Source: Bacteroidota bacterium
GTDB taxonomy: Bacteria > Bacteroidota > Bacteroidia > AKYH767-A > JAHEYN01
Assembly (NCBI GenBank): GCA_023251555.1
Contig: JAHEYN010000002.1
Coordinates: forward strand, 62,001 to 126,000
Reading direction: 5' to 3'
Length of the DNA: 64,000 nucleotides
Shown: in pieces, positions 1 to 64,000 of the stretch
Position numbering within the stretch: the first letter of the stretch is position 1
How the letters are laid out: the number at the start of each line of letters is the position of its first letter
Made by a program: the position numbers and the translations under genes
Notes under the pieces: model-generated
Told to the model about the DNA's origin: nothing
The model's input: the letters and a program-made list of their open reading frames with translations, nothing else
Databases searched by the model: none

Positions 1-1670
1 CGACTGCCAGCACTTCAGGGATTGCCTCCGGCGGTTTTCAGAATACCTTCGGCGGAAATAACCCCCCGTTTGATCTTTATGATGCATTTCTTGTAAAGTT
101 TGACTCCGGCGGGAACCGTGTATGGGCAACTTACTACGGGGGTACTGCAAGTGAAACGGCTAATGGTGTTGCCGTTGATGCTTCCGGAAACATATATCTG
201 GTGGGAACGACCAATTCTACCAGCAATATTGCTACGGCAGGATCCTACCAGACTACTCTTGCAGGCGGCAGCGGTACCGATGCATTTCTTGTGAAGTTCA
301 ATTCTGCCGGTGCCCGGCAGTGGGCTACTTATTATGGGGGCACCCAGAACGGAGATAACGGAAGTGCCGTGGCAGTGGACCCTGCGGGGAATGTATACAT
401 AGTCGGGCAAACCTATAACAGTAATAACATTGCTTCGGGAGGATTTCAGAACACATTCGGGGGAACAGGAGGAGGAGTAAATGATGCATTTCTTGTGAAA
501 TTCAATTCTGCCGGGACCCGGCAGTGGGCCACTTACTACGGCGGAAGCGGGAATGATGTAGGCTACGGTGTTGTTGCCGATGCATCGGGGAATATCTATA
601 TGTCCGGGCAGACATCAAGTACTGCCGGGATTGCTTCTGCAGGCGCTTTTCAGACAGCATTCGGGGGCGGAGGTGCAGGGGGCAACGCGGATAATTTTCT
701 TGTAAAATTCGGATCAGCCGGGAACCGTGTATGGGGAACATATTACGGTGGTTCTGACGCCGATGAAGGCGGCAGGGTAGCCCTGGATGCAACAGGGACT
801 TATATATTTCTTTCCGGTGGTACATACAGCACCAATGCTATTGCTACAAGCAACGGCTTTCACAGCGTACTCGGGGGATCGGAGGATATTTATGTGGCGA
901 AGTTTGATAATGCCGGGACCCGGATATGCGGTACATATTACGGAGACAACACCACTTCTGACGAAGAAGATGACCATGTGGCTGTGGATCCTTCCGGGAA
1001 TGTATACCTATCCGGCGAAACTCCCAACCCTGCCAATATTGCCTCCGGCGGATTCCAGAACTCATACGGCGGCGGTGCGCTTGACGCATTCCTTGTAAAA
1101 CTGACCTCCAACTGCGTTGCGTTACCGGTAGAGTTCCTGTCTTTTACCGGGAAAAATAAAGACGGCAAAAACCGGCTTGAATGGCGGACAGCCAGCGAAA
1201 GAAACAGCGCATATTTCATCCTTGAAAGAAGCTCCGATGGCAGCGAATTTGAATATGTATGGAAGACAAGAGGGGCAGGGAATTCCACGCGTTTGAACAT
1301 TTATTCATTTACCGATGAAGATCCTCTGCCGGGCATAAATTATTACCGCCTGTCAGGCGTTGATTATGAAGGAGCATACACATATTCTCAGGTGATTGCT
1401 TTTGAAAATTACCGCCCTTTCAGTATTTCAGTATTTCCGGACCCTGCAAAAGACATAATAAACTGCTCCATTACGCTTGTGGCAAATAGTAACATTGAGA
1501 TTTCTATAGTTGACATGCTTGGGAATACTGTAATTCAGGAGAGGCCTTTTAAGGCATTAAAAGGAAATAATAAAATCACTCCTGATATCAGCGGCTTATC
1601 CCCGGGAATGTACTTTATCAGCATCAGTGCTGAGGAGAAACAAACACAGCTTAAATTCGTAAAACAATAA
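1..1670 (+). CDS. SBBP-repeat T9SS surface protein, 5' partial
   Basis: The reading frame is open to the left edge (codons start at base 3), so the N-terminus and signal peptide lie outside the window. The visible part has about seven beta-propeller units of roughly 55-60 residues, each with a core like DAFLVKFNSAGxRQWATYYGG followed by VAVDxxGNVY; this is the SBBP (seven-bladed-propeller-associated) repeat. After it comes the module shared by all large secreted proteins here (starting at VALPVEFLSFTG, about base 1117), then a T9SS type A sorting domain ending in LKFVKQ. It is probably exported by the Sec and type IX systems and attached to the cell surface or released. Substrate or ligand is unknown. 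The next paralogue starts 24 bases downstream, so the genes are probably co-transcribed. Confidence 0.9.
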   Translation, partial: TASTSGIASGGFQNTFGGNNPPFDLYDAFLVKFDSGGNRVWATYYGGTASETANGVAVDASGNIYLVGTTNSTSNIATAGSYQTTLAGGSGTDAFLVKFNSAGARQWATYYGGTQNGDNGSAVAVDPAGNVYIVGQTYNSNNIASGGFQNTFGGTGGGVNDAFLVKFNSAGTRQWATYYGGSGNDVGYGVVADASGNIYMSGQTSSTAGIASAGAFQTAFGGGGAGGNADNFLVKFGSAGNRVWGTYYGGSDADEGGRVALDATGTYIFLSGGTYSTNAIATSNGFHSVLGGSEDIYVAKFDNAGTRICGTYYGDNTTSDEEDDHVAVDPSGNVYLSGETPNPANIASGGFQNSYGGGALDAFLVKLTSNCVALPVEFLSFTGKNKDGKNRLEWRTASERNSAYFILERSSDGSEFEYVWKTRGAGNSTRLNIYSFTDEDPLPGINYYRLSGVDYEGAYTYSQVIAFENYRPFSISVFPDPAKDIINCSITLVANSNIEISIVDMLGNTVIQERPFKALKGNNKITPDISGLSPGMYFISISAEEKQTQLKFVKQ

Positions 1671-1694
1671 TCCATTATTAAAATCACTCCCGTC

Positions 1695-4640
1695 ATGAAA
1701 AAAAACTTCCGTAAAACCAAAGTCTTCTTACTGTTGCTTGCCCTGAGTACTGTGGTGTTCGCTTTTCGTAAAGCAGAAAATATGCAGGTGGCAGGAGCCG
1801 GTAATAAGAAAAACAGTTTGCCGGCTCTTGTGAGCGGGATGCTGAAACATAAAACCCCTGAGGGGGCTTCTGTGCGGAAGCCTACCCCTGAAGAAAAGAA
1901 GCTGATTATTGATCAGCTTGAAAACCTCCCTTTCATGTTCCTCGGAAACCGGGGGCAGTGGGCTGATGCAGTTCTCTACTCCGGCTATGCACAGGGAATT
2001 GCATTCGGTTTCATGAAAGATAAAATCGGATTTTATTCTTCGAGAGAAGTGGAAAATGAGGAAGCGGAACACCACATGCCCGGGACGCGGGAAAGGTCGG
2101 AATACCAAACGCTCATCTGGTTTATGAGTTTTGAAGGAATGCAGAAAGATGCGGAGGTTGTTGCATCAGGGGAACAAGACAGCAGGACGAATTTTATCAT
2201 GGGCAACGACGCCTCAAAGTATGCAATAAATGTTCCCGAATATGCAATGCTTGAATACCGTGGTGTATATAATAAAACCGACTTCCGCTTTCACGGGTTT
2301 GATAAGCAGGCGAGCCGCCTGAAATACGACGTTGTACTGTACCCCGGGGCCAATGTTAGTGATATCCGTATGAAGTATGCAGGTATCGAAGGGCTGAACA
2401 TAAATGCCGCCGGAGAACTCGAAATAAAAAATCAATGGGGTTCCATCAGGGATGCAAAACCATACAGTTACCAGATGCTCAACGGGGAGAAGCATGAAGT
2501 GGATGTGCGGTATGAACTGAAAGATGACCATACCCTCGGCTATAAGATTTATGGCACTTACGATAAACACAACACCCTTGTTATTGATCCCTTTACCAAT
2601 ATATGGGGTACCTACATGAAAGAAACCAGTGCGGGAAATAACTACACTTACGATATGTGTATAGACGCTGCCAGCAATGTGTATATAACAGGAAGAGGAC
2701 AGTCGTTTACCACTACAGCTGGCGCTTTTATGACAAGTCCCGGCGGAGTGGGGGTAGGAAGATGGGATGCCTGGATTACCAAGCTGAGTGTTGTAGGGAC
2801 TATAGGAGCAGCAGGCTACACTACCTGGGTTGGGGGCAACGATGATGAACAGGCCTTTGGGATAGCTGCCAACGCCTCGGGGGAAGCATACATAACAGGT
2901 TTTACGAGCTCCACGAATTTCCCTACAAAAGCGGGGGCATATAAAACCACCAATGCAAGCGCCTCACATCTTGCATTTGTCACAAAGCTCAATTCCGCAG
3001 GGACCGCCCTGGTGTACTCCACCTACCTTGGAGGTGCTGGCAGCGGAACGGATGCGTATGATATTGCGCTGAACAGTGCCGGGGATGCATACGTGGTTGG
3101 AACAACGCTTGAGGCAGGCTTCCCCGCTACTGCAGGATCTTTTCAAACAGCAAGCAAAGGCGGCCAGGAAGGCTTTGCGGCCAAGATCAGCAATACCGGG
3201 GGGTTATCCTATGCTACCTATCTCGGGGGAACCCCTGATATGTTCGCCACTATGGGAGACGATTATTGCTATGGGGTGGCCGTGAATCAGACTACAGGGG
3301 ATGTGTACATAGCGGGGAATACCAACTCTACCGACTTTCCCACAACGGCCGGATGCTATCAGCCTGCGATTTATGTGAACGGCCCCGGGTTCGGATCCCC
3401 CAACTATTGTGATGCTTTTGTAACAAAAATAGGCGCCACCCTTGCAGGGCCATTGTCATACTCCACTTACCTCGGCGGCACAGACCAGGATATACTGGGA
3501 GATAACGGCCCGGATATAGGCGGGACTACACTCGCTGTGAACAGCACAACGGGAGAAGCTTATGTTTCGGGGTATACCTCTTCTGCCAACTTTCCGACGG
3601 TGAATGCTTACCAGGGAACCAATGGAGGAGGGAATGTTTTTGTTTCGAGACTAAATGCCACAGGAACTTCCCTCCTGTGGTCAACATTTTACGGGGGCAA
3701 CGCAGGGGAATCTAATCAGAGTATTGCTATAAACAGCAAAGGAGAAGTTTACCTGGCCGGCATGACATATTCTAATAACCTGACGGGGACTACAGGAAAT
3801 TACCAGACAGCCCTTGCCGGAAGCGGTGATTATTTTGTCGCGCATTTTAATTCAACAGGCACCACACTGGGCTGCGGTGCAAGTTATTTCGGAACCGGGG
3901 GAGTAAACGGTCTTGAAGAAGTCCGCACTTCCCTTGCATTAATCCAGGGAGGGTCTTTCGATACAATTCTGATTTCAGGTACGACCCATGCAACAAACTT
4001 CTCTACCGTAACAGCAGGAACTTACCAGGCAACGCAGTCCTGGGCAGGGAATGATCATCCTGTCCTTTGGAAAATGGTTGTCTGTCCGGTCGTATTGCCT
4101 GTAGAAATTTTATCCTTTACAGGACACAATGAAAAGGGACATAACTTTCTCGAATGGCTTACAGCAAGCGAAACGAATAATGCCTGGTTCGTTATAGAAA
4201 AAAGTGATGATGGTGAGAATTTCGAAGAAATCGGTAAGATAAAGGGAGCCGGAAACTCCGTGGACAAGAAATTCTACTCTTATACGGATGAAAATCCATT
4301 CGCAGGAATCAGCTATTACCGCCTCCGGCAAGTGGATTATGACGGGTATTACACGTACTCGAAAACCATCTCTCTTACAAACGCAATAATTTATCCTTTG
4401 GCAGTAAGTCCTAACCCTGCCAGGGATATGCTGAACTATGATCTTGATCTTACAACCCAGGCAGACTTGAATATTTGTGTAACGGATTTGCCCGGGAAGA
4501 TTGTGCGGCAGGAGCAGGTAAAGGGTTCTGCGGGAAAAAGCAAATCCGGGTTTGACATCAGCAGCCTGGCACCGGGAATGTATTTCTTCTGTATCAGTTC
4601 CCCCGCACTGCACAGCCGGGTTAAATTCGTTAAGCAGTAA
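1695..4640 (+). CDS. SBBP-repeat T9SS surface protein
   Basis: This is a complete 981-residue secreted protein. Residues 1-25 form a signal peptide (MKKNFRKTKVFLLLLALS...). Residues ~60-300 are the beta-rich domain that commonly precedes SBBP repeats, with the motif FLGNRGQW and the end VIDPFTNIWGTY. Residues ~300-810 are SBBP-like propeller repeats of the form YSTYLGG...GDAYVVGTT. From about 815 there is the common C-terminal module (LPVEILSFTGHNEKG, WLTASETNNAWF) and then a T9SS type A sorting domain ending VKFVKQ. It lies 24 bases after the preceding paralogue and 11 before the next. Function beyond surface display or adhesion cannot be inferred. Confidence 0.92.
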   Translation: MKKNFRKTKVFLLLLALSTVVFAFRKAENMQVAGAGNKKNSLPALVSGMLKHKTPEGASVRKPTPEEKKLIIDQLENLPFMFLGNRGQWADAVLYSGYAQGIAFGFMKDKIGFYSSREVENEEAEHHMPGTRERSEYQTLIWFMSFEGMQKDAEVVASGEQDSRTNFIMGNDASKYAINVPEYAMLEYRGVYNKTDFRFHGFDKQASRLKYDVVLYPGANVSDIRMKYAGIEGLNINAAGELEIKNQWGSIRDAKPYSYQMLNGEKHEVDVRYELKDDHTLGYKIYGTYDKHNTLVIDPFTNIWGTYMKETSAGNNYTYDMCIDAASNVYITGRGQSFTTTAGAFMTSPGGVGVGRWDAWITKLSVVGTIGAAGYTTWVGGNDDEQAFGIAANASGEAYITGFTSSTNFPTKAGAYKTTNASASHLAFVTKLNSAGTALVYSTYLGGAGSGTDAYDIALNSAGDAYVVGTTLEAGFPATAGSFQTASKGGQEGFAAKISNTGGLSYATYLGGTPDMFATMGDDYCYGVAVNQTTGDVYIAGNTNSTDFPTTAGCYQPAIYVNGPGFGSPNYCDAFVTKIGATLAGPLSYSTYLGGTDQDILGDNGPDIGGTTLAVNSTTGEAYVSGYTSSANFPTVNAYQGTNGGGNVFVSRLNATGTSLLWSTFYGGNAGESNQSIAINSKGEVYLAGMTYSNNLTGTTGNYQTALAGSGDYFVAHFNSTGTTLGCGASYFGTGGVNGLEEVRTSLALIQGGSFDTILISGTTHATNFSTVTAGTYQATQSWAGNDHPVLWKMVVCPVVLPVEILSFTGHNEKGHNFLEWLTASETNNAWFVIEKSDDGENFEEIGKIKGAGNSVDKKFYSYTDENPFAGISYYRLRQVDYDGYYTYSKTISLTNAIIYPLAVSPNPARDMLNYDLDLTTQADLNICVTDLPGKIVRQEQVKGSAGKSKSGFDISSLAPGMYFFCISSPALHSRVKFVKQ

Positions 4641-4651
4641 AATATCCGAAA

Positions 4652-7453
4652 ATGAAAATTAGAATACCCAATTCAATTTTGCTTCTTACAGCAAGTATTT
4701 TTCTGACAGGCTATGTTGCCAATGCATCCTCCCTGCGCGGCAATGGGATAGAATTTATTCCCAACCGGGGGCAGGTGGTTGATGACCGCGGGCAAAAGAG
4801 ACCCGACATACTTTACGTGGCGGATGAAAGCAATGCGAAGATATTTCTCCGGACAGGGGGAATAAGCTATGTTATGACCGGCCTGAAAGATGCGGGCCGT
4901 CTTGAAGAACTTGAAGAAGACCTGGAAGCTAAGGGTGTAAGCAGGGTTCACATAGCAGAAGCCATGGACAGCCTTCGCAAACAATTAATGGCATACTCCC
5001 AGCGGGTGGATATGGAGTTTTCAGGAAGCAGCCCCTTTGCACAAACGAGTACCGACAATTATACGGAGGGCTACTATAATTATTATTACAAGCAATGTCC
5101 ACAGGGAATTACAGGAGTGCGGGGCTGTGGCAAAGTCACCTACCATGAAATCTATCCCGGCACGGATGTAAGTTTTTACGGCGGGAAAGACGGCGGTCTT
5201 GAGTATGACTTTATCCTGAAGCCGGGGGCAGAGGTGGATCTTATAAATTTAAAATATACCGGGGCAGAGTCACTTTCTCTGGAGAGCGATGGAAAATTAC
5301 AGGTGAAAATGAAAACCGGGGAGACACGGGAGCGAATTCCGGCAGCTTACCAGTTTATCAATGGCAGTAAAAAGTTTATTCCGGCCGGCTATAAATTAGA
5401 CGGGCAGTCTGTAAAAATACAGGTTGGGAATTACGACAAAACGCAGCCTCTTGTAATAGACCCGTGGACAACCTGGATTACATATTTTGGTGGCAGCAGT
5501 GATGAGTACACCGGTGGAGTTGCTGCAGACGCCAGCGGAAATATTTTTGTTTCCGGGTATACCGCATCTGCCAATTTTCCCGCATCTGCAGGCTACCAGA
5601 TGACCTGTGCTTCCTGCGGCGGATTTAACTATCCTGATGCGTTTGTTGTGAAGCTGAGCAATGCAGGAGCCCGCATCTGGGCCACTTATTACGGAGGTTC
5701 TGATATTGAAAACAGTTTTGGCATCGCTTCGGATGCCAGCGGTAATGTTTTTATTGACGGATGGACTTACTCCAATGACTTCCCTGTGTCCGGCGGTTAC
5801 CAGATGACCTGTGCTTCCTGCGGGAGCGGCAGCATGTTCGGGGGGCAGCCTGATGCATTCCTTGTAAAGCTTAATAGTGCGGGAGCGCGCCAGTGGGCTA
5901 CGTTCTATGGGGGTACCAGTACGGAGTATGCTTACGGACTGGCTTCGGATGTCAGCGGGAATGTGTTTTTCACAGGCTCGGCTTACTCTGCCGATTTCCC
6001 TGTGGTCTCCGGCCAGCAGATGACTTGTGCATCATGCGGGGTTGGTTACCTTGATGCCTTTCTCGTAAAGTTTAACGGGGCGGGTGCACGCCAGTGGGCT
6101 ACGTTTTACGGAGGTGCCAAGGATGAGGAAGGGATGGGTGTGGGTGCCGATGCGGGGGGAAATGTGTCCTTTACAGGATACACTTACTCAAGTGATTTCC
6201 CTGTGGCGTCCGGGTACCAGGCGAGCTGCGCTTCCTGTGCTTCCAATAAAAAGGATGCTTTCGTGGTATTGTTTAACGGGGCGGGAGTCCGGCAATGGGG
6301 TACTTTCTACGGTGGCAACCTTGATGAAACCGGTCACTCCCTTGCGACTGACCCGGGAGGAAATGTCTATGTCTCAGGTGAAACATATTCTACGAATTTT
6401 CCTGTACTCTCCGCCTACCAGGGAACTCTCTCGGGAGGAGGGAACAGCGATGGATTCCTGATGAAATTTAACGGGGGCGGCACACGCCAGTGGGCAACCT
6501 ATTACGGGGGCGGCAACTATGAAGAAAACACAGGCGTTGCCGTAGATCAGACCACCAGCAATGTTTTTGCAACGTATGAAACATACAGCACAAATTTTCC
6601 GGTCACCGGCGGAGCATGCCAGTCTGCTTCGGGAGGCGGCTCGGAAGACCACAGCCTTGTTTCCTTCAGTTCTGTCGGCAGCCGCCTGGGAGCAACCTAT
6701 GTTGGTGGAAGCGGGCACGAGGAGATGGGAGGCTTTTCTTCTTCGTCAATCGTTTCTGCCGGGTCCTGTGTTTACATTGCCGGGTACACCCCGGGAAGCT
6801 ACCCGGTAACGGCAGGAGGCTTCCAGACAAATTACGGCGGTGGAACCTATGACATTGTGGTTGCCCAGTTGCCTAATGACTGCAGCTGCAACGGCACCTG
6901 CACAGTATTGCCTGTGGAACTTCAGTCATTTACAGGACATTGCGAAGGGGATATTAATCTTTTAGAATGGACCACTGCAAGCGAAACGAGCAATGCATGG
7001 TTTATTATTGAAAGAAGCAATGATGGGGAACACTTTGAAGAGATCGGAAAAAAAATGGGCTCGGGAAATTCCGAGCAGAAAGAATACTATTCTTATACAG
7101 ACCAAAACCCCTTTCCGGGAACAAATTATTACCGCCTGAAACAAATTGATTTTTCCGGTGACTTCTCTTACTCGAATACAATCTCCATCATCCGGTCTCC
7201 CGGTCATCAAATCCTCATTTATCCCAACCCTGCAGGTGCTGCTCTGAACTGTGGATTTTACAATACTGCAAATGAGACTGCAAGTTTCACAGTAACAGAT
7301 ATTATCGGGAATATTCTTAGGGAAGAACGGGTGAAAGTTGTCAGGGGGCAGAATAATTTTACGGTCGGGACAGCTGGCTTATCTCCGGGCATGTATATCC
7401 TGAATCTTTACCTATCAGGAAGGTCGCTGCAATCCAAGTTTATAAAACAATAA
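4652..7453 (+). CDS. SBBP-repeat T9SS protein with CxxC-containing blades
   Basis: This 933-residue protein has a signal peptide (residues 1-25), a pre-propeller domain with FIPNRGQVV at about residue 30, then at least seven SBBP blades (about 270-745), the shared C-terminal module (LPVELQSFTGH) and a T9SS domain ending SKFIKQ. Four consecutive blades carry an inserted loop QMTCASCG or close variant (encoded near 5600, 5810, 6020 and 6225). The neighbouring paralogues lack these cysteines. In an exported protein the paired cysteines could form disulfides or bind metal; this is inference. It is the last gene of the first block of the array. Confidence 0.92.
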   Translation: MKIRIPNSILLLTASIFLTGYVANASSLRGNGIEFIPNRGQVVDDRGQKRPDILYVADESNAKIFLRTGGISYVMTGLKDAGRLEELEEDLEAKGVSRVHIAEAMDSLRKQLMAYSQRVDMEFSGSSPFAQTSTDNYTEGYYNYYYKQCPQGITGVRGCGKVTYHEIYPGTDVSFYGGKDGGLEYDFILKPGAEVDLINLKYTGAESLSLESDGKLQVKMKTGETRERIPAAYQFINGSKKFIPAGYKLDGQSVKIQVGNYDKTQPLVIDPWTTWITYFGGSSDEYTGGVAADASGNIFVSGYTASANFPASAGYQMTCASCGGFNYPDAFVVKLSNAGARIWATYYGGSDIENSFGIASDASGNVFIDGWTYSNDFPVSGGYQMTCASCGSGSMFGGQPDAFLVKLNSAGARQWATFYGGTSTEYAYGLASDVSGNVFFTGSAYSADFPVVSGQQMTCASCGVGYLDAFLVKFNGAGARQWATFYGGAKDEEGMGVGADAGGNVSFTGYTYSSDFPVASGYQASCASCASNKKDAFVVLFNGAGVRQWGTFYGGNLDETGHSLATDPGGNVYVSGETYSTNFPVLSAYQGTLSGGGNSDGFLMKFNGGGTRQWATYYGGGNYEENTGVAVDQTTSNVFATYETYSTNFPVTGGACQSASGGGSEDHSLVSFSSVGSRLGATYVGGSGHEEMGGFSSSSIVSAGSCVYIAGYTPGSYPVTAGGFQTNYGGGTYDIVVAQLPNDCSCNGTCTVLPVELQSFTGHCEGDINLLEWTTASETSNAWFIIERSNDGEHFEEIGKKMGSGNSEQKEYYSYTDQNPFPGTNYYRLKQIDFSGDFSYSNTISIIRSPGHQILIYPNPAGAALNCGFYNTANETASFTVTDIIGNILREERVKVVRGQNNFTVGTAGLSPGMYILNLYLSGRSLQSKFIKQ

Positions 7454-7462
7454 ATAAAATTC

Positions 7463-7513
7463 CACTATTTTCTTTTTGCACTGACGCCCCCTGACCGCAA
7501 AGGTGTTCGTTGT
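7463..7513 (-). repeat. Truncated attC-like half site after the VOC gene
   Basis: Read on the minus strand just after the VOC gene, this stretch (CACCTTTGCGGTCAGGGGGC, then TCAGTG and AAAAAGAAAATA) closely matches the left half of the palindromic site at 44359-44492 (GGGCTTTGCGGTCAGGCGGG, then TCAGTG and AAAAGAAAATAT). The complementary right half is absent; the sequence runs straight into the 3' end of the SBBP gene. The likely reading is a broken cassette-end site. The match is by eye. Confidence 0.5.
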
Positions 7514-7520
7514 TTTCTGA

Positions 7521-7958
7521 TTATATTTTTCCGTTATATTTTGGATCAAAATCCACCATCCATTCAATACCGAATTTGTCTCTAAACATTCCAAAATATG
7601 AACCCCATGGACTGTCGCCAATAGGCGCTTCAATATTTCCGCCTGCTGAAAGTCCGCTAAATAACCTGTCGGCTTCTTCACGACTTTCTGCGCTAATGGA
7701 TATTTTAGACCTGTTTTCATTTTCATTTACCTGACCCATACTTTCCGGAACGTCGTTGGCCATTAAAATGTTTTTGCCAACAGGCAAAGCAATGTGCATT
7801 ATTTTATTTGCTTCATTTTCTGCAACTGGAAATTCAGGGCTTGATATGTCTCTGAAACGCATAATCTTTGCGAACTCTCCGCCAAATACTGATTTGTAAA
7901 AATTGAATGCTTCTTCAGCATTTCCGTTAAAGTTAATGTGTGGATTGATTAGCGCCAT
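7521..7958 (-). CDS. VOC-family (PhnB-like) protein
   Basis: This 145-residue protein belongs to the vicinal-oxygen-chelate superfamily, PhnB/3-demethylubiquinone-methyltransferase-like branch. It starts INPHINFNGNAEEAFNFYKSVFGG and ends WGSYFGMFRDKFGIEWMVDF, both typical. Length fits a single two-module VOC domain. Members bind metals or small molecules and some give antibiotic resistance; the substrate here is unknown. The gene stands alone on the minus strand between the secreted-protein array and a PD-(D/E)XK-like gene, and is followed by a half attC-like site. It may therefore be a captured cassette rather than a core gene. Confidence 0.88.
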   Translation of the reverse strand: MALINPHINFNGNAEEAFNFYKSVFGGEFAKIMRFRDISSPEFPVAENEANKIMHIALPVGKNILMANDVPESMGQVNENENRSKISISAESREEADRLFSGLSAGGNIEAPIGDSPWGSYFGMFRDKFGIEWMVDFDPKYNGKI

Positions 7959-8075
7959 AATTTTAAATTGTTTTTAAAATTTATTCGAGGGGCAGTACAA
8001 TCTTATAAACGGTAGATAAGTGCCGGTTTGGTTATATAGCTCAAAGCTACATCAATATTCAGACGAAGGCACAGC

Positions 8076-8172
8076 CTTCGCCTAACTCCTGAGATAAAAT
8101 GCGCTGAACAGGAGCGCACAGTTCGGAGCTTTGCACCTGTGCATTTGAGCCTTCCTGCTCACGTTTAATGTA
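8076..8172 (-). repeat. Possible degenerate attC-like site
   Basis: On the minus strand this interval begins at the stop codon of the PD-(D/E)XK-like gene (CATTAAACGTGAGCAGGA) and ends with TCAGGAGTTAGGC. GTTAGGC fits the attC core consensus GTTRRRY. Internal pairing is weak (GAGCAGGA against TCCTG), unlike the clear palindromes at 44-48 kb, so this is tentative. A separate small hairpin, CGAAGGC-ACA-GCCTTCG, overlaps its left edge near 8063-8079. Confidence 0.3.
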
Positions 8173-8800
8173 ATACTCTCTTCTGAATATCGAAATAAAA
8201 TTGTCGGGTATGTTCTTTCTTAAATCTCGATAGACCGTCGTATGAAAGTTTATTCGATGTCAGATGTTTCAACGGTATTAAAAATAATTCGTCAGGATTC
8301 TCAGGTTCTCCGCCAAGCCCCAAAGCAATATAAACAGACGTCTTTCTTTCTGTTTCAAATTGTTTGTAATTGTGTAGTTGTCTTTCTTTCGCTAGTTCAA
8401 CGTATCCATTATAAAGGCCACTTCTATATTTACATTCTAAGGCAAATCTCGTTGAAAAACCTTTCATATGAAATTCTAATTCTAAATCTGGATTCATATT
8501 CGATTCGGCATAAACGCCATCTATGTACTTGTCACTTCTCCATTCTTTAACAGTAAAATAATTTTTGTCGAACTTTTTAACTATAAATTTCTCGAACTTG
8601 TCTCCCTTTTCTTTTAAGAAGTCTGTGGATACTTGCTCGCGCGCTCCACGTGACTTTCTGCTTTTTGCTTCAACGTAGAGTTTGGGTACTTTTTTTCCGT
8701 CTATTCCACGCAATCCTTCTTGAAATGGTTCTTTGAAATATGGTTTCCAAATCACAATATAAAGTATATAACCAATAATGATTATTAATATCAGCTCCAT
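8165..8800 (-). CDS. Membrane-anchored PD-(D/E)XK nuclease-like protein
   Basis: I do not recognise a named family. Residues 1-18 are a single N-terminal membrane segment (MELILIIIIGYILYIVIW). Residues ~65-205 resemble a PD-(D/E)XK nuclease fold: GDKFEKFIVKKF (E70) as the first helix, NPDLELEF (D105), then FALECKYRSG (E122, K124), and a later QLHNYKQF helix. The D...ExK spacing is compatible with a catalytic centre. A membrane-tethered nuclease-like protein could act in DNA processing or defence, but this is inference. The stop codon lies at the edge of a possible attC-like sequence, and the gene is AT-richer than the secreted-protein genes beside it. Confidence 0.6.
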   Translation of the reverse strand: MELILIIIIGYILYIVIWKPYFKEPFQEGLRGIDGKKVPKLYVEAKSRKSRGAREQVSTDFLKEKGDKFEKFIVKKFDKNYFTVKEWRSDKYIDGVYAESNMNPDLELEFHMKGFSTRFALECKYRSGLYNGYVELAKERQLHNYKQFETERKTSVYIALGLGGEPENPDELFLIPLKHLTSNKLSYDGLSRFKKEHTRQFYFDIQKRVLH

Positions 8801-8914
8801 TCGGTTGTTAAAGCGATAGTGTTAGATTCAATTAGTAGCGTGTTATTTTCAATTTTTAAAGTTCTAGATTCTTATGTATCTGTCAAGCTGGAGATCGCTG
8901 AGCAGGTAGAAAAT

Positions 8915-9199
8915 CTATTCTGTTTCTTTCCGCAAGAGCTGCCTTTCAAAAGCCTCATCTGAAACAGACTCAACCGATTTTATTTCCGGGACGGCGTGTA
9001 TGACAGCCTGTTCAATACCTGCTTTCAGCGTCATCATGCTCATAGCACAGGAGCGGCAGGCGCCGTGCAGGCGGAGCTGCAGGGTCATGTCTCCCGTAAC
9101 TCCTATGACGGACACATTGCCCCCGTCGGCCTCAAGATAGGGGCGGATTTGCGTAAGGGCATTCTCAATACGTTCAAGCAGGCGGGGATCCTTGTTCAC
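8915..9199 (-). CDS. NifU C-terminal domain iron-sulfur scaffold protein
   Basis: This 94-residue protein is a stand-alone NifU C-terminal (Nfu-type) domain. It shows IRPYLEADGGNVSVIGV and the cluster-binding pair HGACRSCAMSMMTLKAGIE (C48, C51). Such proteins carry a [4Fe-4S] cluster and pass it to target enzymes. The gene begins 12 bases after the mrp-type gene, so the two probably form a Fe-S maturation operon in the cytoplasm. Both cysteines are present, so it should be functional. Confidence 0.93.
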   Translation of the reverse strand: MNKDPRLLERIENALTQIRPYLEADGGNVSVIGVTGDMTLQLRLHGACRSCAMSMMTLKAGIEQAVIHAVPEIKSVESVSDEAFERQLLRKETE

Positions 9200-9211
9200 T
9201 TACCGTGGGAG

Positions 9212-10312
9212 TTATTTTATGATTTCAACTTTTTTGGTGGCCTCCATCGTTGCATTCCTTATGGCTACCTGCTGTGCTGCGTTTGCTGCAAGTTCCATGA
9301 AGGCAGAAGCAGAAGGAGAGTCATTTCCGATAACTGCAGGCCGGCCTTCGTCGCCCCCCTCGCGTATGCTTTGCACAAGCGGGATCTGCCCGAGCAAGGG
9401 GATGTCAAGTTCTGCTGCAAGTTTTTTACAGCCTTCTTTCCCGAAGATGTAATATTTGTTTTCCGGTAATTCAGCGGGAATAAAAAAAGCCATATTTTCC
9501 ACCAGTCCCAGCACAGGCACATTGATGGCTGGCATACGGAACATGGCGATGGCCTTGCGTGCGTCAGCGAGTGCCACTTCCTGGGGCGTTGACACCACGA
9601 TGGCGCCTGTAACGGGAACCGACTGCACAAGTGTCAGGTGAATGTCGCCCGTGCCGGGAGGCAGATCAATGAGAAGATAATCAAGTTCTCCCCAGAGGCT
9701 GTCGCTGAACAGCTGCTGCAGGGCTTTTGATGCCATGGGCCCCCTCCATACGATGGCCTGGTCGCGTGCTACCATAAACCCGATGGAGAGGATTTTGACC
9801 CCGTACTTTTCAAAAGGGATCATTGCCGAACGTCCATCTGCTTCACTTACAGCGAGGCGTTCATTTTCCAGCCCGAACATGATAGGAACCGAAGGTCCGT
9901 AGATATCAGCATCTATGATTCCCACCTTTGCCCCTGTCCGGGCGAGAGATACAGCGAGGTTCACCGCCACTGTGGATTTCCCGACTCCGCCTTTGCCGGA
10001 AGCCACTGCTATGATGTTTTTAACTCCGGGGAGCAGGGATTGTTTATCCTGCCGCCTGCTGGTTACACGGGAGGTCATGTTGACTTTTACATCAGCGTCC
10101 TTGTCAATGTAATGTATAATTGCGTTGATGCAGGCTCTTTCAATCATGGACTTCAGCGGGCAGGCGGGGGTGGTAAGCACCACGCTGAAAGAGACATGTT
10201 TCCCGTCAATAACGATATCCTCAATCATATTGAGTGTGACGAGATCCTTTTTCAGGTCAGGATCCTCCACGTAGCTGAGCGCTTCAAGTACTTTTTCTTT
10301 GGTGATGTTCAT
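9212..10312 (-). CDS. mrp: Mrp/ApbC-type Fe-S carrier ATPase
   Basis: This 366-residue protein has an N-terminal MIP18/DUF59 domain (residues 1-80, TTPACPLKSMIE with C51) fused to a MinD/ParA-like P-loop ATPase. The deviant Walker A motif is ASGKGGVGKSTVAV (~104-117), followed by DADIYGPSVP and LLIDLPPGTGD. Family members load Fe-S clusters onto apoproteins. The C-terminal CxxC that binds the bridging cluster in many homologues is replaced here by a stretch reading ENMAFFIPAELPENKYY, so the cluster may be held differently. It lies upstream of the nifU-like gene in the same transcript and 30 bases after the helical hypothetical gene. Confidence 0.94.
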   Translation of the reverse strand: MNITKEKVLEALSYVEDPDLKKDLVTLNMIEDIVIDGKHVSFSVVLTTPACPLKSMIERACINAIIHYIDKDADVKVNMTSRVTSRRQDKQSLLPGVKNIIAVASGKGGVGKSTVAVNLAVSLARTGAKVGIIDADIYGPSVPIMFGLENERLAVSEADGRSAMIPFEKYGVKILSIGFMVARDQAIVWRGPMASKALQQLFSDSLWGELDYLLIDLPPGTGDIHLTLVQSVPVTGAIVVSTPQEVALADARKAIAMFRMPAINVPVLGLVENMAFFIPAELPENKYYIFGKEGCKKLAAELDIPLLGQIPLVQSIREGGDEGRPAVIGNDSPSASAFMELAANAAQQVAIRNATMEATKKVEIIK

Positions 10313-10342
10313 GAGCTTCGGAGCGATAAAATTACGGAATAA

Positions 10343-11896
10343 TCACAGCCCTTTCAAATTCCCGGCAGATTCCCTGGCTTCCGCTTTTTCTTTTACGATT
10401 AGGGCAAAGGGCCGGTTCTCTGTTTTGCTTTCCAGCCATGAGACAAAGTCAAAATACTCCAGCGCCTTTCTTTCAGATGGACCCTCGAGAATTATACCTA
10501 TCTCTGTTTTTAATTCTTTAAATGCTTCTGTAAGTTGTTCCTGAGAAATAATTTTCGGCAATTTTTTCATGAGAAAGTCAAGTATGGCGGCCTCCAGTTT
10601 GTAAAGACGATTGCGTTTCGAAAGAAAGCGGGAGGCGGATTTCACGATATACCCCAGGAGATCCATGTTCTGCAAATCAAAATGAAGCAGAAGGTTAATG
10701 ATTTGTGCTGTTGAATGGATATCCGGGAAAACATCTTTTTCGGGAAAGTTTAAAATTTTGTTCAGCCATGCAAGTGCTTTGGATAAATCACCCGCATAGT
10801 AGTACAGGGAAAGGATTTTGAAATAAAACAGCAGCACATCTTTTTTATTTATTTTCGTTTCAAAATCCTGCAAGCCTGAAGTTATGGTATCAACCAGTTT
10901 GGTGCCTTCGGTAAAATCTGCCATATTGAGATAATAGGCAAGTTCCATATTGTAGGAGCGGGAAAAAATTTTTGCTTTCAGCGCTGTGGTATTTTTTGCC
11001 GGTGGAAGTTTGCCGGGGATTGTTCTCAGCTTATGAATATTTTCAAGCGCTTCATCATATTTTTTTAAGCGGGAACATGCATTAATCAGATTATTGACAG
11101 CATCTATGTAATCATTTATCTCTTCGGCCATCTGGGTGGGGTGTGCCTCCATCATTGCAACCCATTTCCTGTGGTTGTTGTAGGCTTTGAGTAAGGCTCC
11201 CGTGGCGGTATAGAAGCTTCCGTATATGCGGTAGCGGTATATTTTTTCGGGAAAGGAACGTGTCTCGTTTGTGTCCGCAAGCAGAGGACTTTCCATGAAG
11301 GCAAAGTTTTGGAGAGAGATATTACGGGTAGTTTTTCCCGTACGGCTCAGCACGTTTACCATGGAATGATAGCGGCTGTATTCCGCCAGGTTTTTCTGTT
11401 TTCCCAGCAGCAGTATTTTTTCCCTGTAAAGTTTATCGGCGTCTTCGTTCAGCGCCCGCACATCTGTATTTCGGAGGGCAATTTTCTTTTTCCATTCTAT
11501 AATTTCGATCAGCAGCAGGAACCGTTCGTGTTTAACGGCAATTTTTTTTGCCTGCTGCAGAAGGTCTAGGCAGTCTTCATATAACCCTTTCTCAAAAAGA
11601 ATCCCCGCCTGCTGCATAATGTTCCCGAGTTTCATGTCAACGGACAGGTTGGCATGGTATGACTGCAGGCTTTCTAGGATAAGATTGTAAAGATATTTTT
11701 TCAGGTGAGGGAGCCTTTTGAATTTTTTCATTCCGGGAATAACCTCTTTTTCAAATGAGTTCTGTTTGTCAAACAGATCGAATAAGTCAAGATAATTTTT
11801 TGACCCCTTATGAACGGAGCAGGCCAGTTTGAAATACCTTTTCTCCGACTTGGATAAGGATTTGACTAATTTGAATAACTTGAGAGAGTTCCCCAT
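10343..11896 (-). CDS. Conserved Bacteroidota alpha-helical protein
   Basis: This 517-residue soluble protein has no recognised enzymatic motif. It begins MGNSLKLFKLVKSLSKSEKRYFK and is predicted almost entirely helical, with repeated TPR-like helical pairs (for example YDEALENIHKLRTIPGK and AGDLSKALAWLNKILNF). No signal peptide or transmembrane segment is visible. It looks like a family I associate with Bacteroidota genomes, function unknown; a scaffolding role is only a guess. A -7-like TAATTTTG (plus-strand 11919-11926) lies 23 bases upstream of the ATG, and mrp follows 30 bases after its stop, so it may lead the mrp-nifU operon. Confidence 0.75.
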   Translation of the reverse strand: MGNSLKLFKLVKSLSKSEKRYFKLACSVHKGSKNYLDLFDLFDKQNSFEKEVIPGMKKFKRLPHLKKYLYNLILESLQSYHANLSVDMKLGNIMQQAGILFEKGLYEDCLDLLQQAKKIAVKHERFLLLIEIIEWKKKIALRNTDVRALNEDADKLYREKILLLGKQKNLAEYSRYHSMVNVLSRTGKTTRNISLQNFAFMESPLLADTNETRSFPEKIYRYRIYGSFYTATGALLKAYNNHRKWVAMMEAHPTQMAEEINDYIDAVNNLINACSRLKKYDEALENIHKLRTIPGKLPPAKNTTALKAKIFSRSYNMELAYYLNMADFTEGTKLVDTITSGLQDFETKINKKDVLLFYFKILSLYYYAGDLSKALAWLNKILNFPEKDVFPDIHSTAQIINLLLHFDLQNMDLLGYIVKSASRFLSKRNRLYKLEAAILDFLMKKLPKIISQEQLTEAFKELKTEIGIILEGPSERKALEYFDFVSWLESKTENRPFALIVKEKAEARESAGNLKGL

Positions 11897-11918
11897 TAGA
11901 TTTTACATATTTAAAATA

Positions 11919-11926
11919 CAAAATTA
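11919..11926 (-). promoter_or_regulatory. Putative sigma-A -7 box for the 10343-11896 gene
   Basis: On the minus strand this reads TAATTTTG, a perfect match to the Bacteroidota -7 consensus TAnnTTTG, 23 bases before the start codon. I see no good -33 TTTG at the expected distance, so confidence is modest. Confidence 0.4.
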
Positions 11927-12034
11927 GCATAAAATAGCCTATATTAAAATATTTTAACACCTATATAAGCATCTATTAATATTTAGAATTAGCATAATAA
12001 TGAAAAAAAGGTTTCCTCCGGAACCGTAATCTTT

Positions 12035-12042
12035 TATGTTTG
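12035..12042 (+). promoter_or_regulatory. Putative sigma-A -7 box for the FG-GAP gene
   Basis: TATGTTTG matches TAnnTTTG and lies about 30 bases upstream of the ATG at 12072, in the divergent intergenic region. No clear -33 TTG is present. It would start the second block of the secreted-protein array. Confidence 0.45.
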
Positions 12043-12071
12043 CAGTATAATATAATATAATACTATCCGGG

Positions 12072-14588
12072 ATGAAATCAGCAAAGACTAAACATATGAA
12101 GCGACAGGTACTTATATCATTGATAATTATTGCTGCCCTTAATGCAGACGGGGCTGTTGTATCAACTCTTTCCTCTGCCAATCCTTCCATAGTTGCAGCA
12201 AATATCAGCACGGGTACTCCCAAGCAGGCGATATACAAATTCGCGCTTACAGTGTCCGGCGGGTCCGCAAGTTTCACAGGGTTTAACTTTACCACCAATG
12301 CCGGTTATGCCGCAGCTGATGTGGCAAAATTCCAGTTATGGTATGGCAGCGATCTGGGCACTGCCGTGCAGACGGGTACCGATATAACCACAAGCCTGGG
12401 CCCCGGCTTACATACATTCGCCGCATTCACGCTTTCATTGCCCTCCCCCTGCTGTTTCCCGCCGACCTATTATTTCTGGGTTACAGCAGATATAACCGCA
12501 GCTGCGACGCTTACCAACAAAATTACGGTGCCTGCAATTACAACCGCCAATCTCACTGTGACAGGAAAAACAGGCTCGGCTTATGCAGGTGGCACACAAA
12601 CAATAATAAAATTATGCAACAGCGCAATCCCCACTATCACGAATGTCAGTCCCCTTACCGGGAATATTGCTTCGACCGTAACAATAACGGGGACCAATTT
12701 TAACACAACCCCTGCCAATAACATCGTATTTTTTGGCTCTGCGCAGGCGAGTGTAACTGCAGCCACCGCCACTTCTCTTACCGTTACGGTTCCCTTTGGC
12801 GCCAGTTACGACAATGTTTCTGTTACAAACCTTGCTTCCAACCTTACCGCCTACAAAGCACCTTTTGACATACTGTATTCATGTCTCTCTTCCAATTTTG
12901 CAGCCGCAGTTGACTTCGCAGTAGCGGGCTCTCCTTATGTCCCTGACCCCATGAGTATTTCTGCTAGCGATCTTGACGGTGACGGGAAACCTGATCTTAT
13001 TATTACCATGATATATGGGCCCGAGTTCTCCGTCTTCAGGAATACCAGTACTCCCGGAAGTATATCCTTTGCCGCCAGAGTGGACTCTGCCGGCAGTAAT
13101 TCCGACGGCCTTGTTATAGGAGATGTGGATGGGGATGGAAAGCCTGACCTTGTTGTAACAGACATGGGATTAAATGTTATACATGTTTACAGGAATACCT
13201 GCACCCCCGGCATAATTTCCTTTGCAGCTAAAATAGATTACCCTACAGGTACGGCTAATGCAGGTACTTACGGCATTACCATGGGTGACCTGGATAGTGA
13301 TGGCAAACCCGACCTCGTTGCAACAAATTACTCTGAACAAACCATTTCGGTATTCAGAAATACCTCCACCGCGGGAACCATTTCTTTTGCCACAAAAGTG
13401 GATTATGCCCTGGGGTATATGTCGGAAAGAGCTTCCATAAATGACCTTGACGGCGACGGCAAACCGGATCTCGTCATTGCCTGCCTCAGCTCAAATGTTG
13501 TTTCAATATACAGGAATATTACATCTTCCTGCGGAACTATCGCCCTTGCTGCCAAAGTTGATTATACCACAGGGAACAGCCCCTATGATATCAATATTGT
13601 TGATTTCGACGGTGACGGGAAACTGGACCTCTCAACTTCCAACGGAACAGACAACAGCATCTCTTTGCGGCTGAACACCAGCACCCCCGGAACTATTTCT
13701 TTCGGAGCAACGGTCGCTTATGTTGTGCCGGGAGGATCCCCGGGATATTCCCTGATGTTTTCCGGCATGGGTGATTTTAACGGCGATGGGAAGGCAGACC
13801 TTGCCGTAGGCAATAATATTACGGAAACTGTTTCGGTGTTCCAGAACACGAGTTCCCCGGGTACCGTTTCTTTTGCGACACACGTTGACTATTCAACAGG
13901 TGCTATCTCAGGACCTACCGATGTTGCGGCGGTTGACCTGGACGGGGATACCAATATGGATATGGCAGTGACCTGCCAGGGCTGGCCCGGGAAAATCTCA
14001 GTTTTCAGGAATACCTGTACCCCCCTGCCCATAGAACTGCTTTCATTTACAGCCTCTCCGGGCGAATACAATACCGTTCAATGCCTGTGGAATACAGCTT
14101 CGGAGTCAAATAACGAATACTTTTTGGTTGAAAGAAGCAAAGATGGAAAAACCTTTGAGGCCATAGGAAAGGTTAAAGCAGCAGGGAATACAAGCACAGG
14201 AAATCAATACTCATTCACTGACGGCTCTCCTCTCTCCGTCCCGAAAGGAGAAGCAATCTATTACCGCCTCAGGCAGGTGGATTTTAACGGGGAATTTACT
14301 TATTCAAACATAGTGGCCGTTGTCTTGGAGCTCTCCCGCTTTGCTGTCCGCATTTCCCCGAACCCCTCCGGGGGCGAAGATGTAAACTGCGGTTTTTTTA
14401 TGAACGGAAATAGTGCTTCCGTAATGGTGTCGGATGTGCTGGGGAACAAGGTGGTAACCGAAAATGTTAAAGGCCCCCGTGGATTCAGCAACCTCAAACT
14501 TCATACTGCGAATCTCCCTTCGGGCATTTATTTCATCGAAATCAACGATGAGTTCAGGCAGGAGCAAGTGAAATTCATTAAAGAATAA
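12072..14588 (+). CDS. FG-GAP/VCBS propeller T9SS protein with IPT domain
   Basis: An 838-residue secreted protein. The start at 12072 is used; an internal ATG at 12096 gives a more classical signal peptide (MKRQVLISLIIIAAL). Residues ~25-190 resemble the beta domain seen N-terminal to BNR neuraminidase repeats (KFQLWYGSDLG, YYFWVTADIT). Residues ~190-275 are an IPT/TIG immunoglobulin-like domain (PTITNVSPLTGNIASTVTITG). Residues ~285-660 hold seven FG-GAP/VCBS blades, each with a calcium-loop-like DLDGDGKPDLV motif. The end is the shared module (LPIELLSFTAS) and a T9SS domain ending VKFIKE. Probably a calcium-binding surface propeller; ligand unknown. Confidence 0.92.
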   Translation: MKSAKTKHMKRQVLISLIIIAALNADGAVVSTLSSANPSIVAANISTGTPKQAIYKFALTVSGGSASFTGFNFTTNAGYAAADVAKFQLWYGSDLGTAVQTGTDITTSLGPGLHTFAAFTLSLPSPCCFPPTYYFWVTADITAAATLTNKITVPAITTANLTVTGKTGSAYAGGTQTIIKLCNSAIPTITNVSPLTGNIASTVTITGTNFNTTPANNIVFFGSAQASVTAATATSLTVTVPFGASYDNVSVTNLASNLTAYKAPFDILYSCLSSNFAAAVDFAVAGSPYVPDPMSISASDLDGDGKPDLIITMIYGPEFSVFRNTSTPGSISFAARVDSAGSNSDGLVIGDVDGDGKPDLVVTDMGLNVIHVYRNTCTPGIISFAAKIDYPTGTANAGTYGITMGDLDSDGKPDLVATNYSEQTISVFRNTSTAGTISFATKVDYALGYMSERASINDLDGDGKPDLVIACLSSNVVSIYRNITSSCGTIALAAKVDYTTGNSPYDINIVDFDGDGKLDLSTSNGTDNSISLRLNTSTPGTISFGATVAYVVPGGSPGYSLMFSGMGDFNGDGKADLAVGNNITETVSVFQNTSSPGTVSFATHVDYSTGAISGPTDVAAVDLDGDTNMDMAVTCQGWPGKISVFRNTCTPLPIELLSFTASPGEYNTVQCLWNTASESNNEYFLVERSKDGKTFEAIGKVKAAGNTSTGNQYSFTDGSPLSVPKGEAIYYRLRQVDFNGEFTYSNIVAVVLELSRFAVRISPNPSGGEDVNCGFFMNGNSASVMVSDVLGNKVVTENVKGPRGFSNLKLHTANLPSGIYFIEINDEFRQEQVKFIKE

Positions 14589-14623
14589 ATAATAATAGCT
14601 AATAAATTAAAAATTCCAAAGCA

Positions 14624-17600
14624 ATGAAAAAAATTACCAACTACCTGAAATTTTTTGTATTGATTCTATTGGTCAATGCAAATGTCTCTTTTGCGCAGCT
14701 TACCGGAATAAAAACCATTCCGGGGACTTACGCAACAATTGCCTTGGCCATAACTGATTTGAACACAAGTGGAGTAGGGTCAGGCGGAGTAACATTCAAC
14801 ATAGCAGCCGGATACACAGAGACGGCAGTCAATCTTATTATTACTGCCACCGGCACAACTGCTAATCCCATAGTATTTCAAAAAAGTGGGGCAGGAGCAA
14901 ATCCTTTGATTACTGCCGGTAATGGTACCACAACAAATCTTGATGGCATTATTAAACTGCAGGGAGTCAACTACATTACTTTTGACGGGATTGACCTTGT
15001 TGATCCTGCCAGTAATAATACAAATACTCTGGCAATGGAATTTGGATATGCCGTTCTTAAAAATGCTGTTTTTTCTTTGGGTTCCCAGCATATAACAATA
15101 AAAAATTGCGTCATTACTCTTCAGTCAACAGTTACTCAATCTACAGGAATATATTCTAATAATCATACTCCTTCCTCTGCTTCTGCACTTGTTACAAATC
15201 CATCGTATATGAATGAGTTTCCTAACGCCTATAATCAATATACGAATAATACCATCTCAAACTCCACATGGGGTATTCGTCTTGTCAGTTATAGTACAGC
15301 CAATTATCAATATACTGTGTATCTGGATCACGATAATCAGATAAGCGGCAATACTATAAGCAGTTTTGGAGGCAGTAATGTCGCTGCCACTTCGGGAATA
15401 TATATTTATTATCAATTATCCGCCATTGTTACCAACAACAATATCTCTAATGGCTCTACGACTCTTGCAATTGCAGTTTATGGGATATACGATATAGGAG
15501 CAATTACTCCAACTACTGCAGTAAATAAAATTTATTCGAATACGATCAGCAGTATAAGCAACAGCGGAACCGGAATAGTATATGGTATTTATGCAAGTTC
15601 AGTGTCTGATTATACCGATATCTATCAAAACACGATAAACACGTTATCAGCAACTGGAGCGGGTGTATATGGTATCTATAAAGCGGGAGCCGGAACATTG
15701 CTGAATGTTTACGGGAATAAAATTTACGATCTCAGCACCACAGGAGCATCCAGCGTTGCCTATGGGGTACAGATTGCAGCGGGTGTTACAAGCAACTTAT
15801 ATAATAACATCATAGGCGATCTTCGCGCTACAGTCTCCACCTCTGTCAATGCGGTGATAGGTATGGATTTCCAAACTCCGGCAGGAACATTCGTTAATGC
15901 TTACTACAACTCCATTTATATTAGCGGAACCGGAGGGGCGGGATTCGGCTCCTCGGGCATTAACTCATCAACAAATCCAACTTTAGCTCTTAAGAATAAT
16001 CTGGTTGTTAATGCTTGTACTCCCGGAACAGGGCTTGTTGTTGCTTTCCGCAGGAGTAGTACAACGCTTACATCATACTCCGCCACATCCGGCAATAATT
16101 TATTTTATGCAGGGGTTCCTTCGGCATCACATCTGATTTATTACGATGGAACAAACAGCGATCAAACCATATGTACCTTCAAAGACAGAATGGTTGCTCC
16201 GAGAGAGACAGGAAGCGTTACGGAACTGCCGAGTTTTATAAGTACGGTAAGCAGCAATGTAAATTTCTTACATCTTAATACTGCTGTTGCAAACTTAGCA
16301 GAAAGCGGAGGCGTGGAAATAGCAGGATATACGACTGATTATGATGGCACGGGCACACGCCCGGCAGGGGGATATCCATTGGCTGGTCAGACCAAAGGAG
16401 GAGGATTTAAACCCGACATCGGAGCAGATGAAACAGATGCCACCCCCGGTGTTATGACATACCAGTGCAGCAATACCGTTCAGGTTACAGGAATAGCAAC
16501 ACAGGGAGGGACAAATAATAACATCATCAGAATAGATGTTTCAGCAACAGGATACACCACTCCTAAATCAGTAACACAATTCACGGTAAATGCCAATGGG
16601 ACAACTGCTATTGCGAACATCAATGCAGCAACGGCAAAAATATATTACACCGGCACAGACTCGAACTTCAGTGCCATAGGATTGTTCGGAGGTACCACGC
16701 CTACCATAGCCAATTTCAACATTAATGGCAGCCAGGCATTACAAGCGGGAGTAAACTATTTCTGGCTTACTTATGATATCGGTGTTGCGGCACCCTGCGG
16801 AAACTTCATTGACGGAGAATGCATCTCTATGATTGTAGCGGCAGCTTCCAAGACTCCATCTGTTACTGCGCCTGCAGGAAATAAGATAATCAAAGGCGGA
16901 TGCAGTATTCCTTTTTACACCATTGACAATACATTGCCTGCAAGCTGTTCCAACTATATAAACTTCACGACAGCAATTGCAGATTTAAATCTTGGTACTC
17001 CCGGTTGTCCTGTTGTTTATCATGTTAAAGCCGGACAAACATTCAATGAATCCAATATGACAATCACTGCATCTGGGACTGCTGCCAACACCATCACTTT
17101 TGTGAAGTCAGGTGCAGGAGCAAATCCTGTTATAAAGGCAGTAGCAGGAACAGGAACACTTGATGGGATTGTAAAATTTTCGGGTGCAGACTATGTTATA
17201 TTTGACGGAATTGATTTACAGGAAAATGCAACCAATGTTACCACGACTACGCAAATGGAGTGGGGATTTGCATTATTGAAAAGTGATTTCACCAATGGAA
17301 GTCAGCACATACAAATAAAGAATTGCAGCATTACCCTGGATAAAACCAACCCGTCAGCAACAGGTATATACGGGGGCAATCATACACCGGCATCGGTAAC
17401 ACAACTCGTTCCCATAAATATTAGCGGAACAAATTCGTATAATACCATTGATGCAGTGACTATTTCCAATGTGGCCACGGGTATTTCGCTCAGCGGATAT
17501 AACAGTACCGTTGCACCATACAGTTTTTACGATCAGCAAAATTATATCGGGGTTACTTCCGGAAATACTTTTACCAGCTTTGGTAATAGCGGTGCCGCTT

Positions 17601-20041
17601 ATTCATGCGGTGTTTATAGCATTTATCAAAACAATATCCGGGTAATGAATAACACAATCAAGGATACGGTAACTGCTGTTGCTAACAAATACCCGATTTA
17701 TATAGGTGCTGCTATCAATGCCAATGCTGATATAGCAAATAACTTTATACAGGTTGGCGGTATAGGTAATGCCAATTTGTACATGATATATGTAGCAAGC
17801 GGGGCTAAGGGAACATCCAATACCAATAACATTTACAACAATAATATTAACTATTGCACTGCCTCAACAACTTTCTATGGAATTTATATTTACTGTGCAA
17901 CAGGTTTGCCTGGTACAGGAACTGCATTAACAACAAATATTTACAGTAACCAAATCTCTTATTGTGTAAGTCAAAACTCATTCATAGGAATGTCCGAATC
18001 CAATTACGATTCTTATACAGCTATTAACAACAGTTCGTCTGCTAATCAGCTTGGCACACATGCCCTCAATGTTCATGATAATATTGAGCATGATTGCTCT
18101 GCTCCTATTGGTCTTTACGCACTGTACTCAAGCAGTGAGTCAGGGATTGCCAATATATACAACAATTCACTTTATAGTTGTATTTGTAATAATGCAAGCG
18201 CTCCCACACAATGCAGAGGATTTGTCTGTAATGGCGGAACGAGTGATTCTTTAACAACCAACATGTATAACAATACAGTGCATGACATTACGCTGAATTC
18301 TCCTGTGAGTGCTTCCAGCATGCGTGCGATTGAACCGGGAGGTTCCAATGGCGTAATTCACGATAACACCGTATATAATATCACGATGAATGAAGGATCC
18401 CCTACAGGCTGGTTGTATGGAATATACCTAACCGGGGGTATGGCTAATGCGCTTTTCGCTGTTTACAATAATACGATTTATAATTTTACTACTTCCAGTC
18501 CAATCTATGGTATAATGTTAGATTCTTATCAGAAGAATACTCAAATTAATAATAACCTTGTTCATGATTTAACTTCAGGAAGTAGTGTTACGGGTCTTTG
18601 GAATTGGAACTCGGTAAGCACTGTTTATCTTAACACCCTTTACAATCTCACCGGGGGAACAGGTATAGCTTATGGTATTAATACTGCATGTCTGGCTAAT
18701 GTATCCTATTATGACAATATAATTTATAATGTTTCAGCATCAACTGCTTATGGATTATATGGAGAATTTAATTTTGCTTCAGCCGCTAACCAGATAGATG
18801 TTTACCGTAACAAAATATACACGATAACCTCTACTGCTGCCTTGGCTACAACCGTGGCAGCCGGTATTTACATTTATCAGTCATACAATCCGCGCTTCTA
18901 CAATAATTTTATAGCGGATATAAAAGCTCCTAACAGCGCTAATCCTACAGGGGCCTATGGTATGTATGTGGCTACCGGTAGTATTGCTTACATTTATTAT
19001 AATTCCATTTACCTGAATGCCAGCAGCACAGGAGCAAATTTTGGTTCTGTTGGTTTATATGTAAGCGGAGCCCCGTCAGAGGAAATAATCAACAATTTGG
19101 TGGAAAACACTTCTACTCCCAATGGAACAGGAACAACAGTTGCATTAAGAGTGCCTTCCGTTGCCAGTCTTACAGGCACCAGTGATTATAATAATTATTA
19201 TTCAGGTACGCCTTCGGCCACTAATTTAATATATTATGACGGTACAAATTCCATGCAGACATTAGCAGCTTATCAGGCTTTAGTGACTCCCCGCGAGGCA
19301 ATGTCTCTGACTATTGATGCAGTGCCATTTTTTACATCTAACACTGATTTACATTTATCTAATTGCGTTAATTGTGTTCTCCTGGATAAGGCTATTCCCA
19401 TTGCACTGCCTACCAATGATATTGATTTGGAAACAAGACCAATGGGACTGGCCCCTGAAATGGGAGCAGACGAAATAACAGGTGTTCTGCCAATAAAATT
19501 ATTGGATTTCAGAGGGGAAAACAAGCAGCATGAAAATTATTTGTACTGGACAGCAGTATCTGAAATCAACAACGATTATTTTATTGTTGAACGAAGCAAC
19601 AACAATGAGAAAGATTTTGAAGAAACAGGAAAAGTAAAAGGAGCAGGGAATAGTAATACAATGATGAGTTATGAGTATTCGGATAACAATTATTCTCAGG
19701 GGATGAATTATTACCGGCTAAAACAAGTTGACTTTGATGGTAATTACACTTATTCCAAAACGATTTCGATTAGTAACGGACAAAACAACAAATCCATAAT
19801 TAATATTTATCCTGTTCCATGTAATCAAGAACTGAATTATGAATTTTACTCGGAAGGAAGCTCTTTGACAAATATTACTGTAACGGATGTATTGGGAAAT
19901 GTTGTTGTACAAGAACAAATAAAAACAAAACGAGGAATAGCTAAATCAAAGCTGAACATTGAGAATTTATCTGAAGGGGTGTATTTTTTAAGAATGGAAA
20001 ATGGAACAGGGCAATCACAAATTAAATTTGTGAAAGAATAA
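14624..20041 (+). CDS. Giant right-handed beta-helix T9SS protein
   Basis: This 1805-residue secreted protein has a signal peptide (MKKITNYLKFFVLILLVNAN, cut near SFAQ). Two large parallel-beta-helix (pectin-lyase-like) regions, about residues 25-620 and 770-1600, are full of NN-rich rungs such as IYNNxIYN and NTIxSI. They are separated by a BNR-associated N-terminal-like domain (residues ~630-745; FTVNANGTT, KIYYTGTDS, NYFWLTYDI). The second helix restarts with the same pattern as the first (ITASGTAANTITFVKSGAGANP), pointing to internal duplication. The C-terminus has the shared module (LPIKLLDFRGENK) and a T9SS domain ending IKFVKE. No catalytic residues of a lyase are recognisable; adhesion or polysaccharide binding is a guess. 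Confidence 0.9.
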   Translation: MKKITNYLKFFVLILLVNANVSFAQLTGIKTIPGTYATIALAITDLNTSGVGSGGVTFNIAAGYTETAVNLIITATGTTANPIVFQKSGAGANPLITAGNGTTTNLDGIIKLQGVNYITFDGIDLVDPASNNTNTLAMEFGYAVLKNAVFSLGSQHITIKNCVITLQSTVTQSTGIYSNNHTPSSASALVTNPSYMNEFPNAYNQYTNNTISNSTWGIRLVSYSTANYQYTVYLDHDNQISGNTISSFGGSNVAATSGIYIYYQLSAIVTNNNISNGSTTLAIAVYGIYDIGAITPTTAVNKIYSNTISSISNSGTGIVYGIYASSVSDYTDIYQNTINTLSATGAGVYGIYKAGAGTLLNVYGNKIYDLSTTGASSVAYGVQIAAGVTSNLYNNIIGDLRATVSTSVNAVIGMDFQTPAGTFVNAYYNSIYISGTGGAGFGSSGINSSTNPTLALKNNLVVNACTPGTGLVVAFRRSSTTLTSYSATSGNNLFYAGVPSASHLIYYDGTNSDQTICTFKDRMVAPRETGSVTELPSFISTVSSNVNFLHLNTAVANLAESGGVEIAGYTTDYDGTGTRPAGGYPLAGQTKGGGFKPDIGADETDATPGVMTYQCSNTVQVTGIATQGGTNNNIIRIDVSATGYTTPKSVTQFTVNANGTTAIANINAATAKIYYTGTDSNFSAIGLFGGTTPTIANFNINGSQALQAGVNYFWLTYDIGVAAPCGNFIDGECISMIVAAASKTPSVTAPAGNKIIKGGCSIPFYTIDNTLPASCSNYINFTTAIADLNLGTPGCPVVYHVKAGQTFNESNMTITASGTAANTITFVKSGAGANPVIKAVAGTGTLDGIVKFSGADYVIFDGIDLQENATNVTTTTQMEWGFALLKSDFTNGSQHIQIKNCSITLDKTNPSATGIYGGNHTPASVTQLVPINISGTNSYNTIDAVTISNVATGISLSGYNSTVAPYSFYDQQNYIGVTSGNTFTSFGNSGAAYSCGVYSIYQNNIRVMNNTIKDTVTAVANKYPIYIGAAINANADIANNFIQVGGIGNANLYMIYVASGAKGTSNTNNIYNNNINYCTASTTFYGIYIYCATGLPGTGTALTTNIYSNQISYCVSQNSFIGMSESNYDSYTAINNSSSANQLGTHALNVHDNIEHDCSAPIGLYALYSSSESGIANIYNNSLYSCICNNASAPTQCRGFVCNGGTSDSLTTNMYNNTVHDITLNSPVSASSMRAIEPGGSNGVIHDNTVYNITMNEGSPTGWLYGIYLTGGMANALFAVYNNTIYNFTTSSPIYGIMLDSYQKNTQINNNLVHDLTSGSSVTGLWNWNSVSTVYLNTLYNLTGGTGIAYGINTACLANVSYYDNIIYNVSASTAYGLYGEFNFASAANQIDVYRNKIYTITSTAALATTVAAGIYIYQSYNPRFYNNFIADIKAPNSANPTGAYGMYVATGSIAYIYYNSIYLNASSTGANFGSVGLYVSGAPSEEIINNLVENTSTPNGTGTTVALRVPSVASLTGTSDYNNYYSGTPSATNLIYYDGTNSMQTLAAYQALVTPREAMSLTIDAVPFFTSNTDLHLSNCVNCVLLDKAIPIALPTNDIDLETRPMGLAPEMGADEITGVLPIKLLDFRGENKQHENYLYWTAVSEINNDYFIVERSNNNEKDFEETGKVKGAGNSNTMMSYEYSDNNYSQGMNYYRLKQVDFDGNYTYSKTISISNGQNNKSIINIYPVPCNQELNYEFYSEGSSLTNITVTDVLGNVVVQEQIKTKRGIAKSKLNIENLSEGVYFLRMENGTGQSQIKFVKE

Positions 20042-20076
20042 ATAATAATACTTAATAAAGTAAAAACTCAAAATCA

Positions 20077-23000
20077 ATGAAAAAAATTACCAATCACTTG
20101 AAGGTTTTTGCACTGATTATATTGGTCAGTGCAAATGCATCTTTTGCCCAGCTTACCGGAATAAAAACCATTCCGGGAACCTATGCTTCCATTGCACTGG
20201 CAATTGCTGACCTGAATACGCAGGGAGTGGGAGCCGGAGGAGTAACTTTCAATGTTACTGCCGGTCATACAGAAACGGCAGTCAATCTTATTATTACTGC
20301 CACCGGCACAAGTGCTAATCCTATAGTATTTCAAAAAAGCGGGGCAGGGGCAAATCCCCTGGTAACGGCGGGAGCGGGCGGAGGAACAGCAGACGGGATC
20401 ATAGAGTTGCAGGGAACCGATTACATTACTTTTAATGCCATTGACCTTATGGAAGATGCAGTGGGGAATATTACTGCCACGACCCGTATGGAATGGGGGT
20501 ATGGAGTGTGTAAAAATACCAACAACGACGGGTGCAATAATGTAACCATCAGGAATTGCAACATCTCGCTTAATACGGGGGGATTGCTTAATCCTACCTC
20601 CGTGGGAATTGAGCAGGGAAATCATACGCCTATTTCCACCGCTGCTTTGGCAGCACCCACAATGGCGGCAGGCCGGCAAAATAATAACAAATACTTCAGC
20701 AATATTATCAGCTATTGCATGGCTGGTATCAGGCTGACAGGTTACGGGTCGCTTGCATACCAGGATGCCGGGACCGAAGTGGGAGTGAGCGGGGGCAATA
20801 CCATTTCAAATATAGGAGGAGGCGGAGCTACCTGTTATGCCATATATGCTTCTAACCAGGATGCAATAAAAATTGACAACAATATTATTTCGAATGTTAC
20901 CAACGGAACGACTTTTTCCTCATACGGCATATATAATTCCTCCACTTTTGGCACTATAGGGGCAACTACGGAATGTGCCGGCAACTCTGTGACAAATTTC
21001 ACTACCACCTGCACCACCGGCGCTCTTTACGGCATGTACATTTACACGCAGAATGATAAAAATGTTTTTAATAATACGCTTAATACCTTTTCAAATGCAG
21101 GGACCGGCGCTGTTTACGGCATGTATCTTTATTATAACAGCAACATCGCAAATATCTACCAGAACAGCATCACAAATATCTCATCGGTGAATGGTACAGT
21201 GGTGACAGGCCTTTTACAGCAAAGCTCAAACTGCTGTTACACTATAAATGTGTACAATAATAAAATCGGGGGAATATCAACATCTTCCGCTTCCGCTGCT
21301 GCAAAAGTGGAAGGGCTTAACATACAGGGATCCGGAACCACATTAAACCTTTATTATAATATTATCGGGGACTTAAGCGCAACCAGTGCCACCAACGCGA
21401 CGCTCTCTCTTGTGGGCATAGATTTAAGCAGCATGACTGCGGCTACAGCCATCAATCTTTATTATAATTCAGTTTATATTGCAGGAGCCGGGGGCGTTAA
21501 CTTCGGCACAGTCGGAATATATGAATCCACGACTCCCACTACTACTCTTATTGACAATATTATTGTAAATAACTGCACCCCTTCCGGCACCGGGCGGGCG
21601 ATTGCTCACTACAGGACCACCGCCACTCAAACCACATATTCTTCCACAAGCAACAATAATCTTTTTTATGCCGGCACACCGGGAGCTTCCAATCTGCTTT
21701 ATTTTGACGGAACGAACTCTGACCAGACCATCACTGCATATCAGACCAGGATGTCGCCAGGGGAAGCTAATTCCGTGAGTGAGAATCCTCCATTTGTCAG
21801 TACTACGGGCAGTAATGCAAACTTTCTGCACCTTGTGCAGACCTCTGCCACCCTTGCTGAAAGCGGGGGAGTGGAAATATCGGGTTACACAGCCGACTAC
21901 GATGCTGCAGGAACACGGCCCGCAGGAGGATATCCCAAGGCAGGACAGGTCAATGGAGGCGGATTAAAACCGGATATAGGTGCAGACGAGGCTGATGCCA
22001 CCCTTAGTCCCATGATTTATGTGAGCAGCACCACTACGCAGGTTTCCGGTATAGTGTCCCCGGGTTCAGTCAACGTGGCTATTATCAGGATGGATGTTTA
22101 CACAGCCGGTTATACTCCTGCACTTAATGCCACACAGTTCACTGTTAATGCCAACGGGACAACGGATATTACTCACATAAACGGGGCTAATGCAAAAATT
22201 TATTATACGGGCACAAGTTCGACTTTTGCCACTACTACACTCTTTGGATCGGCCGTTCCCACTATAGCTAATTTTAATGTCAACGGCAATCAGGCATTGC
22301 AGCATGGAATGAACTATTTCTGGTTAACTTATGACTTAAGCGCTGCCGCAGTATGCACGGAATATCTTGACGGCGAATGCGCTTCGCTGGTTACGGGGGG
22401 CACTTCTCATATTCCTCTGCTCAATGCTCCCTCCGGAAGCAGGGATGTGGTCGGAGGTTGTGGCCAGCAGGCAAAGTTCCAGATGTACTATGGCGGTACA
22501 GGCGATGATAATATGGTCAGCAGTTACATGGGAGAAGTTTCAACTACCGCTGACGGAGGCTATATCATGATTGCTTCTTCGGACTCCTGGAATACGCCCG
22601 GCAATTTTGATATGTACGTGGTGAAAGTAAATGCCAATGGAACAAAGCAATGGTCGAAGGTTTACGACCTTGGCGGGGGCGACTATGGATCCGGCATCAA
22701 GCAAACAAGAGACGGAGGCTATGTCATGGTGGGTATGGCAGCCGGCTCAGACGGATACCTTATTAAAACCGATGCAAGCGGGAACAAGCAATGGTCAATA
22801 AATTTCACCGGGTCCGGTGAAGAAGGCGCAAGGGAGGTGATAGAAACGGCGGGAGGAAATTATATGGTGCTTGGATGGAGTGATACTCCCCCCAGCGCCG
22901 GGTGGATTGATCCCTTTATTGCCAAAGTTTCAAGTACGGGAACTGTTACGTGGATAAATAAATATGCATCTACCGCTTATGAAGATCCTTATGCAATGGA

Positions 23001-24240
23001 TTACTCCCTTGACGGGTCAGCAGTGGTTATTACAGGTGAGCGTACTTTTCTCCTCAAGGTGGATACCAACGGCAATATGCTTTGGAATTACCGTTATGAC
23101 GACGGCGACTGCTGGGATGTGAAAAGAACTGCCGACGGAGGCTATATAATGACTGTAAGAACCAATACCACCCCTTCTTATACCGAAGTAATAAAAACCG
23201 ATGGAACGGGTGCCGTACAAATATCAAGGCGGTATGGAGGTACGTGGTATGATGACGGCCTCTCCATCGCTCAGACTTCAGACGGATCATACCTCATTTC
23301 TACCGGGCAGCTGAGCAGCGGGAGTTGCGGAGTGGTGTCTAAAACAGATGCCACGCTTGCCAATATTTCTTTCAGTAACACAGTCGGGTTGCCCCAGAGT
23401 GAAGTGCTTAATGATATCAAAGCCACTGCCGATGGCGGGTTTGTCGCGTTCGGGTATACTTTCCCCGCGGTAGGGCTCGGAGGAGGCAGCGACCTGTGGC
23501 TGGCTAAAGGAGATGCGGATGACCTTACGGGCTGCAATGAAACCCCATTCAGCTGGTCAACCAATAATCCGATTACAATAACACCGTATTCTCCTTTTTC
23601 AGTTATTGCGGGAGTTCCCGCTTATGCGGCAGGCTCGGAAACCATTACCCCCGTATCTACGGACCCTCCAATGGTACTGTGTCTGACTCCCCTGCCCATA
23701 GAGCTGCTCTCGTTCTCTGCCCGTGCAGATAATGAAAATCATGTGCTTATCCGCTGGACAACCGCCAGTGAAAATAACAGCGGCTATTTTGAAATAGAAC
23801 GAAGTTCCGGCGGGCAGGATTTTGAATCCATCGGAACAGTGCAGGCTGCCGGGAATTCAGATTCAAGGCTGGACTACTCCTTCCCCGACCTGACTCCCTT
23901 CACCGGAACCAATTACTACCGGCTGAAGCAAGTGGATTATGACGGGAAATATACCTTCTCCGGGATAGCTTCCGTGACCATCAGGAGATCTGAACACTTC
24001 GGGATTAATATTTTCCCTAACCCCGCATCTTCGGTTTTAAATTGTGAAGTGTTTTCAAAAAGAACTGGAACGCTTACCCTGAAGGTTACCGACCTGCTTG
24101 GGAAAACGGCTGTTAACACCGAGATCCCCGCTACAGCCATGAAACACACCCTTGATATCAGCCGGTTGCCCCGTGGCGTTTATATCCTGAAAGTCAGCAA
24201 TGGAGTGAACGAGGAACAAGTAAAATTCATTAAACAATAA
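20077..24240 (+). CDS. Beta-helix plus propeller T9SS protein
   Basis: A 1387-residue paralogue of the preceding gene. Its first ~100 codons and even the 35 bases before the ATG are closely similar to those of the 14624 gene (same signal peptide type, LTGIKTIPGTYA, IVFQKSGAGANPL). Residues ~25-640 form a beta-helix, ~650-790 a BNR-associated-like domain, and ~800-1170 a different repeat with DGGYIM, RDGGYVMVG and ADGGFVAFG and W-containing KQWS motifs, probably a propeller. The shared module (LPIELLSFSARAD) and a T9SS domain ending VKFIKQ complete it. It looks like a chimera in which a propeller was placed behind a duplicated beta-helix front. Confidence 0.9.
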   Translation: MKKITNHLKVFALIILVSANASFAQLTGIKTIPGTYASIALAIADLNTQGVGAGGVTFNVTAGHTETAVNLIITATGTSANPIVFQKSGAGANPLVTAGAGGGTADGIIELQGTDYITFNAIDLMEDAVGNITATTRMEWGYGVCKNTNNDGCNNVTIRNCNISLNTGGLLNPTSVGIEQGNHTPISTAALAAPTMAAGRQNNNKYFSNIISYCMAGIRLTGYGSLAYQDAGTEVGVSGGNTISNIGGGGATCYAIYASNQDAIKIDNNIISNVTNGTTFSSYGIYNSSTFGTIGATTECAGNSVTNFTTTCTTGALYGMYIYTQNDKNVFNNTLNTFSNAGTGAVYGMYLYYNSNIANIYQNSITNISSVNGTVVTGLLQQSSNCCYTINVYNNKIGGISTSSASAAAKVEGLNIQGSGTTLNLYYNIIGDLSATSATNATLSLVGIDLSSMTAATAINLYYNSVYIAGAGGVNFGTVGIYESTTPTTTLIDNIIVNNCTPSGTGRAIAHYRTTATQTTYSSTSNNNLFYAGTPGASNLLYFDGTNSDQTITAYQTRMSPGEANSVSENPPFVSTTGSNANFLHLVQTSATLAESGGVEISGYTADYDAAGTRPAGGYPKAGQVNGGGLKPDIGADEADATLSPMIYVSSTTTQVSGIVSPGSVNVAIIRMDVYTAGYTPALNATQFTVNANGTTDITHINGANAKIYYTGTSSTFATTTLFGSAVPTIANFNVNGNQALQHGMNYFWLTYDLSAAAVCTEYLDGECASLVTGGTSHIPLLNAPSGSRDVVGGCGQQAKFQMYYGGTGDDNMVSSYMGEVSTTADGGYIMIASSDSWNTPGNFDMYVVKVNANGTKQWSKVYDLGGGDYGSGIKQTRDGGYVMVGMAAGSDGYLIKTDASGNKQWSINFTGSGEEGAREVIETAGGNYMVLGWSDTPPSAGWIDPFIAKVSSTGTVTWINKYASTAYEDPYAMDYSLDGSAVVITGERTFLLKVDTNGNMLWNYRYDDGDCWDVKRTADGGYIMTVRTNTTPSYTEVIKTDGTGAVQISRRYGGTWYDDGLSIAQTSDGSYLISTGQLSSGSCGVVSKTDATLANISFSNTVGLPQSEVLNDIKATADGGFVAFGYTFPAVGLGGGSDLWLAKGDADDLTGCNETPFSWSTNNPITITPYSPFSVIAGVPAYAAGSETITPVSTDPPMVLCLTPLPIELLSFSARADNENHVLIRWTTASENNSGYFEIERSSGGQDFESIGTVQAAGNSDSRLDYSFPDLTPFTGTNYYRLKQVDYDGKYTFSGIASVTIRRSEHFGINIFPNPASSVLNCEVFSKRTGTLTLKVTDLLGKTAVNTEIPATAMKHTLDISRLPRGVYILKVSNGVNEEQVKFIKQ

Positions 24241-24259
24241 AATAAAGCTCTTCTCCCCC

Positions 24260-25969
24260 ATGAAAAAAAACGTGCTTATACAGACCTTGCTGCTCCTGCT
24301 GTTTTTCCGTGTTATTCCCGCATCCGCCCAGTACACCAAGATATACGATTTTGCAGGAAACCCGGATGGGGCAGGCCCTTACGGGGATCTTGTATATGAC
24401 GGGACAACCTATCTCTATGGCATGACTCCCTCCGGCGGGGTTAATGATATGGGGACGATTTTTAAGATCAAACCGGATGGAACAGGCTACCTCAAAATAT
24501 TTGATTTTGCCGGAGCCTCAAACGGAAGTTATCCATACGGATCACTGATGTACGACGGGATAACTTACCTCTATGGCATGACATGGCAGGGAGGGGCCAA
24601 TAGTCTTGGAGTGTTATTTAAAATTAAACCCGACGGAACAGGTTATACCAAACTGCTTGATTTCGCAGGAGCCTCGAATGGAAGCGACCCATGGGGCAAT
24701 CTCATTTATGATGGGATCTATCTCTATGGAATGACAGGAGATGGCGGCACAAGCGCCAAAGGCACGATTTTCAAAATCAAACCCGACGGAACAGGCTATG
24801 TGAAGCTGCTTAATTTCTCCGGGGCTGCCAATGGCGCCAACCCCCAGGGAACACTGCTCTATGACGGAACATATTTGTACGGGCTTACCTATGGGGGTGG
24901 CACTAACAGTGATGGAGTAGTTTTCAAAATCAAACCCGACGGAACAGGCTATGTGAAACTCCTGGATTTTGCCGGAGCCAATGGCTACCGCCCCTATGCC
25001 GCCCTGATTTATGACGGGACATATCTTTATGGAATGACGGAAATCGGTGGCACCAATAACGACGGGGTGGTGTTTAAAATCAAACCCGACGGCACCGGTT
25101 ATGTTAAATTACTTGATTTTGCCGGGGGATCCAACGGGAGCATTACATATGGCTCACTTGTTTATGACGGAACTTATCTCTATGGAATGACGACCTTCGG
25201 CAGCCCCAACAGTGATGGACTGATCTTCAGGATAAAACCCGACGGCACCGGCTATTCTGACCTGTGGGACTTTGATGACCTCAACCCGGCAAACGGTGCT
25301 TCTCCTTACGGGTCCCTTCTTTTTATAGGCTCATGCCTTTATGGAATGACATCCGGCGGAGGAGTTAACAGCATGGGAACAATATTCGGCTACTGTCCTC
25401 CCGTTCTTGCTACGGAAATGGTTTCGTTCACCGGCGAAATGAAAAGCAATGCTGCATTCCTGCAATGGTCTACTGCCAGCGAAACAAACAGCGATTATTT
25501 CCAGATAGAAAAGAGCTATGACGGGAAAAAATTTGAGGCAACCGGGAAGGTAAAAGCATCGGGAAATTCAACTACCCCCCATGAGTATTATTATACGGAC
25601 CGCCTCACTGACATTCCCTTTCCCATTGGAGAGGAGAGTTGGAAGGGAGAGGCCTACTACCGCCTCAAACAGTTTGACTTTAACGGCAGTTTCACCTGCT
25701 CGAACACAATCAAAATGACTCAGCCGTCCAACCATCAGATCCGTATTTACCCCGTGCCTGCACAGCGGGAACTATATTGTGAATTTTACGCTGACAGAAA
25801 TACAGATATCAAAACCTCTGTGGTTGATGTGATGGGGAAAGAGGTGTTAAAGGAAATCGTAAAAGCAGCAAGGGGAAGAAATATTTTCAAACTTGATATC
25901 AGCAGCCTTCCGCAGGGCATGTACTTTTTTAGAACAGGAGATATTCAGGCTAAGTTTATAAAGCAATAA
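24260..25969 (+). CDS. GloVer tandem-repeat T9SS protein
   Basis: This 569-residue protein has a signal peptide (MKKNVLIQTLLLLLFFRVIP, SAQ) and about seven tandem repeats of 50-57 residues with the core YLYGMTxxGGxNxxGxxFKI-KPDGTGYxKLLDFAG. This is the repeat NCBI calls 'choice-of-anchor tandem repeat GloVer'. The copies are very similar at DNA level: AAACCCGACGGAACAGGCTA recurs unchanged near 24780 and 24932. The shared module follows (ATEMVSFTGEMKS; it lacks the usual LPVE start), then a T9SS domain ending AKFIKQ. It is the last gene of the array and ends 12 bases from the convergent alkyltransferase-like gene. Confidence 0.92.
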   Translation: MKKNVLIQTLLLLLFFRVIPASAQYTKIYDFAGNPDGAGPYGDLVYDGTTYLYGMTPSGGVNDMGTIFKIKPDGTGYLKIFDFAGASNGSYPYGSLMYDGITYLYGMTWQGGANSLGVLFKIKPDGTGYTKLLDFAGASNGSDPWGNLIYDGIYLYGMTGDGGTSAKGTIFKIKPDGTGYVKLLNFSGAANGANPQGTLLYDGTYLYGLTYGGGTNSDGVVFKIKPDGTGYVKLLDFAGANGYRPYAALIYDGTYLYGMTEIGGTNNDGVVFKIKPDGTGYVKLLDFAGGSNGSITYGSLVYDGTYLYGMTTFGSPNSDGLIFRIKPDGTGYSDLWDFDDLNPANGASPYGSLLFIGSCLYGMTSGGGVNSMGTIFGYCPPVLATEMVSFTGEMKSNAAFLQWSTASETNSDYFQIEKSYDGKKFEATGKVKASGNSTTPHEYYYTDRLTDIPFPIGEESWKGEAYYRLKQFDFNGSFTCSNTIKMTQPSNHQIRIYPVPAQRELYCEFYADRNTDIKTSVVDVMGKEVLKEIVKAARGRNIFKLDISSLPQGMYFFRTGDIQAKFIKQ

Positions 25970-25981
25970 TCAACCCTGTCA

Positions 25982-26317
25982 TTACAGTTCCAGCTCAAGG
26001 CGGGGATCCCAAAAAACTTTTTCAAAATTCAGGACACGATCATTTTTAACTTCTACCTTCTCTTTTTTCAGAAGTTCTTCCATCCTCCCGGGAGTGGGAA
26101 AATGCATCTTCCCTGTTAAGAGCCCCTGGCGGTTGACTACCCTGTGTGCCGGAACCGGCGGTGTTTTGCCATGCGCCTGGTTCATGGCCCAGCCTACCAT
26201 CCTTGACGACCGCGCCGTTCCCAGGTATTTTGCAATAGCCCCGTAACTTGTTACCCTTCCGCGGGGAATGAGCCTTACCACTTCATATACCATTTCAAAA
26301 AAATCGTTTCCAGGCAT
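25982..26317 (-). CDS. Alkyltransferase-like (ATL) protein, no catalytic Cys
   Basis: This 111-residue protein has the DNA-binding half of O6-alkylguanine-DNA alkyltransferase: IPRGRVTSYGAIAKYLG, an arginine-finger region (SSRMVGWAMN) and PVPAHRVVNRQG. The catalytic PCHR is PAHR here (A57), so it cannot accept an alkyl group. Such ATL proteins bind O6-alkylguanine lesions and hand them to nucleotide excision repair. It is only six bases from trmB, in the same direction. The NER coupling factor mfd is also in this window (32550) but not adjacent. Confidence 0.9.
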   Translation of the reverse strand: MPGNDFFEMVYEVVRLIPRGRVTSYGAIAKYLGTARSSRMVGWAMNQAHGKTPPVPAHRVVNRQGLLTGKMHFPTPGRMEELLKKEKVEVKNDRVLNFEKVFWDPRLELEL

Positions 26318-26322
26318 GCCCT

Positions 26323-27012
26323 TTAAATTTTAAATTTCAGGTAACAGATTTTCTTTCCCTCTTTCAGAAACTGTGATTCATAAAAGGTTTGAACGGCAGC
26401 AGCTTCTTCCCGTGTAGTCTGTGTTGCAGGACGAGAACCGTAGAGGTCATCGGTGGAATCAAGGAGGATAAGCCCCATGTCATTGATAACATCAAGGGTA
26501 TACCTGTATAAAGGCTCATGGTCGGTTTTGAGATGAACGCTCCCTCCTTTTTGCAGGATACTCCTGTAGCGCTCAATAAATGCAGGAGAGGTGAGGCGTT
26601 TCTTTGCCCTGTCATTCTGCGGCTGGGGATCCGGAAAGGTGATCCATATTTCCGAGACCTCTCCGGGGGCAAATAAATAATGAATTTGCTCTATCTGTGT
26701 TCTGAGAAACGCAGCGTTATTCAGTTTTTTTTCGAGTGCAGTTTTTGCTCCTCTCCAGATCCTGTTTCCTTTCAGGTCAATGCCGATGAAATTTTTATCC
26801 GGGTGCTTCTCTGCGAGGTGAATGGTATATTCACCTTTGCCGCAGCCTAACTCCAGTACAAGCGGAGCCTGCCTTCCGAAATGCTCACTGTTCCACCTGC
26901 CTTTCAGGCGGTAGTCGGATGGCGGGAAAAAATGCCAGCCCTCTGTTCCGGGCTGCACCACATTGGGGAAGGTGTTTATTTCCCCGAAACGCTGGAGTTT
27001 CTTTTTAGCCAT
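26323..27012 (-). CDS. trmB: tRNA (guanine-N7-)-methyltransferase
   Basis: A 229-residue SAM-dependent enzyme that makes m7G46 in tRNA. It shows the SAM motif LVLELGCGKGEYTIHLAEKH, NFIGIDLKGNRIWRGAKTA and the family signature WITFPDPQPQNDRAKKRLT. The start at 27012 (MAKKKLQRFGE) is chosen because the longer frame runs antisense-like through the upstream gene. This ATG overlaps the last eight bases of the msrC-like gene (ATGGCTAA), suggesting translational coupling. The C-terminus ICYLKFKI is usual for the family. Confidence 0.95.
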   Translation of the reverse strand: MAKKKLQRFGEINTFPNVVQPGTEGWHFFPPSDYRLKGRWNSEHFGRQAPLVLELGCGKGEYTIHLAEKHPDKNFIGIDLKGNRIWRGAKTALEKKLNNAAFLRTQIEQIHYLFAPGEVSEIWITFPDPQPQNDRAKKRLTSPAFIERYRSILQKGGSVHLKTDHEPLYRYTLDVINDMGLILLDSTDDLYGSRPATQTTREEAAAVQTFYESQFLKEGKKICYLKFKI

Positions 27013-27511
27013 ACTTTGAGGTGTCTTCCGGACTGATTTTAGCCTCAATAATCCCTGATATTTTTTCCAGGTAGTGCGCATCAGTCTCTCCGAAGTCGGA
27101 GGATTTGCTGCTGTCAATATCAAGCACCAAAAAAACTTTTTCTTTTTTAAACACAGGGACCACAATTTCCGATCGGGTCTCGCTGCTGCATCTGATATGG
27201 CCGGGGAAGGCATCCACATCATTTACGATAATTGTTTGTTCTTCTTTCCACGCAGTTCCGCAAACTCCTTTCCCGAAGGGAATTCTTGTACATGCCGGGG
27301 TACCCTGGAATGGCCCCAGCACAAGTTCCCTGCCTTTTACAAAATAGAATCCAGTCCATAGAAAATTCATCCCGTATTTCAACGCAGCAGTGATGTTGGA
27401 CAGGTTTGCAATAAGGTCATGTTCTCCTCCGAGAAGCGCTTCTACCTGGGGAATAAGTTCTTCGTACTGTTTGTCCCGGCTTCCCCCCGGGATGCTGAAG
27501 TGAATGTCCAT
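27005..27511 (-). CDS. msrC: Free methionine-(R)-sulfoxide reductase (GAF domain)
   Basis: A 168-residue single GAF-domain protein of the fRMsr family, which reduces free Met-R-sulfoxide. Key cysteines are at C74 (TPACTRIPFG), C84 (GKGVCGTAW) and C108 (GHIRCSSETRSEIVVP). Their 10 and 24 residue spacing equals that of the E. coli enzyme's C84, C94 and C118. The start at 27511 (MDIHFSIPGG) is chosen; upstream codons fall in a dispersed repeat and do not look like protein. It overlaps trmB by eight bases. Role: cytoplasmic oxidative-stress repair, probably reduced by thioredoxin. Confidence 0.93.
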   Translation of the reverse strand: MDIHFSIPGGSRDKQYEELIPQVEALLGGEHDLIANLSNITAALKYGMNFLWTGFYFVKGRELVLGPFQGTPACTRIPFGKGVCGTAWKEEQTIIVNDVDAFPGHIRCSSETRSEIVVPVFKKEKVFLVLDIDSSKSSDFGETDAHYLEKISGIIEAKISPEDTSKYG

Positions 27512-27541
27512 ACACGAAGATACGGGTATTGCAGGGAAAAA

Positions 27542-27616
27542 TTTAATCCGCCTTCGCGTTCCGCTACGGCGGACAAGAGGGTCCGGAGTTTGCCCCAGGG
27601 TTAATACCAATTTAAT
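27542..27616 (+). repeat. Dispersed ~70 bp hairpin repeat, copy A
   Basis: This is one of four copies. Core features in order: TTTAATCCGCC, TCGCGTTCCGC, TACGGCGGACAAGAGGG, TTTGCCCCAGGGTTAATACC. The first part can fold as TCCGCC-3 nt-GCG-TTC-CGC-3 nt-GGCGGA. It lies between comF and the msrC-like gene on the minus strand, and its right end supplies the TAA stop of comF. Confidence 0.8.
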
Positions 27617-28298
27617 GTGGTGCGTATGCAATTGCAGCCACGCTGACCTTCGCTCCGGGGATTTGCAGTAGAGTTTGCGCACAGGCTTCTATTGTGGCTC
27701 CGGTGGTAATCACATCATCAGCAAGAAGAAAGTGTTTCCCCTCCCCGGGTCTGACGGCATCCGTCAATCCAAAAACATTGTTTACATTTTCCCACCTTGC
27801 AAACCGGGTTTTTCTTGTTTGTGTTGCAGTTTTGGCGTGACGGATGAGCAGATTGGGGTCCACTTTTTTTTGCATGCTTATTCCAAGGCCCCGGGCAAAA
27901 AGTTCGCTCTGGTTATAACCCCTTCTTTTTTTTCTTCCGGGATGGAGGGGTACGGGAATGATAAAATCAACCTCTCTGTATGCCTCAGATTCCATGAGAT
28001 CGCCTCCGTAAATTTCACCAAGTAACACCCCTATCTCCTTTCGTCCCTTGTATTTCAGCTGGTGTATAAGGCGCTGAACCTTTTCTTTTTTATCAAAATA
28101 AAACAGGGATGCTGCAGCCGACAAAGGCACCCTTCCCCAGAACTGACGGGCAATCATGTTTTCACTGTCATGGTGAAAATGAGTTTTTGGAAGATGAAAC
28201 CTGCATTGAGAACAAATTACTTTTTCGCTCTTGTACAGAAGCAGGCCGCAGGCAGGGCAATTCAAAGGATAAAAAACGGAAAGCAAATCTCCGAACAT
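27612..28298 (-). CDS. comF: ComF-family amidophosphoribosyltransferase-like protein
   Basis: A 228-residue ComF/GntX-type protein. It has an N-terminal zinc-ribbon (CPACGLLLY...ICSQC), the ComF segment IHQLKYKGRKEIG, IPVPLHPGRKKRRGYNQSE, and a phosphoribosyltransferase PRPP loop LLADDVITTGATIEAC. ComF is needed for DNA uptake in naturally competent bacteria; the biochemical reaction is not established. Start at 28298 (MFGDLLSVFYPLNCPACG) is preferred. A perfect -7 box TAATTTTG lies at plus-strand 28304-28311, only five bases upstream, so the mRNA may be nearly leaderless. The stop codon falls in dispersed-repeat copy A. Confidence 0.92.
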   Translation of the reverse strand: MFGDLLSVFYPLNCPACGLLLYKSEKVICSQCRFHLPKTHFHHDSENMIARQFWGRVPLSAAASLFYFDKKEKVQRLIHQLKYKGRKEIGVLLGEIYGGDLMESEAYREVDFIIPVPLHPGRKKRRGYNQSELFARGLGISMQKKVDPNLLIRHAKTATQTRKTRFARWENVNNVFGLTDAVRPGEGKHFLLADDVITTGATIEACAQTLLQIPGAKVSVAAIAYAPH

Positions 28299-28406
28299 CG
28301 TTGCAAAATTACGGAAAAAATCCCTGAGACAGTTGTACGGAAAATTTACCGGGAGGGCCGGCAAAAGCAGCAGTAATTTTGTGCTGTTAAGTATGTATTC
28401 GGCCGC

Positions 28407-28958
28407 TTATTTCTTATAAGGCATATATACTGCGTTGATCTTCACCTGTATGGTTTCTGAAATTTTATTGAAAACCAGTTTGGGAATCTCAATATTAAAA
28501 TCCTTAATCTTTATTTCTATCTCGCATTGTATGGTGATAGCCCCGTTCTTAATGGTGAGTACGCCTTTTTCGGTACAGTCTTTTTCTACCCCGTGTATTT
28601 TTATTTTGCCTGTTGCGCTGACCTGATAAGTGCCATCTTTGGTGTAGTCAATCGTTTCATTTATTTTTCCCTTGAAGGTGGCATCGGGGTATTTATCGCT
28701 CTCCATATAGTTCTCATTGAAATGCTCCTGCATCAGCCCCTTAGCGAACTGGAACTGGTTGATGGGAATGAAAAACATGATTTCGGAAGATGCAGTCTTT
28801 AAGACGGATCCGGCTTTGTTATTGTGCGCTTCGATATTCTCAAGAGGTGCCTGAGACAAGAAAGAAACCTCCCCGTTCTTGGTGGTGTAAATTCCCTGGG
28901 CGAGAGCCTGCATGGCTGTTACACAGAGAAGGCAGCAAAGGAATAACAGGTTTTTCAT
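28407..28958 (-). CDS. YceI-like periplasmic protein
   Basis: A 183-residue exported protein with a signal peptide (MKNLLFLCCLLCVTAMQALA) and a YceI-like lipocalin-type fold: YTTKNGEVSFLSQAPLENIEAHN, QFAKGLMQEHFNENYMESDKYP, and TGKIKIHGVEKDC. YceI proteins bind long isoprenoid or amphiphilic molecules in a beta-barrel. It is the third gene of a minus-strand cluster with a cupredoxin and a heme lipoprotein, 17 bases after the latter, suggesting a redox or electron-transfer-linked envelope function (inference). Confidence 0.88.
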   Translation of the reverse strand: MKNLLFLCCLLCVTAMQALAQGIYTTKNGEVSFLSQAPLENIEAHNNKAGSVLKTASSEIMFFIPINQFQFAKGLMQEHFNENYMESDKYPDATFKGKINETIDYTKDGTYQVSATGKIKIHGVEKDCTEKGVLTIKNGAITIQCEIEIKIKDFNIEIPKLVFNKISETIQVKINAVYMPYKK

Positions 28959-28975
28959 AGGATAGATGGTGGAGA

Positions 28976-29332
28976 TTAATTTTTCAACCCGCCGGCTTTT
29001 ATCCAGCAGTTTAACTTCCTTACAGAGCTGTCGGGGAGCGCAGGGCCGCCCATCGGCATATCTTTGCTGTCAACAGCTCTTGCTTTAAGCGACTTATTGT
29101 CTACTTTGGCTTTCAGTCCTTCGTAAGTGGTAAAGTCCCCGCTGCCGGGCCCCCCGGACACATGGCAGGAAACACAGGCCGAGTCTATGATGGGTTTAAT
29201 ATCGCCGGTGTAACTTACTGTCATGGAATCGCAATAATCCGGAGGCGCGGGAAGATCTCCCTTGTCACTGGTGCAGCCCGTAAGCCACAGGAGGAGCGGC
29301 AAGGCCGTAAAATAACGCTTTGCAATATACAC
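28976..29332 (-). CDS. Heme-binding (c-type CxxCH) lipoprotein
   Basis: From a GTG start at 29332 this is a 118-residue lipoprotein: signal peptide with lipobox LWLTGC (C20), one heme-c site SACVSCH (C53, C56, H57), and a candidate methionine ligand in DSKDMPMGGP, ending LNCWIKAGGLKN. This is typical of small periplasmic cytochrome c-like domains. An ATG at 29389 is possible but would place the first 19 residues inside the upstream gene and give an unusually long n-region; the GTG lies 10 bases after that gene's stop, with AAGGAG in between. Probably an electron carrier working with the cupredoxin encoded just upstream. Confidence 0.85.
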   Translation of the reverse strand: MYIAKRYFTALPLLLWLTGCTSDKGDLPAPPDYCDSMTVSYTGDIKPIIDSACVSCHVSGGPGSGDFTTYEGLKAKVDNKSLKARAVDSKDMPMGGPALPDSSVRKLNCWIKAGGLKN

Positions 29333-29342
29333 GGCCGTGTTC

Positions 29343-29945
29343 TTACTCCTTAATAAATTTGCAGATGCCTGACTGTTTTTCACCGGCAATTACCTCTGCA
29401 AAATAGATGCCCTTTTTTAAACCGGACAGGTTCACCATTGCCTGTCCTCCTGAGAGTGACTCCCTGTAAACCTCCTGCCCGAGAATATCATAAACAATAA
29501 ACCGGGAAGCTATGCCAGGGAAACTGAAGAAAACTTTGTCTTTGACAGGATCGGGAAATATTTTGAGAGTGCCGGCGGCAAAGGCTTTGGTATTACCTGT
29601 AGTTGTGGGCACATTTACAAACACTCTTCCCTTCATTCCGAAAGAAGCATGGGGTGAGCAAACATAGTAATATGTTCCTGCGGCGGCAGGAACCCATGTT
29701 CCTCCCCCCAGCGGGAAGGAAAAGCCCCCGTTTGAAGTGCTGCCGTTGGCGTTCCATGTGGCCTGGCTCACTTCTACGGCATTATGGCTGGCACTGAGGG
29801 AAAAAATAACGGTGTCACCGAGTGTGACCGAGATGCTGTCGGGCGAAAATGTAAACCCGGAATTTACAACGGTGTAAGTGGTGGCTAACACACATGTGGC
29901 GTGCAGGGTAAAACCCATTGCGGCATAGATGAGTAATTTTCTCAT
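29343..29945 (-). CDS. Cupredoxin (plastocyanin-like) with T9SS sorting domain
   Basis: A 200-residue secreted blue-copper protein. Signal peptide residues 1-22; cupredoxin domain ~23-115 with type 1 copper ligands H54 (SASHNAVEV), C96 and H99 (YYVCSPHASFGM) and M104; then a T9SS type A domain (TLKIFPDPVKDKVFF to GICKFIKE). Fusion of a single small cupredoxin to a T9SS signal suggests copper or electron handling at the outer surface. It is first in a minus-strand cluster with a c-type heme lipoprotein and YceI. Confidence 0.92.
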   Translation of the reverse strand: MRKLLIYAAMGFTLHATCVLATTYTVVNSGFTFSPDSISVTLGDTVIFSLSASHNAVEVSQATWNANGSTSNGGFSFPLGGGTWVPAAAGTYYYVCSPHASFGMKGRVFVNVPTTTGNTKAFAAGTLKIFPDPVKDKVFFSFPGIASRFIVYDILGQEVYRESLSGGQAMVNLSGLKKGIYFAEVIAGEKQSGICKFIKE

Positions 29946-30250
29946 GGGGGGATTTTTTGATTGTAAGCATCAAAGATACAGAATAAAAAAAAGTGCACGG
30001 AAATTTTCCCCGCCTGATAAATTGATATTAACCCCGGGCAAACCGCGGACCATCTTGTCCGCCGTAGCGGAGAAGGCGGAGTAAAAACCATAGCGCTTTG
30101 TTCCGGTGAGATAAGTGGCATATCCAGACAACATGTTTCCATGTGGTAATGACAAATATCATTTTTAAGGCAGGAGAGTGTGAATAAATTTATACATATT
30201 CAGTAGCTCAAATAGATATTGACCGAAAAGCAATTCAGCAGAAAGATAGA
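29946..30250. other. Intergenic region with one dispersed repeat
   Basis: No convincing gene here. It separates two divergently transcribed genes and contains dispersed-repeat copy B. The remaining sequence is AT-rich and may hold promoters for both flanking genes, but I see no clear TAnnTTTG box. Confidence 0.5.
30017..30085 (-). repeat. Dispersed ~70 bp hairpin repeat, copy B
   Basis: Inverted relative to copy A. On the minus strand it reads TTTACTCCGCCTTCTCCGC, TACGGCGGACAAGATGG, TCCGCGGTTTGCCCGGGG and TTAATATCAATTT. The hairpin arms TCCGCC and GGCGGA are intact. Confidence 0.8.
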
Positions 30251-30889
30251 ATGACAATTCCCAATTTTAGAATGACTGATGTGTGCCGGGGATTTGCCCG
30301 GATTAAGTTTATTGAATTTTGGGTTGCAGTAAGCCGGCAAAGAAAAGTATGGCAGCTATTGATTGCATTGATATTGTTTATTTCTCCCTGCAAATTATTT
30401 TCCCAGGATACGTGCAAATACAATAAAGCAGGATTTTCCTTTCAGGTTGGAACAGGAATGTTATATGGCGGAGGAGTGGGAGTGTTGTTTGAATATCAGG
30501 TCATTTTAAAGGAAAATATCTGGCTAACTCCCCTTGCCGGGTTGGGCTTTTCAATTGGGAGCTCATATCCTCCCGATACTGTCAATGCGGAAGGGCAATG
30601 GCTTAACTGTGCTGCCGGCTTCAATCTTGAATATGGGAAAAAACACAGGTTGATAGCAGGACCTCAATTGATAGGAGCCAATTACATTTCCGCTGAACGC
30701 CCGACTGAGTCTATCAAAAAAAGAATATTTTTTGGCTATTCTTGCATCATTGGGTACAAGAGAACGGGCTCATCAGGGATAATCTGGCAACTATATGCCG
30801 GCGTTGCACATATGCAGGACCCGCTTATGGATGATACGGGTAATTATTTTGAGCCGCATGTTGGGTTGGGAGTAGGTTATAAGTTCTGA
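30251..30889 (+). CDS. Putative outer-membrane beta-barrel protein
   Basis: A 212-residue protein of no recognised family. After a hydrophobic stretch (VWQLLIALILFISPC, SQ cleavage near residue 52) the rest shows alternating hydrophobic, Gly- and aromatic-rich strands (FSFQVGTGMLYGGGVGVLFEY, WLTPLAGLGFSIGS) and ends in GVGYKF, typical of eight-stranded outer-membrane barrels. The n-region before the signal peptide is unusually long; an internal ATG at 30272 only partly cures this, so the start is uncertain. It stands alone between divergent and convergent neighbours. Confidence 0.65.
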   Translation: MTIPNFRMTDVCRGFARIKFIEFWVAVSRQRKVWQLLIALILFISPCKLFSQDTCKYNKAGFSFQVGTGMLYGGGVGVLFEYQVILKENIWLTPLAGLGFSIGSSYPPDTVNAEGQWLNCAAGFNLEYGKKHRLIAGPQLIGANYISAERPTESIKKRIFFGYSCIIGYKRTGSSGIIWQLYAGVAHMQDPLMDDTGNYFEPHVGLGVGYKF

Positions 30890-30914
30890 ATGATCAAGAA
30901 AGGAGTAATTTTCC

Positions 30915-31310
30915 TCAGTGTTCCAGCAGGTCCTTGTCGTAATAATAATTTTTTGACTGCCCCATCATCTCATCCGATCCTTCCCGGTTCAGGATGATAA
31001 CACGGATACCGCTGTAGGGTTCTTTGTTTTTCATCGCCCTGAAAAATTTCCTCGCTATTCTGAGTCCGTCTTCGAGGTCAGTCTTGCTTTCTTTCAGTAC
31101 AGGGCTGTTCAGCAAAATCACTTCTCTTACGGTAATCTGCTTTCCGTTGTTTTCTTCTTCCACATCATGAATGCGGATCTCCTTCACTTTATAATCTTCC
31201 TTTATCTCGCTTTTGATCCTTGACTCCTCGGGCGAAAGACAGCCTTGAAAGAGCAGCGCGATACAAATGAAAAGCGGGAAATGAAGGGATCTTTTTATAT
31301 ACGATTGCAT
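30915..31310 (-). CDS. Small hypothetical lipoprotein
   Basis: A 131-residue predicted lipoprotein with signal peptide and lipobox LLFQGC (C24). The mature part is charged and begins SPEESRIKSEIKEDYKVKEIRI; no domain is recognised. It contains a KxFxRAMKNKEPYSGIRVIIL segment suggesting an alpha/beta fold. It is monocistronic on the minus strand, divergent from fbp. Confidence 0.65.
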   Translation of the reverse strand: MQSYIKRSLHFPLFICIALLFQGCLSPEESRIKSEIKEDYKVKEIRIHDVEEENNGKQITVREVILLNSPVLKESKTDLEDGLRIARKFFRAMKNKEPYSGIRVIILNREGSDEMMGQSKNYYYDKDLLEH

Positions 31311-31498
31311 TGTCTGTAACTGTTAAGATAAGTAAAGATAATAATAATCCGGGGGGCTTCCGGATGAGGTGTAAGGCAAATTTTCCGGCAATAAAGTGAG
31401 ATTCGTGTTAGATTTTATGAGGGGAAGTTGTGTTGTGCATCCTTCCGGATAAGTTTTTTTACGATATTTGTATAGGTACTCATTATAACCTGCATATC

Positions 31499-32527
31499 AT
31501 GAATATTCCCCGTAAGCACATTACAACACTCGGGCAGTTCATCATTGAACGCCAGGCAGAATTTCCCTATGCGAAGGGTGAATTGTCACGCCTTCTCAGG
31601 GATATCGGTATCGCTTCAAAAGTGGTGAACAGGGAGGTAAACAAGGCGGGACTGGTGGACATTCTCGGGGATGCAGGGTCGGTGAACGTGCAGGGAGAAA
31701 GTGTGAAGAAACTGGATGTATTTGCCAACGAGCAGTTTATAGCTGCTCTTTCATCAGGCGGGGAATGCTGTGCTATTGCTTCGGAAGAGAACGAGGAAAT
31801 TATTCCCATTCAGAACAAGGTATCGGGGGATGCCAAATATATTGTTGCCATTGATCCTCTTGACGGCTCATCCAACATTGACGTGAATGTATCCATAGGA
31901 ACGATTTTCTCTATCTATCGCAGAAAGTCAGGGTCAGGCCCCGGGAGAGAAGAGGATTTTTTCCAGGAGGGTACTCAGCAGGTAGCTGCCGGGTACGTTA
32001 CCTACGGATCCTCTACCATGCTTGTCTATACTACAGGCCACGGGGTGAATGGCTTTACCCTTGATCCTTCCATCGGCGAATTCTGCCTTTCTCACCAGGC
32101 GATGCAGATTCCCAAACATGGTAAAATATATTCCATCAACGAAGGCAACTACAGCCGGTTCCCTGAAGGGGTGAAGAAATTTGTCCGCTATTGCCAGGAG
32201 GAAGAGACCTCTTCCGGCAGACCGTTTTCTTCGCGTTATATCGGCTCTCTCGTAGCCGACTTTCACCGGAACCTTATCAAAGGCGGTATTTTTATTTATC
32301 CCCCCACCGCTAAAACTCCCCGCGGAAAACTCCGCCTGCTTTATGAATGCAACCCTCTTGCATTTATCGCTGAACAGGCCGGGGGAAAAGCTTCAGACGG
32401 TTCAAAGAGAATTTTATCTCTCCACCCTGCGGCTCTTCATGAGCGGACTCCTCTTTTCATAGGCTCGGAAGAACTTGTGAAAAAGGCGGAAGAATGTATG
32501 CAGAAATATTCACCCGTGGCAGTTTAA
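31499..32527 (+). CDS. fbp: Class 1 fructose-1,6-bisphosphatase
   Basis: A 342-residue gluconeogenic enzyme. Metal and substrate motifs are present: ASEENEE near residue 100, [22 protein letters not shown], and the C-terminal [21 protein letters not shown]. The start at 31499 ([19 protein letters not shown]) is chosen; the family begins just before TLxxFI. Cytoplasmic hydrolysis of FBP to F6P. A partial -7-like sequence (GATATTTG) lies ~30 bases upstream but lacks the leading T. mfd follows 22 bases after the stop, so the two may share a transcript. Confidence 0.96.
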
Positions 32528-32549
32528 CAACAGGTCTTTCCTGGCAGAG

Positions 32550-35500
32550 ATGAGGGGTCAAATGAAACATCCGGATGAACTGAAAGCGCTTTACTGCCTG
32601 CATCCGAACCATTCTCAGCTTGTTGATGCGCTGGCGGATAAAGAGGTACAGCGCATACGGCTTGAAGGGCTTGCCGGATCGGCTGCAGCCTTCATCGCTG
32701 CCGCAATACCCTGCGACCGCCCTCACCTGTTTGTTCTTCCTGAAAGAGAAAGCGCGTTGTATTTCCTGAATGATCTGGAAAACCTGGTCGGAGAAAAAAA
32801 CGTGCTGTTCTTTCCTGCCTCCTATAAGAAAAAATACAACACTGAAACGATTGATAATCCAAGTGTCCTGCTCAGGGCTGAGGTGCTGAACAGTTTCCGG
32901 GAGAGTGAACGCAATGCAGCAGGCATGATAGTCGTGACATGGCCGGAGGCGCTGTTTGAAAAGGTTGTGACAAAACAAAACCTCGTTCAGAACACCATGG
33001 AAATTCATGCGGGAGAAAAACTCTCCATGGATTTTGTTACGGCATTTCTTGACAGCTACGACTTTGAGCGCACTGACTTTGTTGCGGAACCGGGACAGTA
33101 TGCCGTCCGCGGGGGTATCATTGATGTGTTTTCCTTTGCCCATGAGATTCCCTGCAGGTTCGAATTTTCGGGCGAAAAGGTATCATCCGTCCGCTCATTC
33201 CATCCCGTAAGCCAGCTTTCTGTGGCCGAACTTAATGAAGCGGTTATCATACCTAATATCCAGACATACCTGGTGAAGGAAAACAGGGAGTCATTCTTTG
33301 CTTTTATTCCGCAGCATACAGCAGTGTGGATTAATAACGCCCGGCAGTTATTTGCATCAGCAGTCCCGGAAAATCTTCTCTTTGAACAACCACAGGATGT
33401 TCAGCTGCACATGGACAAATTCACCGTTCTTGAAACAGGCTCCCGCTCATATTATACGCCATCGCTTACACTCAGGTACTCAACAGAGCTACAGCCTTCT
33501 TTTAATAAAAATTTTAAACTGCTGAGAACTCATCTCGAAGATAACGCTGCAAAAGGAATTCATAATATCATATTCGCGGGAACCGCCCGGCAGTCGGAGA
33601 GGCTGTATGCTATTTTTGAAGACCTTGCCGCAGCAAGCCATGCGCAGCAAATTCCCTTTACAACAAGGGTTTTACAGGTTCACGAGGGCTTTATTGACAA
33701 TGACCTGAAAACCGCATGCTATACCGATCACCAGATCTTTGGAAGGTACCACCGTTTCCGTCTCAGGCAGCGTTATACCAAAAATGAGATGATGACACTG
33801 AAGGAGATTACTGCGCTCAGGCCCGGGGATTTTATCACGCATATCGATCATGGCATCGGGAAGTTTGCGGGACTGGAAAAGATAGAGGTGAACGGGAAGC
33901 CGCAGGAAGCCATCAGGCTCGTATACAGGGATAATGATATTCTTTATGTCAGCATTCATTCCCTTCACCGCATAACAAAATACAGCGGAAAGGACGGGAC
34001 AACACCTTCGCTCCACAAGCTTGGCTCCTCCGCATGGAGCACCCTCAAGCAGAAAACGAAAAAAAAGGTAAAGGATATCGCCAAAGACCTTATAGCCCTT
34101 TACGCGAAAAGACGCATGCAGAAAGGATTTGCATTCTCCCCCGATTCTTACCTGCAGCATGAACTGGAAGCCTCCTTCATTTACGAAGACACGCCCGACC
34201 AGCTCAAAGCCACAAGAGATGTGAAAAAAGACATGGAAAAACCGTATCCCATGGACAGGCTTATATGCGGGGATGTGGGGTTCGGAAAAACAGAAGTTGC
34301 CATGAGGGCTGCATTCAAAGCCGTTGCCGACGGCCGGCAGGCTGCTGTGCTTGTTCCCACTACCATTCTTGCGCTTCAGCATTATGAAACTTTCCGCGAA
34401 CGGCTCCGGGATTTCCCCTGCAGGGTGGAATATATTAATCGTTTCAGAAGTGCTTCCAAACAGAATGAAATTCTCCGGGAAACAGCAGCGGGCAGGGTGG
34501 ACATTCTTATCGGCACACATCGCCTTCTCGGGAAAGATGTAAAATTTAAAGACCTCGGCCTTCTTGTGATAGACGAAGAGCAAAAATTCGGCGTGGCGGC
34601 AAAAGAAAAACTGAAAGCCCTGAAACTTAATGTGGATACACTTACACTCACTGCCACTCCTATCCCGCGCACCCTGCAGTTTTCGCTCATGGGGGCGAGG
34701 GACCTTTCCATCATTAATACGCCGCCCCTCAACCGTTACCCGGTCCTGACCGAACTGCACCCGTTTAATGAAGATATTATTGCCGAGGCTGTGCGGTATG
34801 AAATGGAAAGGGGAGGCCAGGTGTTTTTCGTTCACAACCGCATCCAGGATATTCATGAAGTGGCTGCACTGCTGGAACGACTCTGCCCCGGTGCGAGAAT
34901 TGCGGCAGGGCACGGGCAGATGGACGGAAGGCAGCTGGAAGATACCATGCTCGGTTTTATTACGGGAGATTATGACATCCTCGTTTCAACGTCTATTATT
35001 GAATCAGGACTTGATATCCCCAATGTCAATACCATCATTATAAATCAGGCGCAGAATTTCGGCCTGAGCGACCTGCACCAGCTCCGCGGAAGGGTGGGCC
35101 GGTCAAATAAAAAAGCTTTCTGCTACCTGCTGGCTCCCCCGGCTGAATTGCTGACCCCTGAGGCAAAGCAGCGGCTTAAGGCTATAGAAGATTTCTCTGA
35201 CCTTGGCAGCGGCTTCAATATTTCCATGCGCGACCTTGACATCAGGGGTGCCGGTAATATGCTCGGGGGAGAACAGAGCGGGTTTATTGCAGAGATAGGT
35301 TTTGAAATGTATCATAAGATTCTTGACGAAGCTGTTCAGGAGCTGAAAGAAACAGAATTCAGGGAAATATTTTCTTCGCCGGGCGGAGACCCGGGGGAGA
35401 ATACGCCCCGGGAGTTTGTGAAAGAATGCCAGATAGATACGGACCTTGAAGTGCTGATCCCCGATTACTATGTCGGGAATATCACCGAGCGACTCCATCT

Positions 35501-35918
35501 CTATAAAGAGCTGGATAGCCTGGAAGAGGAGCAGGCCCTGCTGCAGTTTGTGGATCGCCTCACAGATCGATTCGGAACACCGCCCACCCCCGTGACGGAG
35601 CTTGTTAACGCAGTTGGGCTCCGCCGTTCCGCGCGGAAACTGGGGTTTGAGAAAGTGGTACTGAAGAAAAATAAAATGGTGGCGTATTTCATCAGCGATC
35701 CTGCATCGGAGTTTTATAAATCAGATCTTTTCGGGGCGATCCTCGGGTTTGTCCAGAATGAATTCAAGGGTATGGGGTTAAAAGAAGAAAAAGGAAAACT
35801 GATGCTTGTCTTTGAGAATGTAAGCGGGATACAGCCGGCAGCCGCCCTGCTTGGGCGGATCAGCTCATCCGCATTGCCTCGGCAGGAGCCATACGGGATG
35901 CTGAGTAAGCAGGAATGA
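32550..35918 (+). CDS. mfd: Transcription-repair coupling factor
   Basis: A 1122-residue Mfd. Visible in order: UvrB-like N-terminal region (~20-260), RNA-polymerase-interacting CarD-like domain (~395-490; ALRPGDFITHIDHGIGKFAGL), superfamily 2 helicase motor with Walker A ICGDVGFGKTEVAM (~570) and DEEQ box LLVIDEEQKFGV, motif TLTATPIPRTLQFS, helicase C-terminal part with QLRGRVGRSNKKAFCYLL, and the TRCF C-terminal domain (~950-1090). It displaces stalled RNA polymerase and recruits UvrA. Its last 59 bases overlap the 3' end of the convergent ABC permease gene. Confidence 0.97.
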   Translation: MRGQMKHPDELKALYCLHPNHSQLVDALADKEVQRIRLEGLAGSAAAFIAAAIPCDRPHLFVLPERESALYFLNDLENLVGEKNVLFFPASYKKKYNTETIDNPSVLLRAEVLNSFRESERNAAGMIVVTWPEALFEKVVTKQNLVQNTMEIHAGEKLSMDFVTAFLDSYDFERTDFVAEPGQYAVRGGIIDVFSFAHEIPCRFEFSGEKVSSVRSFHPVSQLSVAELNEAVIIPNIQTYLVKENRESFFAFIPQHTAVWINNARQLFASAVPENLLFEQPQDVQLHMDKFTVLETGSRSYYTPSLTLRYSTELQPSFNKNFKLLRTHLEDNAAKGIHNIIFAGTARQSERLYAIFEDLAAASHAQQIPFTTRVLQVHEGFIDNDLKTACYTDHQIFGRYHRFRLRQRYTKNEMMTLKEITALRPGDFITHIDHGIGKFAGLEKIEVNGKPQEAIRLVYRDNDILYVSIHSLHRITKYSGKDGTTPSLHKLGSSAWSTLKQKTKKKVKDIAKDLIALYAKRRMQKGFAFSPDSYLQHELEASFIYEDTPDQLKATRDVKKDMEKPYPMDRLICGDVGFGKTEVAMRAAFKAVADGRQAAVLVPTTILALQHYETFRERLRDFPCRVEYINRFRSASKQNEILRETAAGRVDILIGTHRLLGKDVKFKDLGLLVIDEEQKFGVAAKEKLKALKLNVDTLTLTATPIPRTLQFSLMGARDLSIINTPPLNRYPVLTELHPFNEDIIAEAVRYEMERGGQVFFVHNRIQDIHEVAALLERLCPGARIAAGHGQMDGRQLEDTMLGFITGDYDILVSTSIIESGLDIPNVNTIIINQAQNFGLSDLHQLRGRVGRSNKKAFCYLLAPPAELLTPEAKQRLKAIEDFSDLGSGFNISMRDLDIRGAGNMLGGEQSGFIAEIGFEMYHKILDEAVQELKETEFREIFSSPGGDPGENTPREFVKECQIDTDLEVLIPDYYVGNITERLHLYKELDSLEEEQALLQFVDRLTDRFGTPPTPVTELVNAVGLRRSARKLGFEKVVLKKNKMVAYFISDPASEFYKSDLFGAILGFVQNEFKGMGLKEEKGKLMLVFENVSGIQPAAALLGRISSSALPRQEPYGMLSKQE

Positions 35919-37113
35919 GCCCGGCAGAAAGTCCTACCGCCGCCGATACCTCCAGTCCCAGCAGTATGTTGGAGAATGACAGCACTACCGGGAACCCTAA
36001 TGTAACATTGACAGCCAGCACCCCGCCGAATATAAGAAGCAGCCCCACTGCCCCTCCTATCATGGAAAGAATGACTGACTCCGAAAGAAATTCGAGCAGG
36101 ATAAAATAGTTTTTCGCCCCCAGCGCTTTCTGGATGCCGATAACAGGAGTGCGTTCCCTGGCCGATACAAACATGATGTTTGCCACCCCGAACCCGCCTA
36201 CAAGTATTGCGAATCCCCCTATGATCCACCCGGTGAGCTTGATGGTTTTGAACAGGCTGTTGAGCGCGGAGGCCAGCATTTTCGCCTCGTTCAGGCTGAA
36301 AGTGTTCTCCTCCGAAGGGCGAATCCTCCGCAGAGAGCGCATCAGCCCCATGAGTTCGTCTTTAAGCTGTTCATTGCTGATGCCGGGCATGCCTTTTACA
36401 ATTATTTCCGGCTCGAAACGCCTGCCCCGTATATCCACGATATGACGTATGTAGTTCACAGGCAATATGACAGTGTTGTCTAAATTGCCCAGTTCAATGA
36501 TGCTCTTGCCCTCTCGCTTTAATACGCCCGCAATGCGGAATTTGCTGCCCCGTATGGTAATGATCCTGTCAATCGGATCTTCCTTCCCGAAGAGAGCCCC
36601 GGCAATGTCTGCCCCCACAATGGCAGTACCCTTCCCTTCTCTCAGCTCCAATGCCGATAAATAACGCCCGCGTGAAAGTTCTAATGTTTTGATTTTTTCA
36701 AAATCTTCAGAAATCCCGTAAACGGAAATATTTTCCAGGCTGCTGTTCAGGTATTTTACCATCATGTTCCTGATAGTGATACGGAATGTGACCGCTTCGG
36801 CAATGACACACTTCTCACGCAGATGGTCCATCTCCTGATAGGAAGGCCGGGGATTGTTGGCATACTTCCACCATGGATAATCGTCTTCAAAAATCCATGG
36901 CCATTTTTGTATATAGATGACATTGTCGCCCAGGGAGCGGATGCTCTTCCTGATATTTGCTTCGAGTGAATCAACAACAGTGAACACAGAAATAATGGAA
37001 AAAATACCTATGGTGATTCCCAGCAGGGATAAGATTGTCCGGAGCCTGTTTGTTTTCAGGGCATGTAAAGCAAACAAACTGCTTTCATGTATTATTTTCA
37101 GGAGGATGCGCAT
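35860..37113 (-). CDS. MacB/FtsX-type ABC transporter permease
   Basis: A 417-residue permease. One N-terminal transmembrane helix (residues ~18-42; LRTILSLLGITIGIFSIISV), a large periplasmic MacB-like domain (~43-285), then three C-terminal helices (IIGGFAILVGGFGVANIM, FLSESVILSMIGGAVGLLLI, SAAVGLSAGLIPAYSASRMAP). LGITIGIF and the C-terminal P-x-x-A-x-R-x-x-P-x-E-A-x-R signature are typical of lipoprotein or antimicrobial-peptide exporters. No ATPase or adaptor is adjacent, so the partner is encoded elsewhere. The start at 37113 (MRILLKIIHESSLFAL) is preferred. It overlaps mfd tail to tail by 59 bases. Confidence 0.92.
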   Translation of the reverse strand: MRILLKIIHESSLFALHALKTNRLRTILSLLGITIGIFSIISVFTVVDSLEANIRKSIRSLGDNVIYIQKWPWIFEDDYPWWKYANNPRPSYQEMDHLREKCVIAEAVTFRITIRNMMVKYLNSSLENISVYGISEDFEKIKTLELSRGRYLSALELREGKGTAIVGADIAGALFGKEDPIDRIITIRGSKFRIAGVLKREGKSIIELGNLDNTVILPVNYIRHIVDIRGRRFEPEIIVKGMPGISNEQLKDELMGLMRSLRRIRPSEENTFSLNEAKMLASALNSLFKTIKLTGWIIGGFAILVGGFGVANIMFVSARERTPVIGIQKALGAKNYFILLEFLSESVILSMIGGAVGLLLIFGGVLAVNVTLGFPVVLSFSNILLGLEVSAAVGLSAGLIPAYSASRMAPAEAMRMS

Positions 37114-37140
37114 TGGATTTTGCGGGATGGATCCAAATAA

Positions 37141-37167
37141 CAAAGGCTGCCGTGGGGGCAGCCTTTG
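37141..37167 (-). terminator. Hairpin terminator downstream of the T9SS sialidase-like gene
   Basis: An 11-bp perfect stem (CAAAGGCTGCC / GGCAGCCTTTG) with a 5-nt loop lies 22 bases after the stop of the minus-strand gene ending at 37189. On the minus strand it is followed by TTATTTGG, a weak T-tract. Confidence 0.7.
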
Positions 37168-37188
37168 CATCTGTTTGTGCAAAACTTG

Positions 37189-39213
37189 TTATTCTGCAAT
37201 CATTTTTTTTGTAATAGAATAGTCTCCTGCTTTTACGGTATAGAAATACACTCCGGCACTGAGTCCGCTGCAGTCTATGTTAAAGTAATAGGTTCCTGCG
37301 GCAAGGTTTCCGGAAGGCTTAACCTGCAGTACCTTTTGTCCGAGCATATCCGAAACGCTGATGCTTACATCGGCATTTTTCTTCAGGTTAACTGCAAAGG
37401 AGGTAGTTCCTGAGAAAGGATTGGGATAGTTCCCGGAAACGGAAAACAGGTCGTTGTGAGCCATGATTTTTATTCCGTTACCTGTACATCCTGCTGTTCC
37501 CGCAAGGATGTCGGCTGTGTTTACTTTGGTGTATTTGATGGCATTGGGCCCGTCAGGGTCTTTGTTGGTGAGGGCAGTTCCGGGCTCAAAATCTTCCTGG
37601 TAAAGGAGGTGGAGGTATCCGTCGGCCAGTCTTGCTGAGGAAGCAAAAGCTTCTTCAGTGGACATGGTGCAGGTCAGGTTTTGCACAGGGCCCCAGGTGG
37701 TGCCTCCGTCCTGTGAAGCAACAACCCAGATATCGCGAAAACTCTGCCCGTCAAGGGTGGAGTCCCCATCCTGCGGAAGAGAGAAAACGATATATATATT
37801 ACCTGCGGCGTCTGTTGAAAATACAGGCTTGTTCAGCAGGGCGTTGTTCCCGTATCTTGCGGCGCCGGGATATTGTGTGGTGGGCCTGCTGTTTGTAGTA
37901 AGACCTCCGATGTCCCAATTTCCGTTACCGTCTAAATCTATGGTAGCGTCAAGGTTTCCGTCATTGTCATAGTCGAAAACATTCAGCAGGCGGACTGAGT
38001 CTGCAGTTTCATTCCAGTATGCCAGACCTGCCATCCCCGGGCGGAAAAACGATGCAGGCTTCCCTGTTTGCTGGTCAGTGTCCATAAAGATCTCGGTATA
38101 GCCGTATGCTACGTGAACCATCCCGTTATTGTCAATGAGGACCCCCACAGATCCATCATTAGTGGAGGTGGTGTCCCCCATGGGAGCTACAGCTTCATAG
38201 TTGGGAGCATAAGGGAAGGAGTCAACAAACACCCTTGTAAAATTTGCCCCGTTATCTGTGGATTTCCATAGGGTCACATCTTCGCCGAGCCCTCCCAGTA
38301 CAATGGCCACATTATCGCCTGATGCATCAATGGCATAATCTTCGGCTGCCCCGTAGAGTGTACGGGTACTGTCGTACCCGGGCAGGGTAATACCGTTGTC
38401 TGTCCATGTCATACCCCCGTCGAGCGACCTTGAATAAACCATGGGGCGCTTTACTCCATTGATTTTAATCTCGCTATTGATCTTCAGGGATACCGAGTCG
38501 GCATAATTCGAGATAACGTGAACGGTTGAGTCGCCGGGGCCGCCAATCGCCATCCTGTTCCAGATACTGCCTTTGGAGGTGATAGTCACAGATGAGTTAT
38601 GCCCTGCGGCTGTTGAGCCTGACACCCAGGGGCCGGCGGAAGCGGTGTCTTTAACCGAAGCATAAAATCCGTAAGAAGTGTCATGTGCCAGGATGTACTC
38701 ATATTGATTTTTCAGCAAGCCTAATCCGGGGAATCCTGTTCGTTTGGTTTCAAACCTGTTGGTTATAACAAGAGGGAACCCGGTGTTGGTATCAAGTATC
38801 CATGAGGTACCGTCAAAATGATTATAACCCGTGCCACGGTCTTGATAATTGTTCAGGCTGTCGTTGGTGGAAGTGGTCCAGATTGCACTGAGTGTGCCGT
38901 TACCATAGTTGATAAGTCTTCTCGGCATGGCAGAGTTGGATTGCAGGTCATAGATTGTTTCCCCAATCTGGATATTGCCGCTGAGAGGCTGGGGAACGGG
39001 CGCCTGAGGGTTGTTCTTATATGCTTTGCTGCTGTTTTTTTCTGCGAGGTCAGCATTGTTGAATTTGTCTTTGGCAGAGTAGCGGTTATCGGTTGCCGTG
39101 TACGGTAGGTTAATAAACCGGCTGTCGGCCTTTGCCCGGGTTCTGAGTGTTTGCTGGGCAAAACTTGCCGCAGCTATTCCTGTGACAACAAGTGCTAATA
39201 AAACTTTTTTCAT
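37189..39213 (-). CDS. Sialidase-like (BNR) T9SS secreted protein
   Basis: A 674-residue exported protein. Signal peptide MKKVLLALVVTGIAAASFAQ; residues ~60-570 form a BNR/sialidase-like propeller with Asp-box-like strands (SRSLDGGMTWTDNG, WKSTDNGANFTRVF, VASQDGGTTWGPV); residues ~595-674 are a T9SS type A domain (YPNPFSGTTSFAVN to KKMIAE). The catalytic residues of true sialidases are not evident, so enzymatic activity is uncertain. Unlike the tandem array at 1-26 kb it lacks the LPVELLSF module. It has its own good promoter and hairpin terminator, so it is monocistronic. Confidence 0.88.
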   Translation of the reverse strand: MKKVLLALVVTGIAAASFAQQTLRTRAKADSRFINLPYTATDNRYSAKDKFNNADLAEKNSSKAYKNNPQAPVPQPLSGNIQIGETIYDLQSNSAMPRRLINYGNGTLSAIWTTSTNDSLNNYQDRGTGYNHFDGTSWILDTNTGFPLVITNRFETKRTGFPGLGLLKNQYEYILAHDTSYGFYASVKDTASAGPWVSGSTAAGHNSSVTITSKGSIWNRMAIGGPGDSTVHVISNYADSVSLKINSEIKINGVKRPMVYSRSLDGGMTWTDNGITLPGYDSTRTLYGAAEDYAIDASGDNVAIVLGGLGEDVTLWKSTDNGANFTRVFVDSFPYAPNYEAVAPMGDTTSTNDGSVGVLIDNNGMVHVAYGYTEIFMDTDQQTGKPASFFRPGMAGLAYWNETADSVRLLNVFDYDNDGNLDATIDLDGNGNWDIGGLTTNSRPTTQYPGAARYGNNALLNKPVFSTDAAGNIYIVFSLPQDGDSTLDGQSFRDIWVVASQDGGTTWGPVQNLTCTMSTEEAFASSARLADGYLHLLYQEDFEPGTALTNKDPDGPNAIKYTKVNTADILAGTAGCTGNGIKIMAHNDLFSVSGNYPNPFSGTTSFAVNLKKNADVSISVSDMLGQKVLQVKPSGNLAAGTYYFNIDCSGLSAGVYFYTVKAGDYSITKKMIAE

Positions 39214-39255
39214 TTTAATATGGATTAGTTAGACTGAAAATTAGTTAAGGGATAG

Positions 39256-39288
39256 CAAATGTAATGAGTATTTTGATACCTGCAAAAA
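39256..39288 (-). promoter_or_regulatory. Bacteroidota sigma-A promoter for the 37189-39213 gene
   Basis: On the minus strand: TTTTTG (39288-39283), a 19-nt spacer, then TACATTTG (39263-39256), about 42 bases upstream of the ATG. Both boxes and the spacing agree with the Bacteroidota consensus TTTG-N17-23-TAnnTTTG. Confidence 0.75.
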
Positions 39289-39319
39289 GGAAATTAACTG
39301 GGAGGGATAAGGGTTGCCG

Positions 39320-41284
39320 TTATACCCGGAAAACTTTTTTCCAAACGGCAAAACTGATGAGTTTGAAAAGATTATGTTTTTCTTTTTTCTCCCTCCTGTT
39401 AAAGAGGAGATCGTAATCGCTGAGGATTTTGCCCGTATCAAGAAAATCGTTCAGGTCGCTGGAAAAATAGTTTCGGAGATCGTTTTTTATCTCTGCTATC
39501 CACTGGTTGTGAGGGGTTGCATAGCCGAGTTTGTCTTTTCTTGAAGCGACGGCCTCCGGGAGAAGCCCCCTCATGGATTCCCTCAGCAGGAATTTATTCA
39601 CCCCATGGTGTATTTTGTAGCAGGCAGGAAGACTGAAGATGTATTCTATCAGGGGCAGATCATCGGAAAAGGGGGTGCGTGCTTCTATGGAAAACCACAT
39701 GGAGCAGCGGTCTTCGCATTTAAGATAGCCTTTGAGGTAAGAGCGGTTGAACTCATCATAAAGTATGCGGTTGAGGGGGGCTGTGATTTTGTTTCTCGTA
39801 TAAGGTACATTGCCGTATAATGAGATTAACTCCCTGTTAAGGTAACCTGCTTCGGGTGGCAGTAAGTTCATTATCGGGAATTTCTTTTTCAGGTGACATT
39901 TTAAGAGGAAGGCGAGATCCTGCACCGGGTGCCCTGTATGATTTATTTCCCTGAACACGGACTTATCATATTTTCCTGTGAGTTCTGCCACATAAGCATA
40001 GTGATAATGCCTGTAGCCGGCAAAGAGTTCGTCTCCTCCCTGCCCGTCGAGCAGCACCTTGACCCCGTTCTGCTTCGCAAGCTCCATGACCTTGAACTGT
40101 GCAAAGGTACTGGTGTTCCAGATCGGCGTGTCCTGGCAATAGATAAGCGTTTCAAGCTCTTCCAGCAGCTGCCCGGGTTCAGGGGTTACCCTGAACCACT
40201 CCGCCCCGGTTTTCTGTGCCACCATTTCTGCCCACATGCTTTCATCATACCGTTTATCATGAAAAGCGGCTGTAAAGGTCTTTTGCCTGCTGCCCACTGA
40301 AAGGATGGAGTTCGCTTTCATCAGCTCATTAACCGTGCATACAATGGCTGAGCTGTCTAATCCGCCGCTGAGGCAGGACCCCGCGGGGACATCGGAACGG
40401 AGCCGGAGATTAATTGCGTTGAAAATCAGTTCTCTCGTTTTCTCCTTATGCATAGCGAACTTCGCATCATCGAACTGCTCAGGCTGGTCGTTATACGGAA
40501 GCTTGTAGTACTCCCATTTTTGGAGCAGGCGCGTTTCTATGCTGAAGCGGAAAGCGCATGAGGGCATCACCTCAATGATGTTCCGGAAAAACCCCTCTTC
40601 CCGGGATTCAATATTATTTGAGGCGAAATAATCGAAGACCATTTGGTTGTTAATGCCTGTATGGCAGAATGCTGATCCGGCAAGAGCTTTCTGTTCCGAA
40701 GCAAAGGCGAAGGTTTGGTGGTCAAAATAATAATAGAGGGGTTTTACTCCGAAGCGGTCCCTGGCGCCAAACAATATTTTTTTTTCGGTATCATAGATGG
40801 CAAATGCCCACATGCCGTTGAAACGTTCAAGGCATTGCTCTCCCCATTCCATGTATGCCGCCAGCAGCACTTCGGTGTCCGAAGAAGTGCGGAAAGTATA
40901 TCCTTTTGACCGGAGGTTTTCCCTGATTTCGGGATGGTTGTATATCTCCCCGTTAAATACCACCCATAGTTTCCGGTCGGGCGTGCACATGGGCTGGTGC
41001 CCTGCAGCGGAAATGTCCAGCACGGAAAGTCTCCTGAATCCCAGGGCAGCGGTGTAATGTCCTGTAACTTCTGCTGCCTGTTTCACGGGGGCATAGCCGT
41101 AACGCAATTGCCATACGTCAGGAGGAGTGTCCTTGCCTCCCGCAGTTACAATGTCCCCGGAATCAAAAAAAACAAAACCTTCGTCATCAGGGCCCCTGTG
41201 TTTCAGAAGGTTTGTCATCCCGGTAATTTCTCCCGCAAGATGCTCCCTGTTGTTTATATTAATTATTCCTGCTATCCCGCACAT
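39320..41284 (-). CDS. asnB: Asparagine synthase (glutamine-hydrolysing)
   Basis: A 654-residue class II amidotransferase. The N-terminal Ntn glutaminase begins MCGIAGI (nucleophile C2) with KHRGPDDEG, FNGEIYN and the SSDTE motif; the C-terminal synthetase has the PP-loop SGGLDSSAIVC (~300) and GQGGDELFAGYRHYHY. It makes asparagine from aspartate, glutamine and ATP, although AsnB homologues also act in surface-polysaccharide loci. It begins 14 bases after the copper ATPase on the same strand, so they may be co-transcribed. Confidence 0.95.
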   Translation of the reverse strand: MCGIAGIININNREHLAGEITGMTNLLKHRGPDDEGFVFFDSGDIVTAGGKDTPPDVWQLRYGYAPVKQAAEVTGHYTAALGFRRLSVLDISAAGHQPMCTPDRKLWVVFNGEIYNHPEIRENLRSKGYTFRTSSDTEVLLAAYMEWGEQCLERFNGMWAFAIYDTEKKILFGARDRFGVKPLYYYFDHQTFAFASEQKALAGSAFCHTGINNQMVFDYFASNNIESREEGFFRNIIEVMPSCAFRFSIETRLLQKWEYYKLPYNDQPEQFDDAKFAMHKEKTRELIFNAINLRLRSDVPAGSCLSGGLDSSAIVCTVNELMKANSILSVGSRQKTFTAAFHDKRYDESMWAEMVAQKTGAEWFRVTPEPGQLLEELETLIYCQDTPIWNTSTFAQFKVMELAKQNGVKVLLDGQGGDELFAGYRHYHYAYVAELTGKYDKSVFREINHTGHPVQDLAFLLKCHLKKKFPIMNLLPPEAGYLNRELISLYGNVPYTRNKITAPLNRILYDEFNRSYLKGYLKCEDRCSMWFSIEARTPFSDDLPLIEYIFSLPACYKIHHGVNKFLLRESMRGLLPEAVASRKDKLGYATPHNQWIAEIKNDLRNYFSSDLNDFLDTGKILSDYDLLFNRREKKEKHNLFKLISFAVWKKVFRV

Positions 41285-41298
41285 GTGTTATTTGTCCG

Positions 41299-43449
41299 TC
41301 AGGATATTTTTTTTGTTTTGAGCCGTATGGAATTCCCCACAACGATGACATCCGAGAATGCCATTGCGAGCGCGGCAATCATAGGGCTGAGCAATCCTGC
41401 CGCAGCAACAGGTATGGCAGCAGCATTGTAGAAGAACGCCCAGAAAAGGTTCTGCCTGATGGTGCGCATGGTATGGGTGCTGATACGCATTGCATTAACC
41501 AGATATTCCAGATTGCCCTGAAGCAGTATAACCTGTGCCGACTGTATCGCCGTCTGGGAAGCATTGCTCAGGGAGACGCCTACCGCTGCTTTCGCAAGGG
41601 CAGGGGCATCATTGATGCCATCCCCCACCATAGCTACGAGTGACGAAGCGCCCAGTTTTTCTATAATTTCAAGTTTCTCATGAGGCATGCGCCCGCCGTA
41701 CACCTCATCTATCCCCGTTTCTTTTGCAATGGCTTCACATTTTTTCTGTGAATCCCCGCTTAACAAAACAGTCCTGACGGATTTCTTTTTCAGGTACTGT
41801 ATAACTTCCTTCACATTGGGTTTTAATTCGTCTTCAAGGTCAAGTGTGGCAGCCATTTGCCCATTTCTGACAAGATAAACTGAATGGGAGGGATCATTCG
41901 TATATTCTTTCACCATGTTAAAAGATCCCAGCCTGTACTGATTGTTTTCATGGTCAACGGCGAGCATACCCATGCCTTTGTCTTCTTTAACGGAGATGAG
42001 CCTCAGGGGTATTCCTGCTGCGTATTGTCCGCTTTCTTTCACGATAGATTTTGCAATGGGATGAGAGGAGTGAATTTCCATGTGATAAAGAACAGACATC
42101 ACCATTTCTTTACTCATCCCCGGGCCGGGGAGAATATTCCTGATGCGGAAATTTCCCGTTGTGAGGGTGCCTGTTTTATCGAACACTATAGTTTGTATTT
42201 TTGAGAAAGTCTCGAGAGTGCTTCCTCCCCGGATCAGTATGCCGCTCCGGGCAGCCCTCCCGATTCCCACCATCACTGCAGTGGGGGTCGCGAGGCCCAT
42301 TGCACAGGGGCATGAAATCACGAGCACTGCCACTGCGCTCAGGAGAGCTTTCTGTGCGGGGAGTTCGAAAAGAAAAAAGGAAAGAATAAATGTAAGGATA
42401 GAGACTCCGACCACCACGGGGACGAAAACTGCACTTACCTTGTCGCCAAGCCGCTGTATGGCAGGCTGGGAATTTTGCGCGTTTTTTACCATCTCTATTA
42501 TACGGGAGAGTACGGTTTCGCTTCCTACTTTTTCAGCTTTCATCCGCAGGGAACCCTTTACAAGCAGGGTACCGCCGATCACTGTATCACCTTCTTTTTT
42601 TTCCACAGGAACGCTTTCCCCCGAAATCATGGATTCATCTATGAGGGCATCTCCCCATAAAATAGTTCCGTCAACAGGAACCTTATCTCCTGTGCCCGCA
42701 AGGAGAATATCTCCTTTCACAATGTCGGCGTACACTACCTCCGTGAACTCGTTTTCAGTACCTGCCTTCAGTTTTTTTGCTTTCGTTGCCTGTATTTTTG
42801 CCAGTTCTCTTATTGCTCCAGTGGTTTGCTTTACTGACCGTTGTTCAAGCAGGTTGCCGAGCAGCACAAGTGTTATAATGGTTGCCGCGGTTTCATAGAA
42901 AAGATAACGCGACACCTCGGGGCTGTTATAAAAAATCGCTGTGCCGGCAAGGCTGTACAGGAAAGCCGCAGAAGATCCTATGGTGATTAATACATCCATG
43001 TTGGGAACCCCCGATCTTACGGATCCCCATGCGCTGCGGCCGAAGTGCTGTATCCCTGCAGCCATCACCGGGATACACAGGGCAAGCTGCACAAGAGGCA
43101 GGTGAAGCAGGTGAAAAGGCAGGAGCATGTGCAGGAAGAGAGGCAGGGTGAATGCAAGGCAGAAATAAAATTTTTTCTCCGTCGTGAAAAAAGAGACTTC
43201 CTTCCCTTGATGTGTATGCCCGTGCTCATGGCCCGTTTCCTGCATTTCTGAGACCCGGTAGCCGATGGAGTTGATAATCTCCACGGCACGGTTAAGATTT
43301 TTCGGATCGGGAACTTCGGCAGAGGCTTCCTTGGCGATAAAATTGACACTTACCTCTTTCATCCCTTCCTTTTCCAGGATTTTCCCGATGGTAAGGGCAC
43401 AGTTAGAGCAGGTCATCCCTTCTATATGCAGTGTAATGCGTTTGTCCAT
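41299..43449 (-). CDS. Copper-type heavy-metal P1B ATPase
   Basis: A 716-residue exporter. One N-terminal heavy-metal-associated domain with GMTCSNC (C14, C17), followed by a His-rich linker (GHEHGHTHQG), eight predicted membrane helices, the metal-channel motif SCPCAMGLATP, phosphorylation site FDKTGTLTTGN, the HP dipeptide SSHPIAKS, and hinge GDGINDAPALAKA. CPC together with the HMA domain indicates Cu(I) export. The start at 43449 (MDKRITLHIEG) is preferred over an upstream ATG because it begins at the HMA domain. asnB follows 14 bases downstream. Confidence 0.94.
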   Translation of the reverse strand: MDKRITLHIEGMTCSNCALTIGKILEKEGMKEVSVNFIAKEASAEVPDPKNLNRAVEIINSIGYRVSEMQETGHEHGHTHQGKEVSFFTTEKKFYFCLAFTLPLFLHMLLPFHLLHLPLVQLALCIPVMAAGIQHFGRSAWGSVRSGVPNMDVLITIGSSAAFLYSLAGTAIFYNSPEVSRYLFYETAATIITLVLLGNLLEQRSVKQTTGAIRELAKIQATKAKKLKAGTENEFTEVVYADIVKGDILLAGTGDKVPVDGTILWGDALIDESMISGESVPVEKKEGDTVIGGTLLVKGSLRMKAEKVGSETVLSRIIEMVKNAQNSQPAIQRLGDKVSAVFVPVVVGVSILTFILSFFLFELPAQKALLSAVAVLVISCPCAMGLATPTAVMVGIGRAARSGILIRGGSTLETFSKIQTIVFDKTGTLTTGNFRIRNILPGPGMSKEMVMSVLYHMEIHSSHPIAKSIVKESGQYAAGIPLRLISVKEDKGMGMLAVDHENNQYRLGSFNMVKEYTNDPSHSVYLVRNGQMAATLDLEDELKPNVKEVIQYLKKKSVRTVLLSGDSQKKCEAIAKETGIDEVYGGRMPHEKLEIIEKLGASSLVAMVGDGINDAPALAKAAVGVSLSNASQTAIQSAQVILLQGNLEYLVNAMRISTHTMRTIRQNLFWAFFYNAAAIPVAAAGLLSPMIAALAMAFSDVIVVGNSIRLKTKKIS

Positions 43450-43553
43450 TTTGCAGCAGGCAAATTTAAAGGTAATTAATGAGAGCATTGACCGTTGCCC
43501 GCAAAATGAGTAAGCCCTGTTTCCGGGTATACAGAGAAATATTCGGAATTGTA

Positions 43554-43561
43554 TAACTTTG
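43554..43561 (+). promoter_or_regulatory. -7 box for tRNA-His
   Basis: TAACTTTG matches TAnnTTTG and is 39 bases upstream of the tRNA. No clear -33 TTG is seen at the expected distance. Confidence 0.55.
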
Positions 43562-43600
43562 CGCTCCCGGAAATATTGTTGTTCTTTTTCAGTGTTACAC

Positions 43601-43675
43601 GGTGAGATTAGCTCAATTGGTTAGAGCGCCAGATTGTGGTTCTGGAGGTTGTGGGTTCGATCCCCATATCTCACC
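43601..43675 (+). tRNA. tRNA-His (GTG)
   Basis: A complete cloverleaf. Base 43601 is G-1 paired with discriminator C73 (43675), diagnostic of tRNA-His. The acceptor stem GTGAGAT pairs with ATCTCAC, the D-stem is GCTC/GAGC, the anticodon stem CCAGA/TCTGG, anticodon GTG at 43636-43638, and the T-loop GTTCGATCC is present. CCA is not encoded. The accessory island begins immediately downstream, making this tRNA a possible landing site; I found no repeated copy of its 3' end further right. Confidence 0.96.
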
Positions 43676-43837
43676 CTGCGGGTTGTTTCCCCGGACTTCA
43701 TGGATGATTTTCAGGTGATTAGAACACCCGTGAACTACCCCGGGGAATAGTTTTCGAACTATGCTTGCGAAAAAGAAAGCATAAAGCCAGTATCTTTTCG
43801 ATAATATTTATTTCGGCCAGGCTGATGTTAGGGGCAG

Positions 43838-44069
43838 TTAAATCTTGTCGAAAAATTTGTTGCTGTCGTCAATTATTTTCCGTCTAAATGCGTCAAGCAA
43901 AATATTGTTTATTTCTTCAATAAAGGGATAGGGACTCCAACGTAGACTCAAGGAACTTAGAAAATTCCTTGATCTCCCTTTCAGACCAGGAATCCTCTAT
44001 GTAATCGAAAATCTGATTGAGATTGTTTGTGGCCTCGAGCGACCATTCAATTCTTAAGCCACTTCTCAT
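43838..44069 (-). pseudogene. Degenerate ParE/RelE-family toxin
   Basis: The frame starts at an ATG (44069) overlapping the last bases of the antitoxin gene, and gives a ParE-like N-terminus (MRSGLRIEWSLEATNNLNQI, FDYIEDSWSE) but stops at 43917 after 50 residues. In another frame the sequence continues with ILLDAF and DDSNKFFDKI before TAA at 43838, resembling the ParE C-terminus (ILxLFDNRQNPxK). The central beta strands are missing, consistent with an internal deletion plus frameshift. Family assignment rests on the N-terminal pattern and gene arrangement. It should be inactive. Confidence 0.65.
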
Positions 44070-44277
44070 ATCTCTTTTTAACTGTCGAATGTGGCTTCAA
44101 TCTTCCTGCCTTAACATCTTTTAGTCCCCGCTCAATGGATTTAAGAGTATCGGGAGCTAAACCGTCTGACCAATCAGCTATCTCTCCCTGTAGCTGCTTT
44201 ACTTTTTGAACAGCACTTGGATCCTTGAGCGCTAAAATCCACTCTATCAGATGAAGTTTTTCGATTTGTATATTCAT
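44047..44277 (-). CDS. Antitoxin-like small protein paired with broken ParE
   Basis: A 76-residue helical, charged protein (MNIQIEKLHLIEWILALKDP, WSDGLAPDTLKSIERGLKDV, then KPHSTVKKRYEKWLKN). Size and position immediately 5' of a ParE-like toxin, with overlapping start and stop, match the small antitoxins common in Bacteroidota. Such proteins usually bind toxin through the C-terminus and DNA through the N-terminus. This copy looks intact while the toxin is broken, so it may be a solitary relic or protect against related toxins. Confidence 0.7.
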   Translation of the reverse strand: MNIQIEKLHLIEWILALKDPSAVQKVKQLQGEIADWSDGLAPDTLKSIERGLKDVKAGRLKPHSTVKKRYEKWLKN

Positions 44278-44358
44278 AGAAAACGATTTCTTAACAAGAT
44301 ATAAAATATTGAATAATTATGCAAGTTTCCAACAACATTACTATTTAAAACGGCTTGT

Positions 44359-44492
44359 GCCTAACGGTTCGGGGCTTTGCGTTCGGGCGGGAGACCTGAC
44401 GAAGTCAGTGTCTACCGAGACGAACGCCCGAACCGAAGTTAATATTTTCTTTTACCACTGAAGCCCGCCTGACCGCAAAGCCCTTGTTAGCG
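44359..44492 (-). repeat. attC-like cassette recombination site 1
   Basis: Read on the minus strand the 134-bp site starts CGCTAAC and ends GTTAGGC (44359-44365 reads GCCTAAC on the plus strand). Inner arms GGGCTTTGCG / CGCAAAGCCC are perfectly complementary, followed by a second paired block GGCGGG / CCCGCC. The outer spacers differ in length (2 versus 6 nt), as with the asymmetric bulges of attC sites. The TIR gene's stop codon TAA lies inside the first core box, a classical cassette layout. Confidence 0.7.
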
Positions 44493-45536
44493 GGCGTTTT
44501 GTCTGTCTGTCGGTATAATTTTTTGGACAATATTGTCAAAGAGTACTGTCCAGATTTGGTAAAAAACCAAACTGTTATAATAGTCAATGAAATAATTTAT
44601 TGCATTGCTGTGTCTTTTTTCAGGAACTGTCTCAAATGATTTTAGCCACTCTTGGTCGTGTTCCATCATTTTTTTATTGTGTTTACCAATGACATTAAAA
44701 TAACTAATCCAAGTGTCCGCATTTTTTACTTGGAATAAAAAACTGTTTAGTAAGTCAATGAGTTCTGGAGAAAGTGTCAACGATTTATGGGTAAGAATGA
44801 ATTTAATGTCGTCAGAAAGTTTATTGATTGTCCGATAAAAAACTTCAAATACTTTTTCTTGGTGGAACATCATTAGCAATGAAATGTTATACAGGTTTCC
44901 TAATTTTTTAAATTCAATTTTATAATTGCTTATGTTTTCAATTTGAATTTTATTTATATCATTGATTTCTGTCGTTGAAGAGACAATAGAGTATTTTAAA
45001 AGTTCAACATTCCCTGCAAGTAAATTAAATACTGCTAATGTGTCTTTTGCTAATAGCGAACCTTTAATTTTACTTTCAAAATCTGTCACGACTTTAAAAA
45101 ATTCACTGTCGTCAATTGAAGGCGTTGCAATGTCATTGATAGCAGCAATTTTTTTGAATAACTTTTCTATGTCTGGTTTTTGGCTTATTTGTCCACCTTG
45201 CAATGTTTTTAGTGGGATTGGAAGTTCACCAGGTGTCAGTCCAGAGTGGCAAAGGGGAACAACAGGGATTTCTCTAACCCAGCCGCCACCTGCTTCAAAA
45301 TTAATCCAAGGTCTGCCAACTGAAAGAGGACTACACAGTACGATTTCAAGATTGCATTTTTTTAAAGATGTCTTGACTGTATTTATCCATTCATCTCCAA
45401 GTCCTACGCTGTCTTCGTGAGATGATGCAAAAACTTCAATGCTTTTTAAAAACTTTTTTTCAAGATAGTTTTTTAAACTAATTGCTAACTCTTTTTCTTC
45501 TGTGATGTGAGAAATAAAAACTATCGGTTTACTCAT
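44487..45536 (-). CDS. TIR-domain protein in a cassette-like unit
   Basis: A 349-residue protein. Residues 1-~135 are a TIR domain: KPIVFISHITEEKELAISLK, VFASSH, IVLCSPLSVGRPWINFEAG with E81 at the position of the catalytic glutamate of NADase TIRs. The rest (~140-349) is helical with no recognised domain (LLMMFHQEKVFEVFYRTINK) and may sense or oligomerise. Bacterial TIR proteins commonly deplete NAD+ during phage defence; that role here is inference. The gene has its own promoter and ends inside an attC-like site. It is AT-rich compared with flanking core genes, suggesting transfer. Confidence 0.85.
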   Translation of the reverse strand: MSKPIVFISHITEEKELAISLKNYLEKKFLKSIEVFASSHEDSVGLGDEWINTVKTSLKKCNLEIVLCSPLSVGRPWINFEAGGGWVREIPVVPLCHSGLTPGELPIPLKTLQGGQISQKPDIEKLFKKIAAINDIATPSIDDSEFFKVVTDFESKIKGSLLAKDTLAVFNLLAGNVELLKYSIVSSTTEINDINKIQIENISNYKIEFKKLGNLYNISLLMMFHQEKVFEVFYRTINKLSDDIKFILTHKSLTLSPELIDLLNSFLFQVKNADTWISYFNVIGKHNKKMMEHDQEWLKSFETVPEKRHSNAINYFIDYYNSLVFYQIWTVLFDNIVQKIIPTDRQNAR

Positions 45537-45562
45537 AATTGTCTGTCGTTATATTGAATTAT

Positions 45563-45592
45563 CAAAATTATCAAATTGTCTGTCTGCACAAA
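45563..45592 (-). promoter_or_regulatory. Sigma-A promoter inside the TIR cassette
   Basis: On the minus strand: TTTG (45592-45589), 18-nt spacer, TAATTTTG (45570-45563), ending 26 bases before the TIR start codon. Both boxes fit the Bacteroidota consensus, so this cassette need not rely on external transcription. The flanking word GACAGACAATT occurs on both sides. Confidence 0.65.
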
Positions 45593-45625
45593 ATTGTCTG
45601 TTGAAAACGGTCGTCATAAAATGCC

Positions 45626-45757
45626 CGCTAACGTTCCGCGGGCTTGCGAAGTGCGGGGTTTCGGAGCACTTCGCTGTCCGCAGGAACAAAGGTAATTAAA
45701 TGCAGTGAACATTATTTTACCTATGAAAGCCCGCATTGCGCAAGCCCGCTGTTGGGG
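45626..45757 (-). repeat. attC-like cassette recombination site 2
   Basis: Read on the minus strand the site starts CCCCAAC and ends GTTAGCG. The inner arms GCGGGCTTGCG / CGCAAGCCCGC are an 11-bp perfect complement, continuing with ATGCGGG / CCCGCAC. Spacer lengths on the two sides differ (1 versus 5 nt). Overall length is 132 bp, as for site 1, although most of the sequence differs, which is typical of attC sites. Confidence 0.7.
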
Positions 45758-46146
45758 GCTGTGCTTTTTTCTTGTCCTGCGCCACTGTCCACGAGGGAGA
45801 AGTAGTCTGCTTGCGCGTAACTGTCCCCATTTGGTTGTTTTGTTTTTTGTCTGCCGAAACCGAAGCGAAAAATAAAAACGAAGGGCGAGCCGATTTGCAA
45901 CCCATAAAAAAGTGTCTACCGAAAAATGAAGGTTGCAAATGGGCTTGCTCTGAGAACGGAAATATTATTTGGAGCAGTGTCAGCCGGTTTGCTCTTTTGC
46001 GCGGCAACAATAAAAATTATTAATAAAGACAAGCGCAAAAGTGCAAAGCCGGAACCGCCAGCGTTGCTGTCTGCCGTTGCGAACGTTATATGAAATGCGA
46101 AACTGTCCACTGCTTTACTTTGCCTTGTTGTATGCTTGAATATTAA
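45758..46146. other. Cassette-like segment without a convincing gene
   Basis: Short frames exist on both strands, but none looks like a protein. The segment contains three of the five copies of the word TGCGnnACTGTCCnC (45778, 45812, 46096). Near its right end, on the minus strand, ATATAACGTTCGCAACGGCAG could be a cassette boundary after the primase-like gene. It may be a gene-less or decayed cassette, or encode an RNA. Confidence 0.45.
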
Positions 46147-46770
46147 TTATTGTAGTAAGAAATTTTGCTTAAATAATTTTGGATATTGATAATAGTGGTC
46201 AGAATTGTTACTCCACCTAAGAAATGGATAGCCACTTAAAAGTCTATGAGCAACCCACCGAGTATCAACTATAGTGTCAAGTTCATTATAAAGCCTTGTA
46301 TAATTTAAAAGTAATATTGCAACAGTAAAACTTTTCCATTCGGAAAATTCTAATAAGGTATTGCCGTAACCATGGAATGACCTGCCTGATGAATAGATTG
46401 TCATTTCTTGCAATATGTTTTTATATTTTAAGATTTCTTTTGATTTAGAAAGTCGAAAATTTATTATTTCTAAAATCTCATCATCTATTCGTCTTGTATT
46501 AAAATCAATTAATGGCAAAAAGTACTCTTGACCATTAGGGAAGGAAATATTTCCATGAAAAGACAAATTCCATTCTAGTTCTAAATTATCCAATGTTTTC
46601 TTTAGCCATTCAATTGTTATATCCTGACTTTTAACAGTCAAATATTTTCTCAAATCAATATTCCTTCTATAACTGTATTGATATGTGCTGAAATGAAAGA
46701 TAGAATTATTTGGAATATTTAATTTAGAAATTAATTCAATCACTTTTAAAACAGGATGTTCGGAAAACAT
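46147..46770 (-). CDS. Primase-like (AEP-superfamily-like) protein
   Basis: A 207-residue protein without a close named match from memory. Its motifs follow the archaeo-eukaryotic primase order: IDFN (88-91, motif I-like acidic), SSGRSFHGYG (127-136, resembling the sxH motif), VDTRW (168-172, acidic third motif), then AHRLLSGYPFLRWS (174-187), like the R-x-x-G...LR-x-S segment that binds nucleotide in primases. The second acidic residue of motif I is replaced by N91. It begins 10 bases after the TIR/ParB-like gene, so the two form an operon. Function could be nucleotide or DNA-end recognition or synthesis; this is inference from motifs only. Confidence 0.5.
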   Translation of the reverse strand: MFSEHPVLKVIELISKLNIPNNSIFHFSTYQYSYRRNIDLRKYLTVKSQDITIEWLKKTLDNLELEWNLSFHGNISFPNGQEYFLPLIDFNTRRIDDEILEIINFRLSKSKEILKYKNILQEMTIYSSGRSFHGYGNTLLEFSEWKSFTVAILLLNYTRLYNELDTIVDTRWVAHRLLSGYPFLRWSNNSDHYYQYPKLFKQNFLLQ

Positions 46771-46780
46771 AATGATTCGC

Positions 46781-48268
46781 TTATATCATTTTTGTTGTCT
46801 CCGGAAACCAATCTGGTTTATGAAGATAAGTTTCAATTTTTCTAAACCTTTCTAAGTAACCAGCACTCGGAATGAATTCTTGAGGGACGCTGTATGAGGC
46901 TACTTTAATTCTATCCCACTTTGTCGGCTCGGTTGGCAATGGGACTTCCATGCCCTTTACGAGAACACAAGTGATAGGAATGTTACTTTGAAGGTGATTA
47001 AAAAATCTTGTATGCCCCTCAATTATAAAAAGTGCCCCCTTTTGATTTTCTACAACGGGTGGCACAAAATAATGTTTCTGTCCATTTTTTAATTTTATGG
47101 CAACAGGTTCATAAAGATTAAATTTATTTTCACTAAAGATTAAATTCAAAAGTAGAATTTGCTTCAACTTATATTCTTTAATTAAATTAAATGATTTTGG
47201 TAAAGTATCCTTTGGTTTTATTTGAGCCAAAGAAAATGTACACTTGTTTTGCGCATAAAGTGGAACCGTCTTAAACTTATTTAATATTTCTTCTTCGGAA
47301 ACACGTAATAACTCGGGTTTGAAAGAATCTGTTTTACTTATCGGAGTAATATTTTTCACAAAAGAATTTATTGTTGAAGAATGAATAGGTCCTTTATAAA
47401 AAAAAGCGAAAACATTCTTTCTTGCAAATCTTTTTGTTTTTATAATTAGTACAGAATAGTCTAAAGTATCAGCGTCCGAGAAGAAAGCAACATTTTCTGG
47501 TGCAATACCTGTTGGATATTGGATTACATTACAGCCAAGTTGTTTGAATAATTCAACACAAAATGAAATTTCATGTGTGTCAACAAGGGGATAATAATGG
47601 ATGTCAATTTGAATGTTATTTAATTTCGCATATACTATAGAAGTAATTAAATCAAAAACTATCAATCGCTCATTGCTTGTGATTACAAAAGTTACATATT
47701 TGCGAGCGCTTTTCAACATATCAACCAATTTTGAAAGCATATCGCCCTCATATTCTAATATTCCAAATACTGAAGTATCCATTGGAATCTTTTGAGCCTT
47801 TGCTGTAGTAATTCGCTCTATTTTCTTCATTATAATTAAACAACTTGAACTTAAAGCGTCAATAAGTTCTTCTTCTTTCCGTTGACCGTCAAAAGTTGCT
47901 ATAGTTATGCCAAATAAGTCCGAAGGAATTCGTCCAGTACTAAGATAATCAGACGGAGTAAGGATAAATGCTCTATCAAGTCCATTGACTCCAAGGAAAA
48001 GTCCAAATTCAAAAATCACATTATCACGCGTAGTTTTATAAAATTTATCGCGTAATTCAAGAACATCGTCTGGACTAAAGATAAATATTCCAAAATCGTA
48101 TTCATGAAATGTTTTGTAAAGAGCAGGTAACGCATAGTCGCCAGGCTCCATTGTTACCTCCCATAATTTTGTATGGGCATATTTATTATTTAGGAACATA
48201 TGTACGGCATGCGCATATTTCACATATTCTGTAGAAGAAGCAATAAATATTCTTGGTTTGTCGCTCAT
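46781..48268 (-). CDS. TIR + PLD-like + ParB-like fusion protein
   Basis: A 495-residue protein. Residues 1-~135: TIR-like domain of the predicted nucleotide-binding type found in CBASS and Pycsar effectors (RIFIASSTEYVKYAHAVHM, DFGIFIFSPDD, RDNVIFEFGLFLG with E87 as the likely catalytic residue). Residues ~165-300: alpha/beta domain resembling a phospholipase-D fold (MLSKLVDMLKSARKYVTFVI ... FFSDADTLDYSVLI) but with no HKD motif. Residues ~380-450: ParB/sulfiredoxin-like fold (VPPVV, LFIIEGHTRFFNHL; GHTR at 418-421). The gene starts an operon with the primase-like gene in a cassette-like unit. A nucleic-acid-sensing NADase for defence is plausible but unproven. Confidence 0.7.
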   Translation of the reverse strand: MSDKPRIFIASSTEYVKYAHAVHMFLNNKYAHTKLWEVTMEPGDYALPALYKTFHEYDFGIFIFSPDDVLELRDKFYKTTRDNVIFEFGLFLGVNGLDRAFILTPSDYLSTGRIPSDLFGITIATFDGQRKEEELIDALSSSCLIIMKKIERITTAKAQKIPMDTSVFGILEYEGDMLSKLVDMLKSARKYVTFVITSNERLIVFDLITSIVYAKLNNIQIDIHYYPLVDTHEISFCVELFKQLGCNVIQYPTGIAPENVAFFSDADTLDYSVLIIKTKRFARKNVFAFFYKGPIHSSTINSFVKNITPISKTDSFKPELLRVSEEEILNKFKTVPLYAQNKCTFSLAQIKPKDTLPKSFNLIKEYKLKQILLLNLIFSENKFNLYEPVAIKLKNGQKHYFVPPVVENQKGALFIIEGHTRFFNHLQSNIPITCVLVKGMEVPLPTEPTKWDRIKVASYSVPQEFIPSAGYLERFRKIETYLHKPDWFPETTKMI

Positions 48269-48426
48269 TTAATTTTCTTTTTTTATGTTAACTAAAGTAG
48301 TGAAATTACTGTACTGCTGTCCACCGAGTGCGGAACTGTCCCCCACTCTTTTGTCTGTTTTTTAATTGCATAAAAGCGTCTGGTTACTGCGTCACTGTCT
48401 ACGGAGAACTGTCTGGTTTTAGCATT

Positions 48427-48631
48427 GCCCCCAACGGGGCGATTTACGCAGTGTTCACGATAAGGAGCAGGCACGGGAGTAACGCATTTCGCGTTACGGA
48501 GTGGCTGCGGGAATATCGTGGACACTTTTCGCTTTGTACGGAACATTGTCGTAAATCGGGTGTTGTACGAAGCCGCATTCGCGGTTTTTGTACAGGACAA
48601 ATTTAGCGAAAAGTAAATCGCCCCGTTGAAC
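48427..48631 (-). repeat. attC-like palindrome 3
   Basis: The 205-bp element, read on the minus strand, begins GTTCAACGGGGCGATTTAC and ends GTAAATCGCCCCGTTGGGGGC. The 12-bp inner arms (GGGGCGATTTAC) are perfectly complementary and sit directly beside the AAC/GTT core, without the asymmetric spacers of sites 1 and 2. It lies about 160 bases upstream of the TIR/ParB-like operon. Related in design but less typical of attC. Confidence 0.5.
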
Positions 48632-48701
48632 AAAATGAAAGGGGCGGGAGTGGCGCCCAAGCGCCACGTAGCCACTTTCAAGCGAAGCGGTTTTGTTCAA
48701 C
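48625..48701. repeat. Palindrome sharing the attC-like core
   Basis: GTTGAACAAAA (48625) and TTTTGTTCAAC (ending 48701) are exact inverted repeats flanking GTGGCG-CCCAA-GCGCCAC, an inner hairpin. The left arm coincides with the core of palindrome 3, so two folding elements share one boundary. Confidence 0.6.
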
Positions 48702-48975
48702 AGTCTATTATCCGCCACTCCTAAAACCTCAAGCAGCTCATTATCAATCAAATATAGAAATAAACCCCCACTATAAAAAAATAAACCCCCATCATTTGCC
48801 TTTGATTTTTTTGGTTGTATCCATTGCCAATTTATCTAATGGGCTCTGAACTTTAGCAATATGTTTTTTGCTCACAAAAACACATACCTGATTTAGGGGA
48901 CGATTAGCCCAAACGGAACACTTCAGCAAACGTAGTGTTCGGGGGCATCAGCAGGCAGGGAAAGAAAGCTCTTCA
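48702..48975. other. AT-rich region at the right edge of the island
   Basis: No convincing gene. The word AATAAACCCCCA occurs twice in tandem (48769 and 48789, by eye). On the minus strand a -7-like TATATTTG is at 48756-48749. A short minus-strand frame with KKHIAKVQSPLDKLAMDTTK near 48810-48880 may be a gene relic. The end of the SpoU gene follows. Confidence 0.4.
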
Positions 48976-49506
48976 TTATCCGCCCAGGGCCGAAGCAAAT
49001 TCCCACAAAACAATTCCTGCACATACCGCTATATTGAGCGAGTGCTTTGTCCCTGATTGCGGTATCTCAATGCAGGCATCGGAAAATGCAACTGCAGCCT
49101 GTGACACCCCCGACACTTCATGGCCGAAAACAAGTGCATACTTTCTTCCCCGCTCAGGAGTGAAACAATCCAGTTTTATGCTTTTGTCCACCTGCTCAAC
49201 ACTTATGATAACATAGCCTTCTTTTTTCAGGAGAGCCAATGTCTCGATCGTGGTACCGGAATATTTCCAGTTAACGGACAGCGTTGCTCCCAGTGCTGTT
49301 TTCTCTATCTCGCGGTGAGGAGGAGAGCCTGTGATGCCGCACAGGTAAAGGATTTCTACCCCGAAGGCATCGGCAGTCCGGAAAACAGAACCTACATTAT
49401 GAAGGCTTCTCACATTATCAAGCACTACCGCTACCGGCAGCTTGGGAGAAAATTTAAATTCTTCCCGGCTGAGACGGTTCAGTTCGCTGTTTGCAAGTTT
49501 GCGCAT
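48976..49506 (-). CDS. TrmH/SpoU-family RNA 2'-O-methyltransferase
   Basis: A 176-residue SPOUT enzyme. The three SpoU motifs are visible: VLDNVRSLHNVGSVFRTADA (motif 1), YALVFGHEVSGVSQ (motif 2) and IEIPQSGTKHSLNIAVCAGI (motif 3, forming the SAM knot). Length matches the short TrmH-like or TrmL group without an N-terminal substrate domain; the target nucleotide is unknown. It marks the return to core genome after the accessory island. A few bases upstream begins a divergent region with tandem dispersed repeats. Confidence 0.93.
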   Translation of the reverse strand: MRKLANSELNRLSREEFKFSPKLPVAVVLDNVRSLHNVGSVFRTADAFGVEILYLCGITGSPPHREIEKTALGATLSVNWKYSGTTIETLALLKKEGYVIISVEQVDKSIKLDCFTPERGRKYALVFGHEVSGVSQAAVAFSDACIEIPQSGTKHSLNIAVCAGIVLWEFASALGG

Positions 49507-49586
49507 GGATAATTAATCTGCAATTTCAAAAATATCTGTCTATGATCTTTCTTTTAACTTAAAATTAAACTTTCCATGAGGCACTT

Positions 49587-49656
49587 TTTAATCCGCCTTT
49601 GCGTTCCGCTACGGCGGACAAGAGGGTTCGGGGCTTGCCCCGGAGATAATACCAAA
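49587..49656 (+). repeat. Dispersed ~70 bp hairpin repeat, copy C
   Basis: Same element as copies A and B: TTTAATCCGCCTTTGCGTTC, CGCTACGGCGGACAAGAGGG, TTCGGGGCTTGCCCCGG and ATAATACCAAATT. The arms TCCGCC and GGCGGA are intact. Copy D follows directly in tandem. Confidence 0.85.
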
Positions 49657-49730
49657 TTAATCCGCCTTTGCGTTCCGCTACGGCGGACAAGAGGGTCCGC
49701 GGCTTGCCCCTGGTTAATACCATTTTATTA
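49657..49730 (+). repeat. Dispersed ~70 bp hairpin repeat, copy D
   Basis: Tandem partner of copy C, differing by a few bases (TCCGCGGCTTGCCCCTGG, GGTTAATACCA). Its right end runs into the -7 box of the methyltransferase gene, so repeat insertion may have contributed promoter sequence. Confidence 0.85.
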
Positions 49731-49736
49731 AATTTG
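49729..49736 (+). promoter_or_regulatory. -7 box for the restriction-modification operon
   Basis: TAAATTTG matches TAnnTTTG and ends 18 bases before the methyltransferase ATG. It lies at the very end of repeat copy D. The expected -33 position falls inside the repeat. Confidence 0.55.
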
Positions 49737-49754
49737 GCAATAATATTGAACAGC

Positions 49755-50744
49755 ATGGCAGCTGCAGCGGTGTATAAAATCAGAAAAGACAGGATCCCTA
49801 AAGCTGAAGATCTTTTTAATCCATACAATGTTGGAGCCCGGCCATTTCTGAAGTGGGCGGGCGGGAAAGGACAATTGCTTGATACATTTCAGGAACTTTA
49901 CCCCCGGCAGCTTATCCGGAAAAAAATAAAGACTTTCTATGAACCATTTTTGGGGAGCGGTGCGGTATTCTTTGACATCGCACAAAAATTTGGTATTGAA
50001 GGAGCTTATCTGTATGACATTAACGAGGAACTTGTTTTGACATACAAAGTCATTCAAAAAGATGTTTCAAAACTTCTTGATTTCTTATTCCGGTATCAAA
50101 GAAATTACAGCAAACTTGAAAAAAAACAACGGCAGAAATTTTTCTACGATCAGCGAATGAATTACAACCTGCAACGCTTTAATATTGATTATAATAAATA
50201 TTCAGACCATTGGTTCCCAAGGGCGGCTCAGTTTATATTTTTAAACAGAACATGCTTTAACGGACTCTACAGGGTAAATTCGAAAGGAGAGTTTAATTCT
50301 CCGGCTGGTGATTATGACAATCCCACAATTTGTGATGAACAAAATCTGTTGGCAGTTCATCAGGTCCTTCAAATTGCAGAAATCAAAAAAGCCGATTTTA
50401 AAGAAATTGTTTCGGACTTAAAGGCCAGGTCATTTGTGTACTTTGATCCGCCTTACAGGCCAATTAGCAAGACAGCGAACTTTAAAGCATACAGCAAAGA
50501 GGGCTTTGCCGAGAATGGACAAATTCAGCTGGCCCGGTTGTTCCGGCAACTTGACAAAGAAGGAGCAAAAATTATGCTGAGTAATTCAGACCCAAAGAAT
50601 AATAACCCGGCCGACAATTTTTTTGATGACATATACAAGGGTTATAATATTAAAAGAGTTCCTGCAAGAAGAATGATTAATTCGGTTCCCGAAAAACGCG
50701 GAATAATAAATGAAATTGTGGTTACTAATTATTCCATTGCATAA
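49755..50744 (+). CDS. Dam/DpnII-type DNA adenine methyltransferase
   Basis: A 329-residue N6-adenine methyltransferase. The SAM-binding motif is FLKWAGGKGQLLD (~31-43), followed by FYEPFLGSGAVFFDI, YLYDINEELV, FLNRTCFNGLYRVNSKGEFN, and catalytic motif DPPY (SFVYFDPPYRP, ~228). This motif order is the D12 (Dam-like) class. The start at 49755 is chosen because upstream codons lie in the repeat. The stop TAA overlaps the ATG of the next gene by one base (TAATG), so the two are coupled as a type II restriction-modification pair. Target likely short (GATC-like), unproven. Confidence 0.93.
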   Translation: MAAAAVYKIRKDRIPKAEDLFNPYNVGARPFLKWAGGKGQLLDTFQELYPRQLIRKKIKTFYEPFLGSGAVFFDIAQKFGIEGAYLYDINEELVLTYKVIQKDVSKLLDFLFRYQRNYSKLEKKQRQKFFYDQRMNYNLQRFNIDYNKYSDHWFPRAAQFIFLNRTCFNGLYRVNSKGEFNSPAGDYDNPTICDEQNLLAVHQVLQIAEIKKADFKEIVSDLKARSFVYFDPPYRPISKTANFKAYSKEGFAENGQIQLARLFRQLDKEGAKIMLSNSDPKNNNPADNFFDDIYKGYNIKRVPARRMINSVPEKRGIINEIVVTNYSIA

Positions 50745-51235
50745 TGCAAAAAGGAGTTAATAGTAACATAACGGGAAATCAGCTTGAAAAAGCCGTAAAA
50801 ACTGTTTTGACAGGAAAGGGATTTGAATTGATTCGCTACCGGGAATGGGTTAAAAACAAAGAAAAATACGGAGAAGAATTACTTCTTGAAAATGTTCCTT
50901 TTACAACGGTATATGAACATAAAGGAAATACAGAGTTTCTTCTTCTTTCTCAGAAATATAATCTGAAAATTCGCATTGAATGTAAGTGGCAGCAGGTAGC
51001 AGGATCCGTTGACGAGAAACTCCCTTACCTTTATTTAAATATTATTGAGGCAATGCCTGAAAAATCAATAATGGTTCTGATTGACGGAGCCGGGTGGAAG
51101 CCAGGCTCCATTACCTGGCTGAAAAAGGCAGTCAGGCAAAAGATGTATACAGCAGAAAATAATAAAGAGAAGGACATTTTTGTTTTCAACCTTACAGAAT
51201 TTTTTACGTGGGCCAATAAAACTTTTATCAGGTAG
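50744..51235 (+). CDS. Type II restriction endonuclease, PD-(D/E)XK superfamily
   Basis: A 163-residue protein directly coupled to the adenine methyltransferase. Nuclease features: NQLEKAVKTVLTGKGFELI (helix with E15), TEFLLLSQKYNLKIRIECKW (E64; E79 and K81 as the ExK pair), then YLNIIEAMPEKSIMVLIDGA. Length fits a minimal PD-(D/E)XK enzyme. The specificity is presumably that of the methyltransferase. It is the last gene of the operon; mutS starts 39 bases downstream. Confidence 0.85.
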   Translation: MQKGVNSNITGNQLEKAVKTVLTGKGFELIRYREWVKNKEKYGEELLLENVPFTTVYEHKGNTEFLLLSQKYNLKIRIECKWQQVAGSVDEKLPYLYLNIIEAMPEKSIMVLIDGAGWKPGSITWLKKAVRQKMYTAENNKEKDIFVFNLTEFFTWANKTFIR

Positions 51236-51274
51236 CTGGTAAAAATAAATACATAGTTTGTTTTAGAACTACCA

Positions 51275-53893
51275 ATGAAAAAATCTCCCAATACCGATGC
51301 CGACACTCCGCTGATGCGGCAGTACAAAAGCATCAAAGCAAAGCACCCTGATGCGGTGCTGCTTTTCCGGGTGGGTGATTTTTATGAAACTTTCGGGGAG
51401 GATGCTGTAAAGGCATCAAAAATACTGGGTATCGTGCTTGCCCGGCGTAACAACGGGCTCGACTCTTCCATGGAGCTGGCAGGCTTTCCTTTTCACGCTC
51501 TTGATACTTATCTTCCCAAGCTGGTGCGTGCGGGGCAGCGCGTGGCAATATGTGAGCAACTTGAAGACCCCAAACTGGCAAAGACGCTTGTGAAAAGGGG
51601 CATTACCGAAATGGTAACCCCGGGGGTTACTGTCAGTGATAAGATTCTTGACCATAAGACCAATAATTTTCTTGCCGCGGTTCACTATGACCCCAAAGTA
51701 ACCGGTATTGCCTTTGCGGATATTTCCACAGGAGAGTTTTACGCCGCCGAAGGCAGCACGGAATATATTGACAAGCTCCTGCAGAATTTCAGGCCCAATG
51801 AGGTGCTTGTTCAGAAAAACAAACTGAAAGATTTCACCCGAAACCATGGGGATAAGTTTTACACTTTTAGCCTTGATGAGTGGATCCTGAAAGAGGACTA
51901 TGCAAGGGAAACCCTGCTCCGGCAGTTTGAGACGGTTTCCCTGAAAGGCTTTGGTATAGAGGATATCCGGGCAGGAACTATAGCAGCCGGGGCAGTACTG
52001 CATTACCTGAACGAAACAAGGCACGATAAGCTTAAACACATCCTGTCTGTTTCAAGGATCGAGGAAGACAGGTATATGTGGCTCGATAAGTTCACCATCC
52101 GCAATCTGGAACTGGTATTCTCCCCCAATGAAAAAGGAGCAACCCTTGCGGATGTCCTTGACCATACTGTCACTCCCATGGGCGGGCGCCTGCTCAAGCG
52201 ATGGCTCATGCTGCCGCTCAAAGAAACCGCCCCTATAGAAGAGCGCCTCAAAACAGTGGGCTACTTTGTACACCACGAAGATCTCAAAGAGAAAATCTCC
52301 CTGCAGATGAAACTGATCGGCGACCTTGAGCGCATGACCTCCAAGATTGCCCTCGCACGGATACTCCCGCGTGAGGTGCTTCATCTGAAACGCGCGCTGG
52401 ATGCGGCGGAACAGGTTAAAATACTTTTCGAACATTCAGGGGACGCGCATCTCAAAGTGCTGGCCGACCAGCTGAATCCATGTATGCTGATAAGGGAAAA
52501 AATAGGAAAGGAAATCATGCCCGATCCCCCTGTCCAGCTTAATAAAGGAGGGGTCATCGCCGAAGGCGTTTCTTCCCAGCTGGATGACCTGCGCAAAGTT
52601 GCCTACTCAGGGAAAGATTATCTCGCCCGCCTCCAGCAGAAGGAAATCGAACAAACAAAAATTCCTTCACTCAAAGTCGGGTTTAATAATGTTTTCGGGT
52701 ATTATATAGAGGTAACGCATGCACATAAAGATAAGGTCCCGCCTGAATGGATAAGGAAGCAGACGCTGACTAACGCTGAGCGTTACATCACCGCTGAACT
52801 GAAAGAATACGAAGAGAAAATACTCGGTGCTGAAGAAAAAATCCTTTCGCTGGAAACACGGCTGTTCGGCGAACTGGTATCAGCCCTTGCAGAGTATATA
52901 CAGCCCATCCAGGTGAATGCATCGGTAATCGGGAAAACAGACTGCCTGCTTTCTTTTGCCACAGCTTCCATTGCCAACGGTTATGTGCGGCCCCGCCTCA
53001 ATGACAGCAGGATTATTGAAATAAAAAACGGCCGCCATCCCGTGATTGAGAAATTTCTTCCTCCCGGCGAACAGTATGTGGCAAATGATATCTATCTTGA
53101 TAATGAAACCCAGCAGATACTGATGATCACCGGGCCAAATATGTCCGGGAAATCAGCGCTGCTCCGGCAAACAGCTCTCATCGTGCTGATGGCCCAGGCA
53201 GGATGTTTCGTTCCTGCCTCATCGGCTAACATAGGCCTGACTGATAAAATTTTCACCAGGGTGGGAGCGTCCGATAATATCTCTTCCGGCGAATCCACTT
53301 TTATGGTGGAGATGAATGAAACAGCAAGTATCCTGAATAATATCTCCGACCGCAGCCTCCTCCTGCTTGACGAAATCGGCCGGGGCACCAGTACCTATGA
53401 TGGTATCTCCATCGCATGGGCAATCGCGGAATATCTTCATTCTCATCCTTCCGCAAAACCCAAAACACTCTTCGCCACCCATTATCACGAACTGAATGAG
53501 ATGGCCGGGACAATGCCCCGCATCAGGAATTATCATGTTTCGGTAAAAGAAACGGATAACAGAGTATTGTTTCTCCGTAAACTCCTGCCCGGCGGCAGTG
53601 AACACAGCTTTGGTATCCATGTCGCACGCATGGCCGGCATGCCCCAGAAACTTGTGAGAAGAGCCGAAGAAATACTGAAACACCTTGAGAAGTCGCACAG
53701 CGGCAGCGCCCTCTCCGACCGGAAAACAAATGCAGCAACGGAAGAATCCCTCCAGCTCAGCTTCTTCCAGCTCGATGACCCGGTGCTGCAGCAAATCAGG
53801 GAAGATATACTCAGCACCGACATCAACTCCCTTACTCCTGTCGAGGCCCTGATGAAACTCAACGAAATAAAAAAGCTGCTCGGGAAAAAATAA
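51275..53893 (+). CDS. mutS: DNA mismatch repair protein MutS
   Basis: An 872-residue MutS. The mismatch-recognition motif [14 protein letters not shown] (F-x-E at ~31-40), connector, core and clamp domains (~270-560), and ATPase with Walker [16 protein letters not shown] (~620), ERGTSTYDG-like [15 protein letters not shown], and [11 protein letters not shown] are present. C-terminal [21 protein letters not shown] is the usual dimer helix. It binds mispairs and recruits MutL. It follows the restriction-modification genes on the same strand and ends in a hairpin terminator. Confidence 0.97.
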
Positions 53894-53928
53894 AAGGAGA
53901 AACCCCTGCGGACTTCTCCTTTTATTTT
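53892..53928. terminator. Bidirectional hairpin terminator between mutS and hsp20
   Basis: The 10-bp perfect stem AAAAGGAGAA / TTCTCCTTTT (53892-53901 and 53914-53923) begins at the mutS stop codon. A T-rich tail follows on both strands (TTTTATTTTAT plus; TTTTATTTTTT minus), so it can end both the mutS and the convergent hsp20 transcripts. Confidence 0.75.
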
Positions 53929-53987
53929 ATACATAACGGCATGAATTAAGCCGCTCTGTATATTGCTGCAATAGTCTCTGTTCTTCT

Positions 53988-54419
53988 TTACTGAACCCTG
54001 ATTTCCCTTGCAGCTTTTTCTTTCGCTTCTTCTTTCCTCGGAAGCCTCACTGACAGTATCCCGTTTTCACAGGAAGCGGAAATCTTTTCACTGTCCACCG
54101 TGTCAGGCAGGCGGAAGGTTCTCCTGAAAGAACCGGACGAAAACTCCCTCCGGGAATAACCTTCACGATCCTCGCCGGTTTTATTTTCCACTTCGGCGCT
54201 TATGGAAAGAATACCATCTTCAACCCCGATCCTGAACAGATCCTTGCCGATTCCGGGGGCAGCGAGTTCAACAGTAAATTCGTTTTTTGTTTCAGAGATG
54301 TTCACTGCCGGAACAACCCTGCCATAATCATTAAACAGCCCCGGAAACACCGAAGGGAAAAACACTTCCCTGTCAGTGAAACGATCTTTGTCCGTGCTGC
54401 AGCATTTTACAATAGTCAT
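53988..54419 (-). CDS. Hsp20/alpha-crystallin small heat-shock protein
   Basis: A 143-residue Hsp20. The alpha-crystallin domain spans ~35-135: VPAVNISETKNEFTVELAAP, GILSISAEVENKTGE, FSSGSFRRTFRLPDTVDSEK and ENGILSVRLPRKEE. It is an ATP-independent holdase for unfolded proteins. The N-terminal FFPSVFPGLFNDYG is the usual oligomerisation segment. Unusually for this window, the start codon is preceded by a strong Shine-Dalgarno (AAGGAGG), and two palindromes lie further upstream, indicating dedicated control. Confidence 0.95.
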   Translation of the reverse strand: MTIVKCCSTDKDRFTDREVFFPSVFPGLFNDYGRVVPAVNISETKNEFTVELAAPGIGKDLFRIGVEDGILSISAEVENKTGEDREGYSRREFSSGSFRRTFRLPDTVDSEKISASCENGILSVRLPRKEEAKEKAAREIRVQ

Positions 54420-54427
54420 TTTTAAGT

Positions 54428-54434
54428 CCTCCTT
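54428..54434 (-). promoter_or_regulatory. Strong Shine-Dalgarno for hsp20
   Basis: AAGGAGG on the minus strand, 8 nt before the ATG. Most genes here lack such a motif, as is normal for Bacteroidota, so this suggests high or condition-specific translation. Confidence 0.7.
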
Positions 54435-54484
54435 ATTTTATTGGGTTAAACATTCCGGCAAGCTCCCTCAAAAGCCGCTCCTCC

Positions 54485-54521
54485 CCGGAATTCCGGAAAA
54501 AATTTCATGATACTCATGAAA
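54485..54521. promoter_or_regulatory. Two palindromes upstream of hsp20
   Basis: CCGGAATTCCGG (54485-54496) is a perfect 12-bp palindrome. Seven bases on, TTTCATGA-TAC-TCATGAAA (54503-54521) is an 8+8 inverted repeat with 3-nt spacer. They lie 66-102 bases upstream of the hsp20 ATG and 126 bases upstream of panC; operator or heat-shock regulator binding is plausible. Confidence 0.5.
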
Positions 54522-54646
54522 CACAATGCCAATATGGCTTATAGGGAATAAAATAAGAGACAGAATAGCAGGAAACATCCATGGTGCTACAGATTATACA
54601 TACCTGCCTGCCGGATAAAAAAATATTAGCACTTTTGCGTTGCTCC

Positions 54647-55504
54647 ATGAAGATAGCTGAAACTGTAAAAGATTTAAGTGAAAAACTTTCCCGCGCAAGG
54701 GAAGGCGGATGTTCCATTGGCTTCGTGCCCACCATGGGAGCCCTGCACTCCGGGCACATTTCTCTCGTTGAACGGGCAAAACGGGAGAATACCCTTGTTT
54801 TGTGCAGCATCTTTGTTAATCCCGCCCAGTTTAATGATCCTGCAGACCTGGAGAAATATCCCCGCACTCCCGCTGCCGACATTGAGATGCTGGAGCGTGC
54901 AGAATGCGATATTCTCTTCATGCCGCCTGTAAGCGAAATATATCCGCAGGGTGAAGTGCAGGGTGAATATGATTTCGGCTACCTTGAAAATATCATGGAA
55001 GGCCGTTTCCGCAAAGGGCACTTTAAAGGCGTCGGAAGGGTCGTGGCAAGACTGTTCAGAATATGCGGGCCCGTAACAGCCTATTTCGGGGAAAAAGATT
55101 TTCAGCAGCTGGCGGTTATCAGGATGCTCGTGGAGAAATATCATCTCCCCGCCAGGATTGTGGGGTGCCCCGTGATACGTGAAAACGACGGTCTGGCAAT
55201 GAGTTCGAGGAATGTGCTGCTTTCGGCAGCAGAACGGAAAGATGCTGTTCTCGTCTCGCGTGCGCTCTTCGCAGCACAGGAAAAAGCTGCCGGACTTACC
55301 ATATCAGAAGTGAAAAAACTTGTACACGGAATTTTAAAATCAAGCCCTTTAATACGCCCTGAATATTTCGAGATCGTGGACGGCGATACATTGCTGCCCC
55401 TGGCACAATGGGAAGACGCTGCTTTTATACGCGCATGCATTGCCGTAAAAATCGGGCACGTCCGGCTTATTGACAATGTTCCCTTAAATGTTCCTCCTGC
55501 CTGA
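54647..55504 (+). CDS. panC: Pantothenate synthetase
   Basis: A 285-residue enzyme joining pantoate and beta-alanine. ATP-binding HIGH-like motif FVPTMGALHSGHISLVERA, VNPAQFNDPADLEKYPRT, YFGEKDFQQLAVIRML, and KMSKS-like region LAMSSRNVLLSAAER are present. The start at 54647 (MKIAETVKDL) is chosen; the longer frame has no family match. panD, which supplies beta-alanine, follows 34 bases downstream. A near-consensus -7 box CACTTTTG lies shortly upstream. Confidence 0.96.
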   Translation: MKIAETVKDLSEKLSRAREGGCSIGFVPTMGALHSGHISLVERAKRENTLVLCSIFVNPAQFNDPADLEKYPRTPAADIEMLERAECDILFMPPVSEIYPQGEVQGEYDFGYLENIMEGRFRKGHFKGVGRVVARLFRICGPVTAYFGEKDFQQLAVIRMLVEKYHLPARIVGCPVIRENDGLAMSSRNVLLSAAERKDAVLVSRALFAAQEKAAGLTISEVKKLVHGILKSSPLIRPEYFEIVDGDTLLPLAQWEDAAFIRACIAVKIGHVRLIDNVPLNVPPA

Positions 55505-55524
55505 TTTCTTTCGGTATAAATTTC

Positions 55525-55532
55525 TACTTTTG
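55525..55532 (+). promoter_or_regulatory. Possible -7 box before panD
   Basis: TACTTTTG matches TAnnTTTG but ends only 6 bases before the panD ATG, so transcription from it would give an almost leaderless mRNA. No clear -33 box. Confidence 0.35.
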
Positions 55533-55538
55533 CGCTCT

Positions 55539-55889
55539 ATGCAGATACAAGTCGTAAAATCCAAGATACACCGTGTAAAACTTACCCAGACAGAGCTTCA
55601 TTACGTGGGAAGCATTACCATTGATGAAACCCTGATGGAAGCCGCTAACCTCATTGAGAACGAACGGGTGCAGGTTGTGAATATCAATAACGGGGAAAGG
55701 CTCGAAACTTATGTTATCCGCGGGGAGCGCAACTCCGGAATTATCTGCCTCAACGGGCCGGCAGCCCGCAAAGGCGCCGTGGGAGACATGGTTATAGTTA
55801 TCTCCTATGCTTCCATGGATTTTGAGGAAGCAAAAAAATTTAAACCCTTTCTTGTATACCCGGGTGAAAATAATCGTTTAATCAGCTGA
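55539..55889 (+). CDS. panD: Aspartate 1-decarboxylase
   Basis: A 116-residue pyruvoyl-dependent enzyme making beta-alanine from aspartate. The self-cleavage site is G24-S25 (ELHYVGSITID), and VQVVNINNGERLETYVI, GIICLNGPAARKGAVGDMVIVISYA are conserved. The start at 55539 (MQIQVVKSKIHRVKLTQ) is chosen by homology. It sits between panC and a flippase-like gene, forming a panC-panD-flippase-rfaE2 operon by spacing (34, 3 and -4 bases). Confidence 0.97.
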   Translation: MQIQVVKSKIHRVKLTQTELHYVGSITIDETLMEAANLIENERVQVVNINNGERLETYVIRGERNSGIICLNGPAARKGAVGDMVIVISYASMDFEEAKKFKPFLVYPGENNRLIS

Positions 55890-55892
55890 AAT

Positions 55893-56900
55893 TTGAAAAG
55901 CAGGCTCCTTGGTCTGGTCAAATACCTGCTTCTCTCCTGTGCTGGCGCCGGGCTTCTGTTCCTTACCTTCCGCGGCCAGAACCTCGGACAGATCTACCGC
56001 GATATCTCCCATGCAGATTATTTCTGGATTGGACTGTCTCTGTTCGCTTCACTTTTGGCATACATCAGCAGGGCCTGGCGATGGAATCTGCTTATAGAGC
56101 CCCTTGGCTATAAACCCCTCCTGCATCATAGTTTTTTCTCCCTGATGGCGGGGTACCTCGCCAATCTCGCCATCCCCCGAATCGGGGAAGTAACCCGTTG
56201 TGCCTCCCTCAGCAGGGCGGGGAAAATCCCTTTCAGCATTTTACTTGGGACAGTGGTTGCCGAAAGAGTCATTGATGTTATCTCCCTGCTGCTTCTCTCC
56301 TGCCTCGCCCTTGCCCTGGAGTTTGATAAACTCGGAGGCTTCGCTTACAGGCACATCCTCATCCCTGCTGCTGGCCGTTTGGCTACCGTTACACAAAACT
56401 TTCCCCTGCTCTGGATTTTATTACTCTCCGGAACCGCCCTCCTCGCAGCCTTTTTCCTTATAAAGAGATATTCCCTGGGCAATACCCTTTTGGGAGAGAA
56501 AGCCGCAAATTTTATACGGGGACTGCTGCATGGATTTAAGTCCGTGCTGAAAATGAAGAATAATAAATTGTTCCTGTTACACACATTTTTCATCTGGACG
56601 ATGTATTTCCTGACCTCTTATTTCTGTTTTTTTGCTCTGCCCGCAACTTCCGGCCTCGGACCGGCGGCAGGGCTGTTTGCCCTTGTGGTAGGCGGCTTCG
56701 GAATGAGCGCCCCGGTACAGGGAGGCTTCGGAACCTTTCATCTTTTTGTCTCAAGAGGATTGCAGCTTTACCAGGTTTCTCTCACCGACGGCCTGGTTTT
56801 CGCCACGCTCGTTCATACGTTTCAGACTATCTTTGCAATATTCCTCGGGGGGCTCTCATTCTTCTTTCTCATATTCTCCAAAAAAGAAGCAACGGCATGA
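55893..56900 (+). CDS. Lysylphosphatidylglycerol synthase-like flippase domain protein
   Basis: A 335-residue membrane protein of the UPF0104/'flippase-like domain' family, with seven or eight predicted helices (LLSCAGAGLLFLTF, FFSLMAGYLANLAIPRIGEV, IDVISLLLLSCLALAL) and the typical VAERVIDV and SAPVQGGFGTFHL motifs. It starts with TTG at 55893, three bases after panD; no better ATG is near. It corresponds to the membrane part of MprF-type proteins without a synthase domain; possibly a lipid or glycolipid flippase. The next gene's ATG overlaps its stop by 4 bases (ATGA). Confidence 0.85.
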   Translation: MKSRLLGLVKYLLLSCAGAGLLFLTFRGQNLGQIYRDISHADYFWIGLSLFASLLAYISRAWRWNLLIEPLGYKPLLHHSFFSLMAGYLANLAIPRIGEVTRCASLSRAGKIPFSILLGTVVAERVIDVISLLLLSCLALALEFDKLGGFAYRHILIPAAGRLATVTQNFPLLWILLLSGTALLAAFFLIKRYSLGNTLLGEKAANFIRGLLHGFKSVLKMKNNKLFLLHTFFIWTMYFLTSYFCFFALPATSGLGPAAGLFALVVGGFGMSAPVQGGFGTFHLFVSRGLQLYQVSLTDGLVFATLVHTFQTIFAIFLGGLSFFFLIFSKKEATA

Positions 56901-57391
56901 AAAAATCAGAAGTCATAAAATCTAAAATATATACCACGGAGAACTTAACCCGCCTCCTCGCCATCTGGAGATTTAAAAACAAAAAAATTGTTTTTACCAA
57001 TGGCTGCTTCGACCTTATTCACCGGGGGCACGTGGAATACCTTGCCGGGGCGGCTGAACTGGGAAATATTCTTATCGTTGGAGTTAATTCTGACCGCTCT
57101 GTCCGGACACAAGGTAAAGGGCCTTCCCGCCCTATACAGGATGAAACCTCCAGGGCGCTGATTCTTGCCGCTATGCATGTGGTGGATGCAGTGATTATTT
57201 TTGATGAAGACACGCCCTATGAACTTATCCGTCTTATCATGCCTGATGTGCTTGTAAAAGGCGGCGACTGGCAGCCGGAGAAAATTGCAGGGTATGATAT
57301 CGTAACCGCCAATGGGGGCATTGTTACAAGCATTGCCTTTGTTGAAGGATATTCCACCTCTCTCATTGAAAAGAAAATTAAAGAAGGATGA
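56897..57391 (+). CDS. rfaE2: D-glycero-beta-D-manno-heptose 1-phosphate adenylyltransferase
   Basis: A 164-residue nucleotidyltransferase of the RfaE C-terminal type. The HxGH-like motif is TNGCFDLIHRGHVEYLAGAA, with VGVNSDRSVR, GPSRPIQDETSRALILAA and DVLVKGGDW. It makes ADP-heptose for lipopolysaccharide core. The gene is stand-alone (no kinase domain), and its ATG overlaps the stop of the membrane-protein gene, so they are translationally coupled. The kinase RfaE1 must be elsewhere. Confidence 0.93.
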   Translation: MKKSEVIKSKIYTTENLTRLLAIWRFKNKKIVFTNGCFDLIHRGHVEYLAGAAELGNILIVGVNSDRSVRTQGKGPSRPIQDETSRALILAAMHVVDAVIIFDEDTPYELIRLIMPDVLVKGGDWQPEKIAGYDIVTANGGIVTSIAFVEGYSTSLIEKKIKEG

Positions 57392-57437
57392 CAAGGGAGG
57401 GGGAAAGAGGCTATATTTCCGTGAGGCCTTTATACCC

Positions 57438-57467
57438 TTGTAATATTCATTATTTTCAATAACTTTG
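57438..57467 (+). promoter_or_regulatory. Sigma-A promoter for the lipoprotein-radA cluster
   Basis: TTG (57438-57440), a 19-nt spacer and TAACTTTG (57460-57467) agree with the Bacteroidota consensus. It is 29 bases upstream of the first lipoprotein gene. Confidence 0.65.
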
Positions 57468-57496
57468 CTGCCCTGAAATCAGTACCCCGCCTTGCA

Positions 57497-57925
57497 ATGA
57501 CTCTTATTCCCAAATACAGGATATTGTATCTTGTTATTGCCATGGCAATACTGGGAGGCTGTGAAAATGTCATAGGGTTCCATTCCAAGTCAAAGCTTGA
57601 TCAGAATATAGGAGGTACATGGGAGGTACTTGTCAGGCCTGTATCCGATCCAATCAAGGCCCCGATAGAAGAAGACTGGATTATGGGAGGCGGGGTTTTT
57701 TATGTGGTTAAAAATACAGGCAGTGTTGTGGATACTTTTTATACCGGCGGATATGCTATTGATGCTTCTCTCTCCAAATCATTTCTTGTTCTCGTGAATG
57801 TGGACCCCCTTAATACTGAACTCGAGGCAAGGTGGGAAATACTAGAGTTAAATACTAAAGTCTGCCGGATTGCCAGGACTTATGGCGGCGGCGGTGTGGC
57901 TACGTACGAATTTCAGAAAAAGTAA
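57497..57925 (+). CDS. Small lipocalin-like lipoprotein
   Basis: A 142-residue predicted lipoprotein, lipobox AILGGC (C23). The mature part is beta-rich and begins with a GTWEVLV segment like lipocalin-type barrels (GGTWEVLVRPVSDPIKAP). No function is known. The next gene, 24 bases on, codes for a similar-size lipoprotein with GTWKLIP at the same place, so the two are probably distant paralogues. Confidence 0.7.
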   Translation: MTLIPKYRILYLVIAMAILGGCENVIGFHSKSKLDQNIGGTWEVLVRPVSDPIKAPIEEDWIMGGGVFYVVKNTGSVVDTFYTGGYAIDASLSKSFLVLVNVDPLNTELEARWEILELNTKVCRIARTYGGGGVATYEFQKK

Positions 57926-57948
57926 TATATGCTTAACCTTTAATCCCG

Positions 57949-58383
57949 ATGAAAAAGTATTTCCTTATCATAATGTCTGCGCTCCTTGCAGGGATGGTAT
58001 GGTCCGGCTGCCAGACAGACGGCTCTTACATCTCCGACAAGAATCTCCAAAAGATGCTCCTCGGAACATGGAAACTTATCCCTATCGTGTGGGATGATAC
58101 AATCCCCGAAAAATGGACATTCAGTGATGGGGGAGCCTTGAAAATTGATAAGACAGCGTCCCTGACCGGGAAGGATTCTACCTGGTATAACCTTACTTAT
58201 TCTTCCGGCGGCGGCATTACCAAGTCGTATGTGACTATTGCAGGGTTTCCCGCCAATAAAGATATTTATAACGGGAAATGGCAGGTGGTGCATATCACCA
58301 ATTCTGTGCTGGTGATAATTAATGCGCAGACTTCCGGTGGAAAAAGTGCCGGAGAATCGGAGCGGGAGTTTACCAAAGAATAA
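57949..58383 (+). CDS. Small lipocalin-like lipoprotein
   Basis: A 144-residue predicted lipoprotein with lipobox VWSGC (C20), then LLGTWKLIPIVWDDTIPEKW and TFSDGGALKIDK, resembling 'lipocalin-like' Bacteroidota domains (GTWxL...WTFxxDGxL). It lies between the preceding lipoprotein and radA (27 bases downstream). Function is unknown. Confidence 0.72.
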   Translation: MKKYFLIIMSALLAGMVWSGCQTDGSYISDKNLQKMLLGTWKLIPIVWDDTIPEKWTFSDGGALKIDKTASLTGKDSTWYNLTYSSGGGITKSYVTIAGFPANKDIYNGKWQVVHITNSVLVIINAQTSGGKSAGESEREFTKE

Positions 58384-58410
58384 GTTTCAGATTTTTTATG
58401 TAACTGACTG

Positions 58411-59778
58411 ATGGCAAAGCCCAGGACAAGTTTTTTTTGCCAGAACTGCGGGGCACAGTCAGCAAAGTGGATTGGGCGCTGCCCTTCCTGCAACGAATGG
58501 AATACATACGTGGAAGAGCTCATCCAAAGCGGGGAAGATAAAAAGCTGTGGGCAGGAGCGTCTGCTCCCGGTAAAGCGGCAAAACCCTCCCTTGTATCTG
58601 AAATTTCACTTGCTGCGGGTAACCGCATGGCGATTCCCGACCGGGAACTGAACAGGGTTCTTGGAAATGGTCTTGTATATGGCTCCCTGACACTCGTTGG
58701 TGGTGAGCCGGGAATAGGGAAGTCCACCCTGATGCTGCAGTTGGCTCTCTCTCTTAAAGGCAAAAAAGTGCTGTATGTTTCCGGGGAAGAAAGCGGCCGG
58801 CAAATCAGGATGCGTGCGGAGCGCACAGGTATCACGAATGAGCAGTGTTACATCCTCGCTGAAACTTCCACGCAGAATATCTTTCAGCAGGCGGAAGCGC
58901 TGGCCCCCGATCTCCTAATCATTGATTCCATACAGACGCTTTATACATCAAGGATAGAATCTTCGCCCGGCAGCATTTCCCAGGTGCGCGAATGTACGGC
59001 AGAACTGATGCGGTATGCCAAAGAAACTGCGGTCCCTGTTTTTCTTGTCGGACATATTACCAAGGACGGCAGCATCGCCGGCCCCAAAGTGCTGGAACAC
59101 ATGGTAGATACCGTATTGCAGTTTGAAGGAGATCGCCACCACATGTACAGGATACTGCGTGCTGTCAAGAACCGCTTTGGATCCTCTTCGGAGATAGGGA
59201 TTTATGAAATGCGGGAGTCAGGCCTGGAAGAGGTTACAAATCCTTCACGGGTGCTTATCTCCGAAAGAGACGAATTGCTGAGCGGGGTGGCGGTGGCCTC
59301 AACCATTGAAGGAGCGCGCCCCATGCTTATTGAAACGCAGGCGCTGGTGAGTTCTGCAGTGTATGGAACACCGCAGCGCAGCGCTACAGGTTTTGATCTC
59401 CGCAGGCTCAACATGCTTCTGGCAGTGCTGGAAAAAAGGTGCGGATTCAGGCTGGCGGCCAAAGATGTGTTTTTGAATATTACCGGAGGCATACGCGTTG
59501 AAGACCCTGCTGTTGACCTTGCCGTGGTTTGCGCGGTGCTTTCGTCCGGCGAAGATGTTCCGGTGGCTTCCCGGTTGTGTTTCTCTGCAGAGATAGGCCT
59601 GTCGGGTGAGGTACGCCCCGTGAGCCGTATCGAACAAAGGATATCGGAAGCTGAAAAACTGGGGTTTGAGAAGATATGTATCTCAAAATTCAACAGAAAA
59701 AGCCTTGACCTCAAAAGATTTAAAATAGAAGTCGTTTTTGCTGGAAAGATTGAAGAAGTTGTGAAGGTGCTTTTCTGA
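58411..59778 (+). CDS. radA: DNA repair protein RadA
   Basis: A 455-residue RecA-like branch-migration protein. A zinc finger with C10, C13, C24, C27 (FFCQNCG ... GRCPSCNEW) is followed by Walker A GGEPGIGKSTLML (~98), the RadA signature AVKNRFGSSSEIGIYEM, and a Lon-protease-like C-terminal domain (~290-455; GGIRVEDPAVDLAVVCAVLS). It processes recombination intermediates. It follows two small lipoprotein genes and is convergent with the OmpA-type gene. Confidence 0.97.
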   Translation: MAKPRTSFFCQNCGAQSAKWIGRCPSCNEWNTYVEELIQSGEDKKLWAGASAPGKAAKPSLVSEISLAAGNRMAIPDRELNRVLGNGLVYGSLTLVGGEPGIGKSTLMLQLALSLKGKKVLYVSGEESGRQIRMRAERTGITNEQCYILAETSTQNIFQQAEALAPDLLIIDSIQTLYTSRIESSPGSISQVRECTAELMRYAKETAVPVFLVGHITKDGSIAGPKVLEHMVDTVLQFEGDRHHMYRILRAVKNRFGSSSEIGIYEMRESGLEEVTNPSRVLISERDELLSGVAVASTIEGARPMLIETQALVSSAVYGTPQRSATGFDLRRLNMLLAVLEKRCGFRLAAKDVFLNITGGIRVEDPAVDLAVVCAVLSSGEDVPVASRLCFSAEIGLSGEVRPVSRIEQRISEAEKLGFEKICISKFNRKSLDLKRFKIEVVFAGKIEEVVKVLF

Positions 59779-59787
59779 ACCGCCCCC

Positions 59788-60807
59788 TTAATTTGTTTCC
59801 AGGACCTTCAGCAGCTCGTCAAGCCTGGGAGAGAGAATGATTTCCGTTCGCCTGTTTTTCTTTCTTGCCTCCGCAGTTTTTGCATGATCTAAAGGGAGAT
59901 ATTCTCCTCTTCCCGCAGCAGTCAGGCGTTTCGGGTCTATTGAGGTGCCGGAGGTCAGTATCTTCACAATCGAAGTGGCACGTATCACGCTCAGGTCCCA
60001 GTTGTCTTTTATCTCCCCGCTGCCCTTCATGGGAACATCATCGGTATGTCCTTCGATCAGGATGTTGATATCCGGGTTCTTTTCGAGAACCCTCGCCAGC
60101 TGTTTCAGGGCCTCCTGGCCTTTGGGATCAACTACAGTGCTCCCCGTGGCAAAGAGCAGGCGCTCTTCGAGCGAAACATAGACTTTCCCGTTTTTCTGTG
60201 TTACAGTCAGGCCTTTGTCCTGAAAGCCGAGCAATGCCCCGGCGACAGTATTCTTAAGGGCATTTACAGTGGAATCTTTGCGCATGAGGATCATTTTGAG
60301 CTCCTGTACTTTATTTTCCCTCTGCTGCAGTTCCCTGCCCATTTCGTCAAGGCTTTTTTCCTTGGCGGAAAGTTCCCTGTCAAGTTTTTTCAGCGCATCT
60401 TCTTTTCTCTGCAGTTCCTCCTGCGTGGAATTAAGCTGTGCAATGACTTTTTTCGTTTCTTCTGAATTTCCCTGCAGGAGCTTGTCATTATTGGCGATAA
60501 GCTTATCATAGGACTTGGTGAGGTCGTTGTATAGCTGGTTCAGCCTGCGGTAACTGTTCCCCCCATCCGCGGTATCTTTTTCAAGGCGGGAATTGTTTTT
60601 CATTGCTTCCTCATACCGGGAGGAGAACTCATTATTTTTAGTTGTGAGCTGCTCATTTTCAGTTTTCAGCCGTGCCGTGGTGCTGTCACATTCTTTTTGC
60701 CGGGCTTTGAGCTCGTCAAACTGCCTTGAGGGAACGCAGCCATGAAGCAGGAGCCCCCCTGCAATGAGTATTGTAAAGCAACAGGCGGGATGGAATTTTT
60801 TAAGCAT
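59788..60807 (-). CDS. OmpA-family lipoprotein with coiled coil
   Basis: A 339-residue lipoprotein (lipobox LLLHGC, C24), a long coiled coil (~35-190; ELKARQKECDSTTARLKTEN and the NDKLLQGNSEETKKVIAQLN region), and a C-terminal OmpA/MotB peptidoglycan-binding domain (~215-320; ILIEGHTDDVPMKGS, RLTAAGRGEYLPLD, KNRRTEIILSP). It probably bridges the outer membrane to peptidoglycan. Convergent with radA, with 9 bases between the stops. Confidence 0.9.
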   Translation of the reverse strand: MLKKFHPACCFTILIAGGLLLHGCVPSRQFDELKARQKECDSTTARLKTENEQLTTKNNEFSSRYEEAMKNNSRLEKDTADGGNSYRRLNQLYNDLTKSYDKLIANNDKLLQGNSEETKKVIAQLNSTQEELQRKEDALKKLDRELSAKEKSLDEMGRELQQRENKVQELKMILMRKDSTVNALKNTVAGALLGFQDKGLTVTQKNGKVYVSLEERLLFATGSTVVDPKGQEALKQLARVLEKNPDINILIEGHTDDVPMKGSGEIKDNWDLSVIRATSIVKILTSGTSIDPKRLTAAGRGEYLPLDHAKTAEARKKNRRTEIILSPRLDELLKVLETN

Positions 60808-60947
60808 GGGTGAGTTTGTTTATGGACGTGTTAAAATTACGTCAAACCCAAAGTGAAAAGTCCCACCCTCTATTTAAAGTTTTTAACAGGACAAGTTGAT
60901 AACGGAAGGAGGTCTTTATTGGTCTCGGGTGCCGGGGAAGAAAAAGT

Positions 60948-61847
60948 TTATTCCTTTTTATCCTTCTTTATTAATGGCATCACCCCTGCCATGTCACCGA
61001 TCATGTTAATCATTTCTGTGTTGGAGGGCACCACGATTTTGGAATTGCTGGACAGGGATTTCTCCAGTGCCTCGAGCCGGCGGAGAAGCTGGGCATTGCC
61101 CACGAAATATTTTTCTGCAGCCTCATTCACGAGGGCGATGGCCTGGGCTTCGCCTTCAGCCTGGAGAATCTTAAACTGCCGTATCCCTTCAGCTTCCAGT
61201 ATTTTGGCCTGCCGGCTTCCTTCCGCCCTTTTTATTTCGGCACGCTTTTCACCGTCGGCTTTGGTTTCTATGGCAGTGGCGAAATCAACGGCAGCAAGTT
61301 TTTCGTTCTCGGCCTTTACGATTTTATTCATTGTTTCCTGTACGTCCTTGGGAGGGTCAATCTCTTTCAGCTCTGTGCGGATAATATCAATACCCCATTC
61401 TTTGGTTTCGTCCATCAGGGTGGAATGAAGCTCCTTGTTTATTTTTCCCCTTTCGCTGTTGGCGGACTTCAGCGTAAGCGTGCCGATGATGTTTCTCAGG
61501 GTAGTACGCGCAAGGTTTACTACCTGCAGTTGTATGGTGTTAACATTGTACTGGGAGTTTTTGACGCTTGCCTCGTCCGGCCGTATCCTGAAATAGACCT
61601 GTGCGTCCACCTTGGCGTTCAGGTTATCATTGGTGATAATTTCCTGGGGTTCTGCATCCACCATCTGCTCGGTTACATTAATGAGGTACATTTTCTCAAT
61701 GAAAGGAATAACCCACTGGAACCCGGGATAAGCAAAGCGCTGATATTTCCCGAAACGCTCCACCAGCCCACGGTGGGTAGGCCTGATCATGCGGATCCCG
61801 GCAAAAAATAAAATAACGGCAAGGAGAATGGCGATTTGTAATATCAT
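60948..61847 (-). CDS. SPFH/Band 7 membrane protein (QmcA-like)
   Basis: A 299-residue protein with one N-terminal membrane helix (MILQIAILLAVILFFAGIRM), an SPFH domain (~25-190; GLVERFGKYQRFAYPGFQWV, NARTTLRNIIGTLTL-like VVNLARTTLRNIIGTL) and a helical coiled-coil tail (~190-265; EIKRAEGSRQAKILEAEGIR, QFKILQAEGEAQA). QmcA-type SPFH proteins form membrane microdomain rings. No NfeD partner gene is adjacent. Confidence 0.9.
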   Translation of the reverse strand: MILQIAILLAVILFFAGIRMIRPTHRGLVERFGKYQRFAYPGFQWVIPFIEKMYLINVTEQMVDAEPQEIITNDNLNAKVDAQVYFRIRPDEASVKNSQYNVNTIQLQVVNLARTTLRNIIGTLTLKSANSERGKINKELHSTLMDETKEWGIDIIRTELKEIDPPKDVQETMNKIVKAENEKLAAVDFATAIETKADGEKRAEIKRAEGSRQAKILEAEGIRQFKILQAEGEAQAIALVNEAAEKYFVGNAQLLRRLEALEKSLSSNSKIVVPSNTEMINMIGDMAGVMPLIKKDKKE

Positions 61848-61923
61848 GGCAGTAAGATTTTGGTTGCTCCCAAAGATAATGATTTATCCGCCCTTGCCCT
61901 GCCTGTTCCCGAAAATGTAATGT

Positions 61924-62496
61924 TTACCAGTTGTCTTTATCAATCACCTTGGGAGCTGTGCGCATGGCATGCTGCAGGTTTTTGATTACATCGTTTGTGA
62001 TGATGGAGTCTGTCTGGTACAGGTAATAGTTGTTGGATTTATATTTGTCTTTTTGTTCAATCCACTTTTCAATGGGGTAATAAGACTGCTGCTTCCAGTT
62101 TATTTCCGTGATTTCGTATTTGTACTTACCTTCTTTTACAGCTACGGTGATTGTGTATTGAACAATCCCTGCGTCCATCTTCACTCCTTTTTCATTGGGC
62201 GGACTGTAGATTCTGAAGCGGGGCTTCCCGACGATTTTCAGTGCAACCGTGTCTTTTTCGCGAATCACTTCAGTTGGGTTTTTGTAATAGGTGTTAAACC
62301 ACCCCGATGCTCTTTTGAACAATTCATTCTTCCCGGTGTTTTTGACTTCATCCACTGCAGCGTAGGTAACAAGTTTGGTATTAGGATCCGTAGGCATGAC
62401 GGGGGCTTGTATTTCCTGCTGCTTTTGCCGGGCAGTTACAATGCCAAACCCTGCTGCGATACACAGAGCAAGAGGAATCAATTTTTTTGTTTTCAT
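61924..62496 (-). CDS. DUF4468-like exported protein
   Basis: A 190-residue exported protein starting at 62496 (MKTKKLIPLALCIAAGFGIV; signal peptide). Its mature part resembles Bacteroidota 'DUF4468 with TBP-like fold' proteins: KNTGKNELFKRASGWFNTYY, IVQYTITVAVKEGKYKYEIT and WIEQKDKYKSNNYYLYQTD. Function is unknown. The D,D-carboxypeptidase gene ends 5 bases upstream, so they share a transcript. Confidence 0.72.
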   Translation of the reverse strand: MKTKKLIPLALCIAAGFGIVTARQKQQEIQAPVMPTDPNTKLVTYAAVDEVKNTGKNELFKRASGWFNTYYKNPTEVIREKDTVALKIVGKPRFRIYSPPNEKGVKMDAGIVQYTITVAVKEGKYKYEITEINWKQQSYYPIEKWIEQKDKYKSNNYYLYQTDSIITNDVIKNLQHAMRTAPKVIDKDNW

Positions 62497-62501
62497 GATT
62501 A

Positions 62502-63539
62502 TCAGTTTGAGGATTTGTTGATTTTTACAGAGGAGGTGTCGCCGGTAACAGGCTGCCCGAGGCGTCCGAGGCATAATACGTTTCCATAATAATTGCTGAG
62601 CATATTGGCAACAAAATTATTTCTTGCAGCCTGTGTCGGGGAGCCAAGAACGATTGCTACCAGCCTGTGCCCGGCACGCAGGGCAGTAGCTACGATGCAG
62701 AAGCTGGCTTTGAAAGTGAAACCGGTTTTTAACCCGTCCACTTCAGAATATTTGAGGGCAAGTTTGTTGTGATTCTTGAGGTCGAATTTCGCTGCACCTT
62801 CACGGATGTACTCCCCGTCTTTGCGCGATATTTCCAGTATCACGGGATATTTAAGTATTTCTTTTGTAAGGAGCAGAAGATCGTGGGGGGAGGAGTAGTT
62901 ATCTCTTTCTCCGAACCTTGCAGGCAGGCCCGTGGAGTTACAAAAGCCTGTATTTTTCATTCCCAGTTCGAACGCTCTCTGGTTCATGCGAAGCACAAAA
63001 TCTTTCTCTGTTCCACCGAGATGCTGCGTAAGGAGAAAGCATGCATCGTTGGCTGAGGCAATGAGAGATGATTTGAGAAGGTCGTAAACAGTAAAAACTT
63101 CTCCGGGACTCAGGTATACTTTTGAGCTGCTGATCCTTGAAGCTTCTTTTGTAACGGTTACCGGGGTATCCCAGCTGATTTTTTTGCTCATCACATCTTC
63201 TGTTACAAGTAATGCCGTCATCATCTTTGTGAGCGAAGCAACAGCAAAGGAGGAGTCAGCTTGTTTTGTCCACACCACCTCATTTTTTTCTGCGTCGTAA
63301 AGAAGCCCCGCTTTTGCTACCTGGTCTTTCTCCACGAGGCCGGGGATAAAATTTACAGCATAGTTCCCGGCAGAAGATGTGCCTGGGGCCTTGTCGAAAA
63401 AGGTTGATTTATCAGGGTGCTCCGTGCTTTTGGAAATAACAATTTTATGCGGGAACAATAGCAGGGAAATGCACAGGAGGACTCCCGGTACAAGAAAAAC
63501 AATAATCCTGATGCGCTTCATTCTGTTTTTATACTCCAT
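62502..63539 (-). CDS. D-alanyl-D-alanine carboxypeptidase (PBP5/6 family)
   Basis: A 345-residue penicillin-binding protein, peptidase family S11. Catalytic motifs: SLTK (AVASLTKMMTALL, S-x-x-K), SAND (S-x-N) and KTG (VDGLKTGFTFKASF). A single N-terminal membrane anchor (RIRIIVFLVPGVLLCISLLL) replaces the C-terminal amphipathic anchor of E. coli DacA, and no PBP5 C-terminal domain is present. It trims peptidoglycan pentapeptides. Start at 63539 (MEYKNRMKRIR) is assumed; ATG at 63521 is also possible. Confidence 0.92.
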   Translation of the reverse strand: MEYKNRMKRIRIIVFLVPGVLLCISLLLFPHKIVISKSTEHPDKSTFFDKAPGTSSAGNYAVNFIPGLVEKDQVAKAGLLYDAEKNEVVWTKQADSSFAVASLTKMMTALLVTEDVMSKKISWDTPVTVTKEASRISSSKVYLSPGEVFTVYDLLKSSLIASANDACFLLTQHLGGTEKDFVLRMNQRAFELGMKNTGFCNSTGLPARFGERDNYSSPHDLLLLTKEILKYPVILEISRKDGEYIREGAAKFDLKNHNKLALKYSEVDGLKTGFTFKASFCIVATALRAGHRLVAIVLGSPTQAARNNFVANMLSNYYGNVLCLGRLGQPVTGDTSSVKINKSSN

Positions 63540-63629
63540 GCATACAAGTATATTACTAATCCCGCACACATACAATTAATGCGGCCTGCTTCTTTCAACA
63601 GGCTGGTGTTAATTGCCACGCGGCGATAT

Positions 63630-64000
63630 TCAGAACGCGTACCCGAAATTTAATCCCAGCGTATATTTTATATAATCCGAAGCGGTATACCTCGCCCCGG
63701 GGTTCTTGAATATGTTGGTGATGTTGACAGTCGCAGTGGTTCCGTTGAAATCGTGTGTTTCCTCCGTGTTGTATTTATAACCCACTCCTATGAAAAAGTC
63801 AACTGCAACTGCATTTGCAATAATGCCCTGAACCCCGGAAACCAGGTTAACATTGAAATATTTGTAGCGTGTCCAGAAGCTTTTGTATTGCGCATCCTCC
63901 CAGCTGAGTTTTGCAACAGAGAAAGAAACATGGGGTCCCGCATAAAACCCACGGGGTGCAAGGTGGGAGCGTGTAAGATAAAACCTGTACATGCCCTGTA
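63630..64000 (-). CDS. Outer-membrane beta-barrel protein, N-terminus off window
   Basis: The frame is open to the right edge, so only the last ~123 codons are visible. The sequence (MYRFYLTRSHLAPRGFYAGP, then HVSFSVAKLSW, NVNLVSGVQGIIANAVAVDF, and KYTLGLNFGYAF at the end) has the alternating strands and C-terminal aromatic of small outer-membrane barrels such as DUF3575-type proteins. It is 90 bases from the carboxypeptidase start. Function unknown. Confidence 0.75.
   Translation of the reverse strand, partial: QGMYRFYLTRSHLAPRGFYAGPHVSFSVAKLSWEDAQYKSFWTRYKYFNVNLVSGVQGIIANAVAVDFFIGVGYKYNTEETHDFNGTTATVNITNIFKNPGARYTASDYIKYTLGLNFGYAF

Follow-up and report, generated by a model that had tools for sequence, protein, structure and literature searches.

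What kind of unit carries the TIR gene of this locus, what might its product do, and does the unit bring its own start of transcription? The window, by which we mean the whole stretch of 64,000 nucleotides analysed here (G000:C52:62001-126000), belongs to a draft genome of 2.84 Mb in 55 contigs that is 97% complete. A first-pass annotation had described a self-contained TIR cassette with its own promoter and with its stop codon inside an attC site; this observation is confirmed and largely holds, whereas its interpretation is supported in part. Positions 44365-45631 form a complete mobile gene cassette with one probable anti-phage suicide gene, which would encode a TIR enzyme with an uncharacterised helical domain. 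The reading that we favour, and consider rather likely, is that of an integron-type cassette distant from any integrase (CALIN-like), with a single-gene TIR defence protein acting through abortive infection and with transcription starting inside the cassette.

The cassette and its neighbours

The TIR gene cassette lies on the minus strand and measures 1,267 bp (44365..45631), its first base being the one that follows the upstream crossover G and its last the crossover G of its own attC, and is delimited by paired ends. On the minus strand its upstream bound reads ...GGAACG|TTAGCGGGCATTTT, with the crossover at 45632/45631; it starts with GTTAGCGGGCATTTT and ends with AAAACGCCCGCTAAC, reverse complements over 14 of 15 nt, with one mismatch. 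Integron cassettes are recognised by an attC with R''/L''...L'/R' pairing 3' of the gene and by a start boundary of the same sequence with a G^TT crossover, and this cassette has both, in keeping with its earlier description as self-contained. Its attC (44359..44492, minus strand) has R'' CGCTAAC at 44492-44486 and R' GTTAGGC at 44365-44359, and reaches 13.5 on an attC score of our own making, a value equalled at about 0.1% of random places (p = 0.001). As expected in integron arrays, the chromosomal R' is a hybrid whose last six bases come from the next cassette; because insertion of a cassette makes R' hybrid in this way, a plain fold-energy scan missed the attC sites. An Rfam search returned nothing credible except tRNA. 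The stop codon TAA (44489-44487) indeed falls inside R'', a feature that is not special to this cassette, since it recurs in the R'' of the related L007 cassette (GGGCTAAC) and in the L097 cassette described below.

The attC of the upstream cassette (45626..45757, minus strand; R'' CCCCAAC, R' GTTAGCG) has a z of -6.9, and an attC-like site upstream of that cassette (48429..48631, minus strand; 12-bp inner stem GGGGCGATTTAC/GTAAATCGCCCC) has a fold z of -10.4, both against mononucleotide shuffles. With three sites between 44359 and 48631, recognised by our own pairing, fold and score analysis, the locus corresponds to a CALIN, defined as at least two attC sites without a nearby integrase. At two adjacent sites the cassette ends match in pairs, and terminal pairing extends over 13-17 nt at three related loci, while pairing of at least 9 nt is seen in only 7% of random loci. 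The usual attC cores are of 7 nt; pairing of cassette ends over 13-15 nt is seen in the window (44500-44486 with 45632-45618) and at L007, L008 and L102. Some cassette ends also have in common an AGCA-type element (AAAAAAGCACAGCCCCCAAC, AAAAAAGCACTGGCTATAAC, GAAGCACAGGGCATAAC).

Both neighbouring cassettes are read from the minus strand. The upstream one (45632..48434; ends GTTGGGGGC and GCCCCCAAC) holds, according to Pfam, a PCTIR (PF10137)-iHKD (PF24402) gene at 46781-48268 and an AEP-like (PF24387) gene at 46147-46770. The two unrelated TIR genes that had been reported from adjacent cassettes are thereby recovered (PF13676 and PF10137), with the neighbour corrected to a two-gene unit. This unit is a candidate second defence system and, at 2.8 kb, large for a cassette; our literature search on iHKD found nothing relevant. 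The cargo of the downstream cassette (43917..44277) consists of a 76-aa antitoxin-like ORF (44047-44277), whose match reaches only E = 0.081, and a truncated ParE-like remnant (43917-44069; ParE_toxin E = 0.0018, below its cut-off). As read from its sequence this ParDE-like pair is degraded, and viral contigs searched with the antitoxin-like ORF yielded no relative.

Almost no integrons have been reported in Bacteroidota by IntegronFinder 2.0 (PMC9024848). We found no IntI over the curated cut-off in the host genome, and of 295 genomes of the class one has an IntI. The best integrase fragment in the host is a 54-aa C-terminal piece of a tyrosine recombinase (Phage_integrase match, about G000:C31:37397-37558), which directly precedes a run of three cassettes (G000:C31:37397-41000; L102, L117) with an LCM methyltransferase gene, a lipoprotein-like gene and a BNR/YCF48 gene with a sorting tail. 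Fragment and cassettes together look like a broken integron, 54 residues being too short to prove IntI identity.

The TIR protein and its relatives

The TIR gene (44487..45536, minus strand; ORF call and Pfam) begins with ATG, encodes 349 residues and is present in a single copy in the host genome. A profile search recovers the TIR domain claimed earlier, with a TIR_2 (PF13676) match at E = 7.7e-8 and 33.3 bits against a cut-off of 28, over residues 6-120 (45177..45521, minus strand). The putative catalytic residue holds up as well: E81 (codon 45296-45294, minus strand), within RPWINFEAG, aligns with the WxxxE-motif glutamate of AbTIR ('DWTNYE'), and it is invariant across 18 relatives. Both structural features of a TIR NADase, the TIR fold and the catalytic glutamate, are thus present by Pfam, AlphaFold2, fold search and AbTIR alignment. 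In the AlphaFold2 model of the whole protein (pLDDT 82.7) the TIR fold is followed by a helical bundle that includes a 44-residue helix. On the TIR side, the leading matches of this model in a PDB fold search are EcThsB (top), the TIR-APAZ of SPARTA and SpbK, with a modest best E of 3e-3; deoxyribosyltransferases and DNPH1, which we take to be the wider fold class around TIR, are also among the matches. Weak PADLOC matches to Thoeris ThsB are confined to the TIR part, and fold matches to viral proteins apparently concern the TIR half only.

The C-terminal domain (residues 140-349; 44490..45119, minus strand), which we presume to be a sensor, is all-helical in the AlphaFold2 model and conserved in the four full-length homologs. 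The earlier description of it as belonging to no known domain stands: the C-terminal parts of the four homologs gave no match in a Pfam scan (best E 0.96), and the C-terminus gave none against PDB sequences. A PDB fold search with the C-terminus alone returned nothing at E<=0.001, a miss that is weak evidence since the model has a pLDDT of 66, and a plasmid search with this domain found no relative except that of Paraburkholderia. HEPN identity was considered and ruled out by eye, the candidate His not being conserved.

The full-length homologs come from Lacinutrix (46% identity), a Bacteroidales MAG (49%), Cyclobacterium (45%) and a Paraburkholderia megaplasmid (40-41%), and two of the four lie in attC cassettes. 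The Lacinutrix gene ends in AACAAGGGC-TAA-C and starts after GTTAGCCCTTATT, as a cassette with the stop codon in the core, and the Bacteroidales homolog sits within a two-cassette run. The Cyclobacterium homolog is found among phage-type genes and that of Paraburkholderia near an IS66-like element (both named by eye), and no attC was found at either. Settings in which the gene stands solo are cassettes, a housekeeping junction, a stretch of phage genes and the surroundings of an IS66-like element, and the homologs (L007, L008, L009, L115) share no consistent partner gene. About 30 more proteins share the TIR half alone (about residues 1-156; best 40-54% identity) and have different C-termini, from which it follows that the TIR half is, at the level of sequence comparison, a mobile module joined to varied C-terminal domains, with recurrent carriage in cassettes. 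An identity of about 50% between TIR halves with otherwise different C-termini is expected if these proteins are built from modular effectors and sensors. What appears new is that homologs and TIR-half relatives are also carried in attC cassettes; two of the TIR-half relatives, L011 and L024, are so placed, L011 by score and L024 by eye, its score not being significant. At L024 (5966-6880, Extensimonas) the start codon of the TIR gene overlaps the R' core GTTATGC and its stop codon overlaps R'' GCATAAC. A literature search for defence tests of any named relative found none.

Promoter-like sequence, proposed function and alternatives

Inside the cassette, at 45563..45592 on the minus strand and 26 nt from the ATG, lies a promoter-like sequence of Bacteroidota type, TTTG-N18-TAATTTTG (45592-45563: TTTGTGCAGACAGACAATTTGATAATTTTG). 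The pattern was matched in 0.36% of shuffles of the 95-nt leader (p = 0.0036); in the whole window it occurs twice against 2.1 expected, so that the motif alone is weak, and its second occurrence, at -73 from a gene start and on the right strand, likewise directly precedes a gene. The leaders of the related cassettes L007 and L008 (26 and 47 nt) contain no full promoter consensus. The own promoter of the first-pass annotation thus amounts to a single match to the consensus that the family as a whole does not share, and we regard an in-cassette promoter specific to the TIR cassette as plausible. Its statement that toxins and defence genes typically bring their own promoters is borne out in the literature for toxin-antitoxin and some resistance cassettes (PMC11014356). 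For defence cassettes, expression independent of the integron promoter is reported in V. parahaemolyticus, its generality being left open there (PMC12409362).

Since no gene is consistently paired with it, the TIR protein is probably a one-protein sensor and NADase effector that causes abortive infection in the manner of SpbK. In SpbK of Bacillus subtilis the phage portal is recognised by a separate domain, which brings the TIRs together as an active NADase (PMC12847820), and by this analogy the helical domain would sense a phage product or state and cluster the N-terminal TIR domains, which would then cleave NAD+. Loss of NAD+ would stop the infected cell before phage release, and a transcription start within the cassette would allow the gene to work at any position. 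The two proteins match in the TIR fold and in joining, in a single protein, a TIR domain (a putative NADase here) to a separate non-TIR domain; however, SpbK has its portal sensor at the N-terminus and its TIR at the C-terminus, whereas here the TIR occupies residues 6-120 of 349 and no relation of the helical domain to the SpbK sensor was detected. In favour of the proposed reading as a whole we count the TIR_2 match over the cut-off, the invariant E81, the fold neighbours EcThsB, TIR-APAZ and SpbK, the adjoining TIR cassette, the ParDE-like remnant, and the paired ends and attC sites; against it we count the modest PDB fold match, the TIR-only PADLOC matches and the consensus-only promoter.

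As a defence TIR the protein might instead produce a signal (of the cADPR or His-ADPR type) or need partners, for example the adjacent PCTIR/AEP cassette, rather than act as a stand-alone killer. EcThsB, which makes the Thoeris signal, heads the fold matches and another defence-like cassette adjoins, but we consider this unlikely, given that no ThsA-like gene adjoins, in the window or beside the homologs, that the homologs lack a common partner, and that the large C-terminal domain, 210 residues that set the protein apart from ThsB, fits sensing within the protein. An assignment to SPARTA finds no basis either, as no APAZ domain or adjacent short Argonaute was matched by Pfam in the TIR protein, the homologs' C-termini or the scanned neighbours. 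We give little credence to a TIR fold that serves another nucleotide reaction or is inactive; the deoxyribosyltransferases and DNPH1 in the fold search would suit it, but the WxxxE glutamate is invariant in the 18 relatives. It is very improbable that the gene stabilises the array as an addiction module, arresting growth upon loss or induction: HigBA-like and ParDE-like cassettes do occur in the same genome, yet the TIR cassette has no antitoxin ORF and no antisense candidate was identified. That there is no cassette and the repeats arose by chance is hardly credible, for, despite the lack of an IntI over the cut-off, the terminal pairing, the attC score and the pairwise match of cassette ends all argue otherwise.

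Under the favoured reading of a cassette-borne TIR defence gene, the view that integrons store phage defences, which comes from Vibrio and from mobile integrons (Darracq 2025, Getz 2025, Kieffer 2025, summarised in PMC12409362), would extend to Bacteroidota. As there, a small one-gene defence candidate lies between attC sites; here, in contrast, the candidate was recognised from sequence, and the host is a member of the Bacteroidota without intact IntI and with few, scattered cassettes. The neighbouring Cap12/PCTIR family likewise has a TIR-type domain, but differs in its PF10137 domain, iHKD fusion and AEP-like partner. The analysis singles out a TIR family that is repeatedly found in cassettes of different species, puts forward its unclassified helical domain as an obvious candidate for a new phage sensor, and provides a case for a direct test of cassette-autonomous expression.

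The GACA signal and other attC loci

Among 4,000 overlapping 1-kb segments examined, the TIR cassette is the richest in GACA/TGTC (observed/expected 3.9, median 0.88). The excess is confined to the sense strand, with 27 GACA against 5.0 expected and 3 TGTC against 3.3. Shuffles preserving the protein and codon counts gave 10.7±1.8 GACA for the TIR ORF (21 observed), 16.7±2.4 for the C31 BNR gene (32), 7.2±1.4 for the C31 lipoprotein gene (12) and 6.0±1.5 for the L011 TIR gene (11), and mere codon usage is rejected as the explanation in these four genes. No excess beyond such shuffles was seen in three host genes or in the PCTIR and AEP genes, and that of the C31 LCM methyltransferase gene failed the same test (p = 0.145); these tests were picked after the signal had been seen and cover few genes. 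The loci with an excess are 44365-45631 of the window, L102 3700-6001/L117 1-1500 and L011 1815-2750. The whole-genome count of GACAGACAA is not raised (21 against 32 for reversed-pattern controls), and it is only clustered in cassettes. It is a tentative and rather doubtful extension that integron-type cassettes of Bacteroidota form a shared and poorly recognised pool, marked by paired ends of 13-15 nt and strand-polar GACA, in which TIR effectors would be recurrent cargo spreading between species without a resident integrase.

Further loci with attC sites or their remnants lie on C19, C10 and C51 of the host genome and in the window itself. That on C19 is a HigBA-like toxin-antitoxin cassette (L097 3813-4490) with an HTH_3 antitoxin, and its stop codon falls within the attC core (GCATAAC). 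On C51 (L099 1300-2500) CCGACAGACAAAA stands before an attC site, an arrangement shared with the TIR cassette, and after the site comes an ATPase gene that looks, by eye, to be of OLD/AAA type. At 7466-7502 of the window a half-site attC remnant lies 3' of a VOC-family-like gene (named by eye), and at 49588-49710 there are two 54-nt direct repeats, 96% identical and 69 nt apart from start to start.
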